From the NCBI RefSeq assembly GCF_030219325.1, contig NZ_CP126625.1, forward strand, positions 2,344,857 to 2,408,856: DNA of 64,000 bases. Reading direction: 5' to 3'. Origin of the DNA: Geothrix sp. GTDB lineage: Bacteria > Acidobacteriota > Holophagae > Holophagales > Holophagaceae. A model generated the notes under the pieces. The model made no database searches, had not been told where the DNA came from, and worked only from the letters and a program-made list of their open reading frames with translations. Below, piece after piece: positions 1 to 64,000 of this stretch. Both the position numbers and the translations under genes were made by a program. How positions within the stretch are numbered: position 1 is the stretch's first letter; the number at the start of each line of letters is the position of its first letter.

Positions 1-1013
1 CCCACACCCCCGTGCTGGCGCCCGACCACCAGCACGTGCGCGCCCTCGTGAACCTGCTGCTGAAGGACCAGCCCAGCTCCGCCCTGATCTTCACCAAGAC
101 CAAGGCCCAGACCGAGGAGGTCGCCGAGGAGCTGACCGTCTCCGGCCTGCCCGCGGCCTTCCTCCACGGCGACCTCGCCCAGGCCACGCGCACCCGCATC
201 CTGGGCCAGTTCAAGGAGGGCAAGCTGCGCTACCTGGTGGCCACGGACGTAGCCGCCCGAGGTCTTGATATCGAGGGCCTGCCCCTGGTGGTCCACATGG
301 GCATCCCCACCCAGCTGGAGAGCTACATCCACCGCAGCGGCCGCACCGGCCGCGCCGGCGCCAAGGGCACCAGCATGGCCCTGGTGGGCTGGAAGGAAAG
401 CCGCATCCTGCTGGCCTGGAGCCGCCGCGGCGGCCTCAAGCTCGACTGGCGCGCCGTGCCCACGCCCGCGGAGATCCGCGAGACCCAGGCCACCAAGCTC
501 CTCGACGGCATCCAGGGCTCCGTGAGCCCTGCCCTGCTGCACCAGGCCGCCCAGCTGCTGAAGGATGCCGATCCCGTTCGCCTCGTGGCGGGCCTGCTGG
601 GCCTCGTCCAGGCCGACCAGGCCTCCGGCTTTGACCTGCCCAACGAGCCCGAGAAGAAGCCCAAGTCCCGCTTCGACTCCCCCCGCGATCGCAAGGAGGG
701 CGGCCCCCGCCCCCAGCGCACCTACGCCGAGCGCGCTGCCGCGCGTGGAAACGAGCGTCCGGATTCCGCCTTCTCCAAGACCCGCCCCGACGGCAGCTTC
801 AAGCCCCGCAGCGACTTCGAGGATCGGCCCCGGCCCTACGCCAAGCCCAAGCCCGAGGGCGCCGAACGGCCCCGCAAGACCTGGGAGGATCGCCCGGCCA
901 AGCCCGAGGTGAAGGACACCCCGCGCCCCTGGAAGCCCAGCGTCAAGCCTGCGGGTAAGCCCGGCCCCAAGTACGGCGAAGGCCCCGCCAAGCCCTGGAA
1001 GAAGAAGGGCTGA
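1..1013 (+). CDS. DEAD-box ATP-dependent RNA helicase, C-terminal part (5' truncated by window edge)
   Basis: The reading frame is already open at base 3, so the N-terminal RecA domain with motifs Q to III lies outside the window. What remains is the second RecA-like helicase domain. Visible motifs are ALIFTKTK (motif IV), ATDVAARGLDIEGL (motif V) and HRSGRTGRAG (motif VI), all within the first 130 or so residues. The last 120 residues form a Lys/Arg/Pro/Asp-rich disordered tail, which is common in RhlE/DeaD-type helicases and usually binds RNA. Likely role: ATP-driven RNA remodelling in ribosome assembly or mRNA turnover. A GTG at 12 is an internal codon, not the true start. The subfamily cannot be fixed without the N-terminus. 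Confidence 0.93.
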   Translation, partial: HTPVLAPDHQHVRALVNLLLKDQPSSALIFTKTKAQTEEVAEELTVSGLPAAFLHGDLAQATRTRILGQFKEGKLRYLVATDVAARGLDIEGLPLVVHMGIPTQLESYIHRSGRTGRAGAKGTSMALVGWKESRILLAWSRRGGLKLDWRAVPTPAEIRETQATKLLDGIQGSVSPALLHQAAQLLKDADPVRLVAGLLGLVQADQASGFDLPNEPEKKPKSRFDSPRDRKEGGPRPQRTYAERAAARGNERPDSAFSKTRPDGSFKPRSDFEDRPRPYAKPKPEGAERPRKTWEDRPAKPEVKDTPRPWKPSVKPAGKPGPKYGEGPAKPWKKKG

Positions 1014-1029
1014 TTCTCTCCGGAGGTTC

Positions 1030-1071
1030 CACGCTGCGCCGGCCCGCCTTCAGCGACGCCGGCGCAGCGTG
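1030..1071. terminator. Hairpin between convergent genes, probable bidirectional terminator
   Basis: A perfect 14-bp inverted repeat (1030-1043 with 1058-1071, arm CACGCTGCGCCGGC) with a 14-nt loop lies between the helicase stop at 1013 and the convergent porin stop at 1050-1052. The loop contains the porin stop codon and the right arm encodes its last Arg codons. There is no T-tract, so termination efficiency is uncertain. Confidence 0.55.
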
Positions 1072-2378
1072 TAGATGGCCTCCACCCGGAAGAACCTTCC
1101 CGCATCCCGGCCCGTGTAGAAGGTGCCCGGATCCAGGCGCTCGTAGAGCACGTGGCCCTGCCACTGCCCGGAGAAGGTGACGTCCGCCCGCAGTTCCGCA
1201 AGTCGTCCCCGGCTCAGCCCCGACGCGAAGAGCGGCCCCTTGCCGGTCACCGGCTCGACGGCGCGCAACCAGAAGAGGCTGGCCCGCAGGCCGACCTTGG
1301 CGTGGGGCTTGGCCTGCACCGTGGCCTCCCAGGTCCGCAGGTTGGACCAGGTGGCCACGCCTGCTTCGGGCACCTGGCTGTAGACGTACAGCTCACTCCA
1401 CTTCGGCCAGCGGCTGAACAGCGGATCCCAGCCCTCCTTCGCCGGAGTCGTGGGATCGTCGCCGGAGAGCCCCACCCACCCCAGGCTCAGGGAAGGCTCA
1501 CAGGCCACCTGGAAGACCTGGGTGAGCCTGGCCTGCCCGCCCCAGGCGCGGATGGCCGAAGCGGATTCGGAGCTCCCCGGGCGGCCCTGCTGGCGGCCCG
1601 ATTGGACGGCGAACTCGCCGGTGGCGCTGAGCCCCCTTCCCAGGTCCTCTGCAAGCCGCGCCCCCAGCGTCTCCACCCGGCGATCCGGCACGAACAGCGG
1701 ATCGGTCGGGATGCGGCTGTCATGGCGTTCCGTTTTGTGGAAGGCGTAGGCCTGCAGATCGTGGCCCTCTCGCCGCCAGGTCCCGTAGACCGCCAGCGCC
1801 GCCTCGTCGCGCTCGTTGAGCAGCTGGCGCTCCTTCGGATTGTCCGTCGCGTTCAGGCGGGGGAGGTACTTGTCCCTGAAGGGGTCGGAGATGGCCAGGA
1901 GCTCCACCTTGGCCTCGCCGCCGGTCCAGGCGAGATCCAGCGCGTTGACATAGCCCGTGCGGCTGCCGTCCAGGGCGCCACCATCCATGAGCACGAAGCC
2001 GTCGCCCCGCATCAGGGTCTGGCGGCCCGCCCGCAGCGACCAGGAGGGATCCATGCGCCAATCGAGGTACAAGGTCTCGAAGATGACTTCCCGACCGTTG
2101 GCCGCCACGTCGGGCCGTGCCACCTTCCGGTTCTCATTCACCAGGCCCGCGGCAAAGGTCAGGTTCGCGTCCAGCGGAACCACGGCCCAGGCCCTCGTGC
2201 GGAAGCGGTACTGGGTTCTGAAATCCGCCGCGGCAGCCCGATGGTCGATCAGGTTGTCCCAGGATTCCGAACGCACCCGCTCCTGGAAGCCGACCTCGAA
2301 TCCCGGCGCTGGTTCCTGAGCCAGGAGGGCCGTGGCAAAACAGGCGGAGAGGCACAGGGCCAAGGGGAATCCAGGCAT
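1050..2378 (-). CDS. Alginate-export-family outer-membrane beta-barrel protein
   Basis: The protein is about 442 residues from the ATG at 2378. It begins with a Sec signal peptide (MPGFPLALCLSACFATALLAQ) and continues as alternating polar and aromatic beta-strands typical of an 18-strand porin. Features matching the alginate_exp family include an early RYRFRT-like strand, LRAGRQTL near residue 120, and GYVNALDLAW shortly after. It ends with an aromatic-rich strand and an Arg run. These proteins sit in the outer membrane and are annotated as alginate exporters, but many only pass other anionic solutes; no alginate synthesis gene is nearby, so the substrate is unknown. An upstream in-frame start at 2429 would place Arg-rich sequence before the signal peptide and is less likely. 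Confidence 0.8.
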   Translation of the reverse strand: MPGFPLALCLSACFATALLAQEPAPGFEVGFQERVRSESWDNLIDHRAAAADFRTQYRFRTRAWAVVPLDANLTFAAGLVNENRKVARPDVAANGREVIFETLYLDWRMDPSWSLRAGRQTLMRGDGFVLMDGGALDGSRTGYVNALDLAWTGGEAKVELLAISDPFRDKYLPRLNATDNPKERQLLNERDEAALAVYGTWRREGHDLQAYAFHKTERHDSRIPTDPLFVPDRRVETLGARLAEDLGRGLSATGEFAVQSGRQQGRPGSSESASAIRAWGGQARLTQVFQVACEPSLSLGWVGLSGDDPTTPAKEGWDPLFSRWPKWSELYVYSQVPEAGVATWSNLRTWEATVQAKPHAKVGLRASLFWLRAVEPVTGKGPLFASGLSRGRLAELRADVTFSGQWQGHVLYERLDPGTFYTGRDAGRFFRVEAIYTLRRRR

Positions 2379-2500
2379 CCTCGAGGATCCCAGCCCACGG
2401 CTTGGACATGGGTCACCAGCTCCGGCCACCCGCCGGACCGGTACCGCCCCCAGCCTTGTCTGGGCGAGTAAACTTGCACCACCCCACCAGGGAACCGCCC

Positions 2501-3049
2501 ATGCACGACCCTGCGCTCGACCGTAGGAAGAACGGATACTTCCGGATCCTGTACATGGATTTCCGCTCCTTCTGGTACCGCCTCATCCTGAGGAGGAAGG
2601 ACACCCCAGGCGCCCCCGCCAGGCCGAAGGCCGCGACCCCGGGGGCCCATCCGCAGGTCGAGGCCAAGGTTGGCGTGGGCTTCACGACGGGGGTACCCAA
2701 GCTCGACGACCAGCACCATGAGATCCGCGAGGCCATCCTGGGCCTCCAGAAGGACCTTGGCCGGGGCGTGGCCGCCGAATCCCTCCTCCATTCGCTGGAC
2801 GCCCTGCTCCAGAGGATGAACGACCACTTCCAATACGAGGAGTCCTACCTGGAGCACATCAAGTTCCCGAACCTGACACATCACAAGGGGGAGCACGACC
2901 GCTTCAGGATCGATGCGCGTCTGCTGCGCGACCGGCTCGAGGCCGGCGAGCAGGGAGCCGCCCTGGACCTCTCATCGTTCCTCTTCAACTGGTTCCGCAG
3001 GCACACGCTGGAGGAGGACCACACCTTCGCGAAGGGGCAACGTCGCTGA
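2501..3049 (+). CDS. Bacteriohemerythrin-type protein with N-terminal extension
   Basis: A 182-residue protein. The C-terminal 115 residues form a hemerythrin four-helix bundle with the full set of diiron ligands: H72 (DDQH), H109 and E113 (HFQYE), H128 and H132 (HKGEH), and H168 with D173 (HTLEED). It should bind O2 reversibly, or sense or store it, in the cytoplasm. The first 50 residues are basic and aromatic with no known domain; an amphipathic stretch near residues 13-31 (YFRILYMDFRSFWYRLIL) might touch the membrane. The ATG at 2501 follows a modest GGGAA ribosome site; an earlier start at 2402 is unlikely. It is divergent from the porin gene and meets the PBP gene stop to stop. Confidence 0.9.
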   Translation: MHDPALDRRKNGYFRILYMDFRSFWYRLILRRKDTPGAPARPKAATPGAHPQVEAKVGVGFTTGVPKLDDQHHEIREAILGLQKDLGRGVAAESLLHSLDALLQRMNDHFQYEESYLEHIKFPNLTHHKGEHDRFRIDARLLRDRLEAGEQGAALDLSSFLFNWFRRHTLEEDHTFAKGQRR

Positions 3050-5530
3050 TCAGGCGTTCGGGTCGCTGGCGTTCAGGTCCACGGGCTTGGTCTCCTCGAC
3101 CGGCTTGGGCCGGCCCCAGACGCGGTTCTCCATGGGCTGGGCGTTGGCCTTGTCCCGCGCCTCCTTCACCTGCCGGATGGCCTCGGCATCGCTGCCGGAC
3201 TTGGGCACGGTGCCAGGCTTGAAGGCCAGGTGCAGCACGCGGTCCGCCGTGGCGGAGGTGGCCAGCAGGCCGGTGTAGCGGTCGATGTCCGCCCACTCCA
3301 TGCCGTCGGGCACCTTGAATTCCTCCTTCTCCGTGGTGGGGAGCGCTGCCTTCATGAAGTCGATCCAGATGGGCAGGGCCACCTTGGCCCCGTCGGCACC
3401 CTTGAAGATCGTCTTCTTCTCGTCCAGCCCCACCCAGACCCCACAGACCACCCGGGTGGAGAAGCCGATGAACCAGCCGTCCGTGTGGTCGTCCGTGGTG
3501 CCGGTCTTGCCGGCCACGGGCCATTCCAGCTCGTTGCTGCGGGCGCCGGTGCCGCTGGTGGCCACGCCCTGCAGGCACTGGATCAGCTGGAAGGTGTTCT
3601 GGGGATCCAGCACCTGTTCGGTGGCGGCGCCGCCGTGGCTCTCCAGTACGCGGCCATTGCGGTCTGTGACCTTCTTGATGAAGAAGGGCGGCGGCGCCTG
3701 GAGGCCGCCGTTGGCGATGGTGGCGTAGCCCCGGACCATCTCCCGGAGGGTGAAGTCCCCGGAACCCAGCGCCATGCTGGGATAGGGCGGGATGTTGCCG
3801 GTGACGCCGCACTTGCGGGCGAAGTCGATGACGTTCAGGACGCCCGTCTCTTCGAGGGTGCGCACGGCCGGAACGTTGCGGGAATCCCGCAGGGCCTCCC
3901 AGATGGGAATGGGCCCCCAGAAATCGCGTTCGTAGTTCTTGGGCTCGTAGGGCTTCACGCCGGGGCGGAGGGGCTTGAAGTCCGAGCTGCCGTCCGGGTG
4001 GCTGATCAGGGCGTAGTCCACCGTGTCCAGGAAGCGCGTCGGCACGTCGTTGACCATGCTGGCCGGAGTCTTCCCGGCCGTGAAGGCGGCCCCATAGACA
4101 TAGGCCTTCATGGTGGAGCCCACCTGGCGCAGGGCCTGGGTGGCGCGGTTGAACTTGGAACGGTTGAAATCGTACCCGCCCACCATGGCCCGGATCTCGC
4201 CGGTCTTCGGATCCACGGCCATCAGCGCGCCCTCCACGGAGGGGTCCTGGTCGAGTTCCAGGGTCCCGGGCGTGCCCTCATTGGCGGTCTTCACGGTGAA
4301 GAGGGGCGCCGCGCCCCGCGGCAGCAGCTTCTGGATGTCCTTCCCGGCCCAGGCGAAGGCGGTCTCAGGCACCTCGAGCTGGACCTTGCCGATGCGCACC
4401 TGGGCCTTGCCGCCCTTCCAGCCGAGGATCACGCCCCGCACACTGTCGCCCTCCTCGAAGTACCGTTTCCAGCCGTTCAGCTGGGTGGTCTCGGGGTCGG
4501 TCACGAACTGCACGGCGTCCTTGCGGAAACCCCGGCGCCGGTCCACGGCCTTGACACCGTTCCGCACCGCCTCGTTGGCGGCCTCTTGCCAGTAGCTGTC
4601 CACGGTGGTGGTGACCTCCAGCCCCCCGTTCAGGACCTGCTCCCGGCCGTACTTCTCGTAGAGGTACTTGCGCACTTCCTCCACCACGTAGGGCGCCACC
4701 GCTTCTTCGTGGGCGTTCTCGCGGGCCAGCCGAATGGGCTTCTCGATGAGCAGGCTGGCCTCGGCGGCCTTCAGGTAGCCCTCCTTGACCATGCGGATGA
4801 ACACGTGGTTGCGCCGGGATTTCGCGGCGGCGCGGGCCTTGGGATCGGGGTTGTAGGGGTTGTACCAGTTGGGATTCTGGACGAGGCCCGCCAGCAGCGC
4901 GCACTCCTCGGGCAGCAGCTGGGGGGCGCTCTTCCCGAAATAGAACTCGGCCGCGGCCTCAATGCCGTAGCGGCCGCCGCCGAAGTAGACCTCGTTGGCG
5001 TACATCTCCATGATCTGCTTCTTGGAGTAGGCCTTCTCCAGCTTGCGGGCGAGGATGATCTCCTTCAGCTTCCGGTCCAGCCGCTTCTGCCGCTTGGCCG
5101 TCACGGTGCGGATCAGCTGCATGGTGAGCGTGGACGCCCCCTCGCGCCGGCGGCCGAAGCTGGTGACGAAGTTCGCACCGGAGCGGAGGAGGCCGCGGGT
5201 CGAGACGCCCCCGTGCTCCCAGAAGTCGGTGTCCTCGGTGGCCACCAGCGCGTTGATGAAGGCCTTGGGGATGTCGCCGTAGGGGATCACCACCCGGTGC
5301 TCCTCGGCGAAGATGCCGATCACGTTGCCGCTCTGGTCCAGCACCTTGGTGATGGTCTTCGGCACGCGCAGGGCGAAGAGCGTGAGGAAGCTGTCGGCAT
5401 CCCGGGACAGCACGGACCAGGACACCCCGAGGATCACGCCACCCAGTGCCACGACGGCGACGAAGGCCAGGAGGAACCGCCGGATCCACCGTCGGGTGGG
5501 CGATGAGGGGGAAGCCAGGTTGGAAGCCAT
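3050..5530 (-). CDS. mrcA: Penicillin-binding protein 1A, bifunctional peptidoglycan glycosyltransferase/transpeptidase
   Basis: An 826-residue class A PBP. Residues 16-40 are a single membrane anchor. The GT51 glycosyltransferase domain follows, with catalytic E99 in ATEDTDFWEHGG, the GASTLTMQL motif near 131-139 and RKLKEIILARKLEK near 153-166. The transpeptidase domain has all three motifs: S472-T-M-K475, S550-R-N552 and K675-T-G-T678. It polymerises lipid II and cross-links the stem peptides on the periplasmic face. A long segment between the domains (about 330-430) matches the OB-like insertion of PBP1A rather than PBP1B. The gene meets the hemerythrin gene with no intergenic base and is divergent from nadK with only 28 bp between the start codons. 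Confidence 0.95.
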   Translation of the reverse strand: MASNLASPSSPTRRWIRRFLLAFVAVVALGGVILGVSWSVLSRDADSFLTLFALRVPKTITKVLDQSGNVIGIFAEEHRVVIPYGDIPKAFINALVATEDTDFWEHGGVSTRGLLRSGANFVTSFGRRREGASTLTMQLIRTVTAKRQKRLDRKLKEIILARKLEKAYSKKQIMEMYANEVYFGGGRYGIEAAAEFYFGKSAPQLLPEECALLAGLVQNPNWYNPYNPDPKARAAAKSRRNHVFIRMVKEGYLKAAEASLLIEKPIRLARENAHEEAVAPYVVEEVRKYLYEKYGREQVLNGGLEVTTTVDSYWQEAANEAVRNGVKAVDRRRGFRKDAVQFVTDPETTQLNGWKRYFEEGDSVRGVILGWKGGKAQVRIGKVQLEVPETAFAWAGKDIQKLLPRGAAPLFTVKTANEGTPGTLELDQDPSVEGALMAVDPKTGEIRAMVGGYDFNRSKFNRATQALRQVGSTMKAYVYGAAFTAGKTPASMVNDVPTRFLDTVDYALISHPDGSSDFKPLRPGVKPYEPKNYERDFWGPIPIWEALRDSRNVPAVRTLEETGVLNVIDFARKCGVTGNIPPYPSMALGSGDFTLREMVRGYATIANGGLQAPPPFFIKKVTDRNGRVLESHGGAATEQVLDPQNTFQLIQCLQGVATSGTGARSNELEWPVAGKTGTTDDHTDGWFIGFSTRVVCGVWVGLDEKKTIFKGADGAKVALPIWIDFMKAALPTTEKEEFKVPDGMEWADIDRYTGLLATSATADRVLHLAFKPGTVPKSGSDAEAIRQVKEARDKANAQPMENRVWGRPKPVEETKPVDLNASDPNA

Positions 5531-5546
5531 GGCTCAAGGATAGCGG

Positions 5547-5552
5547 TAGAGT
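5547..5552 (+). promoter_or_regulatory. Candidate -10 element for a leaderless nadK transcript
   Basis: TAGAGT ends 7 nt before the nadK ATG at 5559, so transcription starting at the usual distance would begin at or next to the start codon. No Shine-Dalgarno sequence is visible and no good -35 is seen at 17 bp. Confidence 0.4.
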
Positions 5553-5558
5553 GATGCC

Positions 5559-6437
5559 ATGCCCCAGCGACTCATCCTCGTGGCCAAGGTCAAGTCCCCG
5601 CACCTGGGTTCCACCCTGCGGGAGGCCCTGCCGGTCTTCCTGGATCGGGGCTGGGAGGTCCTCGGCGAGCCCGGTCTCGAGGAGGCCTGGGCCCAGGCCG
5701 GACTGGACCCGGCCCGGCTGCACATCGACCTGGACCTGGGCGCCGGAGACGCGCCGGCCGACCTCTGCCTGGTGCTGGGCGGCGACGGCACCCTGCTCTA
5801 CGCGGCCCGTCGGGTGGGCCTGCGGGGCACCCCCATCCTCGGGATCAACCTGGGCTCCCTGGGCTTCCTCACGGCCCATCCGGTGTCGGGTGCGCGGGAG
5901 GCCGTGGAGGCCTTCCTGGCCGGAGCGCTCCTGCCGGACGTACGTCCCATGCTGGAGACCGAGCTTTGGCGCCAGGGCACCCTCTTGGCCCGGCAGAGCG
6001 TGCTGAACGATGCCGTCCTGGCCAAGGGGGCTCTGGCCCGCATCATGGACATGCGCCTGCGCATCGGCGACCAGGACGCCGGCCCCATGAAGGCGGACGG
6101 CCTCATCATCGCCACGCCCACGGGCTCCACGGCCTACTCGTTGTCGGCGGGCGGGCCCATCCTGCATCCGAGCCTCGAGGCCTTCGTGATCGCGCCCATC
6201 TGCCCGCACACCCTCACGCTGCGGCCCTCGGTGGTGCCGGCCTCGCTGCCCATCTCCATCACCCTGGAGGATGCCGAAGACGCCCACCTCACACTGGACG
6301 GCCAGGTGGGCCACCGAGTGCTGCCCGGTGACGAGGTCAGGCTGCGCCAGGCGAAGACGCGGATCACCCTCCTGCAGCGGCCTGCGCTGCACTTCTTCGC
6401 CCTGCTCCAGCAGAAGCTGCACTGGGGGGATCGTTAG
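5559..6437 (+). CDS. nadK: NAD kinase
   Basis: A 292-residue ATP-NAD kinase that phosphorylates the 2' hydroxyl of NAD's adenosine ribose to make NADP. The GGDGT signature (residues 74-78, catalytic Asp at 76) is followed by GINLGSLGF, an ND pair near 150 (LNDAVLAKG), and the substrate-binding run ADGLIIATPTGSTAYSLSAGG near 180-200. The C-terminal LTLRPSVVP and LTLDGQ segments are also typical. Length is normal for bacterial NadK. It is transcribed divergently from the PBP1A gene and appears monocistronic; the next gene starts 165 bp downstream. Confidence 0.95.
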   Translation: MPQRLILVAKVKSPHLGSTLREALPVFLDRGWEVLGEPGLEEAWAQAGLDPARLHIDLDLGAGDAPADLCLVLGGDGTLLYAARRVGLRGTPILGINLGSLGFLTAHPVSGAREAVEAFLAGALLPDVRPMLETELWRQGTLLARQSVLNDAVLAKGALARIMDMRLRIGDQDAGPMKADGLIIATPTGSTAYSLSAGGPILHPSLEAFVIAPICPHTLTLRPSVVPASLPISITLEDAEDAHLTLDGQVGHRVLPGDEVRLRQAKTRITLLQRPALHFFALLQQKLHWGDR

Positions 6438-6602
6438 CGCCTCGGTCCGACCGGCAAACCGGCACAGACCGCAGGTGCGGAAGTCCCATCCGGCCCCATT
6501 GGTCGGCGGTGGTCTGCGCCATTCCATGCTTGTGACCACAGGCACACGGGCCCAGGTCGAAACTTCCTCCAGGTAGGACCTGCGTCCCTGCATGGAGGCC
6601 CC

Positions 6603-8003
6603 ATGGCCCTCAAAGAACGACCGAAACCCTTCCTTCTGCCGGACTATTGCAAGGGCTGCGGCCGTTGCCTGGATGCCTGCGCCAAGGACTGCATCACGCT
6701 CAGCGACCAGATCAACCCCATGACCGGGTTGGTGCCGGTGGAGCTGGATCTGACGGACTGCAACGCCTGCGGCATGTGCATGGATGCCTGCCCCGAGCCC
6801 TACGGCCTGCGCCCCGCCCATGAGGGCGTGATCGAGGACTTCGAGCTGGAGGATCCCGCCAAGCTCTTCGGCGTGAAGCCCAGCGAGGCGCCCGAGCCCA
6901 CGGACATCCCCAACGAGACCCTGCCCCTGCCCCGCACGGAGCCCCTGGTCATCAAGGGCACCTACGCCTCGGCCGTGGGCGCCATCCTGGCTGGCTGCCG
7001 CCACGTCTACGGCTACCCCATCACGCCCTCCACCGAAGGCGCCGAGCTCATGGCGAAGTTCCTGCCCAAGCTCGACGGCACCTTCATCCAGGCCGTGAGC
7101 GAAGTGGCCGCCGTGAACATGATGTACGGCACCGCTGGCGCCGGCCTGCCCACCATGACCTTCACCTCGTCACCCGGCTTCAGCCTGATGCTGGAAGGCG
7201 TCTCCTACATGATCGGCGCGGAGCTGCCCGGCGTCTTCGTGGACGTCATGCGCGGCGGACCCGGCCTGGGCAACATCGCCCCCGAGCAGTCCGACATCAA
7301 GCTGGCCTGCCACGGGCTCGGCCACGGCAACACCCAGGCCATCACCCTGGCGCCCTCCACCTCCCAGGAGATGCTCGACCTCACCATCCTGGCCTTCGAG
7401 CTGAGCTTCAAGTACCGCAACCCGGTGATCCTGCTGGGCGACGGCTACCTGGGCCAAATGACCGGCAAGGTGCAGCTGCCCGAAACCATGATCAAGCCCG
7501 GCATCCCCAAGTGGGCGGTCTACGGCGACGCCATGCACCGCAAGAACCTCATCTCCTCGATCTTCCTCACCGAGTCCGATCTCGAGGCCCACAACCACCA
7601 CCTCAACGCCAAGTACGAGGCCATGAAGGTGGAGGCCCGCGCCGAGTCCTTCCTCTGCGACGACGCCGAGGTGGTGCTCATCGCCTGCAACACACCCGCC
7701 CGCACCGCCAAGGGCGCCGTGCAGGACCTGCGCAACCAGGGCATCAAGGCCGGTCTGTTCCGGCCCATCACCCTCTGGCCCTTCCCCGTGGAAGAGCTGA
7801 AGGCCGCCATCCACGGCGCCGAGCGCATCGTGGTGGTGGAAGCCAGCGCCGGGCAGCTGGAGGATGAGGTCCGCCTCGCCCTCAGCAAGGCCGGCGTCCG
7901 CCAGTTCCCCGAGCTCGAAAACGTCCGCCGCATGGGCGGTGTCCTGCCTCAGCAAAGCGAGATCATGACCCGGGTCCTGGGCCGGAAGGAGGTGCTCGCA
8001 TGA
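6603..8003 (+). CDS. 2-oxoacid:ferredoxin oxidoreductase, fused ferredoxin (delta) + alpha subunit (VorB/KorA type)
   Basis: A 466-residue protein that joins a ferredoxin domain to an alpha (pyrimidine-binding) domain. Residues 10-70 carry two 4Fe-4S motifs: C16-x2-C-x2-C-x3-C26 and C53-x2-C-x2-C-x3-C63. The alpha domain follows, with KGTYASAVGAILAGC and GYPITPSTEGAE near 118-145 and the usual transketolase-like C-terminal domain. With the next gene it forms an enzyme that oxidatively decarboxylates a 2-oxoacid to acyl-CoA and passes electrons to ferredoxin. Overall similarity favours the 2-oxoglutarate or branched-chain 2-oxoacid type, but the substrate cannot be read from the sequence. Its stop overlaps the next start (ATGA at 8000-8003), implying coupled translation. 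Confidence 0.92.
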   Translation: MALKERPKPFLLPDYCKGCGRCLDACAKDCITLSDQINPMTGLVPVELDLTDCNACGMCMDACPEPYGLRPAHEGVIEDFELEDPAKLFGVKPSEAPEPTDIPNETLPLPRTEPLVIKGTYASAVGAILAGCRHVYGYPITPSTEGAELMAKFLPKLDGTFIQAVSEVAAVNMMYGTAGAGLPTMTFTSSPGFSLMLEGVSYMIGAELPGVFVDVMRGGPGLGNIAPEQSDIKLACHGLGHGNTQAITLAPSTSQEMLDLTILAFELSFKYRNPVILLGDGYLGQMTGKVQLPETMIKPGIPKWAVYGDAMHRKNLISSIFLTESDLEAHNHHLNAKYEAMKVEARAESFLCDDAEVVLIACNTPARTAKGAVQDLRNQGIKAGLFRPITLWPFPVEELKAAIHGAERIVVVEASAGQLEDEVRLALSKAGVRQFPELENVRRMGGVLPQQSEIMTRVLGRKEVLA

Positions 8004-9430
8004 GCAAGACCAGCGTCATCTACGACAAGTTCGAGCGCCATTCCCACGGTGAGGGCCTCAAGGGCCACGCCACCCACTACTGCCCCGGCTGCGGCCACGG
8101 CCTCGCCCACAAGTTCCTGGCGGAAGCCATCGATGCCCTGGGCATCCAGGACCGCACGGTGGCCGTGAGCCCCGTGGGCTGCTCCGTGTTCCTCTACTAC
8201 TACTTCGACGTGGGCAACACGCAGGCCGCCCATGGCCGTGCGCCCGTGGTGGCGCTGGGCCACAAGTTCGCCAACCCCGAGAGCGTGGTCATCAGCTACC
8301 AGGGTGACGGCGACCTGGCCTCCATCGGCCTCGCCGAAACCGTGGCCACGGCCCAGCTCGGCGCCCCCATCACCGTCATCTTCATCAACAATGCCATCTA
8401 CGGCATGACCGGTGGCCAGATGGCCCCGACCACCCTGATGGGCCAGTCCAGCTCCACCAGCCCCTCGGGCCGCAACGAGTACAACGGCCAGCCCATGAAG
8501 ATGGCCGAGCTCATCGCGGGCCTCGATGGCCCCGTCTACGTCGAGCGCGTGGCTCTCTTCGACGCCAAGCAGCGCATCAAGGCGAAGAAGGCCATCCAGA
8601 AGGCCATCAAGCTCCAGGTGGAAGGCCGCGGCTACTCCTTCATCGAGGTGCTGGCCGAGTGCCCCACCCACCTGAAGATGACCCCCGAGGAAACCGAGAA
8701 GTGGGTCAAGGAGTGCATGGAGCCCGTGTATCCCCTCGGCGTGAAGAAGGACCTCACCGTCGAGCCCTGGTTCCACCGCAACGCCCCCTGCTTCAAGGGC
8801 GAGAAGATCCTGGCCCTCACCGGTGCCAGCACCGAGCATCCCGAGCGTTTCTGCAAGGGCTTCCCCACGGGGCTTGATCTGAATGATGTTTCCCTGAAGC
8901 TGGCCGGTTCCGGCGGCGACGGCGCCCAGACCGCGGCCATGCTCATCGCCCGGGCCGCCATCAGCGAAGGATTCGACGCCACCCACATCCCCAGCTACGG
9001 CCCCGAAAGCCGCGGCGGCACGTCCTACGCCGACGTGCACGTGGCCGAGACGGAAGTGCTCAATCCCGGTTCGCCCGATCCCCAGATCCTGCTGGCCTTC
9101 AATGCGCCCAGCCTGGCCAAGTTCGGCCCCACCGTGCGCAAGGGCGGCTACGTGATCTACGACAGCTCCGTGGTCACCGAAGCCCCCGTGCTGGATCCCA
9201 GCATCAAGGTCTTCCCCGTGCCCTTCACGGGCATCGCCACCGACCTGGGCAAGGCCGTGGTGAAGAACATCGTGGCCCTGGGCGCCCTGCAGGCCGCCAC
9301 GAACATCTTCCCCAAGGACACCTTCCTCGGTGCCATCCGTGTGGCCCTGAAGGACAAGTGCGCCCTGATCCCCCTCAATGAGGAAGCGTTCAACTGGGGC
9401 ATCAAGTCGGTGGAAGCGCTCGACCAGTAG
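8000..9430 (+). CDS. 2-oxoacid:ferredoxin oxidoreductase, fused beta (TPP-binding) + gamma subunit
   Basis: A 476-residue protein. The N-terminal 280 residues are the thiamine-diphosphate beta subunit. They include HYCPGCGHG (C28, C31, likely part of a cluster-binding set), the TPP/Mg motif GDGDLASIG, and NNAIYGMTGGQMAPTT. From about residue 300 a gamma domain is fused, recognisable by LAGSGGDGAQTAAMLIARAA and SYGPESRGGTSYADV. With the upstream ferredoxin-alpha fusion, all four functional parts of the enzyme are carried on two polypeptides. The reaction is CoA-dependent oxidative decarboxylation of a 2-oxoacid, reversible with low-potential ferredoxin. Codon use matches its neighbours, so there is no sign of recent transfer. 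Confidence 0.92.
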   Translation: MSKTSVIYDKFERHSHGEGLKGHATHYCPGCGHGLAHKFLAEAIDALGIQDRTVAVSPVGCSVFLYYYFDVGNTQAAHGRAPVVALGHKFANPESVVISYQGDGDLASIGLAETVATAQLGAPITVIFINNAIYGMTGGQMAPTTLMGQSSSTSPSGRNEYNGQPMKMAELIAGLDGPVYVERVALFDAKQRIKAKKAIQKAIKLQVEGRGYSFIEVLAECPTHLKMTPEETEKWVKECMEPVYPLGVKKDLTVEPWFHRNAPCFKGEKILALTGASTEHPERFCKGFPTGLDLNDVSLKLAGSGGDGAQTAAMLIARAAISEGFDATHIPSYGPESRGGTSYADVHVAETEVLNPGSPDPQILLAFNAPSLAKFGPTVRKGGYVIYDSSVVTEAPVLDPSIKVFPVPFTGIATDLGKAVVKNIVALGALQAATNIFPKDTFLGAIRVALKDKCALIPLNEEAFNWGIKSVEALDQ

Positions 9431-9453
9431 GCTTGGAATTCCAGGAGGCAGCC

Positions 9454-9717
9454 ATGACGGACACCGCCATCCAGACCACCCTCAGCGCCGAGGAATGGAA
9501 GGTCGTCATGGCCCTCCGGGACATCCCGGACAGCCCGCTCCGCGCCAAGGTCTCCGGCCTCCTGGCCGAGCTGGTGCGCTTCATCCAGCAGCCCCGCTGC
9601 CTCGGCATGCAGAGCGACGGTTTCCCCTGTGGCACCCCCCACACCAGCTGCGAGGAGTGCCAGCACATGCTGCAGGTGCTCGACGACCTGGCCGCCCGGG
9701 TGCCGGTCCAGGGCTGA
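9454..9717 (+). CDS. Small Cys-containing protein downstream of the 2-oxoacid oxidoreductase
   Basis: An 87-residue protein that I do not recognise. The ATG at 9454 has a good ribosome site (CCAGGAGG at 9441-9448), and the gene starts 23 bp after the oxidoreductase stop, so it is probably in the same operon. The N-terminal half is predicted helical and acidic. The C-terminal half has four cysteines in the pattern C-x9-C-x6-C-x2-C (within PRCLGMQSDGFPCGTP and SCEECQHML), which could hold zinc or a small FeS cluster. A role as an accessory or assembly factor of the oxidoreductase is inferred from position alone. Confidence 0.65.
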   Translation: MTDTAIQTTLSAEEWKVVMALRDIPDSPLRAKVSGLLAELVRFIQQPRCLGMQSDGFPCGTPHTSCEECQHMLQVLDDLAARVPVQG

Positions 9718-9732
9718 CGCGATCCAAGACCA

Positions 9733-9763
9733 AGGCCCCCCGGCACCTCGAGCCTGGGGGCCT
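9733..9763. terminator. Probable terminator hairpin between convergent genes
   Basis: An 8-bp perfect stem (AGGCCCCC at 9733-9740 with GGGGGCCT at 9756-9763) encloses a 15-nt loop. It lies between the end of the oxidoreductase operon and the convergent secreted-protein gene. No T-run follows. Confidence 0.45.
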
Positions 9764-9797
9764 CGGTGTGTACGGGCGGCCCGCTGCGTCAATCCCG

Positions 9798-10184
9798 CTA
9801 TTTCTTCCTGGTCAGGGTGACCTTGCCGGAAGCCACGGGCGAGGTCCAGGTGCCCGTCATGGTCAAGCCGTCCTCCGAGATCGTGGCTTCGAAGTCCATG
9901 GTGGGCTCGGGGAACTTCACCTCGCGGCCCTTCACCTTGGCCTTGGTGAACCTGTCCGAGAAATCGCCCACGGCGGTGCCGTACCAGGTGGACTCCCCCT
10001 TCAGGGTGTCACCCGAGGCCGAGGCGATCTTGACCACCAGCTTGCCCCCCAGGTCCGCGAACGCCCACTGCCCCTCCCAGGTGCCCACCAGCCCAGCGGC
10101 GGTGGCGGCGTCATCGGCCCTGACGCAGGGGGCGGCGGCCAGCAAACAAGTCATCATAACGAACGGTCGGTAGGTTTTTGACAT
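9798..10184 (-). CDS. Small secreted protein of unknown function
   Basis: A 128-residue protein starting at 10184, where an AGGAG ribosome site precedes the ATG. It has a signal peptide (MSKTYRPFVMMTCLLAAAPCVRA) followed by a compact all-beta region. GLVGTWEGQW opens the mature part and TMTGTWTSPVASGKVTLTRKK closes it. Repeated G-T-W segments and alternating strands resemble small periplasmic lipocalin-like or DUF-type beta-barrels, but I cannot name a family. It lies 94 bp downstream of truB on the same strand and may be an independent unit. Confidence 0.7.
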   Translation of the reverse strand: MSKTYRPFVMMTCLLAAAPCVRADDAATAAGLVGTWEGQWAFADLGGKLVVKIASASGDTLKGESTWYGTAVGDFSDRFTKAKVKGREVKFPEPTMDFEATISEDGLTMTGTWTSPVASGKVTLTRKK

Positions 10185-10278
10185 GCAGGCTCCTCGGGAT
10201 GGCGTTGATTCTAGCGGCTGACGGGTGCGGGACAAAACCCCCGCGCGGTCGTGCGAGGGTCGCCGGGCCCCGCCGTGC

Positions 10279-11175
10279 CTACAACCCGCCCCGCAGGTTG
10301 GCGAAGGTCCTCAGGCCCTCCCCGGCGGGCTTGAGCAGGGCCACGAGCCGACCCCCGTGCAACGCGCGGAGGGGTGCGCCGGGATCGGGAAAGCCTTCGG
10401 GCAGGGCCCAGCTGGCGGGCTGGGACTCGCCGACCGGGACGGCTCGGCCATGGCTGAGGTGGTCGGCCTCCTCGTCGGACAGCAACCGTGAAGGGCACCA
10501 GGGCAGCAGGTCCACGCCCGTCAGCAGCCGCTCCTGGTCCAGGCCGGGGTCGCCCCAGGGTCCGATGGCGGTGCGGCGGAGCGCCGCGAGGTGGGCGCCA
10601 CAACCCAGGCTCCGGCCCAGATCCCGGGCCAGGCTGCGCACGTAGAAGCCGCCCCGGCAGGTGATCTCCAGCGTGCTGCGCCGCGGCAGATCGTGGCGGA
10701 TCCACCGGGCGGACAACAGGAAGACGCGGCTCGGCTTCATCAGCACCACCTCGCCCCGGTGCGCCTTCTTGTACGCCGCCTCGCCGTCGATCTTCTTGGC
10801 GCTGGTGGCGGGGGGCACCTGCTCCGTCCAGCCCAGGAAGGGCGTCAGGGCCGCGTCCAGGGCAGCGGGAGTGAGCTGCGAGGCATCTCCCTCCGACAGG
10901 GGAAGTCCCTGCAGGTCGCAGGTGTCGGTCTCCACGCCCCAGGCCACTTCCGCGACGTAGGTCTTGGGGAGCGGATGCATCAGCTCCATGAGCCGCGTGG
11001 CCTGGCCGGCCAGCACCAGCAGCAGCCCGTCGGCGAAGGGATCCAGGGTGCCGCCGTGGCCCAGGGCCAGTTTCTTCTGGCCCGCCTCGAAGGCCCGGCG
11101 CTTGAAGCCGCGGATCACGTCGAAGCTGCTCTGGCCCACGGTCTTGTGGACGAGGTGGATGCCGGCTTCGATCAT
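10279..11175 (-). CDS. truB: tRNA pseudouridine(55) synthase
   Basis: A 298-residue TruB. The catalytic aspartate D45 lies in GHGGTLDPFADG (39-50), and the next helix (LLLVLAGQATRL) and KTYVAEVAWGVETDT are typical. It converts U55 of the T-loop to pseudouridine in elongator tRNAs. The C-terminal part (about 215-298) is longer than the catalytic core and corresponds to a PUA-like region. Its start overlaps the rbfA stop (ATGA at 11175), so the two are translationally coupled. The usual upstream partner infB is absent here. Confidence 0.95.
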   Translation of the reverse strand: MIEAGIHLVHKTVGQSSFDVIRGFKRRAFEAGQKKLALGHGGTLDPFADGLLLVLAGQATRLMELMHPLPKTYVAEVAWGVETDTCDLQGLPLSEGDASQLTPAALDAALTPFLGWTEQVPPATSAKKIDGEAAYKKAHRGEVVLMKPSRVFLLSARWIRHDLPRRSTLEITCRGGFYVRSLARDLGRSLGCGAHLAALRRTAIGPWGDPGLDQERLLTGVDLLPWCPSRLLSDEEADHLSHGRAVPVGESQPASWALPEGFPDPGAPLRALHGGRLVALLKPAGEGLRTFANLRGGL

Positions 11176-11573
11176 CAGGCTTCCGTCGCGCCTTCTTCAG
11201 GCTCCGCGGGCCTGGCTGCCCGCTCCTTCTCGATCTCCGACAGGAGCGTCTCCAGGTGATTGCCCGCTTCCAGGGTGCTGTCCGGAAAGAAGCGCAGTTC
11301 GGGCACCCGCTTCATCTTGAGGCGGGCGGCCAGCTGGCTGCGCAGGAAGCCCGCCGCCCGGCCCAGGGCCTTGCGGGTGAGCGAGTCCTGCGCTTCCTGA
11401 TCGCCACCATTGGCCGGCAGCACCGTGAAATAGACCTTGGCCACGCTGCGATCCGGCGAGAGGCGGACGGCCGTGAGGGTCACGAAGCCGAGCTCCGGGT
11501 CGCGCAGCTCCCGCTGCACGAGCGTGGACAGGAGGAAATGGACCTGGTCTTCGAGGCGTTCTGGGCGTTGCAT
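11175..11573 (-). CDS. rbfA: Ribosome-binding factor A
   Basis: A 132-residue RbfA with the single KH-like fold. LSTLVQRELRDPELGFVTLT near the N-terminus and KVYFTVLP mid-protein are family hallmarks, as is MKRVPELRFFPDSTLE. It matures the 30S subunit by acting on the 5' end of 16S rRNA and helps growth in the cold. I chose the ATG at 11573 because AAAGGA sits 6 nt upstream; a TTG at 11588 lies further up without better support. The last 20 residues are a Glu/Ala-rich tail. It heads a two-gene unit with truB. Confidence 0.93.
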   Translation of the reverse strand: MQRPERLEDQVHFLLSTLVQRELRDPELGFVTLTAVRLSPDRSVAKVYFTVLPANGGDQEAQDSLTRKALGRAAGFLRSQLAARLKMKRVPELRFFPDSTLEAGNHLETLLSEIEKERAARPAEPEEGATEA

Positions 11574-11677
11574 GGGATTCCTTTGCAACTTTCATTCTAC
11601 CCGACCCGGCTTTTTCGCCTTGCCCGTGGAGGCTGGACCCGTCACGGGATACTCTGGGTTTTTCAAAGGCAGCGGTC

Positions 11678-12403
11678 TTGGCCGAGTGGTTCGAAACCTG
11701 GTTTGACGAGGACTACGCCCGTCTCTACGCCCACCGGGACGCGGAGGAGGCGCGCGTGGCCCTGGGCCGGGCCATGCGGGTGGCCCCCGAGCTGGCCCAG
11801 GGGCCCGTCCTCGATCTGGCCTGTGGCGCGGGCCGGCACCTGGAGATCCTGCGGCGGGCGAACCCCATGGCCTTCGGAATGGACCTCTCCCGCCCCCTCC
11901 TGCAGATGGCCCCGGGCGGCCTCCGCCCCTGGCTGCTCCGGGGCGACATGCGCCGCATTCCGGTGAAGGACGGCTCCCTGCATGGAATCTGCCTCTGGTT
12001 CACCCCCTTCGGGTATTTCGATGATGAGGAGAACCGGGCGCTGATGATGCGCCTGGGCGCCCTGCTGGAGAACAACGGCGTGCTGGTGATGGACTACCTC
12101 AACGCCGACCTGGTGGCCCGCACCCTGGTGCCCGAGGAGACGGTGGAGCGCGGGATCATCCGGGCCCAGAGCCGCCGGTCGCTGGAGGGGGACCGCCTCG
12201 TGAAGCGCATGGTGCTCACCCGCACGGACACGGGTGAGGTGCGCGACGTGCTGGAGAGCGTGCGGCTCTACCATCCCACGGAGCTCCAGGAGATGGCCGT
12301 GCGCGCGGGCCTGCGCCTCCGGCGCGTCATGGGCACCTACGCTGGCGAGGCCTTCACCGACGACAGCCCGCGCTGGATCGGGGTTTTCGAGAAGGCGTGG
12401 TGA
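11678..12403 (+). CDS. Class I SAM-dependent methyltransferase
   Basis: A 241-residue Rossmann-fold methyltransferase. Motif I is PVLDLACGAGRHLEIL (about 43-58), followed by GMDLSRPLL and a motif resembling post-motif I (RGDMRRIPVKDGSLHGI). The substrate is unknown; relatives annotated as ubiE/COQ5-like or small-molecule methyltransferases share this layout. The start is a TTG at 11678 preceded by AAAGG; no in-frame ATG or GTG is available nearby. A GATACT -10-like element lies at 11648-11653. It precedes pgk by 86 bp and may be independent of it. Confidence 0.82.
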   Translation: MAEWFETWFDEDYARLYAHRDAEEARVALGRAMRVAPELAQGPVLDLACGAGRHLEILRRANPMAFGMDLSRPLLQMAPGGLRPWLLRGDMRRIPVKDGSLHGICLWFTPFGYFDDEENRALMMRLGALLENNGVLVMDYLNADLVARTLVPEETVERGIIRAQSRRSLEGDRLVKRMVLTRTDTGEVRDVLESVRLYHPTELQEMAVRAGLRLRRVMGTYAGEAFTDDSPRWIGVFEKAW

Positions 12404-12489
12404 ATGAGGCTGCAGTCTCCCTCCTTCCTCCAATAGCCGATCCTCCCCGCTTCCGTCAGAATGGATCCGTTCAAGTGCAAGGAGCAGCC

Positions 12490-13686
<1,197 letters not shown>

Positions 13687-13694
13687 GGATTCCC

Positions 13695-14429
13695 ATGCGC
13701 TGCGTCGTCGCCAACTGGAAGATGAACCTGACCTCCGATGAGGCAAGGGCTTTCTGCGAGGATCTGCTCGGGCGCGTGGCGCCCGAGAAAGAAACTGAAG
13801 TCGGGATCGCTCCGCCGTTCACGATGCTGCACCTGGTGAGCGATCTGGTCCGGCCGAGGGGCCTCCAGGTCTTCGGCCAGAACGGCCATGCCGAGGCCAA
13901 GGGGGCCTTCACGGGCGAGATCTCCATGCCCCAGCTCCGCGATGCGGGCTGCTCCGGCGTGCTGCTCGGCCACAGCGAGCGCCGTCAGTTCTTCGGCGAG
14001 ACCGACGCGGCCCTGGCGAAGAAGGTCAAGGCCGCCTGGCAGTGGGACCTGCTGCCCCTGCTCTGCATCGGCGAGACGCTGGAGCAGCGCGATGCCGGCA
14101 AGACCCTGGAGGTGCTGGGCCTGCAGCTGGCCATCCTGGCCGAGACCGGCCCCGGCCCCCTGTGGGTGGCCTATGAACCGGTCTGGGCCATCGGCACCGG
14201 TCGCCGGGCGGAGGCCGAGCAGGTGCGCGAGGCCCACGCCTTCATCCGGGCCGAGCTGGACCGCCACCTCGCCGGCACCGAGTACCGGGTGCCCATCCTC
14301 TACGGCGGCAGCGTCACCCCCGAGAGCTTCCCCGAGCTGCTGGGCATCCCCGAAGTGGCCGGTGGCCTGGTGGGCGGCGCCAGCCTGGATCCCCGCAAGT
14401 TCGCGGAGCTGGTGAAGCAGGCGGGCTGA
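13695..14429 (+). CDS. tpiA: Triosephosphate isomerase
   Basis: A 244-residue TIM barrel enzyme interconverting dihydroxyacetone phosphate and glyceraldehyde 3-phosphate. Catalytic residues are K9 (NWKMN), H93 (GHSERRQFF) and E161 in AYEPVWAIGTG. The phosphate-binding segments YGGSV and GGLVGGASLDP are intact. It is co-transcribed with pgk. It ends at a TGATCA hexamer whose second half is the stop codon of the convergent zinc-ribbon gene, so no intergenic base separates them. Confidence 0.97.
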   Translation: MRCVVANWKMNLTSDEARAFCEDLLGRVAPEKETEVGIAPPFTMLHLVSDLVRPRGLQVFGQNGHAEAKGAFTGEISMPQLRDAGCSGVLLGHSERRQFFGETDAALAKKVKAAWQWDLLPLLCIGETLEQRDAGKTLEVLGLQLAILAETGPGPLWVAYEPVWAIGTGRRAEAEQVREAHAFIRAELDRHLAGTEYRVPILYGGSVTPESFPELLGIPEVAGGLVGGASLDPRKFAELVKQAG

Positions 14430-15170
14430 TCAGCTCAGGTCCAGGAACAGGTCAGCCACGTCGATGGCCAGCCCCACCAGGCCGGCGGCGTCGAGCCAGT
14501 GGCTGGAGGCGTGCATCTGCTGGGCGAATTCATAGGACGAGGCCGGATGCTGTGGCATCGGCACTGCGGCGCGCCTGGCCTCCTTCAGCGCCTCGATCTC
14601 CAGCTCACGGGCCCGATCCAGCCCGCCCCCGGCGATGAAGACCAGGACCCGGCGCAGCTCGTCCTTGTCGAACCAGATGCCATGGGCCTTGCACACGTCC
14701 AGCACCACGCCGGAGCGCTTGGCGTAGTTCACCCGGTTCATGCGCTGGCGGCAGGCGGGACAGGGTCGGTACTGGACCGGCTCCAGTCTGGCGACCGGCG
14801 GCTGGTCCGGCGCGGGCAGCGCGCCGAGAACGGCCCCCTGGCGCTCGCGGCTGGTACCCAGCTGCTCGAACACGGCGCGGTCCAGCCAGAGCCCGCCGCA
14901 GGCCAGGCACTCGCCCACTTCCACTTCGCCGACCTTGGCGGAAGCCATGGCCTTGGCGCAGGCGGGACAGGGCGCGCCCGTGGCCGGGGATGCAGCCCGG
15001 GGTGCCATCGCCGCGCCGCAGCCGGGGCAGTGGCTGGCGGAAAGCGGCACCAGGGCGAAACAGGCGGGGCAGGCCGCGGTCGCCAGCTGCGCCTTGCAGT
15101 AGGGGCACTGCGTGGCGTCCAGCGGCACCGAGGCGCCGCAGCCCGAGCAGCGCAGGACGCGGGCCTCCAT
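14430..15170 (-). CDS. Multi-zinc-ribbon protein with zf-TFIIB-type domain
   Basis: A 246-residue cytoplasmic protein with stacked zinc knuckles. CSGCG with CPYC opens the protein, CPAC with CPGCG follows by residue 55, and CPAC with CLACGGLWLD lies near 68-100. A last pair, CPACRQRMN with a lone Cys before HGIWFDKDEL, is at about 135-168. The paired C-x2-C...C-x2-CGG-x-W-x-D pattern is the zf-TFIIB-like signature of small bacterial proteins of unknown function. The C-terminal 80 residues are helical with no recognisable domain. Its start overlaps the stop of the upstream lipoprotein gene (ATGA at 15170), so the two are probably coupled. Confidence 0.8.
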   Translation of the reverse strand: MEARVLRCSGCGASVPLDATQCPYCKAQLATAACPACFALVPLSASHCPGCGAAMAPRAASPATGAPCPACAKAMASAKVGEVEVGECLACGGLWLDRAVFEQLGTSRERQGAVLGALPAPDQPPVARLEPVQYRPCPACRQRMNRVNYAKRSGVVLDVCKAHGIWFDKDELRRVLVFIAGGGLDRARELEIEALKEARRAAVPMPQHPASSYEFAQQMHASSHWLDAAGLVGLAIDVADLFLDLS

Positions 15171-16033
15171 CAGTTCTGCTTTGGCTCGGCCGGTGGTTCA
15201 GGCGTGGAACCGGGCGGGGGAGGCAGCGTGGCCGGCGGCGGGGGGGGCGGCTCAGTTGGCGCGGCCGTGGGGGGAAGCGCAATCGGCGGCGCGGGCGGGT
15301 CCACCCTTCGGGGCTGGGAGGCTCCCTCTTTCCGCCCCGAGGGGTCCTCGTAGAAGCGCTGCTCGGTGAAGCGGGTCCACTGGAAGTAGGCCGTCAGCTT
15401 CTGCACCACCACCCGTGCGAAGCCCTTGGCCTCCTCCTCGCGGATGCGGCCATCGTCATCGCGGTACCCGCGGGGCAGCGGGTCCATGGCTTCGACGACC
15501 TCGACGGGCTCGATGGACTCCACCCAGAGCGGCTCGGGATTGCCCGGCTGCACGAGGCTCACCTGGGCGCGCACCACCGTGGGCAGATAGCCCAGGCGGT
15601 CCTGGACGCGCTCCCGGTGCATGGCGGCATGGCTGCCCGCCCACAGACCCCAGAAGAGGCCATCGACGATGCCCCAGCCCCGGTTGCCCGAGGCCGCGCT
15701 GATGGCTCCCACGGTGACGCCCGTGGCGACGCCGACGGCCGTGGGGCTGGGCTGGCCGGGGGCCGGCGAGAGGTCGCGGATGACCACCTGCAGCTGCGCC
15801 GCCCCCACGGGGGGCTTCACGCCCTCGGGCACCACCACCACGCGGGTGGCCAGCCGGGCCCGCAGGGCCGAGGCGTACTCCTTCTGGAAGGCCTCGTGAT
15901 CGGCCAGGCCCGAGGGCAGGCTCACGCTGACGCTGACGGGCGCCGGCTGCCGCCGGAACGCCTCGACCTCCGGCCGGGTGCAGCCGAGGACCAGCAGGAT
16001 GGAAGGAATGAACAGCCAGGGAGCGCGCCGCAT
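15170..16033 (-). CDS. Lipoprotein of unknown function with Pro-rich tail
   Basis: A 287-residue protein with a lipoprotein signal peptide (IPSILLVLGC, Cys18 as the lipidated residue). The mature domain (about 35-235) has mixed alpha/beta character and includes a Gly-rich hydrophobic stretch (GVATGVTVGAISAASG) near 100-117 that could insert in a membrane. The final 45 residues are almost only Pro with Ala, Thr and Glu, suggesting a wall-spanning or low-complexity spacer. I do not recognise the family. It is the first gene of a pair with the zinc-ribbon gene. Confidence 0.72.
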   Translation of the reverse strand: MRRAPWLFIPSILLVLGCTRPEVEAFRRQPAPVSVSVSLPSGLADHEAFQKEYASALRARLATRVVVVPEGVKPPVGAAQLQVVIRDLSPAPGQPSPTAVGVATGVTVGAISAASGNRGWGIVDGLFWGLWAGSHAAMHRERVQDRLGYLPTVVRAQVSLVQPGNPEPLWVESIEPVEVVEAMDPLPRGYRDDDGRIREEEAKGFARVVVQKLTAYFQWTRFTEQRFYEDPSGRKEGASQPRRVDPPAPPIALPPTAAPTEPPPPPPATLPPPPGSTPEPPAEPKQN

Positions 16034-16103
16034 GGGAGACCTCCAGGGCCTAGTGTGCGTCCGGCCCGGTGAAGGTGTCCAGGAGCGGCCGTCCCGCTCC
16101 CGG

Positions 16104-16109
16104 TAGAAT
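16104..16109 (+). promoter_or_regulatory. Candidate -10 element upstream of the DAHP synthase leader
   Basis: TAGAAT at 16104-16109 would place the transcript start near 16116, giving a leader of about 110 nt that contains the short open frame at 16132-16227. A matching -35 is not clear. Confidence 0.4.
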
Positions 16110-16131
16110 GGCGGTTCCCGGAAGGCCCCTC

Positions 16132-16227
16132 ATGCTTATCCTCTTCGCCCCTGCGGGCTCAGACCTTATTTCGAAGGTGGCCTTCCCAACCCACGGCCCA
16201 ATCTCCACCTCCGCAGAGGCCCTCTGA
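16132..16227 (+). CDS. Possible 31-codon leader peptide overlapping the DAHP synthase start
   Basis: A 31-codon frame starts at an ATG with GGAAGG 6 nt upstream. Its TGA shares one base with the DAHP synthase ATG (TGATG at 16225-16229). The initiation region resembles that of the downstream gene: both read AGGCCC, a few bases, then ATGCT-ATCCTC. This suggests either translational coupling or a duplicated start region. The peptide (starting MLILFAPAGSDL) has two Phe and no Trp or Tyr, so classical aromatic attenuation is not obvious. It may also be a chance frame. Confidence 0.35.
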   Translation: MLILFAPAGSDLISKVAFPTHGPISTSAEAL

Positions 16228-17258
16228 TGCTCATCCTCATGGAATCCAGCGCCACCGCAGACCAGGTGAAGGAGGTCCTGTCCCTGCTGGAGGCCTCGGG
16301 CATCCGCTGCCAGGTGAACGAAACGCCGGAATCCCTCAGCATCGTGGCGCCCCACGCCTCCAAGGCGTTGAAGCCCGACCGCATCGAGCCCATGGCCGGC
16401 GTGCGCCGGGTGGTCCCCATCACCAGCCCCTACAAGCTGGCCAGCGCGGATGCCGCCACGGGCCGCACGGTGGTGGAGGTCCGCGGCGTCAAGATCGGCG
16501 GGCCGGAACTCGCCCTGGTGGGTGGCCCCTGCGGCGTGGAAAGCCGCGAGCAGCTCTTCACCGTGGCCCGCTACGTGGCCGAGGCCGGCGTGAAGCTGCT
16601 GCGGGCCGGCGCCTACAAGCCCCGCACCAGCCCCTACGCCTTCCAGGGCCTGGGCCTGGAGGGCCTGCGCCTGCTGGAGGAGGCCCGGGCGGAATTCGAC
16701 CTGGGCATCGTCACCGAGGCCACGGAAGTGGAGACCTTCGACGCCGTGGAGCGCAGCGCGGACATGGTGCAGATCGGCGCCCGGAACATGCAGAACTTCG
16801 CCCTGCTGCGGCGCGCGGGCCGCTGCGGCAAGCCCGTGCTGCTGAAGCGGGGGCCTTCGGCCACGCTCGAGGAGTGGCTCTACGCCGCGGAATACGTGCT
16901 GGGCGAGGGTAACCGCAACGTGGTGCTCTGCGAGCGGGGCATCCGCACCTGGTCGGATCACGCCCGCAACACGCTGGACGTCAGCGTGGTCCCCGCCGCG
17001 AAGGCCCTCACGCACCTGCCCATCATGGTGGATCCGAGCCACGCCACGGGCCGCCGGGACCTGGTGATCCCCTGCGGACTGGCAGGCGTGGCCGCGGGCG
17101 CCGACGGCCTGCTGGTGGAGACCCACTGCCACCCGGAGAAGGCCCTCAGCGACGGCCCCCAGGCCCTGCTGCCCTCGGACTTCATCCGGCTGGTGGAGCA
17201 GGCCCAGGCCATCCACCGCGTGCTGCAGGCCCCCAGCCTCACTGGGCTATGGATGTAA
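16227..17258 (+). CDS. aroF: 3-deoxy-7-phosphoheptulonate synthase (DAHP synthase)
   Basis: A 343-residue type I-beta DAHP synthase condensing phosphoenolpyruvate and erythrose 4-phosphate, the first step of aromatic amino acid synthesis. Residues 1-70 are the ferredoxin-like regulatory domain of the Thermotoga-type enzymes. The barrel then shows GGPCGVESREQ, LLRAGAYKPRTSPY, the metal Cys in that GPCGVES loop, and later metal ligands in HATGRRDLV, GLLVETHCHPE and LSDGPQ. The N-terminal domain suggests feedback inhibition by Tyr or Phe. The ATG at 16227 overlaps a short upstream frame. secG starts 38 bp later on the same strand. Confidence 0.95.
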   Translation: MLILMESSATADQVKEVLSLLEASGIRCQVNETPESLSIVAPHASKALKPDRIEPMAGVRRVVPITSPYKLASADAATGRTVVEVRGVKIGGPELALVGGPCGVESREQLFTVARYVAEAGVKLLRAGAYKPRTSPYAFQGLGLEGLRLLEEARAEFDLGIVTEATEVETFDAVERSADMVQIGARNMQNFALLRRAGRCGKPVLLKRGPSATLEEWLYAAEYVLGEGNRNVVLCERGIRTWSDHARNTLDVSVVPAAKALTHLPIMVDPSHATGRRDLVIPCGLAGVAAGADGLLVETHCHPEKALSDGPQALLPSDFIRLVEQAQAIHRVLQAPSLTGLWM

Positions 17259-17296
17259 TGGGCCAGCCGTGACAGACTAGGAGGTTCGGAGTTTCC

Positions 17297-17641
17297 ATGA
17301 ACGGCCTCGCGCTCACGCTTCTCATCCTTTTCGGCGTCCTCCTCATCGGGACGGTCCTCCTGCAGCCCGGCACCAAGGGCGGCCTCGGGGCCTCCTTCGG
17401 TGGCGGTGGCGCCAACTCCGCCTTCGGCGCCCAGGGCGCCACGCCCTTCCTCTCCAAGGCCACCTACTGGTTGGCCGCGGGCTTCCTCGGCACCACGCTG
17501 TTCATCGAGGTCCTCATCATCCGGCAGAACCGCTCGGTGCTGGAGAAGACCACCGAGAAGACCGTGGTCGTCCCCACCGCACCCGCCCCGGCAATGCCCA
17601 GCCCGGCCCCGGTCCCGGCGCCCGCTCCCACGAAGAAGTAG
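17297..17641 (+). CDS. secG: Preprotein translocase subunit SecG
   Basis: A 114-residue SecG, the small non-essential subunit of the SecYEG channel. Two transmembrane helices flank the conserved loop: LTLLILFGVLLIGTVLLQ (about 5-22) and YWLAAGFLGTTLFIEVLII (about 57-75), with the Gly-rich GGLGASFGGGG between them. The C-terminal 30 residues are Pro/Ala-rich. AGGAGG precedes the ATG by 12 nt. It is directly followed by a tRNA-Leu gene, an arrangement also seen in E. coli (secG-leuU). Confidence 0.93.
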   Translation: MNGLALTLLILFGVLLIGTVLLQPGTKGGLGASFGGGGANSAFGAQGATPFLSKATYWLAAGFLGTTLFIEVLIIRQNRSVLEKTTEKTVVVPTAPAPAMPSPAPVPAPAPTKK

Positions 17642-17659
17642 TCCCCGCGAAACCGGTCA

Positions 17660-17688
17660 TTGACCGCGTCCGCGCTTTGGGAGACACT
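17660..17688 (+). promoter_or_regulatory. Candidate promoter of tRNA-Leu
   Basis: TTGACC (17660-17665) and GACACT (17683-17688) are separated by 17 bp. The expected start near 17695 is 8 nt before the mature tRNA 5' end. Confidence 0.5.
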
Positions 17689-17702
17689 TGAATTTCCTCG
17701 TT

Positions 17703-17788
17703 GCCCGCGTGGTGAAATTGGTAGACACGCCATCTTGAGGGGGTGGTGGCCACAAGCCGTAGCAGTTCGAGTCTGCTCGCGGGCACCA
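17703..17788 (+). tRNA. tRNA-Leu (anticodon GAG)
   Basis: An 86-nt class II tRNA with a long variable arm. Acceptor strands GCCCGCG (17703-17709) and CGCGGGC (17778-17784) pair perfectly, followed by discriminator A and an encoded CCA (17786-17788). The anticodon stem CCATC/GGTGG holds the loop TTGAGGG, giving anticodon GAG, which reads CUC and CUU. The T-loop TTCGAGT is conserved. It follows secG by 61 bp and is closed by a strong terminator. Confidence 0.97.
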
Positions 17789-17796
17789 GAACAGAG

Positions 17797-17818
17797 AGCG
17801 CCGGAAACGGCGCTTTTT
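17797..17818 (+). terminator. Intrinsic terminator of tRNA-Leu
   Basis: AGCGCCG (17797-17803), loop GAAA, and CGGCGCT (17808-17814) form a perfect 7-bp stem with a stable tetraloop. TTTT follows directly, and the final T of the stem makes a run of five. Confidence 0.88.
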
Positions 17819-17924
17819 GCTGTCCGGGGGTTCCGCGCTCCGCGCACACCCCCGGAGCCCCCGCGCCGAATCCCGGCCAAGCCGGTCTTCTGCTTACCAC
17901 GCCTGAACTGATAGCGTCATCTTC

Positions 17925-19022
17925 ATGTCCTGGCCTTTGTCTCCGGAACTCCTCGCGCCCCTCGCCCCCTGGTTCGAGCGGGTGCGCCGCGACCTGGCCT
18001 GGCGGGCGCAGGATCTCGATGCACCCCATCCCGATCCCTACGCCGTGCTGGTGTCGGAGCTGATGCTCCAGCAGACGCAGGTGGCCACCGTGGTCCCCTA
18101 TTTCGCTCGCTGGCTGGAGCGGTTCCCCGATGCAGCGACGCTGGCGGAAGCCGATGAAGACGCGGTCCACAAGGCCTGGGAGGGGCTCGGCTACTACCGC
18201 CGCGCCCGGTTCCTGAAGGCCGCCGCGACCTCCGTGGCCGCCGAGGGCTGGCCCGGCGATCTGGAAGGCCTGGCCGGATTGCCTGGTCTTGGCCCCTACA
18301 CGGCCGCCGCCGTGGGCGCCATCGCCTTCCAGTGGCCCACCCCCGCCCTGGACGGCAATGCCTTCCGGGTGCTGGCCCGGTTGCTGCTGATCGAAGGCGA
18401 TCCGAAGGCCCGCGCGGCGGACCTGCGGACCTGGCTGGTGCCGGCCCTCGGGGCACTGGGGCCCTCGCGCCTGACCCAGGCCCTCATGGAGCTGGGCGCC
18501 ACGGTCTGTGCGCCTGCGCCAGCCTGTGGCGCCTGTCCGCTGGGCGACCACTGCGCCGCCCGGCTCGCTGGCCGCACCGCAGACATCCCGCCCGTGGCGA
18601 AGCGGGCCAAGCCGAGGGCGTCGACGCTCTGGCTCGTGGCCTTCGAGGCGAAGGGCCAGTTCCTCCTGCAGGCCCCGGCCGCCAGGGGGCTGCTCGCCGG
18701 GCTGTGGCGGTGGCCCACCTTCGATGCGGCAGATCACGGCGCGGAACCAGTCCTCCGCCCTGGGTCCATCACTGCCTGGCTGGGCTGGACCCAGGTCTAC
18801 ACCCACCGGCGAGAGGCCGTGACACCCCTCCGCATCGGCCTGGAGGCGCCCTTCACGCCGGCGGGAGGACTCCGCTGGGTGCCCGGCACCGAGCTTCAGG
18901 GCCTGCCCCTCGGCAAGCGGGACCAGCGCCTCCGCGACCTGCTGGTCACGCCGGGCCAGCCCCCCCTGGAGTCCCCGGACCCGGCCCGCCTGATCAGAGC
19001 TTGTGCAGCCCCTTCGGCGTGA
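17925..19022 (+). CDS. mutY: A/G-specific adenine DNA glycosylase
   Basis: A 365-residue MutY that removes adenine mispaired with 8-oxoguanine. The helix-hairpin-helix domain has SELMLQQTQV (catalytic E45), LGYYRRAR (about 88-95), LPGLGPYTAAAVGAIAF and catalytic D143 in ALDGNAFRVLAR. The 4Fe-4S cysteines are C195, C201, C204 and C210, giving C-x5-C-x2-C-x5-C where the usual spacing is C-x6-C-x2-C-x5-C. A C-terminal NUDIX-like 8-oxoG recognition domain (about 225-345) includes a Gln/Leu-rich FLLQAPAARGLLAGLWRWP. Its 3' end overlaps the convergent kinase gene by 29 bp. A TGATAG element at 17909-17914 lies 10 nt before the ATG. Confidence 0.93.
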   Translation: MSWPLSPELLAPLAPWFERVRRDLAWRAQDLDAPHPDPYAVLVSELMLQQTQVATVVPYFARWLERFPDAATLAEADEDAVHKAWEGLGYYRRARFLKAAATSVAAEGWPGDLEGLAGLPGLGPYTAAAVGAIAFQWPTPALDGNAFRVLARLLLIEGDPKARAADLRTWLVPALGALGPSRLTQALMELGATVCAPAPACGACPLGDHCAARLAGRTADIPPVAKRAKPRASTLWLVAFEAKGQFLLQAPAARGLLAGLWRWPTFDAADHGAEPVLRPGSITAWLGWTQVYTHRREAVTPLRIGLEAPFTPAGGLRWVPGTELQGLPLGKRDQRLRDLLVTPGQPPLESPDPARLIRACAAPSA

Positions 19023-19974
19023 TCCGCAGGTCCATGGGCGGCAGGCCCATCTCCCGCAGGGCCGCCTCGGCGGCTTCGCGATGCCCGTCCCGCGCCACCA
19101 GCAGGCAGCACCCGCCGCCCCCGGCGCCGCAGGGCTTCATCCCCGCGTACCAGCCCTCGCGGCGGCCCCGATCGCGGACGGCGCGCATGGCGTCGGTCTC
19201 GACGGCGGGTGACATGCTCATCCGGGCCCGGCCCTCGCGCTCCAGGAGCTCGGCCACGGCCGCCGGATCCGAGGACAGGGCCAGGGCCATGTCCCGGGCG
19301 ATGTCCCGGATCTCGGCCAGGGCCTGGCGGGTCTGGCCGTCCCCCTCGATGAAGCGCCTGTAGGCCTCCCAGTTCGTCAGGCCCGAGTGGTGGGGCTTGC
19401 CGGTGTAGAACACCACCAGGTTCGACAGCAGCGCGGGATGCGGCTCCAGCCGCTCCCAGCGCGGGGCGGGGCCATCCCAGTGGAGGGCCAGGGCGCCCCC
19501 CAGGGCCGCCGGATAGTAGTCCTGCCAGCCGGTCGGAGTTTGAAGCTCTCTACTTTCCAAGTCCCGCAAAATGGACACTTTGGCAGCAAGAGCTTCACCG
19601 GCCTCCAGTCCCAGGGCCGCGCCGAGCAGCCCCACGCCCAGGCAGGAGGAGACCCCGAGGCCCGAGCCTTGGGGCACGGGGCTGTGGAGGGTGAGGGTTG
19701 CCGGGGGTGTTTCGCTCGCGTCCAGGACCCGCCACACCCAGGAGAGGGTCGTCGGCGGCTCGGTTGGCCAGGCGTCGAACCTCAGTTCGAGGCCCAGGTC
19801 GCGGCTCGTGATCCGATGCCCCTGCCCGCTCCGGGTGAGGCCGATCTCGATCCACAGGTCCACGGCGGCATTCACGGTCACGCAGCCGCCCATCATGGCG
19901 TAGATGGGCCACAGGTCCAGGGTGCCGCCCGCAAAATCCACGCGGACGGGGACGCGCCAGGTTTCCCGGGTCAT
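18994..19974 (-). CDS. GHMP-family sugar kinase (HddA-like)
   Basis: A 326-residue kinase with the three GHMP motifs. RVDFAGGTLDLWP (about 11-23) is the N-terminal sugar-binding motif, PVPQGSGLGVSSCLGVGLLG (about 104-123) is the phosphate-binding loop, and KPCGAGGGGCCLLV near the C-terminus is motif 3. The F-A-G-G-T-D-like start and overall length resemble D-glycero-D-manno-heptose 7-phosphate kinase (HddA) and L-fucokinase-like enzymes, so a role in lipopolysaccharide or glycan precursor synthesis is plausible. The exact sugar is inference. It follows cpoB by 1 bp, so it is likely the last gene of that operon, and it overlaps the 3' end of mutY convergently. Confidence 0.8.
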   Translation of the reverse strand: MTRETWRVPVRVDFAGGTLDLWPIYAMMGGCVTVNAAVDLWIEIGLTRSGQGHRITSRDLGLELRFDAWPTEPPTTLSWVWRVLDASETPPATLTLHSPVPQGSGLGVSSCLGVGLLGAALGLEAGEALAAKVSILRDLESRELQTPTGWQDYYPAALGGALALHWDGPAPRWERLEPHPALLSNLVVFYTGKPHHSGLTNWEAYRRFIEGDGQTRQALAEIRDIARDMALALSSDPAAVAELLEREGRARMSMSPAVETDAMRAVRDRGRREGWYAGMKPCGAGGGGCCLLVARDGHREAAEAALREMGLPPMDLRITPKGLHKL

Positions 19975-19975
19975 G

Positions 19976-20692
19976 TCAGAGGCCGAGGTCGCTCAGTTCC
20001 TGCTGGGCCGTGCGGGCCTCGGCGCTGCCCGGGAAGCCGTCCACCAGCTCGCGGAAGGCCTTCATGGCGGCGGGCTTCAGCCCCTGCTTGAGCAGGCACT
20101 GGGCCCGCTTCAGCCTGGCGGGGAGGAACTGGGGTGAGGCCGCATGCTCCTTGATGATCCGGTCGAAGGCGGCCTGGGCCTTGTCGAAGGCGCGCTGGTT
20201 GTAGTGGCAGAGCCCCAGGAAGAACAGGGCATCCGGGCGCTTCACGCTCTGGGGGTAGGTCTTCAGGAACAGTTCGAGCCCTTCGGCCGCCAGGGGGTAG
20301 TTGCCCCGGTTGTAGTCCAGCACGGCGGCGTTGTAGGCCCGCTCATCCTCGGCCGAGACGGCCGCCGGAGCCGGCGTCTCGGCGGCGGGCCGGCTGGGGC
20401 CCTTCGGCTGGCTGTTCAGGCGGTTGTTCAACACCCGCGTGGTGTCCTGCACCTGCCGCAGGCTCTCCTGCAGGTCCGCCTGGAAACGGCGGTCCTGGCT
20501 TCGGGCTTCGGCGGCGGCCTGCTGATCGGCCTGGGCCCGCTTGTTGCCCTCCTCCACCGACTGCCGGAGCTTGAAGACCTCCAGCTTGAGGTCGCCCACT
20601 TCCTGCTCCACGCGGCGGAGCTGGTCCTCGGATCCGCAGCCGATGGCCAGCAGCGCGGCCAGGGCGGGAAGCAACATCATGCGGGCGCTCAT
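19976..20692 (-). CDS. cpoB: Cell division coordinator CpoB (YbgF-type) lipoprotein
   Basis: A 238-residue envelope protein. The signal peptide ends in a lipobox-like LAIGC (Cys19), unlike the non-lipidated E. coli CpoB. A coiled coil (about 25-90, Glu/Gln/Arg-rich heptads) fits the YbgF trimerisation region. An Ala/Pro linker leads to a TPR domain (about 115-235) with AYNAAVLDYNRGNYPLAAEGLELFL and two further repeats. CpoB couples peptidoglycan synthesis to outer-membrane constriction through Tol-Pal. The gene lies after pal, with a terminator between them. Confidence 0.88.
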   Translation of the reverse strand: MSARMMLLPALAALLAIGCGSEDQLRRVEQEVGDLKLEVFKLRQSVEEGNKRAQADQQAAAEARSQDRRFQADLQESLRQVQDTTRVLNNRLNSQPKGPSRPAAETPAPAAVSAEDERAYNAAVLDYNRGNYPLAAEGLELFLKTYPQSVKRPDALFFLGLCHYNQRAFDKAQAAFDRIIKEHAASPQFLPARLKRAQCLLKQGLKPAAMKAFRELVDGFPGSAEARTAQQELSDLGL

Positions 20693-20721
20693 GGGAACTC
20701 CGGAGGTGCTTCCATCCTAAA

Positions 20722-20749
20722 CGAAAAGCGGGGGCCGGAGCCCCCGCTT
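20722..20749 (-). terminator. Intrinsic terminator downstream of pal
   Basis: A perfect 10-bp stem (AAGCGGGGGC at 20726-20735 with GCCCCCGCTT at 20740-20749) and a 4-nt loop. On the minus strand the hairpin runs into TTTTCGTTT. It would end most pal transcripts before cpoB. Confidence 0.82.
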
Positions 20750-20767
20750 CGCGTCAGACGGCACGAT

Positions 20768-21490
20768 CTACTTGAGCTTGAACTCGCCGCGGCGGTTCTG
20801 GCTCCAGCAGGCTTCCTTCGCATCGGTGCAGAGGGGCTTTTCCTTGCCGTAGCTGATGGTGGTGAAGCGGGCCTCGTCCACGCCCAGGGTCTTCAGGTAG
20901 GCCAGGGCCGCGGCGGCGCGCTTGTTGCCGAGCGCGAGGTTGTACTCGTTGGTGCCGCGCTCGTCGCAGTGGCCTTCGATCTCGAGCTTGGCGGCGGGGA
21001 AGGCCTTCATGAAGTCGGCGATGCCCTGGAGCAGCGCGCGATCAGATTCCTTGATGTCGGACTTGTCGTAGTCGAAGTGGATCGTCTTGAGGGCGGCCTC
21101 GGCGGCCTTCCTGAAGGCGGCGGCCTTCTCGGCCTCGGCGGCCTTGCGGGCAGCTTCCTCGGCGGCGGCCTTCTCGGCGGCGAGCTTGTCGGCGGCGGCC
21201 TTCGCGTCGGCGGCGGCCTTGGCATCAGCAGCGGCCCTGTCGGCAGCGGCCTTGTCGGCGGCGGCCTTGTCCCAGCCGTCGTACCAGCCCTGCAGCTTGT
21301 GCGGGTTTTCCTTGTCGTTCACGTAGGGGTTGGTCGCACGGGCCTTGCCGTCCTTGAATGCCTGCACGCCCTCGTTGAAGGCGGCCTGGGTCTCGGCCTT
21401 GATCTGCTCGGCGGTCTTGGGCGGCTTGCAAGCCAAGCTGCCAAGGGTGAGCACGATGGCCGCAGGGACGAGGTAGGTTCCGTAGCGCAT
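20768..21490 (-). CDS. pal: Peptidoglycan-associated lipoprotein
   Basis: A 240-residue outer-membrane lipoprotein with lipobox LGSLAC (Cys21). The C-terminal OmpA-like domain (about 135-240) binds peptidoglycan; its signatures are IHFDYDKSDI and EIEGHCDERGTNEYNLALGNKRA (in two parts, 170-192). Between lies an unusually long Ala/Lys/Asp-rich coiled coil (about 75-128) made of short repeats such as KAAAD and KAAAE, absent from standard Pal. It may act as a long spacer across the periplasm. A GGAGG ribosome site and a TATACT -10 precede the ATG. It lies between tolB and cpoB. Confidence 0.92.
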   Translation of the reverse strand: MRYGTYLVPAAIVLTLGSLACKPPKTAEQIKAETQAAFNEGVQAFKDGKARATNPYVNDKENPHKLQGWYDGWDKAAADKAAADRAAADAKAAADAKAAADKLAAEKAAAEEAARKAAEAEKAAAFRKAAEAALKTIHFDYDKSDIKESDRALLQGIADFMKAFPAAKLEIEGHCDERGTNEYNLALGNKRAAAALAYLKTLGVDEARFTTISYGKEKPLCTDAKEACWSQNRRGEFKLK

Positions 21491-21515
21491 GGGATTGTTC
21501 CTCCAGGATGAAATG

Positions 21516-21521
21516 AGTATA
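21516..21521 (-). promoter_or_regulatory. Candidate -10 element of the pal promoter
   Basis: TATACT on the minus strand at 21521-21516, with an expected start near 21509 and a 5' leader of about 20 nt containing TGGAGGA. It lies in the 65-bp tolB-pal gap, so pal can be transcribed apart from tolB. Confidence 0.5.
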
Positions 21522-21555
21522 GAAGCTCTGTTGATCAGGGGGTTGTCATAAATTT

Positions 21556-22836
21556 TCAGCGCCCGCGGATCCAGCGGGGGCTCTGGCAGCCCGAAAACTC
21601 AGCCAGGCGCACGATCTGGCGGCCCGAGAGGTCCGTGGTGAAGAGCTGGGAGGAGCCGAACCGGTTGCTGGTGAACACCAGCCGCCGCTCATCAGGGGAC
21701 CAGGACGGCGACTCCGAGGTGCTCACGCCCGTGGTGATCTGGTATGCCTTTCCTTCGCCCAGCTTGTAGACGAAAAGATCGAACTTGCCCTCGAAGCGGG
21801 ATACGTAGGCCACCATGGCGCCGTTGGGACTCCAGGCCGGGCTGGCGTTGTACTGTCCCTCCCCGGTGAGGCGGCGGAGGTTCGAGCCGTCATCCTGCAT
21901 GAGGTAGACCTGGGGCCCGCCCTCGCGGTCCGAGGTGAAGGCGAGCTGGTTCCCGTTCGGATTCCAGGCCGGCTCGGTGTTGATGCCGTTGCCGTCGGTC
22001 AGCCGCCGGGCCCGGCCCGTGTCGAGGTCCAGGGTCATGATGTCGCTGTTGCCGCGGCGGTCGCCCTGCACGAAGGCCAGCCGCTTGCCGTCGGGCGACC
22101 ACACCGGCGAGGAGAGCATCCCGCCAGCTCCGGTGGTGGGATAGAAGCGCTCGTGGGGGCCGTCCTTGCGGCGCTGGCCCCAGATCTCGGGGGCACCACC
22201 CTTGTAGGTGACGTAGGCCAGCCGGCCATCTCCGGCGATGGTGGGCGAGAGGGTCAGGCTGCCATGGCGGGTCAGCTGCACCAGCCCGGCGCCATCGCGG
22301 TCCACCTGGAAGATCTCCTTCACGCCGGGTGAGGTCTGCCGAACGAACACGATGCGGCTGGAGGCCACCCCCTTCTCGCCGGTCAGGCGACCAACCAGGT
22401 CGTCGGCGAGGTAGTGGGCAAGGTAGCGCAGCGGCACGATCTTGTTGGCGTTGTAGGTGCGGGTGAACACGCCCTTCTCGGCGGCGGTGTCCAGCGCGGA
22501 GGCCTCCATCTGGAGATCGCCACCGGCCGCCTTCGTCATCCGGACGTTCAGCAGCCACTGGGCCCCGGCCACCTTCCAGGCCTTCAGGGTGGCGGCATCG
22601 CCCGGGAGCCGTTCCTGGAGCACGGCGATGAGGCCCGTCTCGTCGAGGTCCCGCTTGAGGACGGCCGTGAACTCGGTGGCGATGGTGGCGTCATCCAGAC
22701 CGCTGGCCTTGGGCTGGGTCATGGCCAGCACCAGCTTCGCACTGCTGGTGGCGGTCAGCACCACTTCCGTCTGCTGGGCCCAGAGGCCCGTGGCCGCGAG
22801 GACGCAGAGGAAGGTCCGAATGAAGAATCGCGTCAT
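21556..22836 (-). CDS. tolB: Tol-Pal system protein TolB
   Basis: A 426-residue periplasmic beta-propeller. A signal peptide (to about LWAQ, residue 20) is followed by the TolB N-terminal alpha/beta domain (about 25-150). Repeated WSPDGKRLAFVQGDR, WNPNGNQLAFTSDREG, WSPNGAMVAYVSRFEG and WSPDERRLVFTSNRFG blades make the propeller (about 160-420). TolB binds Pal and links it to the inner-membrane TolQRA motor. tolQ, tolR and tolA are not in this window. It is the first gene of tolB-pal-cpoB. Confidence 0.95.
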   Translation of the reverse strand: MTRFFIRTFLCVLAATGLWAQQTEVVLTATSSAKLVLAMTQPKASGLDDATIATEFTAVLKRDLDETGLIAVLQERLPGDAATLKAWKVAGAQWLLNVRMTKAAGGDLQMEASALDTAAEKGVFTRTYNANKIVPLRYLAHYLADDLVGRLTGEKGVASSRIVFVRQTSPGVKEIFQVDRDGAGLVQLTRHGSLTLSPTIAGDGRLAYVTYKGGAPEIWGQRRKDGPHERFYPTTGAGGMLSSPVWSPDGKRLAFVQGDRRGNSDIMTLDLDTGRARRLTDGNGINTEPAWNPNGNQLAFTSDREGGPQVYLMQDDGSNLRRLTGEGQYNASPAWSPNGAMVAYVSRFEGKFDLFVYKLGEGKAYQITTGVSTSESPSWSPDERRLVFTSNRFGSSQLFTTDLSGRQIVRLAEFSGCQSPRWIRGR

Positions 22837-22860
22837 GGCATCTCCGGGCCTGGGGAGTCT

Positions 22861-23232
22861 TCAGCCTATCAGATCAGCCGCCGCCAACCGGGCCACCAGG
22901 TCCGTGTTCCTGGGTGGCATGGACAGGCGGAGCATCTCCGGCGCGGTGAACCACCCCCAGGCCAGGGACGTGCGGGGCTCGCCCTGGGTTTCCACGAGAA
23001 AGGGATGGAGGCGGATCGGGCCGTCCAGCACGGGCCAGGGCCGCGCCTCGCAGAGGCCCAGTCCCACCTCTTCCCGCAGCTCGCGGGCCAGGGCCGCCTG
23101 CGGCGTCTCGCCCGCCTCGACCTTGCCGCCCGGAAACTCCCAGAGCCCCGGCAGAACGGCGTTGGCGGGATCCCTCCGCTGGAGGAACCAGCGGTCCCCG
23201 CGCCGCAGCAGCGCCAGGGCCACCTCGGTCAT
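22861..23232 (-). CDS. NUDIX hydrolase (MutT-like, probable 8-oxo-dGTP diphosphatase)
   Basis: A 123-residue NUDIX protein. The full NUDIX box is present: GGKVEAGET (about 37-45), then RELREEVGLG, matching G-x5-E-x7-R-E-x2-E-E-x-G. LPGLWEFPGG before the box is typical of MutT, which cleanses 8-oxo-dGTP from the nucleotide pool. I start it at the ATG at 23232, which overlaps the rnhB stop (ATGA) and follows GGAGGGG. An earlier start at 23313 would lie inside rnhB. It is coupled to rnhB. Confidence 0.88.
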   Translation of the reverse strand: MTEVALALLRRGDRWFLQRRDPANAVLPGLWEFPGGKVEAGETPQAALARELREEVGLGLCEARPWPVLDGPIRLHPFLVETQGEPRTSLAWGWFTAPEMLRLSMPPRNTDLVARLAAADLIG

Positions 23233-24059
23233 GCTTCCCCTCCGGAGGGCCCGTCTCCGCCGGCCAGCAGCGCCAGGCGGTCCGCATAGCGCCGGCGCAG
23301 GGTCTCCACCCACACCAGCTTCAGCCGGCCATAGGCGGGCCTCAGCTCAAGCTCGACCCAGGCCCTCAGCTCGTCCACGGAGGCGCAGCGGGCCAGGCTC
23401 TGGTGCAGGGCCTCGCGCAGATCCTCGTCCACCCGCTGCAGACCGGCCACGGGCGCGTAGCTGATGCGGTGGATGGAGCTCGCCCCCAGGTCCCGGAGCC
23501 GTTCCTGGTGGAGGGCGGTGCCATAGCCCTTGTGCCGGTCGAAGCCGTAGCCCGGGTGGGCGGCCTCCATCCGGACCATCAGGGCGTCGCGGTGGGCCTT
23601 GGCGAGGATGCTGGCCGCTCCCACCGCGCAGCTGAGGGCATCGCCGTCCACCACGAGGCGCTCGGGCAGCCCGGTCCTCGGGCCCTTGTCCCCATCGATG
23701 AACAGCATCCGGGGCCGGAGGGAGAGCTCCGCCACGGCCTGCCGCATGGCCATCATGGTGGCCTCGAGAATGTTCTCCCGGTCGATGGCCATGGGATCCA
23801 TCTCCGCGATCCCGTAGGCCGGCAGCAGGGCCTTCAGCTCGGCAGCGAGGACCTCGCGCCGTTCCGGTTTCAGTTTCTTGCTGTCGCGCACGCTCCGCAG
23901 CACGTGCCCCCACTTCCGGACTGTCTCGGCATCGAGCACCGCACAGGCCGCCACCACGGGCCCGGCCCAGGCGCCCCGACCCGCCTCGTCCACCCCGCCC
24001 CAGGCCACGCCCGGGGGCACGTTGCCCAGATCCCAGTCGAGGGGGTTCACCGGGCTCAT
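23229..24059 (-). CDS. rnhB: Ribonuclease HII
   Basis: A 276-residue RNase HII that removes ribonucleotides from DNA and RNA in hybrids. The active-site motif GVDEAGRG holds D24 and E25, a third acidic residue lies in LFIDGDKGP (D122), and GDALSCAVGAASILAKAHRD carries the last metal ligand. HKGYGTALH completes the family signature. The C-terminal segment beyond about residue 215 is a roughly 60-residue helical extension that most RNase HII proteins lack. The gene leads a two-gene unit with the NUDIX hydrolase. Confidence 0.94.
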   Translation of the reverse strand: MSPVNPLDWDLGNVPPGVAWGGVDEAGRGAWAGPVVAACAVLDAETVRKWGHVLRSVRDSKKLKPERREVLAAELKALLPAYGIAEMDPMAIDRENILEATMMAMRQAVAELSLRPRMLFIDGDKGPRTGLPERLVVDGDALSCAVGAASILAKAHRDALMVRMEAAHPGYGFDRHKGYGTALHQERLRDLGASSIHRISYAPVAGLQRVDEDLREALHQSLARCASVDELRAWVELELRPAYGRLKLVWVETLRRRYADRLALLAGGDGPSGGEA

Positions 24060-24259
24060 TCCCGTCCGCCATCCAGGGACCCCGGATCGAAGCTGCAGCG
24101 TGTCGTCACCATGGATTCAACCTACCCGCGAAGGCCCCGGGGCCCAAGCCATCAAGAGGCATCAACCGATACCATCTGTTGGGATACACTCGATTCTTGC
24201 CGACCCCCTGATCTGTTATCACCTTCCCTCCGCCCCCACCCCCACTTCACGGATGCGCC

Positions 24260-26302
24260 ATGAGATTCCTCACTCGACTGGTCCTGCCCTGCCTCCTCCT
24301 GGGCACGCTCCTCGCGGCGCAGGAGTCCGCCCTCGCCCCGGCCGTGAAGAACCGGGTGACGGACGCCAGCTTTGAGGTGGTGGTCCCCCGGGCCGACCCG
24401 GCCAAGGATCCGGTCTCCTACGAGAAGGACCTGCCCTGGGACCTCGTCCCGTTCAACCTCCGGAATGATCCCTACGTGTCCATCGGCACCGCCTTCGCCA
24501 TCTCGAAGACGACCCTGGTGACGGCCCATCACGTCTTCCAGTCCCTCCACGCCTCCAGGGGCTACCAGACCTGCTTCATCCGTGATGCCAAGCAGAACGT
24601 CTGGGAAGTGGATCAGATCCTGGCCCTGGATGAGCAGCGCGACGTGATCGAGTTCTCGGTCAAGGGGAGGACCTTCGAGCAGTGGCTCGAGCTTCGACCC
24701 GGGTTCAAGGACAACGAGACCGTCTTCACCGTCGGCAACGCCTATGGAGAAGGCCTAGTGATCCGGCCCGGCGAGCTGATCGGAACCATCCCCGAGCCTC
24801 TGCGAGGCGCCTGGAACCTGCTGAAGAGCAGCGCCGGGGTGAACCCCGGCAATTCCGGAGGTCCGCTCGTGGATCCCCAGGGGCGCGTGGTCGGCGTGGT
24901 CCTGGGGAAGAAGGACAACATCTGCTACTCCCTTCCCACCGAGGAACTGAAGGCCGTGAAGCCCGACCTCGCCCGCTTCTTCAACAAGGTCACCTTCAGC
25001 TTCTCGCTGTTCCCCGAGAAGTCGAGCGCCTTGGAGCGCGCCTACGACGTGCCTCTGCCGCGCGCCTACGCGGAGCTGCGGAAGGAGATCGCGATCAAGG
25101 AGAAGGCGTTCTACTTCAAGTCCATGGATGGGTTGTTCACGAGCCTGGGGCAGGAGCTCTTCCCCTCGAGCGAAGCCAGCGAAGAGGCCGTCGCAGACAT
25201 CCCCACCAGCGGTAATCCAGAAGTCATCTTCCGCGACAACACCACCAAGAAATGGTCGTTCTCCGGCCTCGAGTACAAATCCAACGACCTGCCCAAGAAC
25301 GGACGGATCTCCTATGCGCAGGCCAACGGCGTGTACCTGTTCAAGATCCGCCGGCCCGATGGGCTTCCCCTCGGGGATTTGCTGACGAAGCCGAAGGTCT
25401 CCATGGACCTGCTGCTGAAGGGCGCCAGCGTGTCCCGCACGGTCGGGGGCCAGGCGATCCGCGTCACGTCGTTCGGCGAGCCCTACCAGGTCCAGCCGCA
25501 TGCGGACCGGTTCGGACGCCTCTGGCAGCAGGCCATCTGGTTCACCGCCTACGACGATGGCGTGGTGCTCACCTATTCCACGCTTGTCCCCTCCGGCGTG
25601 GTGATGGCCGTCAGGTTCATCAACTCCTCCTCGCTCATGGAATGGCTCTACGACCTGCCGAAGTTCCTGGACTACACCTATGTCCCCTACGCCGGCAGGC
25701 TGAAGGACTGGAGCGAATTCCTGCAGCACCGGGAGCGCCTCCCGGCCGCCCTCCGGGGCATGACCTTCGACTTCCAGGAAGGGAAGCACCTCCGGTTCCA
25801 GGCCCTCTGGGCGAAGGCGGACCTCGGCCCCGCCCAGATGGAGCTTTCAGCCAAGGCCTTCCTGATCCTCAACATGGGATTTTCGAGGAAGGGCCCGGAG
25901 GTGCTCTGGGATCTGCGCCGGGTGAACATCGCGGAGGATGAGGAGGACAACTACTTCGTCCTGCTGCGGCACATCCACCCCACGCCGGCCATGCCCGAGT
26001 CCGACCAGAAGCGCTGGAAGGAGATCGCCAGACAGCGCCACCCGTACACCAGGCGCACATACGAGGAAGAGGGGGCCAGCCGGATCGCGACGGTCCACCC
26101 GGCGTTCCTCAAAGCGGACACGCCCGCCGACGAGAACACGGACCTGTTCACCGTCTACCTGGCCCGCGTGGGGAAGGTGGAGGACAAGGAAATGCAGACC
26201 CGCATCCAGGGACTCCTCCAGGCCCTCACCCGTTCCGGGGCGAGCCCCTCCAGCCAGGTGGTGCAGGTGCAGCCATCCACCCCGGCGGCAGCCACCCGCT
26301 GA
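24260..26302 (+). CDS. Secreted trypsin-like serine protease with large uncharacterised C-terminal region
   Basis: A 680-residue protein with a signal peptide (cleavage near LLAAQ, residue 21). The first 220 mature residues form a chymotrypsin/HtrA-like fold. The triad is readable: H91 in LVTAHHVF, D128 in ALDEQRDVIEF and S199 in GVNPGNSGGPLVD. No PDZ domain follows. Instead there are about 460 residues without a motif I recognise, rich in aromatic and charged residues, with no further membrane segment. Likely a periplasmic or exported protease or quality-control factor. It stands alone between rnhB (divergent) and a glycosyltransferase (convergent). Confidence 0.83.
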   Translation: MRFLTRLVLPCLLLGTLLAAQESALAPAVKNRVTDASFEVVVPRADPAKDPVSYEKDLPWDLVPFNLRNDPYVSIGTAFAISKTTLVTAHHVFQSLHASRGYQTCFIRDAKQNVWEVDQILALDEQRDVIEFSVKGRTFEQWLELRPGFKDNETVFTVGNAYGEGLVIRPGELIGTIPEPLRGAWNLLKSSAGVNPGNSGGPLVDPQGRVVGVVLGKKDNICYSLPTEELKAVKPDLARFFNKVTFSFSLFPEKSSALERAYDVPLPRAYAELRKEIAIKEKAFYFKSMDGLFTSLGQELFPSSEASEEAVADIPTSGNPEVIFRDNTTKKWSFSGLEYKSNDLPKNGRISYAQANGVYLFKIRRPDGLPLGDLLTKPKVSMDLLLKGASVSRTVGGQAIRVTSFGEPYQVQPHADRFGRLWQQAIWFTAYDDGVVLTYSTLVPSGVVMAVRFINSSSLMEWLYDLPKFLDYTYVPYAGRLKDWSEFLQHRERLPAALRGMTFDFQEGKHLRFQALWAKADLGPAQMELSAKAFLILNMGFSRKGPEVLWDLRRVNIAEDEEDNYFVLLRHIHPTPAMPESDQKRWKEIARQRHPYTRRTYEEEGASRIATVHPAFLKADTPADENTDLFTVYLARVGKVEDKEMQTRIQGLLQALTRSGASPSSQVVQVQPSTPAAATR

Positions 26303-26331
26303 CCAGCGGGGGCTCCGCCTCTGGCACTCCC

Positions 26332-26368
26332 CTCAACACTTCAGGGACTCCCACGCGATCAGCCAGGT
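26332..26368 (-). pseudogene. Fragment duplicating the 3' end of the adjacent glycosyltransferase gene
   Basis: 37 bp match the last codons of the glycosyltransferase gene (26442-26478) at 35 of 37 positions, exactly 110 bp away. Read on the minus strand it encodes TWLIAWESLKC and a TGA stop, the same as the real gene end. Both differences are synonymous (GAG/GAA and TGT/TGC). It looks like the remnant of a duplicated or paralogous gene tail. Confidence 0.6.
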
Positions 26369-26435
26369 CAACCCGGATCTGGACCGAGCTTGGCGCTGCG
26401 GGGCAGCGCCAAGGGACAAGGCCAGACCGGGTTGA
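26368..26435. repeat. Long two-stem hairpin between gene-end copies
   Basis: An outer stem of 14 bp with one bulged A (TCAACCCGGATCTGG at 26368-26382 with CCAGACCGGGTTGA at 26422-26435) encloses a perfect 10-bp inner stem (CTTGGCGCTG at 26389-26398 with CAGCGCCAAG at 26404-26413). The hairpin abuts the duplicated gene tail. It may be a REP-like element and could act as a bidirectional terminator between the convergent genes. Confidence 0.65.
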
Positions 26436-26442
26436 AGCCAGC

Positions 26443-27114
26443 TCAGCACTTCAGGGATTCCCACGCGATCAGCCAGGTATCCATCACACCTCTGAAATGG
26501 CTCCGGTGCGGTCCTGGCCGGTAGATGGCCTGGATGGGGATGTGCGCCCAGCGCAGCTTCCAGTCCGCGGCCTTCATGGCGATCTCCATCTCGATGGCGA
26601 ACCCGGAGGCACGGAGCTGGAGGCGGTCCAGCACCTTCTTGCGGATCAGGCGGAAGCCGCTCTGACTGTCCTCCCAGGTCACGCCGGCGATGCGCCCCAG
26701 GGTCCAGGTGCCCAGGGCGTTAGTCCGCCAGCGCTTGGCGGGGATCCGGGCCCGATCCTGGAAGCGCGAGCCGATGAGGAAGTCCGCATCGGGATGGACG
26801 GACAGATGGTCCAGGAAGCGCTGGAGATCGCCCGGGTCATGCTGGCCATCCGCATCCAGGAACAGGTAGAAATCGAAGTCGTCGGGCTGGAGCCGGGCGA
26901 TGCCGGCCCGCATGGCCTGCCCCTTGCCGCCACCCTTCCCGGGCTCCAGCCGCAGCACTTCCGCACCGGCCGCCGCGGCCACGGCCCCGGTGCCATCCGT
27001 GGAGCCGTCATCCACCACCAGGAGGCGATGGAGGCCGAAATCCTTCAGGCCTTCCAGCACGGGCGCGATGTGCTCCGCCTCATCGTGGGCGGCGATGATG
27101 GCGGCGATCCTCAA
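26443..27114 (-). CDS. Family 2 glycosyltransferase (dolichyl/polyprenyl-phosphate sugar transferase-like)
   Basis: A 223-residue GT-A glycosyltransferase. RIAAIIAAHDEAEH starts the fold, LVVDDGSTDGT (Asp35-Asp36) binds the nucleotide sugar, and LFLDADGQHDP (D87, D89) is the metal motif. DSQSGFRLIRKKVL and a C-terminal basic region are typical of DPM1-like enzymes; no transmembrane domain is present. I assign the TTG at 27114, which overlaps the M61 peptidase stop as TTGA, because no ATG or GTG lies near the conserved start. The open frame upstream of it is antiparallel coding noise. Likely role: glycan or lipid-linked sugar transfer in the envelope. Confidence 0.85.
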   Translation of the reverse strand: MRIAAIIAAHDEAEHIAPVLEGLKDFGLHRLLVVDDGSTDGTGAVAAAAGAEVLRLEPGKGGGKGQAMRAGIARLQPDDFDFYLFLDADGQHDPGDLQRFLDHLSVHPDADFLIGSRFQDRARIPAKRWRTNALGTWTLGRIAGVTWEDSQSGFRLIRKKVLDRLQLRASGFAIEMEIAMKAADWKLRWAHIPIQAIYRPGPHRSHFRGVMDTWLIAWESLKC

Positions 27115-28910
27115 CGGCGCTTCCCGCGTTTCCCGGGGGAGGCGGGCCAGGGCTGGCCGTACGAGGCCTCGTAGGCCGACCGCTGGACAGCGTTGGCGGC
27201 CTGATCGGGAACCAGCCGGTAGCTGCGCTCGGGGTTCTCGATGACCGGCACGTCGACCTCGAACACCCGGCTGCGATCCGTCGCGAGGATGTGGGCCAGG
27301 CCAGCGGGCCCGGGCTGGGCCAGGCCCCGCTGGACCTCGGCCGCGGTCTTGGTGCGCCAGCCGTCCACCGCCAGGATCTCCATGCCGAAACTGAGGCCCG
27401 CAACCGCGGCGGGACTGCCGGGAATCACGTTCTGCACCACCGGTCCATTGGAGGCCAGCACCAGTCCCGTCCAGGACCTGGCCCGCTGCAGGGACACGGT
27501 ATCGCGCTGCTCCTCCTGGGAAAGGCCCTGCCAGGGGGCCTGCGCTTCCAGGCCCAGACCGAAGGCCCGGCGCAGGAGGTCGGCGTCCAGCTCGGCCCGG
27601 CCGGAGATGTAGGCATCCCAGAAGGGCCCGGGCTCGCGCCCCGACAGCTCCCGGAAGGCCGCCCGCACATCGGCATCGGTAAGTCCCCGCTCGCCGTGCC
27701 GCTGCCACAGCAGGGCGAAGAGTTCCGCCAGCCCGGCCCTGCCGCGGCTGCCCTCACGCAGGGCGGCATCCATGAGCCAGCCCACCAGCTCACCCTTGTC
27801 GTAGTAGCTGACGGTGCTGTTGGGGCTGAACTCGTGCGGCTTGTAGAGGCGGATCCAGGTGTCCCAGCTGGATTCCTCCAGGCTCTGCTCCAGGCGGCCC
27901 GGGCGCTGAACCTGCTCGCTCCAGCATCGGGCCAGCTCCTTGGCCGTGTGATTCCACGGCACCACGCCGGCCCGCAGGACGATCACGTGCTCCATGTAGG
28001 ACGTGAGCCCCTCGTGGAACCACAGCATCTTCGTGGGATTCTCGCGGCTGTAGTCGAAGGGCCCCAGCGCGGGATCGTGCAGCCGCTTGACGTTCCAGGC
28101 GTGGAAGAACTCGTGGGCCACGAGCTGGTGGAGGGCGTGGTAGCCCTCCTGCCGGTCGAAGGCGTGGCTGTCGGAGATGAGACTGGTGCAGTCCCGGTGC
28201 TCGAGGCCACCCCGAAGCCCGGGCGCGAAGGTGAATAGGAACAGGTAGCGCTGGAAGGGGAAGCCGCCGAAGATGGCGCCCGCGGCCTCGACGATCTTGC
28301 GGGTGGCCTCGGTGATGCGAGCTTCGTCGCCGTTGTGCGCGCCGGTGAAGGCCAGCTGGAAGGTGGTGCTCCCGGCCTTGAAGCTGCGCGACTTGAACGC
28401 GCCCAGCTCGAAGGGCGAGTCCACCAGCGTGTCGAAGTCCCTGGCCTGGTAGGCGCCCTGCTTGAGCGGAAGGGGCGAGGCCACCTTCCAGGTGGTCGGG
28501 AAGCCCTCGAAGTGCACGGTGATGGGTCGGTCCAGCTGGCCCTCCAGGTAGAGGAAGGTCGCCGCGGGGATGATCTGGGCGTGGGTGGCGTCCATGTGGT
28601 TGGTGCGGACGGTCAGGTCGTTGCCGTAGACGCGGTAGCGGACCGTGAGGTCACCCCGGGAGGCTGGAAGCGCCCAGCGCTGCTTGTCGAGTTTCTCGAG
28701 AGCCCGTTCCTGCGGGCCATCCACCCAGCGGACGCGATCCACGAACCGCGCGTAGTCCCGCACGAGGTACGAGCCCGGCGTCCAGGCCGGAAGGGCGGCG
28801 ACCCCGCCCTTGGCCAGGGCCTCCGCCGGGAAGACCAGCCCCACCTCGAACAGGTGCTGGGCCAGGTCCAGGGGACGCAGGGTGGCCCGGATGGGGGCAG
28901 GCTTGGACAT
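27111..28910 (-). CDS. M61-family glycyl aminopeptidase with C-terminal PDZ domain
   Basis: A 599-residue metallopeptidase. An N-terminal beta-domain (about 1-180) with WTPGSYLVRDYARFV precedes the catalytic domain. The zinc site is H266-E-x2-H270 in VAHEFFHAWN, with the third ligand E300 in WFHEGLTSYME. A PDZ domain occupies roughly 490-560 (GPVVQNVIPGSPAAVAGL then ILAVDG). No signal peptide is apparent, so it may act in the cytoplasm, although many relatives are exported. The ATG at 28910 was chosen because an earlier start at 28958 lies inside the TetR gene. It starts 8 bp after the tetR-like stop. Confidence 0.9.
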   Translation of the reverse strand: MSKPAPIRATLRPLDLAQHLFEVGLVFPAEALAKGGVAALPAWTPGSYLVRDYARFVDRVRWVDGPQERALEKLDKQRWALPASRGDLTVRYRVYGNDLTVRTNHMDATHAQIIPAATFLYLEGQLDRPITVHFEGFPTTWKVASPLPLKQGAYQARDFDTLVDSPFELGAFKSRSFKAGSTTFQLAFTGAHNGDEARITEATRKIVEAAGAIFGGFPFQRYLFLFTFAPGLRGGLEHRDCTSLISDSHAFDRQEGYHALHQLVAHEFFHAWNVKRLHDPALGPFDYSRENPTKMLWFHEGLTSYMEHVIVLRAGVVPWNHTAKELARCWSEQVQRPGRLEQSLEESSWDTWIRLYKPHEFSPNSTVSYYDKGELVGWLMDAALREGSRGRAGLAELFALLWQRHGERGLTDADVRAAFRELSGREPGPFWDAYISGRAELDADLLRRAFGLGLEAQAPWQGLSQEEQRDTVSLQRARSWTGLVLASNGPVVQNVIPGSPAAVAGLSFGMEILAVDGWRTKTAAEVQRGLAQPGPAGLAHILATDRSRVFEVDVPVIENPERSYRLVPDQAANAVQRSAYEASYGQPWPASPGKRGKRR

Positions 28911-28918
28911 GGGCGGCC

Positions 28919-29620
28919 TCAGCCCAGGACGCCGTGCAGCCAGCGCTGCGACACCCACCGGATCTCCTCATCAGTGATCTGGTACTGGGGATCGCGCAGC
29001 TTCTCCTCGATGAGCGAACCCACCAGCGAAGTGAAGAGCAGCACCTCCTTGCGGGCCTGCTCCAGGCCGGTGCCGAAGGCGTGGTGCATGAACATGCCGA
29101 GGGGACTCAGGCCCTTCTCCACCAGGGGCATCAGGTCGCGGAAGCTGGAATCCGGAGAGGGCACGGCGATGGAGCGCAGGATGAAGCCGGTGAACTCCTG
29201 GCTCTCGAGCAGCATGCCGAGGTAGGCACGGCAGAGCTCCAGGCAGGCGGCTTCGAGGGCCGGCCTGCCCTGGATCGGGGCGGCGAGGTAGGGCTCCACC
29301 ATGGCCTGGATGCGCACGGCCATGCTGGCCAGCGACACCAGGCAGAGCTGGCGGAAGAGCCCTTCCTTGCTGCCGAAGTGGTAGTAGAGCGTCGGCTTGG
29401 AGACCCCGGCCTCCTCGGCGACCTCCTTCACCTGGACGCCGTCGTAGCCCTTGGCCGCAAAGTGGGACAGGGCCGAGAGCAGGAGCCGGGCCTTGAGGTC
29501 GCCCTCGCCGCTGAGCCGCTCGAGGGCGGCGTGGAAGCTGCCGTGGGTGCCGACACCCAGGGCCTCGGGCCCGAAAACCGGCACCATCTCTTTGAGACCA
29601 TGGTCTGGAACGGTGGACAT
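28919..29620 (-). CDS. TetR-family transcriptional regulator
   Basis: A 233-residue repressor. The helix-turn-helix lies at about 42-88: LLLSALSHFAAKGYDGVQVK, then EVAEEAGVSKPTLYYHFGSK. The C-terminal ligand domain is all helical and includes LELCRAYLGMLLES; no close type is recognisable. The ATG at 29620 has GAGGCAGCC upstream; a longer frame beginning at 29743 lacks a ribosome site. It lies between miaE and the M61 peptidase on the same strand and may regulate this group. No operator can be identified with certainty. Confidence 0.9.
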   Translation of the reverse strand: MSTVPDHGLKEMVPVFGPEALGVGTHGSFHAALERLSGEGDLKARLLLSALSHFAAKGYDGVQVKEVAEEAGVSKPTLYYHFGSKEGLFRQLCLVSLASMAVRIQAMVEPYLAAPIQGRPALEAACLELCRAYLGMLLESQEFTGFILRSIAVPSPDSSFRDLMPLVEKGLSPLGMFMHHAFGTGLEQARKEVLLFTSLVGSLIEEKLRDPQYQITDEEIRWVSQRWLHGVLG

Positions 29621-29679
29621 AGGCTGCCTCGGAAGACGCCTCAGAATGCCACGAAACAGCCTACTCCTGGTTAAGGGAC

Positions 29680-30273
29680 CTAGTGGACCGCAGACCGCCA
29701 GGGCAGGGCCTGGATCACTTCGGACTCCCGGTCCAGCCACCACTCCAGCCGGGCTTCGGCCTGGGCGCCGAAGCGCTCCTCGGCCAGACTGCGGTAGGCC
29801 ACTGCATGACCCGCCTCGCAGCGCTCCAGCTCCAGAAGGAAGGTCAGCCAGCCCGCGGAACCCAACTCGGCCTGGGCCGGGCCCGCCTGCTCCAGCAGCC
29901 AGAGGCGCTCGCAGCTGCGGGCCTCGATGAGTGCGGCGATGAGCAGGCGGTCAAGCAGCCCTTTGGAGGCGAGCTTGTGCAGGGCCTGGGCGTAGGGATT
30001 GCCCAGGTCCGGTTGAAGGGCCCAGCCGAATCCGTGCAGCGCCTCGAGCACCCGCCGATAGTGGTTGAGTTCCTCCTCCGCAAGCCGCGCCAGCAGGATC
30101 GAGGCCCGCGGCGTGTCCGCGAAGGACTGGCTCAGGTTGAGGGCGTTCAGGGCGGCCTTCTTCTCGCAATGGGCGTGATCGGAGAGCAGGGCCGCCGGAT
30201 CGGCGGTGGCCGCCTCGGCCCAGGCGGCGGGGGTGCTGGCGCGGAGGGCCAGGGGCGGCCGGAATCCGGTCAT
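29680..30273 (-). CDS. miaE: tRNA-(ms2io6A37) hydroxylase, MiaE family
   Basis: A 197-residue diiron monooxygenase that hydroxylates the isopentenyl group of ms2i6A37 in tRNAs reading U-initial codons, using O2. The Glu/His ligands of the ferritin-like bundle are visible: LSDHAHCEKKAAL, LAEEELNHYRRVLE, IEARSCERLWLLE and ELERCEAGHAVAY. The IEARSCER motif is almost diagnostic for MiaE. The start overlaps the stop of the EamA gene (ATGA at 30270-30273). miaA and miaB, which make the substrate, are not in the window. Confidence 0.88.
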   Translation of the reverse strand: MTGFRPPLALRASTPAAWAEAATADPAALLSDHAHCEKKAALNALNLSQSFADTPRASILLARLAEEELNHYRRVLEALHGFGWALQPDLGNPYAQALHKLASKGLLDRLLIAALIEARSCERLWLLEQAGPAQAELGSAGWLTFLLELERCEAGHAVAYRSLAEERFGAQAEARLEWWLDRESEVIQALPWRSAVH

Positions 30274-31118
30274 GGGCGTCCTCCTGGAAAGCCATTGAGC
30301 GCAAGGGCGGAAGCGAGGACCACCCCACCCAGGATGAGCCTGGGCCAGTCGATGGCCTCGCGGAACACGAGCCCCGAAGCCAGGATCGCCAGGGGGATCT
30401 TCACGTTGTTGAAGATGGCCAGGGTCCCGATGTCCGTCCGCCGGGCCCCGGCGTTGAAGAGGAAGAACCCCAGCCCCGAGGCCACCGCGCCCAGGTAGGC
30501 CAGCACCGCCGCCTGCCGGAGGCTCAGGGTGAAGACCTGATGCCACTGGATCCACGGAGCAGCCAGGCTCACGGCGACCGCCGCTGCACCGAGGTAGAGG
30601 ATCCCCATGAGCTCCCGGTCGCGCTTCCCCGTGGCAGGGGCCTCGCGGCGATAGAGCACCTGGCCCAGGGCGAAGCAGAGGTTCGCCCCCTGCATGAGGA
30701 GGAAACCCCAGAGCAGGCCCGCCCGCCCCGGCCCCGAGCCCACGCAGATGCCCGTCCCCAGCACCGCCACCGCCACCGCGAGCCAGACCTTGCCGGTGCT
30801 CCGCCCTTCCAGCAGGTCGTCCACCAGCGTCACGAAGAGGGGCGTGAAGATGGTGAAGAGGGCCACCTCCGAAGAGCGCAGCCAATGGAACGATGCGACG
30901 TAGAGCAGGTACATGAGCCCGAACTGGAGCGCACCGATGGCGGCGAAGGCGGCCACCCGCTTCGGGGCCATCCCCTTCAGGTTCAGGAAGGGCAGGAACA
31001 CCAGTGCCGCGAGCAGAGTCCGGACCGCGGTCACGAAGGGGGCGCCCAGGCCGCTCACCTGGGCCGTGAGGCCGAAGGACAGGGCCCACAGGACCGAGAC
31101 GACGAGCAGCAGGGACAT
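30270..31118 (-). CDS. EamA-family (DMT superfamily) transporter
   Basis: A 282-residue inner-membrane protein with ten predicted helices arranged as two EamA repeats. The first repeat contains VVSVLWALSFGLTAQVSG and LYVASFHWLRSSEVALFTIF; the second shows GFFLFNAGARRTDIGTLAIFNN and the closing LILGGVVLASALALNG. Such carriers export amino acids, sugars or other metabolites; the substrate is unknown. It starts 20 bp after the DUF2520 gene and overlaps miaE, so it sits inside a tight operon. Confidence 0.88.
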   Translation of the reverse strand: MSLLLVVSVLWALSFGLTAQVSGLGAPFVTAVRTLLAALVFLPFLNLKGMAPKRVAAFAAIGALQFGLMYLLYVASFHWLRSSEVALFTIFTPLFVTLVDDLLEGRSTGKVWLAVAVAVLGTGICVGSGPGRAGLLWGFLLMQGANLCFALGQVLYRREAPATGKRDRELMGILYLGAAAVAVSLAAPWIQWHQVFTLSLRQAAVLAYLGAVASGLGFFLFNAGARRTDIGTLAIFNNVKIPLAILASGLVFREAIDWPRLILGGVVLASALALNGFPGGRP

Positions 31119-31138
31119 GGCACTCCAGGGAGGTGGGG

Positions 31139-31774
31139 TCAGTCGAGACCTCGGCCGAGTTTCAGGAAGATCTCGCGCCAGGGGGCCGGAAGGGCCTCCG
31201 CGTCCCGCGCGATGGTCGCCTCGTCACCGCGCACGAAGGGTCCCGTGCGGCCCACGGCGCCGCCTGCCTCCACGTTGCGCAGGGTGGCTTCCGCCAGGGG
31301 CAGCAGCCCACGGCCTGGCAGCGCCACGCCCTGGGCGCGGAGCAGGGCCTCGGCCCCCAGCCACAGGGTGGCCGCATGGCCCGAGGTGAGCACGGCCGCC
31401 GCGTGGTAGAGCGGCTTCAGCTCCGCCGGCAGATCGAAGGCCATGAAGCCCAGGTCGCCGAAGGCGCGGCGCAGCCCATCCGGCAGGGCCCCGGTGACCG
31501 CGAGGGGCGTGTCCGTCCAGTCGCGGGCCTGGCCGTCGAAGCTCGTCAGGGGATGGGCGCAGGGCACGCCCTCCAGGTGCAGGCTGCCCGCCAGGTGCAC
31601 GCAGCGCCCCGGGAACAGCGCCGCCAGTTCCGGCAGGGCCCGGTCCGGCACCGCCAGCACCACCAGGCCTTCCGGCCGGGCCGTATGCTCGCACAGCGCC
31701 ACCCGCGGACCCCAGGCCGCCGCCAGTGCGCGCCCCGCTCGGCCCCGGCCCAGGATGGTGAATTCGACGGTCAT
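31139..31774 (-). CDS. Rossmann-fold / DUF2520 protein (oxidoreductase-like)
   Basis: A 211-residue protein. The N-terminus has the dinucleotide-binding pattern ILGRGRAGRALAAAWG (7-22). A second domain (about 100-205) is of the 6-phosphogluconate-dehydrogenase C-like DUF2520 type, with HPLTSFDG near 75 and YHAAAVLTSGHAATLWLGA near 125-143. Relatives are annotated as ketopantoate-reductase-like, but no activity is established. The ATG at 31774 begins the conserved strand; the frame upstream has no homology-like content. It is the likely first gene of the operon running down to 26443. Confidence 0.82.
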   Translation of the reverse strand: MTVEFTILGRGRAGRALAAAWGPRVALCEHTARPEGLVVLAVPDRALPELAALFPGRCVHLAGSLHLEGVPCAHPLTSFDGQARDWTDTPLAVTGALPDGLRRAFGDLGFMAFDLPAELKPLYHAAAVLTSGHAATLWLGAEALLRAQGVALPGRGLLPLAEATLRNVEAGGAVGRTGPFVRGDEATIARDAEALPAPWREIFLKLGRGLD

Positions 31775-31826
31775 CCGGACAGTGTGGCGCAATTGGGCCA
31801 CAGCCTGTTGGAGGTAGGCTGGGGGA

Positions 31827-32528
31827 GTGAAACCATCCTCCGTTCCATGGGGCCTGCCCCCCGAGGTGCCGTGGCCCCGGTTCCTGCGGCTGCTGCGGCA
31901 CACGGATCCGCCCCGTGGCTGGCTGGAATCCGCAGCGGAACTGCCCGAACTGAAGAAGCGGCCCCTGTTGCTGCGCTGGATCGCCCAGCACCCGAAGGCC
32001 CCCGCGCACCTCCGCGCCCGCCTGCTGGGCCGCCTGCCCTGGCGCGCCCTCGCCGCGGTGGCGACGGATGCGGCGGCCCACCCCCAGGCCGCCCAGCAGG
32101 CCACGGAGAAGCTGCAGCAGCTGTGGCCGGTCATGACGACCGGCGAGCGCCGCAGCCTCGCCATCCATGCGCCGAGACAGCTCTGGCCCATGGTGTGGAA
32201 GAGCCCCGCGCCCTCGGTCCTGGCGGCCTTCCTCCACCATCCCAAGCTGGGACTGGAAGCCCTGGTCGCCCTCATCCAGCCGCCCCTGCGCCCGCCCCAG
32301 GCGGAGGCCCTGGCCTTCTCGCGCTGGCGCGAGGCCGGGCCCGTGGCGGAGCAGGTGCTGCAGGTGCTGGACCGCAGCCTCCCCCTGCCCGACTCGGGCC
32401 TGGCATTGGGCCACGCGGCGCCGTGGATCAAGGCGCTGGACGAAGAGGCCCGCATCCTCACCGCCAGCCGCATCCTGACGCCGGCACTCCGGCGTATGGT
32501 GCACCCACGCCGAAACGAGGAAGGCTAG
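31827..32528 (+). CDS. Hypothetical helical protein (HEAT-like)
   Basis: A 233-residue protein with a GTG start at 31827 and GGAGG 11 nt upstream. The sequence is almost entirely helical, with repeated Leu/Ala/Trp/Pro spacing such as RPLLLRWIAQHPKAP, LLGRLPWRALAAVATDAA and PSVLAAFLHHPKLGLEAL. These resemble leucine-rich-variant or HEAT repeats. There is no signal peptide, membrane segment or catalytic motif, and I do not recognise the family. It is divergent from the DUF2520 gene and shares a CTAG at 32525-32528 with elbB, whose TAG stop overlaps its own. Confidence 0.68.
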   Translation: MKPSSVPWGLPPEVPWPRFLRLLRHTDPPRGWLESAAELPELKKRPLLLRWIAQHPKAPAHLRARLLGRLPWRALAAVATDAAAHPQAAQQATEKLQQLWPVMTTGERRSLAIHAPRQLWPMVWKSPAPSVLAAFLHHPKLGLEALVALIQPPLRPPQAEALAFSRWREAGPVAEQVLQVLDRSLPLPDSGLALGHAAPWIKALDEEARILTASRILTPALRRMVHPRRNEEG

Positions 32529-33202
32529 GCCCGCTTGAGCACTTCCGCCACGCAGCGCTCGATCCCGACAAACACGTCACTCAACCGGGCGTCGTCGAAC
32601 ATGTAGGCGGGCGTGGTGACGAGGTTGTTCGCCTCGTCGATGACGATCTCGCGGGCGCTGGGCGTGTCCTGGTGCAGGTGCCCCAGGCGACGCATGGCAT
32701 CCGCGCAGCCGGGATCGCCCCCCAGGGTGAGCCGCGCCGCACTCCGGCCCGACAGGGCCAGGGCCACCAGGGCCGGGGCGATGCAGATGGCGCCCACGGG
32801 CTTCTTCGCGTCGAAGAAGCCGCGCAGGAAGGCGGCCACGTCGGCCCGGACCTCGCCTTCCGGCCCCTTGAAGGCGAAGGAGCAGAGGTTCTTGGCCACG
32901 CCGTAGCCACCGGGCATCAGCAGCGCGTCGTAGTCCTCGACGCGGGCCTGCGCCAGGTCCAGGCACTGGCCCACCCGCGCGATGCGGCTGGCCTCCTCCA
33001 GGATGTTGCGCACGGCGCCGGCCACGGGCTGACCGGTGGCGTGGTTGATGACGTGGTGCTGGTCGGCGTTGGGCGCGACGCACTGGAAGGCGGCCCCGTG
33101 CTGGTCCAGGGCCAGCAGCGTCAGCACCGCCTCGCGCGCCTCGGCACCGTCCAAGTGGCCGCACCCCGCCAGCAGCACCGCGACCTTGAGCGTCCTCGCC
33201 AT
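32525..33202 (-). CDS. elbB: ElbB-like DJ-1/PfpI family glyoxalase
   Basis: A 225-residue class I glutamine-amidotransferase-like protein. LLAGCGHLDGAE opens the fold, ALLMPGGYGVAKNLCSFA (about 93-110) carries the oxyanion region, and the nucleophile Cys sits in VGAICIAPALVALAL near 136-150. NNLVTTPAYMFDDA and VGIERCV near the C-terminus are specific to ElbB (also called GlxIII-like, enhancing lycopene biosynthesis protein 2). E. coli ElbB has weak glyoxalase activity; its physiological role is unclear. AGGAGGCTCTC precedes the ATG. It is divergent from the aminotransferase. Confidence 0.88.
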   Translation of the reverse strand: MARTLKVAVLLAGCGHLDGAEAREAVLTLLALDQHGAAFQCVAPNADQHHVINHATGQPVAGAVRNILEEASRIARVGQCLDLAQARVEDYDALLMPGGYGVAKNLCSFAFKGPEGEVRADVAAFLRGFFDAKKPVGAICIAPALVALALSGRSAARLTLGGDPGCADAMRRLGHLHQDTPSAREIVIDEANNLVTTPAYMFDDARLSDVFVGIERCVAEVLKRA

Positions 33203-33266
33203 GAGAGCCTCCTGAGCCTTCCAGTGATTATCGCGCCAATCCGGAAAGCGGGCTGCGGTTCTCGTC

Positions 33267-33272
33267 TACCCT
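33267..33272 (+). promoter_or_regulatory. Candidate -10 element for a leaderless aminotransferase transcript
   Basis: TACCCT ends 7 nt before the ATG at 33279, predicting a start at or beside the initiation codon. No Shine-Dalgarno sequence is visible in the preceding 20 nt. A clear -35 is lacking. Confidence 0.3.
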
Positions 33273-33278
33273 GAACGC

Positions 33279-34436
33279 ATGCGCCTCTCCTCCCGCCTGC
33301 CGCAGGGCTTCGAGCCGAACGCCCTCACGGCTGCGCTGACCCGGCTCCGGGCCCAGGGCCGGGAAGTCCTCGACCTCACGGTCTCCAACCCCACGCGGTG
33401 CGGCTTCACCTATCCCGAGGCGGAGATCCGTCAGGCCCTCTCCCAGCCCACGGTGCTGGCTTACGACCCCGATCCCCAGGGAGCCAGGGCGGCCCGGGAG
33501 GCCATCGCCGCCCACCACGGCCATGGCCTCCGCGCCGAAAACCTGCTGCTCACGGCCTCCACCAGCGAGGGCTACGGCCTGCTCTTCAAGCTGCTGGGCG
33601 ACCCCGGGGACGAGGTGCTCGTGCCCAGCCCCAGCTACCCGCTCTTCGAGTGGCTGGCGCGGCTGGAGGGCCTGCTGGCGCGGCCGGTGCCCTCCTACTT
33701 CCACGATCGGTGGCACCTGGATCTGGGGGCCCTGGAGGCCGCCGTGTCGCCGCGCACGCGGGCCGTGGTGGTGGTGAATCCCAACAATCCCACCGGCCAC
33801 TTCCTGACGAAGGCGGAGTGGGCGGCGCTGACCTCTTTGTGCGCCCGGTACGGCCTCGCCCTGCTCGTCGATGAGGTCTTTGCGGACTACGCCCTGGAGC
33901 CGGCCGGGGATCGGATGGCCACGGCCCTCCTCGATCCCGATCCACCCTGCCCCGTCTTCCTCCTTTCGGGTTTAAGCAAGGTGGCGGCCCTGCCCCAGCT
34001 CAAGCTCGGCTGGATCGCCGGGCGCGGCCCCGGGGCGGCGGCGGGCCTGGAGGCCCTGGCCTTCCTCGCGGATCAGTACCTCTCCGTCTCCGCGCCGGTG
34101 CAGGCCGCGGCCCCGCGTCTGCTGGAACTGGCGAGGCCCATCCGGGCCCAGATCCTCGAGCGACTCCAGGCCAACCTCACGGTCCTCGATGCGGCGCTGG
34201 CCGGTCAGCCGCCGCTGTCGCGGCTGCCCGTGGAGGGCGGCTGGTCGGTCCTGCTGCGGCGGCCGGCCGTGGATGCGGATGAGGCCTGCGCCCTGCGGCT
34301 GCTGGAGGAGGCCTCAGTGCTGATCTATCCCGGCTCCTTCTTCGACCTGCCCGGCGATGGCCACCTGGTCCTCAGCCTCCTGACCGGGGAGTCCGGATTC
34401 AGCGAGGGGCTGCATCGCATCTTCCCCTGGCTGTGA
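33279..34436 (+). CDS. PLP-dependent class I/II aminotransferase
   Basis: A 385-residue fold-type I aminotransferase. VVVVNPNNPTGHFLTKAEW (about 164-182) holds the Asn contacting PLP, LLVDEVFADYALE follows with the Asp, and the Schiff-base Lys lies in LLSGLSKVAALPQLKLGW near 230-246. It probably transfers amino groups between an amino acid and a 2-oxoacid; the donor is not clear. The C-terminus (SVLIYPGSFFDLPGDGHLVLSLL) is typical of aspartate/aromatic-type relatives. The gene is monocistronic or reads into the DUF4178 gene 25 bp later. Confidence 0.88.
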   Translation: MRLSSRLPQGFEPNALTAALTRLRAQGREVLDLTVSNPTRCGFTYPEAEIRQALSQPTVLAYDPDPQGARAAREAIAAHHGHGLRAENLLLTASTSEGYGLLFKLLGDPGDEVLVPSPSYPLFEWLARLEGLLARPVPSYFHDRWHLDLGALEAAVSPRTRAVVVVNPNNPTGHFLTKAEWAALTSLCARYGLALLVDEVFADYALEPAGDRMATALLDPDPPCPVFLLSGLSKVAALPQLKLGWIAGRGPGAAAGLEALAFLADQYLSVSAPVQAAAPRLLELARPIRAQILERLQANLTVLDAALAGQPPLSRLPVEGGWSVLLRRPAVDADEACALRLLEEASVLIYPGSFFDLPGDGHLVLSLLTGESGFSEGLHRIFPWL

Positions 34437-34444
34437 CGCCCCTG

Positions 34445-34450
34445 CATAAT
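34445..34450 (+). promoter_or_regulatory. Candidate -10 element upstream of the DUF4178 gene
   Basis: CATAAT ends 11 nt before the ATG at 34462, predicting a leader of about 5 nt. No Shine-Dalgarno is visible. This would let the cluster be transcribed apart from the aminotransferase gene. Confidence 0.4.
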
Positions 34451-34461
34451 CACCCCACTCC

Positions 34462-36492
34462 ATGAGCATCCTCGCCTCCTGCCCCAGCTGTGGTGCCGCC
34501 CTGAGCTTCCGGCCCGGGACCATGGTGGCGGTCTGCACCTACTGCAAGGCCCTCGCCGCCCGGAAGGACCGCGACCCCGAGCTGATCGGCAAGGTGGCCG
34601 ACCTGGTGGACACCGGCTCCCCGCTGGGGCTGGGCGCCTCTGGAACCTACACGGGGCGGTCCTTCACCCTCGCCGGGCGCGTCCAGCTGAAGCATCCCCT
34701 GGGCGGCGTGTGGGACGAGTGGTACCTGGCCCTGGATGACGGCCGCTGGGGCTGGCTCGCCGAGGCGCAGGGCCGCTTCTACCTCACCTTCACCCAGGAC
34801 CCGCACGGCACCCTGCCGGCGGTCGGCAGCCTGCAGGCCGGGGGCCTCGCCGACCTGGGCCCGGCCGGTCTCTGGACCGTGGGCGAGATCAGCGAAGCCA
34901 CCTTCCACAGCGCCGAGGGCGAGATCCCCTGGGCCGTGGAGCCCGGCGCCACCTACCGGTTCGCGGACCTCTCCGGCCGCAACGGCGCCTTCGCCACCCT
35001 GGACTACAGCGAGGATCCGCCGCTCTTCTTCCTGGGCCGCGAGATCCCCCTGGCCGACCTGCGAATTCAGGGCGGCGTACGGAAGCCGGTCAAGGTCGGC
35101 GCCCAGAACCTCAACTGCCCCAAGTGCGGCGGGGCCCTGGCCCTGCATGCGCCGGACCAGACCCAGCGCGTGGGCTGCCCCAGCTGCGGCAGCCTGCTCT
35201 CAGCGGAAAACGGGAAGCTGGCCTTCCTGAAGAGCCTCAAGCAGCCCCACCAGGATGTGGCCATCCCCCTGGGCACTGAGGGGGTGCTGGGCGGCGAGAA
35301 GGTCACCTGCATCGGCCAGCTGCGCCGCAGCTGCACCGTGGATGGCCTCGCCTACCCCTGGACGGAGTACCTGCTCCTCGATGCCCAGCGCGGCTTCAAG
35401 TGGCTGGTGGAGAGCGACGGCCACTGGAGCCTGGCCGTGGCCATGCCCCCAGGCGAGGTGCCCCAGGCGCGTGATGGGCAGAAGAACCTCCACGCGCTCG
35501 GTGTCAACTGGCGGCGGTTCCAGGATGTCGAGGCCGTGGTCGAAGGCGTCTGGGGCGAGTTCTACTGGACCGTGGAGCAGGGCGAGCGGGTGCAGGTGGC
35601 CGAGTTCATCGCCCCGCCGCGCAGCCTCACCCGCGAGCGCCAGGGGCACAAGGGCGGTGGTGAGGAGGTGAACTGGAACCTCTCCACCTACCTGGATCCG
35701 GAAGCGGTCTGGACCGCCTTCAAGCTCAAGGACGCGCCCCCGACGCCCCGCGGCATTTCATCCTTCCAGCCCAATCCCCACAAGGTGACGCTCTCCAAAT
35801 CCACCCTCTGGATCGTGGGCGCTCTTGGCCTGCTGCTGGCCCTCGTCATGGTGGAGTCCGCCACCCACCGCAACGAAGAGCTGTTCAAGAAGCGGCTGGA
35901 CCTCTTCGAGCTGGCGCCCGGTCTCCGCAAGGAGGCGGCGGAGACCGTACGCAAGGGCATTCCCCTTCGCCGGCCCGCCATGCCCAGCCCGCCGGACGCA
36001 CCGGCGGCCGAGGCCCAGGAACCGGTCTACTTCTCCGGTCCCATCGAGATCAAGGACGGCCGCCGCAACCTGGCCGTCACCCTCAGCGCCCCGGTCAACA
36101 ACAGCTGGATCAGCCTGGAGGGCGCCCTGGTGAGCGAGACCACGGGCGTGGCCGAGCTCTTCCTCCTGGAGAGCAGCTTCTACCACGGTGTGGACGGCGG
36201 CGAGTCCTGGGCCGAGGGCGAGCAGACCAGCACGGTCTTTCTCAGCGCCGTGCCGCCCGGAACCTACGTGCTGCGCCTGGCCCCCCAGTGGGACGGGAAG
36301 TTCCCTCCCGTCGGCGCCATCGACGTGCAGCTGCGCCAGGGCGTCATGCGCTGGCTCTACCCCGGGCTCGCCCTGCTGGCCATCCTCGTGGTGCCCCTGC
36401 TCCTGGTGTTCCAGATGGCCGCCTTCGAAGGCCGCCGCTGGCAGGAGAGCATGTACGGCACGGCGGCATCTTCCAGCGGAGGTGACGATTGA
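34462..36492 (+). CDS. DUF4178 double-domain membrane protein with zinc ribbons
   Basis: A 676-residue protein. A zinc ribbon (C-P-S-C-G at 8-12, with C-T-Y-C near 27-30) opens the protein and a second one lies near 218-245 (CPKCGG, then CPSCGS). Each is followed by a DUF4178 domain, recognisable by DEWYLALDDGRWGWLAEAQG (about 90-109) and TEYLLLDAQRGFKWLVESDG. Two transmembrane segments follow, near 450-467 (STLWIVGALGLLLALVMV) and 630-650 (LALLAILVVPLLLVF), with a predicted beta-rich periplasmic domain between them. DUF4178 genes commonly sit with DUF350 and spermidine-synthase-like genes, as here. Function is unknown. Confidence 0.82.
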   Translation: MSILASCPSCGAALSFRPGTMVAVCTYCKALAARKDRDPELIGKVADLVDTGSPLGLGASGTYTGRSFTLAGRVQLKHPLGGVWDEWYLALDDGRWGWLAEAQGRFYLTFTQDPHGTLPAVGSLQAGGLADLGPAGLWTVGEISEATFHSAEGEIPWAVEPGATYRFADLSGRNGAFATLDYSEDPPLFFLGREIPLADLRIQGGVRKPVKVGAQNLNCPKCGGALALHAPDQTQRVGCPSCGSLLSAENGKLAFLKSLKQPHQDVAIPLGTEGVLGGEKVTCIGQLRRSCTVDGLAYPWTEYLLLDAQRGFKWLVESDGHWSLAVAMPPGEVPQARDGQKNLHALGVNWRRFQDVEAVVEGVWGEFYWTVEQGERVQVAEFIAPPRSLTRERQGHKGGGEEVNWNLSTYLDPEAVWTAFKLKDAPPTPRGISSFQPNPHKVTLSKSTLWIVGALGLLLALVMVESATHRNEELFKKRLDLFELAPGLRKEAAETVRKGIPLRRPAMPSPPDAPAAEAQEPVYFSGPIEIKDGRRNLAVTLSAPVNNSWISLEGALVSETTGVAELFLLESSFYHGVDGGESWAEGEQTSTVFLSAVPPGTYVLRLAPQWDGKFPPVGAIDVQLRQGVMRWLYPGLALLAILVVPLLLVFQMAAFEGRRWQESMYGTAASSSGGDD

Positions 36493-36671
36493 TGCGGATC
36501 CTCTACATCCTCTTCCTCGGCGGTGGCTTCAGCCTCATGGTCGCCAACGGCTTCTTCGGCCGCGAATTCTTCGGCCAGCGGCGCCGGGCCGATCTTCCGC
36601 CCAGCGTGCGCCAGACGCCCGGCGCCTACCGCACCTTCCTGCACAACAACGGCTTCCACGGAGGTAAGTGA
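36492..36671 (+). CDS. Small single-pass membrane protein in the DUF4178/DUF350 cluster
   Basis: A 59-residue protein whose ATG overlaps the preceding stop by one base (TGATG at 36490-36494). It has one hydrophobic helix (ILYILFLGGGFSLMVANGFF, 3-22) and a basic tail ending HNNGFHGGK. Its stop overlaps the start of the DUF350 gene in the same way. It matches no family I know; small membrane proteins are frequent in this cluster type. Translation is supported by the tight coupling on both sides. Confidence 0.7.
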   Translation: MRILYILFLGGGFSLMVANGFFGREFFGQRRRADLPPSVRQTPGAYRTFLHNNGFHGGK

Positions 36672-36889
36672 TGATCACGAACCAGATGCTGCACCAGCTC
36701 CTCGTTGCCGCCGTCTTCTCCGCCCTGGGTCTGGTCATCCTGGGCCTGGTCTGGCTCTTCCTGGTGAAGGTCCTCCCCTTCTCCCTGCGGAAGGAGATGG
36801 AGGACGACCAGAACATCGCCCTCGGCATCGTCCTGGGCTGCCTCATCCTGGGCATCAGCATCATCATCGCCGCGGCGATCCATGGGTGA
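36671..36889 (+). CDS. DUF350 family membrane protein
   Basis: A 72-residue inner-membrane protein. Two hydrophobic helices (LLVAAVFSALGLVILGLVWL and ALGIVLGCLILGISIIIAAA) are joined by a short polar loop containing KEMEDDQNIA, typical of half of a DUF350 (UPF0719) unit; many homologues have the module twice. GGAGG precedes the ATG at 36671. It overlaps the spermidine-synthase-like gene by 8 bp. Function is unknown, but the association with polyamine-type aminopropyltransferases is recurrent. Confidence 0.85.
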   Translation: MITNQMLHQLLVAAVFSALGLVILGLVWLFLVKVLPFSLRKEMEDDQNIALGIVLGCLILGISIIIAAAIHG

Positions 36890-38432
36890 TTTGCCGCAAC
36901 CGGATGCGGGAGCTTCTGCTGACCAGCCCACCCTGAAGGCCCCTCTTCTCTTCATCAGCGTGCTGCTGATCGCGAGCTGCGGGCTGATCTATGAGCTGGT
37001 CGCCGGGACGCTGTCGAGCTACCTGCTGGGGGATTCAGTCACGCAGTTCTCCACGGTCATCGGGGTGTATCTCAGCGCCATGGGGCTGGGCTCCTGGCTG
37101 TCGAAGTTCCTTCACCGCGGGCTGGCCCGGCGCTTCGTGGATCTGGAGCTGGCGGTGGCCCTGGTGGGCGGCTTCTCGGCCCCCATTCTTTTCCAGGCCT
37201 TCGCCCACACCCATGCCTTCCGCGTGGTGCTCTACGGCACGGTGGTGGCAGTGGGCACCCTGGTGGGGCTCGAGATCCCCATCCTCATGCGCATCCTCAA
37301 GGACCAGGTGCGCTTCAAGGACCTGGTGGCCGGCGTGCTCACCCTCGACTACATCGGGGCCCTCTTCGCCTCCCTGCTCTTCCCCCTGCTGCTCATGCCC
37401 AAGCTGGGCCTGGTCCGCACCAGCCTGCTCTTCGGCCTGCTGAACGCCGGGGTGGGCCTCTGGTCCACGCACCTGCTGCAGTCGCAGCTGGGCCCCACCC
37501 GGATGATCCGCCTGCGCTGCCTGGCCGTCATGGTCCTGCTGGCCGTGGGCCTTGCCTTCGCCGGGAAGTTCACTCTGGCCGTGGAGGAGGAGATCTTCGC
37601 GGACGAGATCGTCTACGCCAGGGACAGCGCCTACCAGCGCATCGTGCTCACCCGCGGCCGGGGCAGCTTCCAGCTCTTCCTCAATGGCAACCTGCAGTTC
37701 TCCAGCGCCGACGAGTACCGCTACCACGAGGCCCTGGTGCACCCCGCCTTCGGCCTGCGGCCCGACGCCAAGCGCGTACTCATCTGCGGCGGCGGCGACG
37801 GCCTCGCCGTGCGCGAAGTGCTGAAGCATCCCTCGGTGCAGGAGGTGGTGCTGGTGGATCTGGATCCGGCCATGACCGACATGGCGCGCCGCCAGCCCAT
37901 GGTGCGCCAGCTCAACGGCGCCGCCCTGGACGATCCCCGCGTGAAGGTGGTCAACGCCGATGCCATGGTGTGGCTGCAGGAGACCACCGGGGCCCCCTTC
38001 GACCTGGCCTACGTGGACTTCCCCGATCCCAACACCTACGCCCTGGGGAAGCTCTACACGTCGCGCTTCTACCGCCTGCTCCAGCGCCGGCTCACGGACG
38101 ACGCCATGATCACCGTGCAGAGCACCTCGCCCCTGATGGCGCGGCAGTCCTTCTGGTGCATCGCCGCCACCATGGAGGCCTCGGGCCTCAAGGTGCGCCC
38201 CTTCCACCTGGCGGTGCCCTCCTTCGGCGTGTGGGGGTTCGCCCTGGCCTCGAAGCGCGACTTCGAAGTGCCCGCCCGCGTGCTGCCGGGCCTGCGCCAC
38301 CTGTCCGATGAGGCGACCAGCGCCATGTTCGCCTTCCCCAAGGACATGGACCGCGTCCCCGTGGAGGTGAACCGCCTGGACAACCAGGTGCTCGTCCACC
38401 TCTACACCCGGGAGTGGCGGCGATGGTCGTAA
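36882..38432 (+). CDS. Membrane-anchored spermidine synthase-like protein (polyamine aminopropyltransferase fold)
   Basis: A 516-residue fusion. Residues 20-225 contain about seven transmembrane helices (ISVLLIASCGLIYELVAGTL is the first). From about 240 a Rossmann aminopropyltransferase domain follows, with an N-terminal beta-domain (YQRIVLTRGRG and FLNGNLQFSSADEYRYHEAL), the AdoMet-type motif VLICGGGDGLAVREVL, and VVLVDLDPAMTDMA. In the catalytic loop, where soluble enzymes usually have D-S-x-D-P, this protein reads YVDFPDPNTYALG. It may transfer aminopropyl groups or be a repurposed methyltransferase; no decarboxylated-AdoMet-forming gene is present. Confidence 0.85.
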   Translation: MGDLPQPDAGASADQPTLKAPLLFISVLLIASCGLIYELVAGTLSSYLLGDSVTQFSTVIGVYLSAMGLGSWLSKFLHRGLARRFVDLELAVALVGGFSAPILFQAFAHTHAFRVVLYGTVVAVGTLVGLEIPILMRILKDQVRFKDLVAGVLTLDYIGALFASLLFPLLLMPKLGLVRTSLLFGLLNAGVGLWSTHLLQSQLGPTRMIRLRCLAVMVLLAVGLAFAGKFTLAVEEEIFADEIVYARDSAYQRIVLTRGRGSFQLFLNGNLQFSSADEYRYHEALVHPAFGLRPDAKRVLICGGGDGLAVREVLKHPSVQEVVLVDLDPAMTDMARRQPMVRQLNGAALDDPRVKVVNADAMVWLQETTGAPFDLAYVDFPDPNTYALGKLYTSRFYRLLQRRLTDDAMITVQSTSPLMARQSFWCIAATMEASGLKVRPFHLAVPSFGVWGFALASKRDFEVPARVLPGLRHLSDEATSAMFAFPKDMDRVPVEVNRLDNQVLVHLYTREWRRWS

Positions 38433-38437
38433 AGGAA

Positions 38438-38554
38438 AACCGCGAATGACGCGAATGGGCGCGAATGGAAATGCCATCGACGGTCATCTGCCCACAGCAG
38501 ATCTACACAATCATTTTTCGCGCGCCCGAAGGGCGATTCGCGCCATTCGCGGTT
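38438..38554. repeat. Intergenic palindromic element A (arms with CGCGAATG units)
   Basis: Arms at 38438-38456 and 38536-38554 are inverted copies matching at 18 of 19 positions. The left arm carries three copies of CGCGAATG at 9-10-nt spacing, followed by GGAA. The 79-nt centre has no clear gene. It separates the spermidine-synthase-like gene from the FAD oxidoreductase gene. It resembles three other palindromes in this window. Confidence 0.75.
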
Positions 38555-38582
38555 CCATGCCCTTTCCTTTATTCTCTCGCCC

Positions 38583-40190
38583 ATGAGGCGCCGCGACTTT
38601 CTCGCCACAGGCGCCCTGTTGGCGGTTCCCATCGCCTGTCGCCGCAAGCCCGAGTTCCCCTTCCCGGGCGAGCTGGTGGGGCCGGACCTCGCGCTGGGAC
38701 ACCGTTTCCGGGGCCGTGACCTTCCGGAACCCGAGCGCTTCGAGCCGATCTCCGTCCTCGTCGTGGGAGGTGGGGTCGCCGGTCTCAGCGCCGCCTGGCG
38801 ACTGGCGGGCGGCGGCCTGGACGACTTTCGCGTGCTGGAACTGGAACCCGAGCCTGGCGGCACCTCGCGCTCCGGCCGCAACCACGTCAGCGCCTTCCCT
38901 TGGGCCGCCCACTACCTGCCCGTGCCCGACCGGGGCAACCGCGCGGTGCTCCGCCTGCTGAAGGAGTGCGGGGTGCTGGAGGGCTTCGACCCCAAGGGCG
39001 ATCCGGTCTTCGCGGAGGAGGCCACCGTCCGCGCGCCGGAGGAACGCCTCTTCGCCTACGGCCAGTGGTGGGAGGGGCTCTACCTGCGGGCCGGGGCCAG
39101 CGCCGAGGACGAGCGCCAGTACCACGCCTTCTTCCAGGAGGTGGACCGCTGGGCCGCCTTCAGGGATGCGAAGGGGCGCCCCGCCTTCAGCATTCCCCGC
39201 TCGCGGTGCTCCGACGCGCCGGAGGCACGCGCCCTGGATGGCCTCTCCTTGGCCGCCTGGCTGGACGGCCGCGGCCTCACCTCGCCGCGCCTGCGCTGGC
39301 TGCTGGACTACGCTTGCCGGGATGACTACGGCTCCCGCCTGGATACCACCAGCGCCTGGGCCGGCCTCTTCTACTTCGCCGCCCGCAAGCAGGGCCCCGG
39401 CGAGGACTCCCGCCCCCTGCTCACCTGGCCCGAAGGCAACGGGTTCCTCGTCAACCACCTGCGGAAGGCCTGCGGGGACCGGCTCCGCTGCGGCGTGATG
39501 GCCACCGCGATCCGCCCGGAGCGGAAGGGCCTCCGCGTCACGGCCTGGGATGCCGCAGCCCAGCGTCCCGTGGGCTGGCTGGCGAAGCGCGTCATCTTCT
39601 CGGGTCCCCAGCATGTCGCGCGGCACGCCATCGAGGGCCTCGGAGCCGCGCGCCCGGCCCTGGCCCGCATCCACAACGCGCCCTGGCTGGTGGCGAACCT
39701 CACGCTGCGGGCCCGGCCCCAGGAACCGACCTTCCCCCTGGCCTGGGACAACGTGCTGCGCGACAGCGAGGCCCTGGGCTACGTGGTGGCCACGCACCAG
39801 AGTCTGCGGGACCACGGCCCCACGGTGTGGACCTGGTACCGGCCGTTCTCCGGAGCCGACTGCGAGGCCGAGCGGGCACGGCTGCTGGCCCTGGACTGGC
39901 CTGCCTGCGCGCGCATGGTGATGGCCGACCTCCGGCCGGCCCACCCCGATCTCGAGGGGCTGGTGGCGCGCCTCGACGTCATGCGCTGGGGCCACGCCAT
40001 GGTGCGCCCCGCGCCGGGCCTGCTCTGGGACTCCGAGTTCCTGGCCCTCGCCCGCCCCTTCGGCGCCATCCACTTCGCCCACACCGAGCTCAGCGGCTTC
40101 TCCCTCTTCGAGGAGGCCCAGGACCATGGGCTCCGGGCGGCGGAGGAAGTGCTCGCGGCCCTGGGTCGATCCGGGACCACCTGGCGGTAG
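38583..40190 (+). CDS. Tat-exported FAD-dependent amine-oxidase-like oxidoreductase (lipoprotein signal)
   Basis: A 535-residue flavoprotein. The N-terminus has both a twin-arginine motif (RRRDFLATG, 2-10) and a lipobox-like VPIAC (Cys19), so it is probably exported folded and lipid-anchored. The FAD-binding fold starts with ISVLVVGGGVAGLSAAWRLA (about 57-76), then LELEPEPGGTSRSGRN with the second FAD motif. The C-terminal part shows conserved Trp and His positions but no diagnostic substrate site. It belongs with flavin-containing amine oxidases; oxidation of a polyamine is an attractive guess from its position after the aminopropyltransferase-like gene, but unproven. Confidence 0.82.
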   Translation: MRRRDFLATGALLAVPIACRRKPEFPFPGELVGPDLALGHRFRGRDLPEPERFEPISVLVVGGGVAGLSAAWRLAGGGLDDFRVLELEPEPGGTSRSGRNHVSAFPWAAHYLPVPDRGNRAVLRLLKECGVLEGFDPKGDPVFAEEATVRAPEERLFAYGQWWEGLYLRAGASAEDERQYHAFFQEVDRWAAFRDAKGRPAFSIPRSRCSDAPEARALDGLSLAAWLDGRGLTSPRLRWLLDYACRDDYGSRLDTTSAWAGLFYFAARKQGPGEDSRPLLTWPEGNGFLVNHLRKACGDRLRCGVMATAIRPERKGLRVTAWDAAAQRPVGWLAKRVIFSGPQHVARHAIEGLGAARPALARIHNAPWLVANLTLRARPQEPTFPLAWDNVLRDSEALGYVVATHQSLRDHGPTVWTWYRPFSGADCEAERARLLALDWPACARMVMADLRPAHPDLEGLVARLDVMRWGHAMVRPAPGLLWDSEFLALARPFGAIHFAHTELSGFSLFEEAQDHGLRAAEEVLAALGRSGTTWR

Positions 40191-40216
40191 CTGTCACCGG
40201 GCTGTGATGTCCGGCA

Positions 40217-40251
40217 CATGCCATGCGCGGCCTCTGAACCCGCCTGGCATG
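40217..40251. terminator. Imperfect hairpin after the FAD oxidoreductase gene
   Basis: CATGCCATGCG at 40217-40227 pairs with CGCCTGGCATG at 40241-40251 (10 of 11 bp). It lies 26 nt after the stop codon; no T-tract follows. It may terminate the upstream cluster. Confidence 0.3.
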
Positions 40252-40302
40252 AGCCTCCGCCGGTTTTCTCATAGAATCTCCAGCGCAGCTCTAGGATGCC
40301 GA

Positions 40303-40397
40303 AGTCATTTATGTCCTAACAGTTTTCATTGTTTTTGTTATGAGTCATTTGGAATGCCCATATTTCGCTTGACGCCCCCCTTGCCGGGGCGTGGCAT
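40303..40397 (+). promoter_or_regulatory. AT-rich control region of the cytochrome/NrfD operon
   Basis: The segment 40301-40370 is about 34% GC by hand count, far below its surroundings. It contains AGTCATTT twice in direct orientation (40303-40310 and 40343-40350, 40 bp apart); the second copy lies within TGAGTCA, a 7-bp palindrome. A -35-like TTGACG (40369-40374), a 17-bp spacer and TGGCAT (40392-40397) follow, giving a start near 40404 and a leader of about 50 nt. The repeats are candidate activator sites. Confidence 0.5.
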
Positions 40398-40452
40398 GAG
40401 GACAACACATTCCTAAATCCAAGCTTCCCCACCTCACCCAGAGGTTCCCTCC

Positions 40453-42267
40453 ATGTCCACGGCCGAGGTCTTCCCTCCCGAGCGCCACGCGGCCGATAGC
40501 CCGTCCGGCGCCCTGGAGTCCCGCCTGGCCGGCCTGGCTGAGACCATCAGCCGCCTGGAGGCCAGGGTGGCCGCCCTGGAGGGCCGGACGCCGGAGCGGG
40601 CCGTTTCCGTGGTGGTGGCCACGGATGGCAGCCCCAGGACCGCCGCCCCGGCGCCCGCCACCGCGGACCTTCCCAATCCCATCCGGCTCATGGGTCTCAT
40701 CGGCAGGACCTGTCTCATCCTGGGTGGGGCCACCTTCATCCGGGCCCTGGTGGATGCGGGCACCATCCACCGCGGCTGGGGCGTGGCGCTGGGCCTCGCC
40801 TTCGCCATCACCTGGGCCATCCTGGCGGACCGCGCAAAGCATCCGCTCGATTCCGCCTTCCATGCCCTGGCCTCCATCCTCATCGCCTACCCGCTGCTCG
40901 TGGAGTCCACGGCCCGCTTCGGCATCCTCGAGCCGGGCCTGGCGGCCTTCCTGCTCCTCGTCGTGACCGGCCTGCACAGCGCCGTGGCCTGGCGGCGGGA
41001 CCTGCAGCCCATCATCTGGCTGGCCATCCTCACTTCCCTGGGCTCCGGCTTCGCGGTGATGACGAGCCGCCGTGCCATCGAACCCTTCCTGATGGTGTTC
41101 CTCGTCCTCGGCCTCGGCTCCCTCTGGGCCACCTACGGCCGCCGCTGGCACGGCCTGCGCTGGCCCACGGCCCTGGCCGCCAACCTCGGCGTGCTGATCC
41201 TCACCTCGCTGGCCGCCTGGCCCGGGGGCGCGCCGGAGATCTACCGGGGCCTCTCCCCCGCCCGCGCCATGGTCCTCGCCCTGGCCCTCGTCGTGCTCTA
41301 CCTCGGCAGCTTCGCCGTACGGATGCTCCAGCAGCGGCGGGTGGTGAATGCCTTCGAGAAGATCCAGACCATCCTGGCCCTGCTCGTGGGCTTCGGCGGC
41401 GCCTTCCGCGTCGCCCTCGCCACGGGCTCGGGGACCGGGGTCCTGGGGGCCGGCGCCTCGGTGGCGGGCCTCGGCTGCTACGCGACGGCCCTGCGCTTCG
41501 CGGAGGACCACGAGGAGACCCGGGCGAATTTCAATTTCTTCACCTTCCTGGCGCTCATTCTGGTGCTGCTGGGCGGTTCGATCCTGCTCCCGCAGCCCAT
41601 CTTCGGGCTCCTGGCGGCGGCCCTCGGCCTGGGAGCGATGGTGGCCGGCCTCCACCTGCGGCGGGCCGTGCTGTTCGTCCAGAGCGGCATCTTCCTCCTG
41701 GCCGGCGCGGTGGCCTGCGGCCTGCTCGGCTGGTCCTTCCGTGCCTTCCTCGCCCCCGGGGGGGCCGGTGCCCCCATGTCCCTGCCCGGCCTCCTCTGCC
41801 TGGGCCTCCTGGCGGGCGCGGTCGCCTGGTTCCTGCTGCACCGCCCCTCGGACGCCATCACCCGGCGCGTGCGCCCCCTGATCCTGGGCCTGGGCGCGGT
41901 CGCCGCCATCGGCGCGGGCGCGCTGGCGGTCCGGACCTTCAGCGCCGCACTCTCGTCCGGAGCCCCGCAGGCCGACCTGCTCGCGGCGCTGCGCACCGGG
42001 GTCCTGTCGCTGCTCGCCATCGCCATGGCCTGGTTCGGCCGCCGGATGCCCATCCTCGAGCTGCGCTGGCTGGTCTATCCCGTGCTCATCGTCACGGCCC
42101 TGAAATTCCTGTTCGAAGACCTGGCCGTGGGCCGGCCCCTGACCCTGTTCCTCGGGTTCATGTGCTTCGGCGCCACCCTCATGCTCGCGCCCCGACTGCT
42201 GAAGGCCCCCGCCCCCAAGGGCGGAGGCGATGATCCGAACACGTCGATCCCGGAGGTGGATTCATGA
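40453..42267 (+). CDS. Multi-spanning membrane protein, DUF2339-like
   Basis: A 604-residue inner-membrane protein. The first 70 residues contain a short coiled coil (SRLAGLAETISRLEARVAALEG) and a linker, followed by about 14-16 hydrophobic helices to near residue 585. This layout resembles DUF2339 proteins: a helical N-terminal segment and a long stack of membrane helices with few polar loops. Function is unknown. Its stop overlaps the cytochrome ATG (ATGA at 42264-42267), so it is the first gene of the cytochrome/FeS/NrfD operon and could serve that complex. Confidence 0.75.
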   Translation: MSTAEVFPPERHAADSPSGALESRLAGLAETISRLEARVAALEGRTPERAVSVVVATDGSPRTAAPAPATADLPNPIRLMGLIGRTCLILGGATFIRALVDAGTIHRGWGVALGLAFAITWAILADRAKHPLDSAFHALASILIAYPLLVESTARFGILEPGLAAFLLLVVTGLHSAVAWRRDLQPIIWLAILTSLGSGFAVMTSRRAIEPFLMVFLVLGLGSLWATYGRRWHGLRWPTALAANLGVLILTSLAAWPGGAPEIYRGLSPARAMVLALALVVLYLGSFAVRMLQQRRVVNAFEKIQTILALLVGFGGAFRVALATGSGTGVLGAGASVAGLGCYATALRFAEDHEETRANFNFFTFLALILVLLGGSILLPQPIFGLLAAALGLGAMVAGLHLRRAVLFVQSGIFLLAGAVACGLLGWSFRAFLAPGGAGAPMSLPGLLCLGLLAGAVAWFLLHRPSDAITRRVRPLILGLGAVAAIGAGALAVRTFSAALSSGAPQADLLAALRTGVLSLLAIAMAWFGRRMPILELRWLVYPVLIVTALKFLFEDLAVGRPLTLFLGFMCFGATLMLAPRLLKAPAPKGGGDDPNTSIPEVDS

Positions 42268-42809
42268 CGACATGCCTGACCCGATCCGCAGGCCTGGCCC
42301 TGCTCCTGCTGGCCCTCCCCGCCAGCGCCAAAGAGCCGCCCAAGAAGGCGGAACCCGCCACCCAGGAGGGCATCGAGGTGCCGAAGCCGCCCTTCACCGA
42401 CGGCATCTTCCCCTGCACGGGATGCCACGACGGCAAGCAGCTGAAGGTGGACACCAAGCGCCGCGAGCTGGCCATGCACAGCGAGATCGAGCTCAAGCAT
42501 GGCACCGAGTCCCGCTGGTGCCTGGACTGCCACGATGCCAACAGCCGCGACAACCTGCACCTGGCCAGCGGCGAGAAGGTGGAGTTCACGGCCTCCTACA
42601 AGCTCTGCGGCCAGTGCCACGGCGACAAGTTCCGGGACTGGCGCGTGGGCATCCACGGCAAGCGCACCGGCAGCTGGAACGGCCAGAAGCAGTACCTGCT
42701 CTGCGTCAACTGCCACAATCCCCACTCCCCCCGCTTCGCGGCCTTGAAACCCATGCCGCCGCCCACGCGGCCTGAAGACATCAAGCTGACGAAAGGGGGT
42801 GCCAAATGA
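42264..42809 (+). CDS. Periplasmic tetraheme c-type cytochrome
   Basis: A 181-residue protein with a signal peptide (SAGLALLLLALPASA, 8-22) and four CxxCH sites: C51-H55, C86-H90, C115-H119 and C147-H151. Extra His residues (H72, H79, H98, H131, H154) could be distal ligands. The spacing resembles small cytochromes that sit beside NrfC/NrfD-type proteins and take electrons from the quinol pool. It is coupled by 4-bp overlaps to the genes on both sides. A role in sending electrons to a periplasmic or extracellular acceptor is inferred from this module. Confidence 0.9.
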   Translation: MTTCLTRSAGLALLLLALPASAKEPPKKAEPATQEGIEVPKPPFTDGIFPCTGCHDGKQLKVDTKRRELAMHSEIELKHGTESRWCLDCHDANSRDNLHLASGEKVEFTASYKLCGQCHGDKFRDWRVGIHGKRTGSWNGQKQYLLCVNCHNPHSPRFAALKPMPPPTRPEDIKLTKGGAK

Positions 42810-43735
42810 CGGACCAACTGCCCATGCAGACTCCAGCGGCGTGTGACGAGTCCAGCAGCTGCGGCAGCCGCCGGGAATTCCTCGGCACTGCGGTGGCCAC
42901 GGTGGCCCTGGCCCTCACCGGCTGCGGCAAGCTCAGCAAGGAGGAGTTCCTCCAGCACCACTTCAAGGAGCTTTCCAAGGATGAGGTCCAGACCATCATC
43001 GCCCGCCTCGAGGCCGAGTACAAGGAGAAGTACCACAAGACCGTGAAGGTGGGGACGGAAGCGGCCATGCCCGGCGTGATCTTCGGCTACGCGCTCGATC
43101 TCAGCCGCTGCATCGGCTGCCGGCGCTGCGTCCATGCCTGCGTGAAGGAGAACAACCAGTCGCGGGAGCCTGAGATCCAGTGGATCCGGGTCCTGCAGAT
43201 GGACAAGGAGGAGGGCGTCAACCTCCAGCACGCCGAGCAGTACTACAATCCGAATGAAGTGCCCCAGGAAGGGCACTTCTACATGCCGGTCCAGTGCCAG
43301 CAGTGCAAGAAGCCGCCCTGCGTGAAGGTCTGCCCCGTGGGCGCCACCTGGAAGGAGAAGGACGGCATCGTGGTGGTGGACTACAACTGGTGCATCGGCT
43401 GTCGCTACTGCATGGCCGCCTGCCCCTACGGCGCCCGCCACTTCAACTGGGGTGAGCCGCACCTCAAGGATGCGGACGTGAACCCCGACACCCACTACCT
43501 GGGCAACCGCCCCCGGCCCAAGGGCGTGGTGGAGAAGTGCACCTTCTGCATCCAGCGCACCCGCAAGGGTCTGTACCCCGCCTGCGTGGAGATCTGCCCC
43601 ACCGGCTCCCGCAAGTTCGGCAACCTCCTGGATGCCAAGAGCGAGATCCGCCAGGTGCTGGAAACCAAGCGCGTCTTCAAGTTCAAGGAAGACCTGAACA
43701 CCCAACCCACCTTCTTCTACTTCTACGGGGTGTGA
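42806..43735 (+). CDS. Tat-type 4x[4Fe-4S] ferredoxin subunit (NrfC/DsrO/PsrB family)
   Basis: A 309-residue electron-transfer subunit. SRREFLGTA (21-29) is a twin-arginine signal and LTGC (Cys40) a lipobox. A predicted helix (about 45-75) precedes the ferredoxin domains. Four cluster motifs are readable: CIGCRRCVHAC, CQQCKKPPCVKVCP, CIGCRYCMAACPYGA and CTFCIQRTRKG with CVEICP. It should pass electrons between the NrfD membrane partner and the tetraheme cytochrome on the periplasmic side. The gap to the NrfD gene is 4 bp with GGGGTGTGAGG as the likely ribosome site. Confidence 0.93.
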   Translation: MTDQLPMQTPAACDESSSCGSRREFLGTAVATVALALTGCGKLSKEEFLQHHFKELSKDEVQTIIARLEAEYKEKYHKTVKVGTEAAMPGVIFGYALDLSRCIGCRRCVHACVKENNQSREPEIQWIRVLQMDKEEGVNLQHAEQYYNPNEVPQEGHFYMPVQCQQCKKPPCVKVCPVGATWKEKDGIVVVDYNWCIGCRYCMAACPYGARHFNWGEPHLKDADVNPDTHYLGNRPRPKGVVEKCTFCIQRTRKGLYPACVEICPTGSRKFGNLLDAKSEIRQVLETKRVFKFKEDLNTQPTFFYFYGV

Positions 43736-43739
43736 GGCC

Positions 43740-45017
43740 ATGGTCAATCTGCGGAATTTCAAGCAATTCATCGTCGATACCGTGGGCCTGATGGCCACGG
43801 GGAGCCGCTACTACTACTACTGGGTGGGATTCCTGCTCGTGCTGATCGCCATGGGCGGCATCGCCTACGCAAACCAGCTACACCACGGCCTGATCGTGAC
43901 GAACATGCGGGACCAGGTCTCGTGGGGCTTCTACATCGGCAACTTCACCTTCCTGGTGGGCGTGGCCGCGGCCTCGATCATGCTCGTGATCCCGGCCTAC
44001 ATCTACGACTGGGGCCCGATCAAGGAGATCACCATCCTGGGCGAGATGCTCGCGGTCACGGCGCTCATCATGTGCCTCGGCTTCGTCATGGTGGACATCG
44101 GCCGCCCCGACCGGTTCTGGCACATCATGCCCCTGGTGGGTCACCTCAACTGGCCCCACTCCATGCTGGCCTGGGACGTCATCGTCCTGAACCTCTACCT
44201 GCTCCTGAACTGGTTCGTGGTGACCTACCTGCTCTTCAGCTCCTACCTGGAGAAGCACTACAACAAGAAGATCGTGCTGCCGCTGGTGCTCCTCTCCATC
44301 CCCATGGCCGTCAGCATCCACACCGTCACCGCCTACCTCTACAACGGCCTGGCCTCGCGGCCCTACTGGAACTCCGCCATCCTGGCCCCGCGCTTCCTGG
44401 CCTCGGCCTTCTGCTCGGGCCCCGCGGTGCTGCTCATCCTCCTGCAGGTGCTGCGCCGGACCACCCGACTGAAGATCACCGACGAGGCCATCTTCAAGAT
44501 CGCCGAGCTGATGGCCTACACCATGGGCTTCAACCTCTTCCTCACGGCGGCGGAGTCCTTCAAGGAGATCTACTCCGGCACCGAGCACATGGTCTATTTC
44601 CAGTATCTGCTCTTCGGCATCGAGAAGAACGGCGTCCACTACAACACCCTGGTGCCCTTCGCCTGGGCCTCCATCATCACGGGGTTCATCGCCTTCCTGC
44701 TCTTCCTCATCCCGAGGACGCGAACCAACTGGATCACGCTGAACGTCGGCTGCGTCCTCATCTACGCCAGCGTCTACATCGAGAAGGGCATGGGCCTCAT
44801 CATCCCCGGCCTCACACCGGACGCCCTGGGTGAGATCTTCGTCTACCGGCCCTCCTTCACGGAGATCGCGGTCGCCGCCGGCATCTTCTCCCTGGGCGCC
44901 CTGGTGTTCACCATCATGCTCAAGGCCGCCGTGCCCATGATGCTCGGCGAATTCACCATCACCAAAGGCCGCAAGCCCGCCGATGCGCCACCCCAGGCCG
45001 ATCCCATCGAGGCGTAG
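43740..45017 (+). CDS. NrfD/PsrC/DsrP-family quinol-interacting membrane subunit
   Basis: A 425-residue inner-membrane protein with about ten helices. Features of the NrfD family include GFYIGNFTFLVGVAAASIML near 60-80, MVDIGRPDRFWHI (about 119-131) with the Asp-Arg pair near the quinone site, and SIHTVTAYLYNGL near 195-207. The closest resemblance is to DsrP/HybB-like proteins. With the FeS and cytochrome subunits it forms a quinol dehydrogenase or reductase module. No catalytic molybdopterin or DsrK-like subunit is encoded here, so it probably links the quinone pool to periplasmic cytochromes. Confidence 0.9.
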   Translation: MVNLRNFKQFIVDTVGLMATGSRYYYYWVGFLLVLIAMGGIAYANQLHHGLIVTNMRDQVSWGFYIGNFTFLVGVAAASIMLVIPAYIYDWGPIKEITILGEMLAVTALIMCLGFVMVDIGRPDRFWHIMPLVGHLNWPHSMLAWDVIVLNLYLLLNWFVVTYLLFSSYLEKHYNKKIVLPLVLLSIPMAVSIHTVTAYLYNGLASRPYWNSAILAPRFLASAFCSGPAVLLILLQVLRRTTRLKITDEAIFKIAELMAYTMGFNLFLTAAESFKEIYSGTEHMVYFQYLLFGIEKNGVHYNTLVPFAWASIITGFIAFLLFLIPRTRTNWITLNVGCVLIYASVYIEKGMGLIIPGLTPDALGEIFVYRPSFTEIAVAAGIFSLGALVFTIMLKAAVPMMLGEFTITKGRKPADAPPQADPIEA

Positions 45018-45034
45018 CAGCTCAAGAAAACTTC

Positions 45035-45099
45035 TCACCGCCTAGACGTCAAGAAAAGCAAGCAAGGGGCTTTTTCAGCTCTTGGCGTCTAGGCGGTGA
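45035..45099. repeat. Intergenic palindromic element D, possible bidirectional terminator
   Basis: TCACCGCCTAGACGTCAAGA at 45035-45054 is an inverted copy of 45080-45099 (19 of 20; the mismatch allows G-U pairing). An inner stem GAAAAGC with GCTTTTTC extends the hairpin. T-runs at 45103-45107 and, on the other strand, near 45027-45030 lie just outside. It is placed exactly between the convergent NrfD and aldo-keto reductase genes. Confidence 0.75.
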
Positions 45100-45118
45100 T
45101 CCTTTTTCTACGACGCCC

Positions 45119-46201
45119 TCACCACCGTTCCTGATCGGTCGTCGGAGCCAGGGACCAGGGATCGGAGGCCACGCCGTTGATGGTCGCGCCGCTCTGCATC
45201 ACATGCTTCGTATTGGCCAGGAAGCCATGGGGGAAGATGGGCGTCGGCGCGCTGGCCGCGTCCAGGCGGGCGATCATCGCCTCCGGCAGCGTCAGGTCCA
45301 GAGAGGCCAGGTTGCCGTCCAGCTGTGCCAGGGTGCGGGCGCCCAGGATGGGACTGGCCACGCCGGGCCGCGCCAGCACCCAGGCCAAGGCCACCTGGGC
45401 CACGCCGGTGCCCAGCTCCGTGGCCACGGCCTCGGCGGCCTCGATGATGGCGTAGTTGCGGTCGGTGAGGCTCTTAGAGACGCCGGGCACGTGGCGGCCC
45501 TCGCCCTGGGGCTGTTTGTTCCGCCCGTACTTGCCCGTCAGCAGACCCCCCTTCAGGGGCGACCAGGGCGTGACCCCCAGGCCGTGGGACCGGGCCATGG
45601 GCATGAGGTCGTGTTCCACCGTGCGCTCGATGAGGGAGTACTCGATCTGCAGGGCCACGAAGGGTGACCAGCCGCGGAACTGGGCCTCCAGCTGGCCCTG
45701 GACCACCCTCCAGGCGGGCGTGTCCGACACGCCCAGGTGGCGCACCTTCCCCGCCCGCACCAGGTCGTCCAGGGCGCGCATGGTCTCCTCGATGGGCGTG
45801 TGGGGATCGTCGAAGTGCAGCCAGTAGAGGTCCACGCAGTCGGTGCGGAGGCGCCGCAGGCTCTGCTCCAGCTGCTGCTGGATGGCCTTGCGGCCGGCCC
45901 CGCCGGCATTGGGATCGCCCCGGTGCAGGCTGCCGCAGAACTTGGTGGCCAGCACCGCCCGGTCGCGCCCCCCGCGCTCGGCGAAGTAGTCGCCCAGGAT
46001 GGCCTCGCTGTGGCCCTTGGTGTAGATGTTGGCCGTGTCGAGGAAGTTGCCCCCGGCGCCCAGGTAGGCATCCAGCATGGCGCGGCTCTCGGCCACGTCG
46101 GCACCCCAGCCCCAGTCGCTGCCGAAGGTCATGGTGCCCAGGCAGAGGGGGCTGACGCGCAGTCCCGAGCGGCCCAGGGTGCGGTAGTCGGTGAGCTTCA
46201 T
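45119..46201 (-). CDS. Aldo/keto reductase
   Basis: A 360-residue (alpha/beta)8 NADPH-dependent reductase. LGTMTFGSDWGWG opens the barrel, and the tetrad residues sit in FLDTANIYTKGHSE (Asp, Tyr), LATKFCG (Lys) and YWLHFDDP (His). GVTPWSPLKGGLLTGKYG is the NADP-binding loop and IPGAR-like ILGARTLAQL closes it. The family reduces aldehydes and ketones, often xenobiotic or stress-derived; the substrate is unknown. It stands alone, convergent with the NrfD gene and 43 bp downstream of the HD-GYP gene on the same strand. Confidence 0.92.
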   Translation of the reverse strand: MKLTDYRTLGRSGLRVSPLCLGTMTFGSDWGWGADVAESRAMLDAYLGAGGNFLDTANIYTKGHSEAILGDYFAERGGRDRAVLATKFCGSLHRGDPNAGGAGRKAIQQQLEQSLRRLRTDCVDLYWLHFDDPHTPIEETMRALDDLVRAGKVRHLGVSDTPAWRVVQGQLEAQFRGWSPFVALQIEYSLIERTVEHDLMPMARSHGLGVTPWSPLKGGLLTGKYGRNKQPQGEGRHVPGVSKSLTDRNYAIIEAAEAVATELGTGVAQVALAWVLARPGVASPILGARTLAQLDGNLASLDLTLPEAMIARLDAASAPTPIFPHGFLANTKHVMQSGATINGVASDPWSLAPTTDQERW

Positions 46202-46244
46202 GGCGGCCTCCAGGGAGTGGGCGGGCCACCAGCCTACAACAACA

Positions 46245-47327
46245 TCAGATTCCGGGATCCTCGTCGTGGGCCTCGTCCGGATTCGCGTTCAGAATGGCCC
46301 GGAAGCGCTCCAGGTTCGCCAGGAACAGCTCCACCAGGCGCGGGTCGAAGTGGACGCCGCTGCCTTTGAGGATCAGTTCCACCACCTGCTCCTCGGGCCA
46401 GGGCTCCTTGTAGTGGCGGCGGTTGCTCACGGCGTCGTAGACATCCACCAGGGCGGTGATGCGGGCCTCCAGGGTGATGGCCTCGCCGCGCAGTCCCTTC
46501 GGATAGCCGGTGCCGTCCCACTTCTCATGGTGGCCGATGGCGATGCGGGCCCCCATCTGGATGAAGGGCACCGCGGACCCCTTGAGGATGGTGGCGCCCA
46601 TGGTGGTATGCCGCTTCATGGTCACCCACTCCTCTTCCGTGAGCGCGCTGGGCTTCTGCAGGATCGCGTCCGGCACGCCGATCTTGCCGATGTCATGCAT
46701 GGGGGCGGCCGCCCGGATCGTGTCCACGCCCTGCAGGTCCCAGCCCAGGAGGCGGGCCAGCTCCGCGGCGTAGAGTCCGATCCGCCGCACGTGCATGCCG
46801 GTCTCGTTGTCCCGGTGCTCGCTGGCCGCGATGAGCCGGAGGGCGATCTCCTCCCGGGAGTCGCGGATCTCCAGCGTCTGCTCGCGCACCTTCTGGGCCA
46901 GTTGCGCCTCCCGGTCCCGGAAGGCGATCTCCAGCATGCGCCGGCGCAGGGCGGAATTGACCTGCACCAGGATCTCCCGGGGCTGATAGGGCTTCAGGAC
47001 GTAGCCGAAGGCGCCCCGCTGGAGGCACTCGATGGCCGTCTCGGCCTCCTCCAGGGAGCTGACCATGACCACGGAGGTATCGGGGATGCGGTGCTTGATG
47101 GCCTTCACCAGGTCCAGTCCCGAGGCTCCGGGCATCTGGATGTCGCAGAGGATCAGGTCGATGGTGTCCTCGTCCAGCACGGCCAGCGCAGCGGCCACGT
47201 CCTCCGCCTCGCGGCAGCGGTAGCCCGACTTCGTCAGGATGTGCCGCAGGGAGAGCCGCACGATGGCGAGGTCATCCACGATGAGGACGCTCACCTGCTG
47301 CGGAACCACCTGGATGTTGTCGGTCAT
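46245..47327 (-). CDS. Response regulator with HD-GYP domain (probable cyclic-di-GMP phosphodiesterase)
   Basis: A 360-residue two-domain protein. The receiver domain (about 10-130) has the acidic pair D18-D19, the phosphoacceptor D62 in LILCDIQMPG and a Lys in VLKPYQP. A linker helix (about 130-165) leads to the HD-GYP domain, where HVRRIGLYA, HDIGKIGVPDAIL and IGHHEKWDGTGYPKGLRG give the full signature, so c-di-GMP hydrolysis is likely. The ATG at 47327 has GGGGAAGCC upstream. No cognate kinase is adjacent; the large hybrid kinase lies 13 kb away. Confidence 0.93.
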   Translation of the reverse strand: MTDNIQVVPQQVSVLIVDDLAIVRLSLRHILTKSGYRCREAEDVAAALAVLDEDTIDLILCDIQMPGASGLDLVKAIKHRIPDTSVVMVSSLEEAETAIECLQRGAFGYVLKPYQPREILVQVNSALRRRMLEIAFRDREAQLAQKVREQTLEIRDSREEIALRLIAASEHRDNETGMHVRRIGLYAAELARLLGWDLQGVDTIRAAAPMHDIGKIGVPDAILQKPSALTEEEWVTMKRHTTMGATILKGSAVPFIQMGARIAIGHHEKWDGTGYPKGLRGEAITLEARITALVDVYDAVSNRRHYKEPWPEEQVVELILKGSGVHFDPRLVELFLANLERFRAILNANPDEAHDEDPGI

Positions 47328-47454
47328 GGCTTCCCCGTGTGCGTTCTCAACGGTGTCCATGGAGGCTGGCTGTACTTCGAAATCATCGCACAGGCAGAAA
47401 AAACCTGGATGGCCGAGTTGCGGGGAGTCTTTGCCGGTTCTGCTTTTCCAAGGA

Positions 47455-47901
47455 TCACCGGGCCCATTCGAGTGAGTCGCGCTTGGCCGAATAGTGCGCG
47501 CCCAGCCCCAGGGCGATGGCCCGCTCGCAAAGCTCCAGGGCCGCGTGGAAGTCGCCCAGCTCACTGTGGGCCTGGATGCCCCGTTCGAAACAGGCCAGTC
47601 CTTCCAGCATGCGCCGGTACTCGTGCGGAAAGGCCGCCTCCAGGTCCGGAAGGTAGGAGAGCACCTGCGCCACCAATTCCGCGCAGGCTTCCCACTGGCC
47701 GCACTGTCCCTGGGCGTCGGCACTCAGGTCGTAGGCCACCGCCTTCACGGCATTCGGCAGGCTGGCCTGGCTTTCGAAGGTGCGGCGCAGGTACTTCAGG
47801 GCCGACTCGGGACCGCTGAAGGCCGCCTCGCGGTGCCCCGCCAGCAGGTCCTCCAGGACGTCCTTCACCGACTTGCGGACGGGCTCACTGCGCTTTGCCA
47901 T
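47455..47901 (-). CDS. Hypothetical helical (TPR-like) protein
   Basis: A 148-residue cytoplasmic protein I do not recognise. It is almost entirely helical. Its last 70 residues resemble a TPR pair (LVAQVLSYLPDLEAAFPHEY, then FHAALELCERAIALGLGAHY). There is no signal peptide and no catalytic motif. It lies 127 bp upstream of the HD-GYP gene on the same strand, so the two may form a unit, but a promoter could sit in the gap. Palindromic element B lies just upstream. Confidence 0.65.
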   Translation of the reverse strand: MAKRSEPVRKSVKDVLEDLLAGHREAAFSGPESALKYLRRTFESQASLPNAVKAVAYDLSADAQGQCGQWEACAELVAQVLSYLPDLEAAFPHEYRRMLEGLACFERGIQAHSELGDFHAALELCERAIALGLGAHYSAKRDSLEWAR

Positions 47902-47916
47902 AGGGCCTCAATTTTT

Positions 47917-47997
47917 GCCGCGGATTAACACGGATGAACACAGATGGATAAAAACCGGACGCGGAACATCCGTGTTTATCCGTGTTCATCTGTGGCT
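47917..47997. repeat. Intergenic palindromic element B (arms with GATnAACACn units)
   Basis: Arms 47917-47947 and 47967-47997 pair over 31 positions with five mismatches, three of which allow G-U pairs. Both arms are built of 10-nt units: GATTAACACG, GATGAACACA on the left, and AACACGGATA, AACACGGATG on the right (minus-strand reading). The right arm ends 2 nt before the guaA stop codon. It separates guaA from the hypothetical gene. Confidence 0.78.
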
Positions 47998-47999
47998 GA

Positions 48000-49529
48000 C
48001 TATTCGTACTCAATGGTCGCGGGCGGCTTGCTGGTGATGTCGAAGACGACGCGGTTGATGCCGCGCACTTCGCGGACGATGCGCTGGGCGATGCGGTCCA
48101 GCAGCTCGTGGGGAAGGCGCGCCCAGTCGGCGGTCATGAAGTCCTCGCTGGTCACCGCCCGGAGGGCGCACATCCACTCGAAGGTGCGCTCGTCGCCCAT
48201 GATGCCCACGGTCTGCACCGGCAGCAGCACGGCGAAGGCCTGGCTGGTCTTGGCGTACCAGCCGCTCTCCCGCAGTTCCTGCAGGAAGATGGCGTCGGCG
48301 TTCTGCAGGATGGTGGCCCGCTCGCGGGTGATGGCGCCGGGCAGGCGCACGGCGAGGCCCGGGCCGGGGAAGGGGTGCCGCTGGTTCATCTCCTCGGGCA
48401 GGCCCAGGGCCAGGCCCGTGGCCCGCACCTCGTCCTTGAAGAGCTCGCGCAGGGGCTCCACTAGCTGCATCCTCATGCGCTCCGGCAGCCCGCCCACGTT
48501 GTGGTGGGACTTCACCAGGATGGCGCCGCCGATGCCGCTGGATTCGATCACGTCGGGATAGGTGGTGCCCTGGCCCAGGAAGTCGGCCTTGACCTTGCCG
48601 GCTTCGCGCTCGAAGACCTCGATGAACTTGCCGCCGATGATCTTCCGCTTCTGCTCGGGATCGGTCACGCCCGCCAGCGCGCCCAGGAACTCGTCCGAGG
48701 CGTCCACCCAGATGACGTTCAGCTCAAAGGGCGCGAAGTAGGCCTGCACCTGCTTCATCTCGTCCTTGCGCATGAGGCCGTGGTCCACGAACACGCAGGT
48801 CAGCTGCTTGCCGATGGCCTTGTGCAGCAGCAGGGCCGCCACGCTGGAGTCTACGCCGCCGCTGAGGCCCAGCACCACCGTGCCCGAACCCACCTGGGCG
48901 CGGATGGCCCTGATCTTTTCGTCGATGAAGTTGCCCGCGTTCCAGTCCAGCGCCATGCCGCAGCACTTGAGGAAGTTCAGCAGCAGGGGGGTGCCCTGGG
49001 CGCTGTGGGTGACCTCGGGATGGAACTGGAGGCAGTAGATCCCCCGCTTGGGATCCTCCATGGCCGCCACGGGCACGCTGGGGGTCTTGGCGGTGACGGT
49101 GAAGCCCGCGGGGGCCACCTCCACGTGGTCGCCGTGGCTCATCCACACCTGCTGGGCGTGGGGCAGGCCTTCGAACAGCATGGAGTGCTCCGGCATGGCC
49201 TGGATGTCCGCCTTGCCGTACTCCCGGCTGGCGGAGCGGTGCAGCTGGCCGCCCAGGTTGCGGGCCAGGAGCTGCTGGCCGTAGCAGATGCCGAGGATGG
49301 GCACGCCCAGCTCCAGGATGGCCGGATCCAGGTCCGGCGCCCCGGACTCGAGCACCGAGTTCGGCCCACCGGACAGGATCACGCCCTTCAGGTCCGCCCC
49401 CGCGATCTCCTGCGCCGTGGTCCCGCTGTTGTAGACCAGGCCGAAGGCGCCGAGCTCCCGCAGCCGCCGGGTGATGAGCCGCGTGTACTGGCTGCCGTAG
49501 TCGATGATCGCGATGCGTTCGTGGTGCAT
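48000..49529 (-). CDS. guaA: GMP synthase (glutamine-hydrolysing)
   Basis: A 509-residue GuaA that converts XMP to GMP with ATP and glutamine. The class I amidotransferase domain has the nucleophile C82 in GICYGQQLL, with His and Glu in LQFHPEVTHS near 170. The ATP-pyrophosphatase loop LGLSGGVDSSVAALLL follows near 220, and the C-terminal dimerisation domain ends MTADWARLP and DITSKPPATIEYE. Length and order are normal. The ATG at 49529 has GAGGCCTCC upstream. It is monocistronic, with a 129-bp gap upstream. Confidence 0.96.
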   Translation of the reverse strand: MHHERIAIIDYGSQYTRLITRRLRELGAFGLVYNSGTTAQEIAGADLKGVILSGGPNSVLESGAPDLDPAILELGVPILGICYGQQLLARNLGGQLHRSASREYGKADIQAMPEHSMLFEGLPHAQQVWMSHGDHVEVAPAGFTVTAKTPSVPVAAMEDPKRGIYCLQFHPEVTHSAQGTPLLLNFLKCCGMALDWNAGNFIDEKIRAIRAQVGSGTVVLGLSGGVDSSVAALLLHKAIGKQLTCVFVDHGLMRKDEMKQVQAYFAPFELNVIWVDASDEFLGALAGVTDPEQKRKIIGGKFIEVFEREAGKVKADFLGQGTTYPDVIESSGIGGAILVKSHHNVGGLPERMRMQLVEPLRELFKDEVRATGLALGLPEEMNQRHPFPGPGLAVRLPGAITRERATILQNADAIFLQELRESGWYAKTSQAFAVLLPVQTVGIMGDERTFEWMCALRAVTSEDFMTADWARLPHELLDRIAQRIVREVRGINRVVFDITSKPPATIEYE

Positions 49530-49658
49530 GGAGGCCTCTGCAGAATCGTCCAGAACGGCCAGAAGGCGGTCCAGGAGCCACCTCCAGTGTGCCCGATTCG
49601 CCGTTTCCCCAGGGTCACGGCCATCCGTCGCCCGTCAAGCCCCTCGGAGTGGGAGAGG

Positions 49659-51674
49659 TCAATACCCGGCCTTCCTGCCCTTGAGGTGATCCAGCAGGGC
49701 CTTGAGGGAAGGTTTTTCGTAGGGGCCCTTGGCCTTGGGGATGGCCGCCTGGACCATCTGGATCGCCTCGTCCAGCCGTCCCTGCATCACCGCGGCCTGC
49801 ACCTCCCGGCTCAGGTCGGCCAGGGAGTCCGGCAGCCAGAATTTCAGGGGCTTGACGCCCGGCTGGGCCGGCGGGATGGAGGGGCCGGCCCCGGGTGGCG
49901 ACAGGGGGCCGGCGGGCGCCTTCGCCATCGCGGCGCGCTTCCGCAGGGTTTCCAGCAGAGATCCAAGGACACGACGGTCGTAGGCCTGCTTCGTCCCCGC
50001 GAGGGCCTTTTCCACCTTCCGCATGGCCTCATCGGTCCTGCCTTCACCCACCAGGTCCGTCACCTCACGCCCCAGGGACGCCAGGTGGGAGGGCAGGCTG
50101 AACTTCAGGGGCTCGAGGGGTACCGGACGCACGGGGAGCTCCTTGGCATCCACCAGGCCGGGGACCAGGGGCTCGTTGCTGCGGGCGTTCCGCTGGGCCC
50201 GGAACCGGTCCAGCGATGCGGCATAGGTCGCAGCCATGCGCCTTTCGACCTGGGTCATGGCGAAGCCCGCCAGTTGATGGCCCACCTCCTCGGCCTCCTT
50301 CTCGAGTCCGAGGTTCATGCAGGCAACCCCCAGGTTGAACAGGCTGGACAGGTTCTGCGGCTCCAGTTCCACGGCCTTCCTGCCTGCCTGGAGCGCTTTG
50401 TCCGGGTCCCTGGGGCTCCAGGAATACTGCTGGCAGAGCGCCATGTGTGTGCCCGGAAAGTCCGGGCGGAGGCGCTGCGCCATCTCAAGCCAGGCGATGA
50501 TCTCCGCCGAATCGCGGCTGTCGCGCTCCCGCGCGAGCTGGGCCAGGCGGAAGGGGGCGCGGAAATCCTGGGTGCCGAGCCGCAGGGCCTCCCGATAGGC
50601 GGCCTCAGCCTTTCCAGTCTCCCCCCGGAGGACCATGGCCCGCCCCAGGGCCACCTGGACCTCGGGTCGCTGGGCCGCCGCGGCCACGGCCTGATCGAGC
50701 AGCGGACGGGCGAGCAGCTCCTCGCCCGTGTCCATGAGGAATTCCGCCCGGGCCACCCAGGAGCCCGCCTCGTCGAGCACACGGACCTGGAAGTCCCGGT
50801 CCGTCAATTTCACGGTGAGCGGGAAGTCCCAGAACCCGAACCGGGACCGCTGAGAGTAGCTGGTGAGGGCTCCCTGCAGCTGGCCCAGGTCCCCGAACCC
50901 GGCACGGGCCGCAGCCAGGGGATCTGCGCCTCCCGACGCGGCCTTGAGGTAGTTCCGGAACAACCCGGCCTTCAGCGCCTGGTCATCCATGAACAGGTAG
51001 TGCACGAAAGCCCAGCTCTGCGCATAGAAGAGGCCCGACTTCTCCCCTTCCTGGTAGTGGGGGGAGTCGTGGGTGACCGTGAAGAGCGTCTCGAGGGGGA
51101 GCCGGGCCTGGTTGCGGAGCTGGGCCAGCCGGCCCACGGGGATCCGGCCGAGGTAGACATGCTCGGACCGGATTTCCGTGGCCCCGTAGAAATCCGCCAG
51201 GCCTTCATCCAGCCAGGTGGGCAGCGCGGGGAAGTTCTGGTGGACGATGCTGTGGGTGTACTCGTGGAACAGGACGAAATAGGGCTGGTCCGACTGATGG
51301 CTGACATCGAGCCGGAGGATCGCGTAATTGCGGTCCTCCCTCTGGTAGAACATGCCCGCAGGCCGTTTGGGATCCTTGCCCTCGAAGGGCTTGGGAAGCA
51401 GCCGCTTCATGGAGGCCTCATCCTCGACCACGAAGATGACCATCGGCTTGGGCGGGTCCACCCGCACCTCCGGGAAGATCGTGCCGAAGACGCTGCGGAT
51501 CCCCTCGAAGCCCGTCAGCGCCTTCTTGGCTTCCGCCTCGCCCGCATCGCTGTAGGCCACGAAATGGGGGGACTTCACCTCCACCCAGGATTCCTTCCGC
51601 CCTGCTTGAAGGACGGTTCCTTGGAGGAGGGCCGCAAGCGCCAGCCCCAGGTGGATGGGTCGGATCGCGAACAT
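49659..51674 (-). CDS. Secreted gluzincin-type metallopeptidase with TPR region and C-terminal tandem repeat
   Basis: A 671-residue protein with a signal peptide (LGLALAALLQGTVLQA, 9-24). The zinc site is H137-E-x2-H141 (FHEYTHSIV) with E157 in WLDEGLADFY, as in DUF1570 or M48-like gluzincins. TPR-like helices occupy about 300-470. The C-terminus holds two copies of a module of about 60 residues starting LKFSLPSHLASLGREV and LKFWLPDSLADLSREV, separated by a Pro-rich linker. It is probably a periplasmic or secreted peptidase. It lies 36 bp downstream of glyS and may be co-transcribed. Confidence 0.82.
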   Translation of the reverse strand: MFAIRPIHLGLALAALLQGTVLQAGRKESWVEVKSPHFVAYSDAGEAEAKKALTGFEGIRSVFGTIFPEVRVDPPKPMVIFVVEDEASMKRLLPKPFEGKDPKRPAGMFYQREDRNYAILRLDVSHQSDQPYFVLFHEYTHSIVHQNFPALPTWLDEGLADFYGATEIRSEHVYLGRIPVGRLAQLRNQARLPLETLFTVTHDSPHYQEGEKSGLFYAQSWAFVHYLFMDDQALKAGLFRNYLKAASGGADPLAAARAGFGDLGQLQGALTSYSQRSRFGFWDFPLTVKLTDRDFQVRVLDEAGSWVARAEFLMDTGEELLARPLLDQAVAAAAQRPEVQVALGRAMVLRGETGKAEAAYREALRLGTQDFRAPFRLAQLARERDSRDSAEIIAWLEMAQRLRPDFPGTHMALCQQYSWSPRDPDKALQAGRKAVELEPQNLSSLFNLGVACMNLGLEKEAEEVGHQLAGFAMTQVERRMAATYAASLDRFRAQRNARSNEPLVPGLVDAKELPVRPVPLEPLKFSLPSHLASLGREVTDLVGEGRTDEAMRKVEKALAGTKQAYDRRVLGSLLETLRKRAAMAKAPAGPLSPPGAGPSIPPAQPGVKPLKFWLPDSLADLSREVQAAVMQGRLDEAIQMVQAAIPKAKGPYEKPSLKALLDHLKGRKAGY

Positions 51675-51710
51675 GGAGATCTCCGAGCCGGGGTGGCTGG
51701 AATCTGGGAC

Positions 51711-53861
51711 CTACTGCCAGAGGCTGAAGTCCGCCACGCGCAGGAAGGACAGCCTCAGCCGGTGGAGGAGGCTGAGGCGGGCGGCGCGGAGGGCCGGATC
51801 CTCGCACTTCACCATGACGGCGCTGAAGAAGGCTTCCAGGGGTTCGGCCAATTCGGCCAATTCGGCCAGCAGTGCCTTCCGATCCGCTGTGCCTTCCAGC
51901 CAGACCAGTCGTTCCGCCAGCACCTTTTCCTCGGCCTGCGCCAGCAGGCCGCCCTCGAGGCTCTCGGCAGGTTCCTCGTCTTTCAGGATGTTGCCGATGC
52001 GTTTGGCGCTCTGCGCCAGGGAGGCGAAGCGGGCATCCTCGGCGAAGGCCGAGAGCGCTTCGCAGCGGGCCTTCAGATCCGCCAGATCCTCCCAGCCCGC
52101 AGCCAGGGCTGAACGGCGCACGGAGCCGGCATAGCCGGCCAGCTCCAGCTGGTAGGCCACGCGGTCCTTGAAGAAGGCCAGCAGGGCTTCCGTGGTCTCG
52201 GCAACGGGTTTGGTGGCCTTGGGGCCCACGGTGTTTAGCGAAGCCTGGATGAGGTCGGTGGGCGTCAGCGCCCAGCCCTGCTCCCACAAGATACGCACGA
52301 TGCCCTGGCCCGCGCGGCGCAGGGCGAGGGGATCCTTCGAGCCGCTGGGGATGAGGCCCACGGCGAAGCAGCCCACGACGGTGTCGAGCTTGTCGCACAG
52401 GGAGAGCAGACAACCCATGGGCGTGCCGGGGATGGCATCGTCGGCGCCGATGGGCCGGTAGTGCTCCTTCACGGCCTTCCAGACGTCCTCGTGGGCGCCC
52501 TCGTGCTTGAGGTATTCGCCGCCCATGATGCCCTGCAGCTCGGGGAACTCCCCGACCATGAGCGTCCGCAGGTCGCACTTGGCCATGCGGGCGGCCTCCA
52601 GGGCGCGGTTGATGTGTTCCTCGTCGTTGGAGAGACGCGAGGCGATGGCCTTGACCAGGGCCACGACGCGGCCGGTCTTGGCGTGGTAGCTGCCCAGGTC
52701 GCGCTGGAAGGTGAGGGCCTGCAGCTTCTCCAGCCGGTCGGACAGGGGGTGTTTGCGGTCCTCGGCGAAGAAGAACCGCGCGTCGTAGAGCCGCGCCTTC
52801 AGCACCCACTCGTTGCCGGCCTTCACATAGCCCGCAGGATCGTCGGTGCGGTTGGCGGCGGTGAGGAAGCAGGGCAGCAGTTCGCCATCCGCCTTCTCGA
52901 TGCAGAAGCTCTTCTGGTGCTCGCGGAGGCTCGTGACCAGCACCTCCTTGGGCAGTTCGAGGAAGTTCGCGGGGAAGTCACCGCGCACGATCTTGGGGAA
53001 CTCCACGATCTCGGCCAGGGTGTCCAGCAGCTCGGCGTCGGCCACCACGCGACCCCCGGCCTCGGCGGCCAGGGCGTCCAGCTGCTGGGCGATGCGGGCG
53101 CGGCGGACGTCCACGCTGACCACCACGCCCGCAGCTTCGAGGGCGGCTTCGTAGGCCTCCGGCCTAGCGATTGTCACCGGCGCCGGGTGCTGGCGGTGGT
53201 AGAGGCGATGACCCCAGGTCGTGTTCGTGGCGGTGACGCCATCCACGGTGATGGGAACGACCTCCTCACCGAAGAGGCAGAGGATGTTGCGGATGGGGCG
53301 GACGAACTCGAAGTCCGACTTGCCCCAGCGCATGGCCTTGGGCACGTGCAGGCTGGCGATGAGCCCAGGCAGGGCCTCCGCCAGCAGCTCGGCGGTGGGC
53401 CGCCCCTGCTTCGTGAGCGTCACCACCGCACAGGGTTCCTTCTTGCCGGCAGGCTGTTCGAAACGCACGTCCGAAAACGGCACGCCCCATTTCTCGGCGA
53501 ACTTCTCCCCCTGGATGGTGGGCTTGCCTGTTTCGTCCACGCACATGCGCTGAGGCGGGCCCACCTGGGTTTCGGTCTGATCGGGCTGCTCGATTGGGAG
53601 GAACTCGATCAACCAAGCCAATTTCCTCGGGGAGTAGCAATAGCTGAACAGCGCGGAGGGATTCACCCCTTCTGGGAAGGGGGTAAACACGGTCGGAGGC
53701 CAGGTAGGGCCATTCGGTTCCCGACGTTGGATCGAAGAACCGATGGTTTGAGCAACGAACAAGTTGAGTTTGCTTGCGAGTTCTTCGCTCAACGGCTCCA
53801 GGAACCGCGCCGGGATCTCCTCGCAGTGCAGCTCCAGCAGGAAGGTGCGGGTGGCGCTCAC
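51711..53861 (-). CDS. glyS: Glycyl-tRNA synthetase beta subunit
   Basis: A 716-residue GlyS, slightly longer than E. coli's 689. Conserved blocks include [61 protein letters not shown] and the ending [15 protein letters not shown]. It binds tRNA-Gly and completes the alpha2-beta2 enzyme. It starts with GTG at 53861, overlapping glyQ's stop as GTGA. Residues about 42-74 (containing [11 protein letters not shown] and [14 protein letters not shown]) look like an extra segment compared with the E. coli protein, and the DNA there is only about 55% GC. Confidence 0.96.
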
Positions 53862-54769
53862 TTCGCACCTCCCTTCACGGCTTCCGCAGGTGCGGGGGCG
53901 CCCTCCTCGTGCTCCAGGTAGGCCTTGGCGCAGGCGCTGGCCAGGTCGCGCACGCGCTTGATGATGCCGGGGCGCTCGGTGGTGCTCACGGCGCCGCGGG
54001 CGTCGAGCACGTTGAAGGTGTGGCTCATCTTGAGGGCCTGCTCGTAGGCGCTGAGGAAGTGGCCGTGGTCCTTGAGCAGACGCCAGCCCTCCTTCTCGAA
54101 GGACTCGAACAGGGCGCGGTGGAGGTCCAGGTCCGCGTGCTCGAAGCTGTAGGCGCTCAGCTCGAACTCCTCGCGCTGACGCATCTGGCCGTAGGTGACC
54201 GGGAAGACGCCGTCATCGGTCTTCACCTCGCCGTGCACCAGGTCGAAGATGTTGTCGTAGCCGCCCAGGAACATGCAGATGCGCTCGATGCCGTAGGTCA
54301 GCTCGGCGCTCACGGGCCGGCAGTCCAGGCCGCCCACCTGCTGGAAGTAGGTGAACTGGCTGATCTCCATGCCGTCCAGCACCACCTGCCAGCCCACGCC
54401 CCAGGCGCCCAGCGACGGCGACTCCCAGTTGTCCTCCTCGAAGCGCAGGTCGTGCTTGGAGAAGTCGATGCCGAGGGCCTCCAGGCTCTCGATGTACATG
54501 TCCTGCACCTTGGCGGGACTGGGCTTGAGGATCACCTGGAACTGGAGGTGCTTGTAGACGCGGAAGGGGTTCTCCCCGTAGCGGCCATCCGCGGGGCGGC
54601 GGCTGGGCTCCACGTATGCCACGTTCCAGGGCTTCGCACCCAGCGCGCCGAAGAAGGTGAGCGGGTTCATGGTGCCCGCACCCTTCTCCAGGTCGTAGGG
54701 CTGGCCGATGAGGCAGCCCCGGTCGGCCCAGAACCGCTGCAGGCGGAGGATGAGTTCCTGGATGTGCAT
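53858..54769 (-). CDS. glyQ: Glycyl-tRNA synthetase alpha subunit
   Basis: A 303-residue GlyQ, the catalytic subunit that activates glycine and charges tRNA-Gly with GlyS. It opens with [20 protein letters not shown] and continues with [39 protein letters not shown] and [20 protein letters not shown], all diagnostic. The ATG at 54769 begins the conserved N-terminus; a longer frame to 54841 would run through the promoter. It is followed directly by glyS. A strong promoter (TTATCA-17-TACAAT) lies just upstream; I see no T-box. Confidence 0.97.
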
Positions 54770-54789
54770 GGGGGCTCGCCAAAACGAGC

Positions 54790-54819
54790 ATTGTAGCGGG
54801 TTTTCACCACTTTGATAAG
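54790..54819. promoter_or_regulatory. Overlapping divergent promoters of glyQS and the GNAT gene
   Basis: Minus strand: TTATCA at 54818-54813, a 17-bp spacer, TACAAT at 54795-54790, for glyQ. Plus strand: TTGTAG at 54791-54796, a 17-bp spacer, GATAAG at 54814-54819, for the GNAT gene. The -10 of each overlaps the -35 of the other, so only one polymerase could bind at a time. Confidence 0.55.
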
Positions 54820-54827
54820 CTCGTGGG

Positions 54828-55352
54828 ATGGTGATCCGCACAGCCCTTCCGACCGAAGCCCAGGCGCTAGCGCTCCTGGGAGAGCGCCTGTGGCGCGAGA
54901 CCTACACGGGGCTGATTCCACAGGCGAACCTGGAGCTGCACCTGGCGGAGACCTTCGGGCTGGTGCAGCAGACCGGGGAGCTGGTGGATCCCGCCAACTG
55001 GACCCTGGTGGTCGACGTCGACGGCGCACCCCTGGGCTACGCCCTGCTGCGGGCCCACGGGCCCAAGGTGGCCACCGCCGCGGTGCCCTTCGAACGACCG
55101 CTTGAAGTGGCCCGCTTCTACGTGGATCGCACCCTGCATGGCCGCGGCGCAGCCCAGGCGCTGATGGCGGAAGTGCTCGCACGGGCCGGGGCCGCGGGGC
55201 ACGACGGCGTCTGGCTGCAGGTCTGGGAGCAGAATCCCCGCGCCATCCGCTTCTACGCCAAGGTCGGCTTCATCGATGCGGGCGACGCCACCTACCGCAT
55301 CGGCGAACAGGTGGACCGGGACCGGCTGCTGGTGCAGGCGCTGACGGCGTAG
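54828..55352 (+). CDS. GNAT-family N-acetyltransferase
   Basis: A 174-residue acetyltransferase. The acetyl-CoA loop is [15 protein letters not shown] (about 98-112; R-G-x-G-A type), preceded by VARFYV, and [19 protein letters not shown] is motif B. The substrate, perhaps a small molecule or a protein N-terminus or lysine, cannot be deduced. The ATG at 54828 is 9 nt after a GATAAG -10-like element, so the leader would be about 2 nt. It is divergent from glyQS, and the following Sel1 gene faces it. Confidence 0.88.
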
Positions 55353-55383
55353 AGCGCTTGTCAGGTGCCGGGTGGGGGGGCCA

Positions 55384-57198
55384 TCAGTCCATCTCTTCGG
55401 TGGGATGGGCCGTGGGCAGGTCGTCCAGATCATCGATGACAGGCGGCGGCATGGTCAGCCGCAGGTAGGCGGCCTTGGCCGGATCATCGCCCTTTTCCAT
55501 CGCCTTCTTGTACCAGGCCAGGGCCTGATCAACATCCCGTGCGCCTCCCAGACCGTTTTCGAGATACCGGCCCAGTTCCCGCATGGCCTGAACTTCACCC
55601 AGGTCGGCCGATTGGGCGTAGGCATGCCGCGCCTTCCCCAGATCCTGGAGGATGTTTCCAGAGCCCGAGGCGTACATCGTCCCGGCGTTCCACCAGGCCC
55701 GGCTGTCGCCTCGGTCCCCACCTTTGAGGTACCAACCCAGGGCCACCTCGGGGTTCTTCGGCACCACCAGGCCGTGTTGATGGAACCAGCCGAGCTGGTT
55801 CATCGAAGCCCCACTGCCCTGGTCAGCGGCCATCTGATAAAAACGGACGGCCTCCGTCAGGTTTTCTGCCACACCGAGCCCGAATTGGTACGCCCAGGCC
55901 AGCTGATGCTGCGCACCCACTGATCCAAGGTCAGCAGCCTTCCGAAAGTGCTCCACGGATTTTGAGAGGTTCTTGGGGGTGATGACGCCATTCAGGTAGC
56001 AGTGCCCAAGCTCATACCAGGCCTGAACCCAACCACGCTCTCCGGCCTGCTGATAGAGATCGATGGCCTTGGCCCCATCCTTCTCCAGCGCCCAGCCGCT
56101 CTCCGTGAACCACCCGAGCAGGTAGATCGAATAGGCGGAGCCCAGCTCAGCCCCCTGCTTCAGCCAGCGGACGGCCCGCTTGTCATCCTGGGGCACTCCC
56201 TGCCCGCGGTGGTAGAGCATGGCCAGGCGGGGGTGGGCCCAGTGGAATTCGTGCTCGGCCGCCTTCGCATACCAGGAGACCGCCTGGGCGAAGTCCACGG
56301 GTCCCCCGATGCCGTTCTCATGGCAGTTGGCGACCCAGAACATGGCCACGGGAGTGCCTGACTTGGCCGCTTTGCGGTACAGGGCCGCCGCACGATCCGT
56401 GTCCTTTGGAACGCCAGTTCCGGTCCTGAGCATGTCGGCGAGGCTCACCAGGGCAGCCGGATCCTCCAGCGCATCAGGGTGCGTGAACCACGCCAGGGCG
56501 GCCTGGGGGTTCTTCGGCACGCCGATGCCGTTGAGGAAGTGCATTCCCATCCGCCGGGGACCATCCGCATAGCCCTGCCCGGTGGCCTGCTTGGCAAATT
56601 CGAAGGCCGCCTCGGCATCCTTCGGGAAACCCGAACCGTTCTGGTGCATCCAGGCGAGGGTCATGGGGTAGAAGCGGGATTTCGGTTGCTCCGAGGCCTT
56701 CTCGTACCAGCTTTTCGCCTGGGCGGGATCCCAGCCGATGCCCGAGCCGTACTCGTGGCACTGCCCCAGCTCCGCCATGGCATCGGCGGATCCGCGGTCC
56801 GCGGCCTGGCGCAGCAGCTTGGCGTACTCGGCGTGGTTCACGGGAACGCCGAATCCGTTCTGGTGCAGCTCCGCCAGGTGGTAGAGCCCCCGGGCGTTGC
56901 CCTTCGCCGCGCTGGACTTGAGCCACTTCATGGCCTGTGCGGCATCCTTCGGGATGCCCTCGCCACGGAAATGCATCCGCCCCAGGTGGGCCATGGCTTC
57001 GGGATCGCCTCCCTCCGCTGCCTTCAGGTACAGCTCCGCGGCGCGGATCCGGTCTCGCTTGACCTCTCCCTGCCCGAGCCAGTACCGATGCGCCTCGGCG
57101 AGAACGTCCGGCGCTGCTGGCGAGGGCGGCTGGGCCCGTTCCTGCGCCACCCCAGGCACCGCGAGCAGGAGGGTGAGCGGAGCGACCCGGCTGCCCAT
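55384..57198 (-). CDS. Secreted Sel1-repeat protein
   Basis: A 604-residue protein with a signal peptide (VAPLTLLLAVPGVAQ, 5-19). The rest is about fourteen Sel1-like TPR repeats of 36 residues, recognisable by the recurring A-x-x-Y-x-x-A-A and G-x-G-x-P-x-x-x-x-x-A-x-x-W pattern, for example AEGGDPEAMAHLGRMHFRG and AADRGSADAMAELGQCHEYG. Such solenoids bind other proteins in the periplasm or in secretion and signalling. The ATG at 57198 lies 11 bp after the RDD gene stop, so the two are likely co-transcribed. Partners are unknown. Confidence 0.88.
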   Translation of the reverse strand: MGSRVAPLTLLLAVPGVAQERAQPPSPAAPDVLAEAHRYWLGQGEVKRDRIRAAELYLKAAEGGDPEAMAHLGRMHFRGEGIPKDAAQAMKWLKSSAAKGNARGLYHLAELHQNGFGVPVNHAEYAKLLRQAADRGSADAMAELGQCHEYGSGIGWDPAQAKSWYEKASEQPKSRFYPMTLAWMHQNGSGFPKDAEAAFEFAKQATGQGYADGPRRMGMHFLNGIGVPKNPQAALAWFTHPDALEDPAALVSLADMLRTGTGVPKDTDRAAALYRKAAKSGTPVAMFWVANCHENGIGGPVDFAQAVSWYAKAAEHEFHWAHPRLAMLYHRGQGVPQDDKRAVRWLKQGAELGSAYSIYLLGWFTESGWALEKDGAKAIDLYQQAGERGWVQAWYELGHCYLNGVITPKNLSKSVEHFRKAADLGSVGAQHQLAWAYQFGLGVAENLTEAVRFYQMAADQGSGASMNQLGWFHQHGLVVPKNPEVALGWYLKGGDRGDSRAWWNAGTMYASGSGNILQDLGKARHAYAQSADLGEVQAMRELGRYLENGLGGARDVDQALAWYKKAMEKGDDPAKAAYLRLTMPPPVIDDLDDLPTAHPTEEMD

Positions 57199-57209
57199 GA
57201 TCGGCGCCC

Positions 57210-57695
57210 TCAGGCCTTGATCACGTGGGTGTCGGCGAAGAGGTCGTGCAGGCAGCGGCGCGTGGGCTGGAAGATGAAGACCACGTCCATCAGGTGGATG
57301 ATGCTGCCGATGCCCTGGACCTTGAGGACCAGCTGCACCACGGTGGCCACGACGGCGAAGGGCAGCCAGCGGAGGAAGAAGACGCGCCAGATGCTGGGGA
57401 TCTCACCGTCGCTGGTGATCATGCGGATGCCCAGGGCCCGCTTGCCGACGGTCTGGCCGTGCTTCACCAGCAGCACGATCTGGGTGATCAGAAGGACCAG
57501 CAGGAACAGCAGGGACAGCGCAAGGATGACCAGCATGGACGCGACGCGCCCTCCCATCAGGGCCATGGGCACCAGGATCGCCAGTGCGATGACCGGAGGG
57601 GCGAGCACCAGGCCATCCACCAGCGCCGCGCCGAGCCGGCTGAGGCGGGTGGCGGCCTCCACTTCGTAGGTGTCGTGGGTCTGATTGGGGTCCAT
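57210..57695 (-). CDS. RDD-family membrane protein
   Basis: A 161-residue inner-membrane protein of the RDD family. After a short polar N-terminus come RLSRLGAALVDGLVLAPPVIAL (with the R and D residues that name the family) and a second helix (SMLVILALSLLFLLVLLITQIV). HGQTVGKRALGIRM is the conserved cytoplasmic signature, and RRCLHDLFADTHVI closes the protein. I start at the ATG at 57695; a longer frame to 57866 lacks support. Function is unknown, often linked to transport or osmotic responses. It precedes the Sel1 gene. Confidence 0.85.
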   Translation of the reverse strand: MDPNQTHDTYEVEAATRLSRLGAALVDGLVLAPPVIALAILVPMALMGGRVASMLVILALSLLFLLVLLITQIVLLVKHGQTVGKRALGIRMITSDGEIPSIWRVFFLRWLPFAVVATVVQLVLKVQGIGSIIHLMDVVFIFQPTRRCLHDLFADTHVIKA

Positions 57696-57786
57696 GGCCG
57701 TCCGCTCCGTCCTTGACAGGGTGCAAAAGGTCAGGGGCCCTGACAAGGATTCTGTGGCCTGTCCGGGCGCAGTGTGACCTCGGTCC

Positions 57787-57815
57787 TTTGCGCCACCTGG
57801 CCGCCCCTGTATGAT
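57787..57815 (+). promoter_or_regulatory. Candidate promoter of the carbamate kinase gene
   Basis: TATGAT at 57810-57815, with a weak TTTGCG 17 bp upstream (57787-57792). The expected start near 57822 would leave about 16 nt before the ATG at 57838. The TATGAT contains the ATG at 57811, so that codon is unlikely to be the start. Confidence 0.45.
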
Positions 57816-57837
57816 CCTCGTTTCCCCGGGGTACGGC

Positions 57838-58785
57838 ATGACCCGAAAGATCGCACTCCTCGCCATCGGCGGAAACGCGTTGCTAAAGGAAAAAGAACGC
57901 GGGCTCCAGGAGGAGCAGCTGGAAAATGCCCGGGAGACGGCCGAGATGCTGGCGAAGGTGGTGGCCGAGGGCTACTCGCTCTGCGTGGTGCATGGCAACG
58001 GACCCCAGGTGGGGAACCTGCTCATCCAGCAGGAGGCGGCCTCCGGCCAGGTGCCGCCCTACAGCCTGGATGTCTGCGGGGCCATGACCCAGGGCTCCAT
58101 GGGCTACATGCTGGAGCGCATGCTCATCAACCGGCTGCGCTTCCTCGGCGTGGACGCCCCGGTGACCTCGGTCCTCACCGAGGTGGTGGTGGACAAGGAG
58201 GACCGGGGCTTCCAGGACCCGACGAAGCCCGTGGGCCCTTTCTATCCCGAGTTCCGCGCCCTGGAGCTGATGCGGGCCAAGCGCTGGAAGATGAAGGAGG
58301 ATTCGGGCCGCGGCTGGCGCAAGGTGGTGCCCTCGCCCAACCCTCTCGAGATCGTCCAGCTCGACGCCATCAAGACCCTGCTGCAGGCGGGAAACTCGGT
58401 CATCGCGGGCGGTGGCGGCGGCATCCCCGTGATCCGCGATGCCAGCGGCTTCCTGGTGGGCGTGGAGGCCGTCATCGACAAGGATCGGCTCAGCGCCCTG
58501 CTGGCGACCCAGCTGGGCGCCAACCTCTTCATCATCCTCACGGGCGTGGCCAAGGTGGCCCTGGACTTCGGCAAGCCCACCCAGCGCTGGCTGGACCGCC
58601 TCACGGCCGACGAGGCCCGGAGGCACCTGGCCGAGGGCCAGTTCCCCCCCGGCAGCATGGGCCCCAAGATCGAGAGCGCCCTGGGCTTCCTGGATGGCGG
58701 CGGCGACGAGGTGCTCATCACCACCGCCGAGGCCCTGGCCACCGAGGACCCCGCCACCGTGGGCACACGGATCGTGCGGGACTGA
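57838..58785 (+). CDS. arcC: Carbamate kinase
   Basis: A 315-residue carbamate kinase that makes ATP from carbamoyl phosphate, or works in reverse. ALLAIGGNALLKEKE opens the amino-acid-kinase fold; VVHGNGPQVGNLL (about 50-62), IAGGGGGIPVIRD and VEAVIDKDRLSALLA are substrate and nucleotide motifs. GSMGPKIESALGFL near the C-terminus is diagnostic of ArcC. I start at 57838, which begins the conserved domain. The other arginine-deiminase genes (arcA, arcB) are not adjacent; the enzyme may serve other carbamoyl-phosphate-yielding pathways. Confidence 0.93.
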   Translation: MTRKIALLAIGGNALLKEKERGLQEEQLENARETAEMLAKVVAEGYSLCVVHGNGPQVGNLLIQQEAASGQVPPYSLDVCGAMTQGSMGYMLERMLINRLRFLGVDAPVTSVLTEVVVDKEDRGFQDPTKPVGPFYPEFRALELMRAKRWKMKEDSGRGWRKVVPSPNPLEIVQLDAIKTLLQAGNSVIAGGGGGIPVIRDASGFLVGVEAVIDKDRLSALLATQLGANLFIILTGVAKVALDFGKPTQRWLDRLTADEARRHLAEGQFPPGSMGPKIESALGFLDGGGDEVLITTAEALATEDPATVGTRIVRD

Positions 58786-58816
58786 CCGGTTTTTCGTACT
58801 CAGAAAGAAAATGCAG

Positions 58817-58946
58817 AACACCGATGAACACCGAATAACTGCTGATAAACACCGATAAAAACGGTGCTGTCGCCCATCTGGGGACCAGGGCCCAATCAGG
58901 CGTCCTGATCGGTGTTCATCATTTTTTTTCGGTGTTCATCGGTGTT
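58817..58946. repeat. Intergenic palindromic element C (arms with AACACCGATG units)
   Basis: Left arm at 58817-58857 starts AACACCGATG then AACACCGAAT and continues in 10-nt units; the right arm at 58907-58946 is its inverted copy (AACACCGATGAACACCGA matches exactly on the minus strand). The 49-nt centre is unrelated and contains no gene. It is the longest of the four palindromes in the window, and the arm repeats are the same class as in element B. Confidence 0.82.
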
Positions 58947-58994
58947 AGGTTTTTTCCTGAAACCCTGACCCGAGACCCGACTGGAGGAGCCCCC

Positions 58995-59288
58995 ATGTAC
59001 GCCATGATCATCGTCCGCTACCGCCGCCCGCTGCTGGAGATCGAGGCCGTCACGGAAGCCCACCGGGCCTACCTCCGCGACCTGCAGGCGAAGGGCGTCC
59101 TGGTGGCGTCCGGGCCGCTGGAACCACGCTTCGGCGGCATGTGGCTGGTGCGGGTCCAGGACGAGAATCCCCTGGTCGACCTGGATGCCCTGATGGCGGG
59201 CGATCCCTTCCACCAGCACGGACTGGCCAACTACGAACTGCTGCCCTGGAAGGTGATGCAGGGCAAGGAAGGGCTCGACCGGATCTGA
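58995..59288 (+). CDS. YciI-family protein
   Basis: A 97-residue cytoplasmic protein of the YciI fold (dimeric alpha/beta barrel). MYAMIIVRYRRPLLEI opens it, a conserved His lies in VTEAHRAYLRDLQAKG (about 19-34), and VLVASGPLEPRFGGMWLV and GDPFHQHGLANYELLPW complete the signature with a conserved Asp-Pro-Phe. Family members have a putative active-site His-Asp pair but mostly unknown functions. GGAGGAG precedes the ATG at 58995. It is convergent with the receiver-domain gene, 3 bp apart. Confidence 0.85.
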   Translation: MYAMIIVRYRRPLLEIEAVTEAHRAYLRDLQAKGVLVASGPLEPRFGGMWLVRVQDENPLVDLDALMAGDPFHQHGLANYELLPWKVMQGKEGLDRI

Positions 59289-59291
59289 GGA

Positions 59292-59660
59292 CTATACGGG
59301 GGCGAGGGCGCCAGCCACCGCCGCCACCAGCTCCTCCTCCTTGAGGGGCTTGTGGAGGATGAGGTTGACGGCCTGGCTCTTGAGCGCGTCCATGATCGTG
59401 TGGTCGTGGGTGGCGGTCACCACGATCACCGGCAGATCCGGCTTGGCCTTCCTCGCCATCCGCGCCACGGTCAGGCCGTTGCAGCCGGGCATCTGGTAGT
59501 CGGTGACCACCAGATCCGGACCCGAGGCCAGGATGCGATCCGAGACCTCCATGGCCGTGATCTCTGCCCAGGGATCCACCTGGTGGCCGGCCTCCTCCAG
59601 GATGTGCTGGATCAGGTTCCGCATGAGCTTGCTGTCGTCGACCACGACGATCTTGGACAC
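59292..59660 (-). CDS. Single-domain CheY-like response regulator
   Basis: A 122-residue receiver domain. D8-D9 bind Mg, D54 (LVVTDYQMPG) is the phosphoacceptor, a Thr lies in IVVTATHDH and the conserved Lys in ILHKPLKEEE. No output domain is present, so it acts by protein-protein contact, as CheY or Spo0F do. It lies downstream of two hemerythrins and a hybrid kinase on the same strand. The kinase also carries its own receiver, so a phosphorelay is possible but not proven. Confidence 0.92.
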   Translation of the reverse strand: MSKIVVVDDSKLMRNLIQHILEEAGHQVDPWAEITAMEVSDRILASGPDLVVTDYQMPGCNGLTVARMARKAKPDLPVIVVTATHDHTIMDALKSQAVNLILHKPLKEEELVAAVAGALAPV

Positions 59661-59694
59661 GGCCGCTTCCTTTCAGGCAGGGATGGCGGATGCC

Positions 59695-60099
59695 CTACTT
59701 GCGATCCTGGGTCCGCTTGAACTCCACGTAGCCCATGTCGACCTCGTTGATGTGGTGCTTCAGCCAATCCGCGAGGAACTTCGAGACCTCAAGCGTCACG
59801 GGCCTGCCCTCGGCGATCTTCCCCTGCAGTTCCTGGGCCTTCGACACCAGCTGGGCGTGCTCAGCCATGTGCGAGGTGAGCTTCGGATAGCCCATGTCCT
59901 TCATGACCTTCTCCTCGGTCTGGAAGTGCTCGACGGTGTACTTCACCAGGAAATCCATGCTGTCCTTCACCGCCGTCTTGGAGGTGCCGTCCTTGAAGGA
60001 ATCGGCCAGCTTGTTCACCGCGTCGAAGAGCGCCTTGTGCTGCGAATCGATGATGGCGATGCCGGTCTCGAACCGGCTGTTCCAAACCGCGATGGCCAT
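59695..60099 (-). CDS. Bacteriohemerythrin (first of a tandem pair)
   Basis: A 134-residue stand-alone hemerythrin. All ligands are present: H21 (IDSQH), H58 and E62 (HFQTE), H77 and H81 (HMAEH), H116 and D121 (HINEVD). It should bind O2 at a diiron centre. It aligns without gaps to its neighbour over the first 125 or so residues, including VEHFQTEEKVM. The ATG at 60099 begins the conserved MAIAVWNSRFETGI. The two genes are paralogues, separated by about 100 bp. Confidence 0.93.
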   Translation of the reverse strand: MAIAVWNSRFETGIAIIDSQHKALFDAVNKLADSFKDGTSKTAVKDSMDFLVKYTVEHFQTEEKVMKDMGYPKLTSHMAEHAQLVSKAQELQGKIAEGRPVTLEVSKFLADWLKHHINEVDMGYVEFKRTQDRK

Positions 60100-60203
60100 G
60101 GCTGCTCCTGGGAAGGGTGACTGCCTTCCCATCGGCTTCCCCTGCAGGCGCCTTGAATCAAGGCATCCCGGGTCGCAGGTGGACACCCATCGGATCCGTT
60201 CCC

Positions 60204-60626
60204 TCAGAGACGCTGGATCGTCACGGTGGGAGGCTGCACCGTCAGGAACCGGACCATCGCCAGGTCGTACTCGTCGATGTGCTGCGCCAGCAGGTCGGCA
60301 AGGAAGATGGTGACCTCCATGGTCACCGCCTTGCCCCCGCGGAATTGCTCCTCCAGCTGCTGCGCCTTCCCGACCAGGCGCTCATGCTCCGCCAGGTGTG
60401 CGGCCAGACCGGGATAGGCCCTCTCCCTCATGTAGGCCTCCTCCGTCTGGAAGTGCTCGAGGGCATAAGCCAGCAGGGCGTTCAGGCCCGCCTTCACGTG
60501 CTCCTCCGAGGTCCCGGTCCGGAAGGCCTCCGTCAGCTGGTTCAGGGCATCGAAGAGGGCCCTGTGCTGGGTGTCGATGGTGTCGATCCCCGTCTCGTAT
60601 CGGCTGCTCCAAACGGCGATGGGCAT
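60204..60626 (-). CDS. Bacteriohemerythrin (second of a tandem pair)
   Basis: A 140-residue hemerythrin with H21 (IDTQH), H58 and E62 (HFQTE), H77 and H81 (HLAEH), and H116 with D121 (HIDEYD). The opening MPIAVWSSRYETGIDTID parallels that of the neighbour, indicating tandem duplication and later divergence. Its C-terminus (FLTVQPPTVTIQRL) differs from the Lys-rich tail of the paralogue. It lies 43 bp downstream of the hybrid kinase gene and is probably in the same transcript. Confidence 0.93.
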   Translation of the reverse strand: MPIAVWSSRYETGIDTIDTQHRALFDALNQLTEAFRTGTSEEHVKAGLNALLAYALEHFQTEEAYMRERAYPGLAAHLAEHERLVGKAQQLEEQFRGGKAVTMEVTIFLADLLAQHIDEYDLAMVRFLTVQPPTVTIQRL

Positions 60627-60669
60627 GGTCGTCCTCGTGTGATCGTCAGTGCGTGGTGGCCATGGGCCC

Positions 60670-63600
60670 TCAGCCGGCGGATGTTTCCGGAGCAGGCTGG
60701 AGGTCGAGGTTCAGGATCTTCAGCTGGATTTCCTTGAGGCTGTACGGCTTCCGGATGCTGGTCACCGAGGGCCGGCCCTCCAGCAGCGGGGTGATCTCAT
60801 CGTCGCTGTAGCCCGTGGCCATGATCACGGGCAGACCTGGGCGCAGGTTCAGGATCCGGGGCAGCGTCTCGGCGCCGCTCAGGCCGGGCATGTTCATGTC
60901 GAGGATCACGAGGTCCACCGCCAGTCCCGACTCCAGCAGCTGGATAGCCCGTGCCCCGGCGGAGGCGTCGGTGACGGTGTGGCCGATCACTTCCAGCAGC
61001 GGCCCCGCGGATTCCCGGATCAGCTCGTCGTCGTCCACCAGCAGGATGTGGAGGGACCGGCCGGACTGGAGCGAAAGTGCGGATGCCGCGTCCGCCTCCG
61101 GCTCCGGCAGACCCACACGGCTGGGCGGGAAGCGGAGGATGGCCTCGGTCCCCCGCCCCAGCTCGCTGCGGAGTTCGAAGGTACCTTCGTGCGCCAGCAT
61201 GGTCCCGTAGACCATGCCCAGCCCCAGCCCCGTGCCTTTGCCCTGGGGCTTGGTGGTGAAGAAGGGATCCATGGCCTTGGCCAGGACCTCGGGCGACATG
61301 CCCTCCCCGGTGTCCTCGACCCGCAGGGTGAGGCCTCCAGCCTCCTCCGCCTGGGTGCGGATGAGGAGGGAGCCGCCGCCGGGCATGGCATCCAGCGCAT
61401 TCACGCAGAGGTTCATGAGCGCGTGGCTCAGCGCCCCGGGGTCGCCGCGCAGGCGGCCGATCCCATCCGCCAGCTCCATCCTGAGCTGGATGCGCTTGAG
61501 GGTGGTGTGGCTCAGCAGCTGGCTCATCTCCCGGACCAGTTCGTTGAGGTCGATGGACCGCTCCTCCTGGAGGTCCTTCCTGGCGAAATAGAGCAGGCCC
61601 TTGACCACCCCGCGGCCCCGCATGCAGGCGTTCATGATGGTGTCGAGGTTCCTCGCGGTCGGCGTGAAGGGTTGCGCCGCTTCCCGGAGGGTCGAGGCCA
61701 GCCCCAGGATGGCGCCCAGCACGTTGTTCATGTCGTGGGCCACGCCTCCGGCCAGGCTGCCCAGGTTCTCCAGCTTCTGCGACTGATGCAGCTGCGCCTC
61801 CAGGGAGCGCCGCTCTGCCTCGTCCTGCTTGAGCTGGGTGATGTCCTCCTTGATGGCGATGTAGCCCGTCAGCATACCGGATTCATCCCGCACCGGGGCG
61901 ATGATCGCCCGCTCGTGGAACGGCTCGCCGCCCTTCTTCAGGTTCTCGAACTCGCCCACCCAGACCTCGCCCCGGTCCAGGGTCTCCCACAGGGTCCGAT
62001 AGTGGCCCGGTGGGGTGGAGGGGGACTTCAGCACGCGGGGATTCTGCCCGACCGCTTCCGCGGCCGTGTAGCCCGTGACCTGCGTGAAGGTCGGGTTGAC
62101 GTATTCGATGGTGCCCTTGGGATCGGTGATGACGATGGACAGGGGGCTCTGCTCCACCGCCACCGAGATCTTCTGAAGGGCCTGTTCGGCCAGCTTGCGC
62201 TCGGTGATGTCCTGGATGACGCCCACCATGGCCACCGGCTGATCCTCCGCATCCCGGTGGATCTCCCCCCGCCCATGCACCCACCGGCGCTGGCCGTCCG
62301 AGGCGCGAAGGATCGGGTAGTCGAGGTCGAAGGGTTCGTGGCGCTCGATGATCCCCGCGACGTAGGCCGCCATCTGGTCGCGGAAGTCCGGTGCCACGAC
62401 GGCCACCCACCCCTCCAGCGTCCGCGGGTGGTCCGGCCCGACGCCGAAGAGCTGATCGAGGTACGGGCTGCCCGTCCAGTGGTCTTCACGGATGTACCAG
62501 GTGTAGGTGCCGATGCCGCCCGCCTCCTGGGCCTCCTTCAGCTGCCGCTCGCTCTCCAGCAGCGCGATCTCCGCGCCGCGGCGCTGATCGTCCAGGGCCA
62601 AGTGGTCCAGGGCGAAGGAGATGTCCATGGCCGCCTCCACCAGGAGGGCCTCCTCGGGGGCGCCGAAGAATCCCCTCTCCCGGGAATAGACCGCCAGCGC
62701 CCCGATCACCAGGCCTTCCCGCCGGATCGGGAAGGCCGCCACGGCCTGGAACCCGGACTCCAGAGCGGCGGCCCGCCACGGCTCGGTGCCGGGGGTGCCC
62801 ATGAAATCGTTCACCACGCAGGGACTGACCTCCCGGATGGCCCGGCCCACGGGGCCGGCGCCGTGCGCCGTGGGGCCGCTCTCGATCCGGATCCGGTCGA
62901 GGTAGCCATGGGCGTCGCCGCAGGAGGCGACCACCTGGACCTGGCCCACCCGGTGGTCGTCCAGGCCGATCCAGGCCATGTCGAATTTCCCGAACTCGAC
63001 CATGACCTCGCAGATCTTGGCGAAGAGCGCCTCCCGGTCGGGCGACCACACGATGGCCTGGTTCACCTGGCTCAGCGCGGCATAGAGCTGGGTCATCCGC
63101 TGGATCTCGCGTTCGTTCTTCCGCCGCTCGCTGATGTCCCGGACGAAGCTCATGACCCGCGGCTGGCCATCGAGTTCCAGGGCCCGGGCGCTGACCTCCA
63201 CGGGGAAGGTGCTGCCGTCCCGGCGCTGGTGAAGGGTCTCGAACCGGACAGAGCCGGACTCCCGCAGTCGCTGGTAGCGCTCATGGCCTTCCGCGCGGGC
63301 CTCGGGCACCCGGAGATCGAGGATGTCCATCCCGATGAGCTCTGCGCGGGCATAGCCGTACTGGCCAAGGGCCTGTGCGTTGGCCTCGAGGATGCGGCCC
63401 TCAGCGTCCATCAGGAGGATGATGTCGCTGGCCTCCCGCATGAGCGTTTCATAGCGCCGGGTAAGATCCAGCTGGTTCCGGAGCATCTCCGCATCGCGGT
63501 GCCGCAGGACCACGCCCAGGCCCGCCCCGACGAGGAGCACGATTCCCATGAGGCCGAGGCCGCCCAGCCAGACCTTCTGCCGCAGAGGGCCATAGACCTC

Positions 63601-64000
63601 GGCGGCATCCACCTTGGTCACCATGTGCCAGGTCGTGCCCGGGATCCTGCGCAGCACGGACACCACCGGCACGCCCCGGTAGTCCGGGCCCTCCAGCAAT
63701 CCTTCGTAGCCCAGGACGGCCCGGGTGGCGGGGCCGTCGGGATTGGTCGTCAGGTCCTGGCGCAGCGTCATCGCGGTGTGGGCACGGTGGCGCAGGTCGT
63801 TGAGGAACAGGACCTGGTCCCCCTCCCGCCGCACCAGCAGCGTCTCGGCGCTGGGGCTGTCGGTGGGCCAGGACTCCACCAGGGGGTAGAGGTAGGTCCG
63901 GGGGTCCACCTGGAGCAGGAGCGCCCCTTGAGCCGGTCTCCCGGCCGTGGCCCGGACCGGAATCCAGAAACCCAGTTGGATGTCAGAGTGGCCCGGATGC
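60670..64000 (-). CDS. Membrane hybrid sensor histidine kinase (PAS/GAF/HK/receiver), 5' truncated
   Basis: At least 1,110 residues, with the N-terminus beyond 64000. A partial Cache-like periplasmic domain (WIPVRA, DPRTYLYPLVES, GTTWHMVTKVDA) is followed by a transmembrane helix (LGGLGLMGIVLLVGAGLGVVL). Then come a PAS domain, a GAF domain (VVASCGDAHGYLD, AAFPIRREGLVIG), and two more PAS domains with PAC motifs. The HisKA box is GGVAHDMNNVLGAI, the ATPase shows LMNLCVNALDAMP, DTGEGM and GKGTGLGLGM, and a C-terminal receiver has DDDEL and ILDMNMPG. The codons run to the window edge without a stop; a GTG at 63909 is internal. Confidence 0.93.
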   Translation of the reverse strand, partial: HPGHSDIQLGFWIPVRATAGRPAQGALLLQVDPRTYLYPLVESWPTDSPSAETLLVRREGDQVLFLNDLRHRAHTAMTLRQDLTTNPDGPATRAVLGYEGLLEGPDYRGVPVVSVLRRIPGTTWHMVTKVDAAEVYGPLRQKVWLGGLGLMGIVLLVGAGLGVVLRHRDAEMLRNQLDLTRRYETLMREASDIILLMDAEGRILEANAQALGQYGYARAELIGMDILDLRVPEARAEGHERYQRLRESGSVRFETLHQRRDGSTFPVEVSARALELDGQPRVMSFVRDISERRKNEREIQRMTQLYAALSQVNQAIVWSPDREALFAKICEVMVEFGKFDMAWIGLDDHRVGQVQVVASCGDAHGYLDRIRIESGPTAHGAGPVGRAIREVSPCVVNDFMGTPGTEPWRAAALESGFQAVAAFPIRREGLVIGALAVYSRERGFFGAPEEALLVEAAMDISFALDHLALDDQRRGAEIALLESERQLKEAQEAGGIGTYTWYIREDHWTGSPYLDQLFGVGPDHPRTLEGWVAVVAPDFRDQMAAYVAGIIERHEPFDLDYPILRASDGQRRWVHGRGEIHRDAEDQPVAMVGVIQDITERKLAEQALQKISVAVEQSPLSIVITDPKGTIEYVNPTFTQVTGYTAAEAVGQNPRVLKSPSTPPGHYRTLWETLDRGEVWVGEFENLKKGGEPFHERAIIAPVRDESGMLTGYIAIKEDITQLKQDEAERRSLEAQLHQSQKLENLGSLAGGVAHDMNNVLGAILGLASTLREAAQPFTPTARNLDTIMNACMRGRGVVKGLLYFARKDLQEERSIDLNELVREMSQLLSHTTLKRIQLRMELADGIGRLRGDPGALSHALMNLCVNALDAMPGGGSLLIRTQAEEAGGLTLRVEDTGEGMSPEVLAKAMDPFFTTKPQGKGTGLGLGMVYGTMLAHEGTFELRSELGRGTEAILRFPPSRVGLPEPEADAASALSLQSGRSLHILLVDDDELIRESAGPLLEVIGHTVTDASAGARAIQLLESGLAVDLVILDMNMPGLSGAETLPRILNLRPGLPVIMATGYSDDEITPLLEGRPSVTSIRKPYSLKEIQLKILNLDLQPAPETSAG

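Follow-up and report, generated by a model that had tools for sequence, protein, structure and literature searches.

The closest described counterparts of the arrangement reported here are mobile elements that exchange the end of the gene they enter. In fungal mitochondria, mobile ORF elements replace the C-termini of Glomus atp6, atp9, cox2 and nad3 and of Allomyces atp6; according to PMC3630166, the inserted C-terminus is joined in frame, the native one is kept downstream as a duplicate which matches close relatives and differs largely synonymously, and the elements encode homing endonucleases. In Escherichia coli, the prophage e14 integrates site-specifically at a single site, icd, where it supplies the 3' end of the gene and leaves a 163-bp former end behind as a duplicate (PMC6379469). 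The small palindromes known as REP elements likewise lie behind genes, and in four cases the 3' end of a rayt gene together with the downstream REP became part of a BIME (PMC2817692). The layout that we describe for the bacterial genus Geothrix is that of the fungal elements and of e14, minus their proteins: in contrast to the fungal case, a 73-bp hairpin devoid of an ORF is found on a bacterial chromosome and at several genes, and, in contrast to e14, the tails are unrelated to each other and no recombinase is encoded in the insert. At 73 to about 250 bp, the inserts are too short to contain a homing endonuclease gene, and a recombinase would not fit into the 73-bp insert either. We suggest, and would give an even chance to, the explanation that a protein-free, REP-like hairpin element rides with the 3' end of a gene, swapping the resident end and leaving the old end behind. 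Our search of the open-access PMC literature found no report of such a tail-hairpin-tail arrangement in bacteria, which may still have been published.

The window, that is, the whole stretch of 64,000 nucleotides of a Geothrix sp. genome that was analysed, contains the arrangement at a family-2 glycosyltransferase gene (Table 1), along which the last codons and the stop are followed by a 73-bp insert and then by a repeat of the last 12 codons (11 amino acids plus stop). The features from which a sequence-only reading had set out were all recovered, namely a 37-bp direct repeat with 35 of 37 bases identical, two differences which are both silent in the encoded peptide, and, between the tail copies, a hairpin, which we find to be a 73-bp insert with a strong fold. 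The duplication proposed in that reading is hence real, but the roles of its halves had to be corrected: the gene in use ends in the upstream tail, and the tail downstream, taken there as the 'copy', is most readily understood as an end that was displaced. The two differences in the window are by themselves too few to tell which glycosyltransferase tail is native. The start codon of the gene, inferred by eye, overlaps the stop of an upstream M61 peptidase gene. Directly behind the glycosyltransferase gene, many relatives carry rnhB; a trypsin-like peptidase gene lies between the two in 10 of the 36 genomes examined (for G021 and G023, the stretch ends short of rnhB), and a different sequence does so in some others.

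Table 1. Features at and around the glycosyltransferase gene, in window positions.
Feature	Position	Strand	Basis or remark
Family-2 glycosyltransferase gene	26443..27114	-	PF00535, E 2.3e-18 (Pfam); ORF end 26443
Tail repeat, upstream copy, the gene's working 3' end (ACC...TGC TGA)	26442..26478	-	
73-bp hairpin insert, starting directly after the stop codon	26369..26441	-	
Second tail copy (TWLIAWESLKC-stop), taken as displaced former gene end	26332..26368	-	displaced reading rests on rimO
Trypsin-like peptidase gene, between element and rnhB	24260..26302	+	neighbour, outside the element
rnhB (ribonuclease HII)	23229..24059	-	neighbour

When folded as DNA, positions 26360-26445 reach -30.4 kcal/mol (z -5.8; 0 of 200 shuffles as good), with an outer stem (26368-26385/26420-26435), an inner stem (26389-26399/26403-26413) and a GGG loop (26400-26402). 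With simple shuffles as the reference, the sequence between the repeats stands out clearly for its folding in the window (z -7.7) and at locus L182 (-3.7) and only weakly at L174 (-1.9) and L175 (-1.3); the apex CTGC-3-GCAG is exact in the window, L182 and L174, and L175 is a match of the model R2 of a second hairpin family. Paired cells make up 96.9% in the alignment of the first family, where the pair of columns 18-62 is UA seven times, AU five times, CG and GC twice each, and unpaired or other once, and 12 of 20 pairs of the second family (R2) show a double change. Compensatory changes thus keep the fold in both families, and its functional form may be DNA, RNA at the end of the mRNA, or both. 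An Rfam search of 26000-26800 returned two weak matches far under the gathering score, neither of them inside the hairpin. A third hairpin type (GATGCTCTGACGGGT...ACCCGTCGAGCAGAGCATC) was observed in three members of the genus (L097 at G000:C1:606668-606743, L122 and L123), with a stem that seemingly includes the stop codon of a gene and with no evident tail copy.

The arrangement recurs. A search of the genome for the hairpin, as the sequence-only reading had advised, led to a second site behind rimO, again with a copy of the gene tail, and further tail-hairpin-tail loci came from a pattern search and from hand-picked loci. The survey covered 464 kb, made up of the window and, from across the same genome, 20 stretches of 20 kb that were picked before the scan, one of which by chance held the already known ABC permease locus. 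Direct repeats lying less than 600 bp apart, with a length of 22 bp or more and an identity of 84% or more, occur outside an integron-like array at four places, and each pair encloses a hairpin. The places are the glycosyltransferase gene, the ABC permease gene, an acyltransferase-like gene and a tRNA-Arg gene in its 5' part. The window's arrangement is thus more than a product of chance. At L174 (18679-18976), the repeat takes in sequence upstream of the tRNA-Arg gene together with its first 19 bases, the hairpin lying between the copies, so that the arrangement extends beyond coding 3' ends; at L165 (1210-1573), a tRNA-Arg gene has a duplicated 5' region and the hairpin lies outside the repeats. 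Since each of many unrelated genes is followed by its own tail, the earlier idea of a paralogue that lost its body and left the copy as its tail has to be abandoned.

Eight hairpins served as seeds for model R2; six came from the window's genome, and their repeats were part of the reason for picking them. With 150 of 3559 candidates scored, it has at least 17 matches in that genome at E <= 0.01, while the copy number of REP elements is often over 100. Direct repeats of 20-111 bp span 10 of the 17 and none span the other 7, and nine of these ten repeats extend over the 3' end of a same-strand ORF, the tenth (L315) being ambiguous; the genes concerned are glutaredoxin-like, HPPD, pyrH, asnS, rimO, two MacB/FtsX-like permeases, one for an acyltransferase-like protein and one without a family. 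Repeats are likewise present at 6 of the 10 non-seed matches, two of these six having been known before, and at 4 of the 8 independent matches, one of them weak (20 bp, 90%). For comparison, 400 ORF ends drawn at random (from ORFs of 200 aa or more in any frame, some of them not genes) yielded 15 with a spanning repeat. Within 200 kb of G020 there is a single close pair, in which the groEL end, an apparent terminator included, is copied (230/254 bp) around a second-family hairpin and the copy has an internal insertion; 200 kb of G033 yielded three pairs, one being the tail of a Rid-family gene and the other two, by eye, a repeat-rich protein and a noncoding repeat. In genomes from other families of the class, 200 kb of G039 held no close repeat pairs and 200 kb of G042 held five, which by eye come from a duplicated tRNA (one), a CRISPR-like array (two) and tandem repeats (two); the CRISPR-like array (L304, 19233-19957) has a 61-bp period.

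The integration sites of integron cassettes (attC) are folded imperfect hairpins with extra bases on one arm and RYYYAAC ... GTTRRRY ends. The folded imperfect hairpin and the extra bases on one arm are shared here, and the genome also possesses a chromosomal integron-like array (G000:C1:1960001-1983300; L179, L191) with 12 listed repeats of ~125 bp and GCCTAAC...GTTAGGC ends, adjoining a 276-aa tyrosine recombinase, which models of integron integrase and XerA match below their cut-offs. By eye, the ends of the window hairpin agree with the R-box consensus at 6 of 7 bases each, these ends are absent in the second family, and an identity as attC is doubtful because the ends fit poorly. The Y1 transposase model (PF01797) has no match in the window's genome (control found in 5 of 14 genomes), on which ground mobility of the RAYT/REP kind was rejected, and inspection of alignments A1 and A2 by eye shows no GTAG tag at the palindrome's foot; the hairpins are REP-like, yet fail these two tested REP features, and they also differ from REP elements in that gene tails are duplicated at several unrelated genes. 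Reverse transcriptase (RVT_1) is matched in 15 of 47 genomes of the genus and not in that of the window, and a diversity-generating retroelement was discarded for this reason and because the differences include C/T and are not adenine-specific. One of the genome's six tyrosine recombinases was examined, and no link to the hairpins was found. None of these searches identified an enzyme, which counts against the explanation that we suggest. Carriage by a phage or plasmid was rejected, as the cores of two hairpins have no exact match in viral contigs and 26332-26478 has no match in plasmids.

It had been proposed from the window alone that the copy was once under coding selection, and such selection, of a recent date, was borne out by the relatives, in which the same duplication is present: between glycosyltransferase tail and copy, 45 silent and 18 non-silent differences were counted in 17 genomes, the opposite of the random substitutions that would have marked the pattern as chance. 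The 17 are those compared among 19 filled genomes, G009 (copy broken by a deletion) and G008 (split across two contigs) being excluded. Under random substitution, a silent share of ~26% is expected (binomial P 5e-14, with related genomes taken as independent and stop-to-stop changes scored as silent). Twelve of the 17 copies are free of non-silent change, one being identical to the gene tail and the rest totalling 36 silent differences; the other five have non-silent changes, and, together with the broken copy of G009 outside this count, they argue against an exchange of ends. Intact copies show 2.8 differences from their own gene tail and 4.8 from the gene tails of other genomes. For eleven loci measured in three genomes (nine in the window's genome and one each in G020 and G033, with L314 and L315 outside), the counts are 29 silent and 10 non-silent, and six of the nine in the window's genome are identical or have silent differences alone. 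Intragenomic gene conversion alone was rejected as it would not yield mainly silent differences, although local homogenisation is visible.

Evidence on which end is native comes from rimO, compared in 12 genomes (two more failed the anchor pattern), where the hairpin is present in four of the genomes read (G000, G060, G007 and G016). The downstream copy end of G000 is closest to the hairpin-free sister G013 (86%) and that of G060 to the hairpin-free sister G025 (96%), and it follows that in both genomes the hairpin-bearing gene end is of foreign origin and has displaced the resident one. Recombination with an allele of another lineage, the second origin that had been offered for the copy, explains it, foreign and native ends being separable in these two genomes; as with e14, the gene end in G000 and G060 comes from the element. 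The rimO gene ends that bear the hairpin are alike across species (98% between G060 and G007, 90% with G000, 78% with G016). The copies of G007 and G016 match no relative closely (68 and 62%), which counts against an exchange of ends, as does the finding that the unit is more alike than the gene body in the pair G060-G007 alone (96.4 versus 91.6%) and less alike in the other five pairs. Over their first 30 bp, both tails of a genome agree fully or but for one base, species-specific variants included; because of this near-identity, and because glycosyltransferase tails of the same genome are more alike than those of different genomes, local duplication or conversion takes part. Hairpin and displaced tail meet at the same base in all four rimO carriers and, by eye, at the same base for each gene in the carriers read, which again counts against an exchange of ends and makes one founding event per gene possible. 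Homogenisation on a local scale and, for each gene, one founding event are thus likely to belong to the history of these tails.

At an ftsX-like gene, tail-element-tail is found in 9 of 25 genomes read, with a hairpin unlike that of the window's genome, and in G012 the displaced tail, judged by eye, resembles that of its relative G005 while the gene end is another allele. The end of this gene is a hotspot (L226, L236, L244, L245, L248) at which species differ, several hairpin families occur, and both tandem arrays of hairpin units and tail-element-tail-element arrays are found.

With 26260-26700 as a DNA query, 36 of 60 genomes were matched, all of the same genus, and the hairpin model, applied to 47 genomes of the genus with 103 candidates scored in each, gave lower bounds of at least 22 genomes with a match at E <= 0.01 and at least 19 with a high-scoring match (at least 75 bits) sited at the glycosyltransferase gene. 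An exact-pattern scan of named genomes, among which records close to the window's genome may be absent, returned 11 stretches, 10 from Geothrix/Holophagaceae and one from Actinoallomurus spadix. Reading the glycosyltransferase locus by eye in 37 genomes, we found 19 filled, 5 with remnants and 13 empty. The distribution of the insert is patchy: on a tree of four neighbouring genes, the state 'filled' takes 11 changes compared with a mean of 12.6 after shuffling, a value as low being reached in 118 of 500 shuffles. Among 17 genomes, the hairpins are more similar than the four neighbouring genes in 135 of 136 pairs (89.6 versus 77.5%), and the two similarities are not significantly correlated (Spearman 0.14, p 0.10); selection on the fold could be another source of this likeness. 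G018 is hairpin-free inside a filled clade, which suggests that the unit can be lost via recombination between the tails; G018 may then be a deletion product and hence no clean empty site. G023 has a partial hairpin followed by at least 15 kb of other genes with no second tail seen, and a by-eye check for an integrase showed sequence resembling a sugar-utilisation locus. G001 and G021 hold remnants or arrays of a second unit at this locus, and at L059 (G035) a third tail copy directly adjoins the displaced one, as would be expected had the hairpin of a second unit been deleted between CTGGCT repeats.

The tail-hairpin-tail architecture and its recurrence at many genes are well supported. On the explanation that we suggest, the unit would consist of the last codons, the stop and the hairpin; arriving from another strain or species, it would recombine with the resident gene, pairing and exchange taking place within the last 20-250 bp, so that the gene would run on into the incoming end and hairpin, and the resident end would stay behind the hairpin as a direct repeat. 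The gene would remain intact and the insertion would therefore be harmless, and the unit could be deleted again by recombination between the two tails. The exchange probably proceeds by recombination within the gene end. We infer that it is homologous (Campbell-like, or by invasion of a strand into the end of the gene), that it is promoted by the hairpin, and that events at the glycosyltransferase gene follow the rimO pattern, and the origin of each gene's first tail-hairpin-tail is likewise deduced. That the hairpin mediates the exchange, as the sequence-only reading had supposed, is plausible from the conservation of the fold and the recurrence of the hairpin. It is tempting to go further and to speculate that an undescribed class of mobile DNA is present, in which protein-free hairpin 'gene-end cassettes', each made of the last codons, stop and hairpin of one gene, move between Geothrix species, invade the homologous gene end and replace it in frame, displacing the old one, such that many housekeeping C-termini have been exchanged independently of their gene bodies; this joint claim is tentative, and we would expect it to fail sooner than to hold.

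The arrangement might also arise within one genome if replication slipped back from a REP-like hairpin and doubled [tail + hairpin], the last hairpin being lost and ordinary interspecies homologous recombination reshuffling the tails afterwards. Consistent with such slippage, G029, G014, G068, G001 and G021 show tail-element-tail-element arrays or what remains of a second unit, tandem hairpins stand 72 bp apart at 3.285 Mb, and some hairpins have no tail copy (G069; 7 of 17 R2 matches). In many carriers, however, the second tail runs straight into the post-gene sequence of hairpin-free relatives (G026/G006 versus G018; rimO), silent differences are in excess, and at rimO two genomes have the native end in the copy and a foreign one in the gene, which renders tandem duplication rather unlikely. 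The 3'-UTR alternative, in which the hairpin is a mere RNA structure protecting the end of the mRNA and the duplications are unrelated accidents, is consistent with a fold conserved as expected of RNA and with the position of most R2 matches close behind a same-strand ORF stop (exceptions are, e.g., L313 and L315); it is quite improbable given spanning repeats at 10 of 17 hairpins against 15 of 400 random ORF ends, and at four (one weak) of eight R2 matches that were neither seeds nor known before.

Two further explanations invoke an enzyme. Transposition of the hairpin by an unknown enzyme, aimed at gene ends and producing long target duplications of about 20-250 bp, would account for precise ends, for one hairpin family being found behind several genes and for its same orientation to the duplicated end in 9 of 10 repeat-flanked cases. 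We nevertheless consider it improbable: repeat length ranges from 20 to about 250 bp, the genome has yielded no Y1/RAYT transposase, pure target duplication predicts random instead of mainly silent copy differences, and the hairpin-free G018 inside its filled clade, as a possible deletion product, offers no clean empty site. If, on the other hand, the loci were scars of integrative elements whose tyrosine recombinase uses a gene 3' end as attB and restores it, as e14 does in icd, the same gene-end logic would apply, and six tyrosine recombinases are at hand in the genome. Yet the tails of different genes have no evident common sequence, the window insert measures 73 bp with no ORF listed inside, a covarying hairpin recurs, the glycosyltransferase and ftsX-like loci read hold no larger element between the two tails, and in G023 the partial hairpin gives way to other genes for at least 15 kb with no second tail seen; scars of this kind are thus very unlikely.

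Should the gene-end exchange that we favour prove true, bacteria would possess an analogue of the homing elements that replace C-termini in fungal mitochondria, one that brings no enzyme along, and patchy duplications of gene tails with mainly silent differences would find an explanation. Stimulation of recombination by the hairpin would then become testable in cultivable Geothrix strains, and the 3' ends of genes such as rimO may differ in history from the remainder of the gene.

Follow-up and report, generated by a model that had tools for sequence, protein, structure and literature searches.

Results

Four periodic palindromes between genes

The window, by which we mean the whole stretch of DNA analysed (64,000 nucleotides), contains four long inverted repeats, here called elements A to D, in the four intergenic gaps where the original prediction had placed them. 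They and their neighbours are as follows:

38438-38554, element A, between genes for a spermidine-synthase-like protein and a flavin amine oxidoreductase
38438..38468, + strand, left arm of A, AACCGCGAATGA CGCGAATGGG CGCGAATGG
38519..38554, - strand, right arm of A, which includes the small hairpin CGCCCGAAGGGCG
45035-45099, element D, between an NrfD-like gene and an aldo/keto reductase gene
45035..45054, + strand, left arm of D, worn CNCCAAGA type
45080..45099, - strand, right arm of D
47917-47996, element B, adjoining guaA
47917..47946, + strand, left arm of B, GCCGCGGATTAACACGGATGAACACAGATG
47967..47996, - strand, right arm of B
48000..49529, - strand, guaA (GMP synthase, PF00958 and PF00117), neighbour of B
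57811..58785, + strand, left neighbour of C, amino acid kinase family gene (PF00696), carbamate-kinase-like by inspection
58790..58983, no strand, inserted DNA of C with A/T-rich outer flanks, absent from the orthologous gap of most Geothrix examined (ends approximate)
58807-58956, inverted repeat of element C, between the amino acid kinase gene and the YCII gene
58817..58859, + strand, left arm of C, four units of ~10 nt, AACACCGATG AACACCGAAT AACTGCTGAT AAACACCGATAA
58907..58947, - strand, right arm of C, inverted copy
58995..59288, + strand, right neighbour of C, gene for a YCII-related protein (PF03795)

All four elements are located between protein genes, none of them in a 23S rRNA helix, and their G+C content is 47-58% as compared with 68.5% for the window. 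Inverted arms of tandem 8-10-nt units are clear in elements A, B and C, whose arms consist of three to four units of 9-10 nt each; the third unit of the left arm of C is degenerate (AACTGCTGAT), and likewise in most relatives of C. Element D had been described as lacking a clear internal period, but its arms are a worn form of the CNCCAAGA type, of which an intact counterpart (CACCACCAAGACACGAAGACACCAAGAA) is present in the same gap of genome G030. The expectation that arms match almost exactly within an element did not hold either, since those of B, C and D are 83-84% identical over ~30 nt.

The palindromes are inserted DNA

In most other Geothrix genomes readable at that position, gap C measures a few tens of bases and the flanking genes are contiguous; it is empty also in the two nearest relatives, whose kinase gene is 93% identical. 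G018, G003 and G002 are empty at both A and B, G008 and G017 at A, and G010 at B. In relatives that are empty at B, the stop of guaA and the start of the following gene overlap. The gaps of A, B and C are thus filled here and empty in close relatives, cleanly so for all three in G018, and from this we conclude that the palindromes of the window are inserted DNA. The original prediction had considered miniature mobile elements, and the comparison of orthologous gaps indeed gives a mobile-like picture. Comparison of filled and empty sites showed no target duplication, whether in gaps A, B and C, at several A-type sites or in the spermidine-synthase gene described below, although a short one could have escaped notice in flanks as diverged as these. 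At one site the terminal-unit sequence GCCACAG is already present in an empty relative, which we mention as an anecdote only.

The same gaps hold other elements in other genomes. Gap A contains CGCAGAGA in G001 and G010, CACAGATTTCA in G030 and CGCAGATGA in G005, and gap B contains CGCAGAGG in G001, G008 and G017 and CACAGATTTCA in G030. In G029, the gap orthologous to C (L090) carries a different periodic element with a CACCGTTCAT unit; the YCII alignment there begins only ~200 nt into the element, as if the insertion had cost the gene its start. A non-periodic inverted-repeat element, TTAGGGCCTGTTTTCAAAGTGGG...GGCCCTAA, of 276-356 nt was seen in L219 from 2600 (G010) and at the orthologous site of G001 (L206/L207). 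It is absent from that site in the window genome, G018 and G003, and has TA at both ends, as in MITEs of the IS630/Tc1 type.

Arm units are present in many copies in the genome

The genome carrying the window is a single contig of 3.73 Mb. With up to two mismatches, the AACACNGATN pattern (AACACNGATNAACACNGAT) matched it 45 times and the CGCGAATG pattern (CGCGAATGNNCGCGAATG) 31 times, against 0 and 1 matches, respectively, for the reversed patterns. Most of these matches lie in intergenic gaps and pair up as palindromes some 70-210 nt long. That each locus uses a different unit therefore applies inside the window and not genome-wide, where units are multi-copy. Copies thus exist elsewhere and not all relatives share the sites, the two points on which the original prediction had made a mobile family depend.

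Seven A-type, CGCGAATG-armed copies of 203-206 nt are similar from end to end and share a long internal GC-rich palindrome. Their genome positions are:

692087 (L050)
741809 (L062)
2564860 (L065)
2624715 (L077)
2749017 (L055)
2870003 (L056)
3582450 (L067)

This subfamily is a non-coding group that has spread recently. The smaller A-type members have their arms in common and mostly unrelated middles, which indicates that arms spread or persist without their loop.

Coding forms carry a GxxExxY gene between the arms

Three GxxExxY genes are present in the genome, scoring 138, 134.6 and 128.7 bits with TIGR04256 (cut-off 35) and 138.8, 130.5 and 120 bits with PF13366 (cut-off 22). They are given here in genome coordinates:

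2163176-2163514, GxxExxY gene between arms of the C unit
723682-724020, GxxExxY gene between arms of the A unit
3635621-3635956, GxxExxY gene beside a complete palindrome of unit GAGATNAACN, with no arms around it

In a Pfam search, the gene within arms matched PF13366 only, and no Y1/HuH transposase domain (PF01797) was found. The suggestion that the palindromes of the window are empty forms of elements that elsewhere enclose a GxxExxY gene is therefore borne out in the same genome for the A and C units. In other genomes, B-type arms flank GxxExxY genes in G001, G002, G030 and G032, and D-type units do so in G030, G032, G043 and G004. The window genome has B-type palindromes, yet no B-type GxxExxY gene.

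A complete B-armed GxxExxY element of ~425 nt is located at the 5' end of a spermidine-synthase gene in G001, G002, G030 and G032. This site is empty in the window and in G018, G003, G008, G017 and G010:

36882..36905, + strand, empty counterpart of this insertion in the window, at the 5' end of the spermidine-synthase-like gene (PF01564)

At this insertion, which involves overlapping genes, GxxExxY appears to continue the reading frame of its host gene and would borrow the host start codon. Reading of the sequence also suggests that a GTG offered by the far arm might serve as a restart for the host gene.

Further A-type sites were compared with those of two other genomes. They are empty in G018, and six of seven are filled in G025, apparently a nearer relative of the window genome. 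The elements of G025 at those six sites have other units (CGCAGATGA three times, CCACGAAGA twice and CGCGGAAGG once), and one of them has an intact GxxExxY frame. The paired gaps are L454, L460, L461, L443, L448 and L445 in G025 and L051, L063, L054, L070, L061 and L073, respectively, in the window genome. Other units in the same gaps of sister species indicate that gaps are re-used, either as hot spots or by replacement. Because the fillers at these sites are not evidently homologous, independent re-occupation fits the six differences at least as well as rewriting of the arms in place. Coding and non-coding forms can alternate at one site, as seen when L061 and L054 are each compared with G025.

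Arms of tandem units surround GxxExxY genes in many phyla

GxxExxY was found in 139 of the 396 Acidobacteriota genomes searched, and also in many other phyla. We assembled 167 distinct GxxExxY loci from the best matches across these 396 genomes and from 80 close relatives of the C-type protein in GTDB genomes that span many phyla. At 142 of the 166 loci with enough flank, the gene is spanned by an inverted repeat with a score of at least 18, a frequency to be taken as an estimate because the aligner took flanking coding sequence at, for example, L010, L158, L161, L167 and L431. When one flank was dinucleotide-shuffled, one such repeat was left, and windows displaced by 800 nt gave 5%; these controls were used because pairing arms of mismatched loci gives an inflated null, related loci having alike arms. 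Direct repeats at the GxxExxY loci reach 43, which periodic arms would be expected to give. The best self-match lag was 10 nt at 91 loci, 9 nt at 38 and 8 nt at 17, as compared with lags spread over all values in shuffles. The units are diverse and include CACAGAG, CACGGAG, CGCAGAG, CACGAAG, CACCAAG, CGCGAAT, AACACCGATG, ATCCCCGTTC, ACAGGATGA and more. The idea of one recurring design, in which arms of tandem units enclose a gene or a filler, holds across loci. At L145, L152, L153, L155, L166 and L171 (ATCCCCG and ATCACCG types) the unit has the opposite orientation relative to the gene.

GxxExxY is a predicted PD-(D/E)XK nuclease

The structural model of GxxExxY (pLDDT 92) has a mixed alpha/beta fold, and its nearest Foldseek matches were SSO0001 (Cas4; E 7.5e-4), LHK-Exo, AddB of AddAB, MGME1 and archaeal Holliday junction resolvases (Hjc). 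Across 44 sequences, residues E36 (the E of GxxExxY), D75, E85, K87 and Q99 do not vary, and more than 90% have Y103, an arrangement that we take to be the RecB-family pattern. GxxExxY thus models as a minimal Cas4/RecB-type PD-(D/E)XK nuclease with a predicted intact active site. It would share with SSO0001, AddB and MGME1 the fold and the pattern GxxE ... D ... ExK ... QxxxY, and differs from that family in its length of 129 aa, in having no extra domain and in being carried within periodic inverted arms. A search for a solved structure related to GxxExxY by sequence found none. PADLOC gave no match for GxxExxY, and a role in anti-phage defence was rejected on this ground. None of 50,697 phage records and 8 of 72,556 plasmids matched GxxExxY; on these counts it is chromosomal, with the caveat that both collections are taxonomically biased.

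The arm unit follows the protein lineage and the genome

The k-mer similarity of arms and the identity of the proteins are correlated (r 0.50; permutation maximum 0.10), also among pairs with less than 60% protein identity (r 0.37; permutation maximum 0.06). When nine unit classes were mapped on the protein tree they required 22 changes, as compared with 60.8 for shuffled labels, and none of 200 shuffles was as low. A clade of 46 rows (support 100) is GAG/AAG except for one unclassified row, and another, of 69 rows, is nearly all GAT-type, with many bacterial phyla mixed with archaea. Arms of the GAT class are alike between phyla (cosine 0.37, against 0.15 for GAT-GAG pairs). Fourfold-degenerate sites are saturated in pairs with less than 70% protein identity (0.29 observed versus 0.27 expected), and among these pairs arm similarity still climbs with protein identity. 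This argues for a functional tie between protein and unit, and neutral co-inheritance was rejected as the cause of their match.

Palindrome density was determined by a motif-based count, with a reversed control, in 236 kb from each of eight Geothrix genomes; a motif-based count was chosen because a strict detector of periodic palindromes failed to pick up A, C and D in the window itself. Counts were 0 and 0 in the two genomes lacking GxxExxY (472 kb sampled), and they reached up to 7 in genomes with five or six GxxExxY genes, the reversed control being 0 throughout. Density rises with GxxExxY number when the window is left out (rho 0.77, p 0.026, n=8 genomes). For 14 of 23 non-coding elements, the arms of a GxxExxY gene of their own genome were the best or tied match. 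The mean rank of unit to own genome was 1.0, versus 2.55 with permuted labels (0 of 20,000 permutations).

S23 genes form a parallel class

The original prediction had suggested that, in other genomes, such repeats flank genes for four-helix-bundle (S23-like) proteins as well as GxxExxY genes. Both are indeed found in arms, though the S23 units measure 7 nt and not 9-10 nt, and no S23 match was obtained in the window genome. Genes of the S23/IVP four-helix-bundle family (PF05635) are present in 186 of the 396 Acidobacteriota genomes. Inverted arms with a score of at least 18 surround 26 of 29 S23 loci, against 0 when shuffled, and tandem 7-nt units, for example AGTGGTC, GGGATCA and GGCATTA, occur at 23 of the 29. 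Across Acidobacteriota, the heptamer differs at each of the loci L224-L253. With 7 nt for S23 and 8-10 nt for GxxExxY the period goes with the protein family, and the S23 genes in 7-nt inverted arms are a second class parallel to the GxxExxY class.

Discussion

A family of small inserted elements with coding and non-coding members

We consider it probable that the palindromes belong to a family of small inserted elements as its non-coding members, the coding ones carrying GxxExxY, and that this nuclease drives their spread. An element would have two inverted arms, each of three to four tandem units of 8-10 nt, which enclose either the GxxExxY gene (element of ~425 nt) or an unrelated short filler (element of 65-206 nt). 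Each GxxExxY lineage would recognise its own unit, as the co-variation suggests, probably on a hairpin or cruciform into which the arms can fold. GxxExxY would then cut or trim DNA at the arms, and repair or template copying would put the arms, with or without the gene, at new and mostly intergenic sites. The proposal builds on the architecture of the elements, their insertion, the shared units, the co-variation, the same-genome matching and the intact active site; recognition, cleavage and nuclease-driven movement are the steps that we infer from these.

Several observations count against it. No target duplication or defined cut site was readable from which to derive the chemistry of movement, and to our knowledge GxxExxY is not a known transposase. 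The near-absence from phages and plasmids is odd for a transposon, the B-type palindromes lack a resident B-type GxxExxY, and the gene at 3635621-3635956 lies beside a palindrome and not within arms. The unlike fillers of the small A members and the restriction of the density test to only eight genomes have to be added to these.

The main rival explanation, which we regard as unlikely, is that the arms themselves are the mobile or maintained part, moved by another enzyme (host repair or replication, or an IS transposase), and that GxxExxY is a cargo that benefits, for example by protecting or repairing the palindrome. It would account for the occupation of such arms by two unrelated families, GxxExxY and S23, for arms that agree while the fillers are unrelated, and for the alternation of coding and non-coding forms at one site. 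However, it would not predict that the unit goes by protein lineage and the period by family (7 versus 8-10 nt), and palindrome density tracks GxxExxY number.

Paired tandem repeats of this kind have been described in Geobacter metallireducens, where pairs of short tandem repeats on opposite strands and with variable spacing were read as IHF/HU sites (Aklujkar 2009, PMC2700814). TCTCCGTS[Y], the class 2 unit of that study, and the CACGGAGA type seen here around GxxExxY are complements of each other, and the class 3 and 49-member sets of the study are heptamers, like the S23 class; in its main text these sites are not linked to GxxExxY, S23 or mobility. The palindromes might accordingly be paired sites to which global regulators or nucleoid proteins bind, given that they are intergenic tandem units of near-helical period on opposite strands and that both the TCTCCGTS[Y] triplets and the heptamer sets have been so described. 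We hold this to be improbable: the same gaps are empty or hold another unit in sister species, which leaves no conserved regulon, the units match the resident GxxExxY instead, and no regulator is identified in the main text of PMC2700814.

It is very improbable that the palindromes are bidirectional terminators or structured RNAs, the latter also suggested originally, that are kept for their hairpins. Hairpins are strongly predicted (folding z as single-stranded DNA of -4.6 for A, -5.9 for B, -6.7 for C and -7.1 for D), often lie right after stop codons and in some cases have A/T-rich outer flanks. Nevertheless, Rfam gave no match up to E 0.1 over 36000-60000, and mismatches between arms showed no bias towards G.U over A.C (297 versus 278), on which grounds structured RNAs were rejected. 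A terminator scan gave a lower total than shuffles did, with no match at C or D and a single one near B that is an inner stem; terminators were rejected for this lack of an excess and of matches at C or D. Presence is moreover lineage-specific, and the coding versions carry a nuclease.

An origin as independent chance palindromes or local slippage products, suggested by the different units at the four window loci, can be dismissed, since shuffles of the window yielded a mean of 0.2 inverted repeats above the score used (30 dinucleotide shuffles) against the four found in 64 kb, the families are multi-copy with 0-1 reversed matches, and the seven A-type copies of 203-206 nt are alike throughout.

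Relation to known systems

The favoured reading, a GxxExxY-driven element family, has its closest parallel in REPIN-RAYT systems, in which REP doublets are associated with TnpA-REP, together also called REPtrons (Bertels & Rainey 2011, PMC3116915; Corneloup 2021, PMC8266576). Shared features are chromosomal, intergenic, non-coding palindromic doublets that spread within the genome, conserved ends with a variable middle, and the co-evolution of each group with the one small nuclease/transposase gene to which it is tied. In contrast, RAYTs are HuH (Y1) enzymes, whereas the gene here is for a predicted PD-(D/E)XK nuclease and lies inside the arms. The arms themselves are tandem 8-10-nt repeats instead of a single imperfect palindrome with a GTAG tag; no constant GTAG/CGTC was found beside the arms in the A and C copies inspected. 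The family most likely works like REPIN-RAYT with an unrelated enzyme, through a chemistry of movement that we infer.

MITEs resemble the elements in being short and non-coding, with inverted ends, insertion polymorphism and a related coding copy elsewhere. The elements differ in that no target duplication was seen, within the limits set by the diverged flanks, the ends are tandem repeats, the fillers are mostly unrelated and the coding relatives carry a PD-(D/E)XK nuclease and not a DDE transposase.

For the S23 class, the 23S rRNA intervening sequences (IVSs) with an S23p ORF are the known counterpart; they have been described in Coxiella, the origin of their movement being unexplained (PMC4990558). 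Like the S23 class they are small, have complementary ends around an S23 gene and are patchily distributed. The known IVSs sit in rRNA helices, whereas the S23 loci studied here were located by protein family. The heptamers GGGAATC of Xanthomonas and GGGGA(C/T)T of Nostoc have been studied as G-quadruplex repeats (Rehm 2015, PMC4692102). Two Xanthomonas genomes contain 70 and 75 convergent inverted pairs of GGGAATC, mostly intergenic (PMC4692102). As described, these repeats resemble the empty form of the S23 class; the main text names no protein partner for them (PMC4692102).

A broader reading, which we put forward tentatively and regard as possible though somewhat doubtful, is that inverted tandem-repeat arms define a so far unrecognised kind of mobile element with two parallel classes, one with 8-10-nt units run by GxxExxY and one with 7-nt units run by S23. 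Each lineage would read its own unit, most copies would be empty, both bacteria and archaea would be hosts, and the 23S IVSs would be S23-class elements caught in rRNA genes. The parallel with S23 opens the origin of rRNA intervening sequences to direct testing.

An arm unit that follows the nuclease lineage across bacteria and archaea points to a widespread mobile-element system that we did not find described in the openly readable literature. The main texts of that literature contained only incidental mentions of GxxExxY, PDDEXK_3, PF13366 or TIGR04256, and a prior description may exist. With it, common intergenic repeats that have so far been seen as regulator sites or simple repeats gain a partner and a testable mechanism, and the uncharacterised GxxExxY nuclease family gains a genomic role. 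A nuclease of ~125 aa with a recognition unit that apparently changes by lineage would offer variants in DNA recognition as a natural series.
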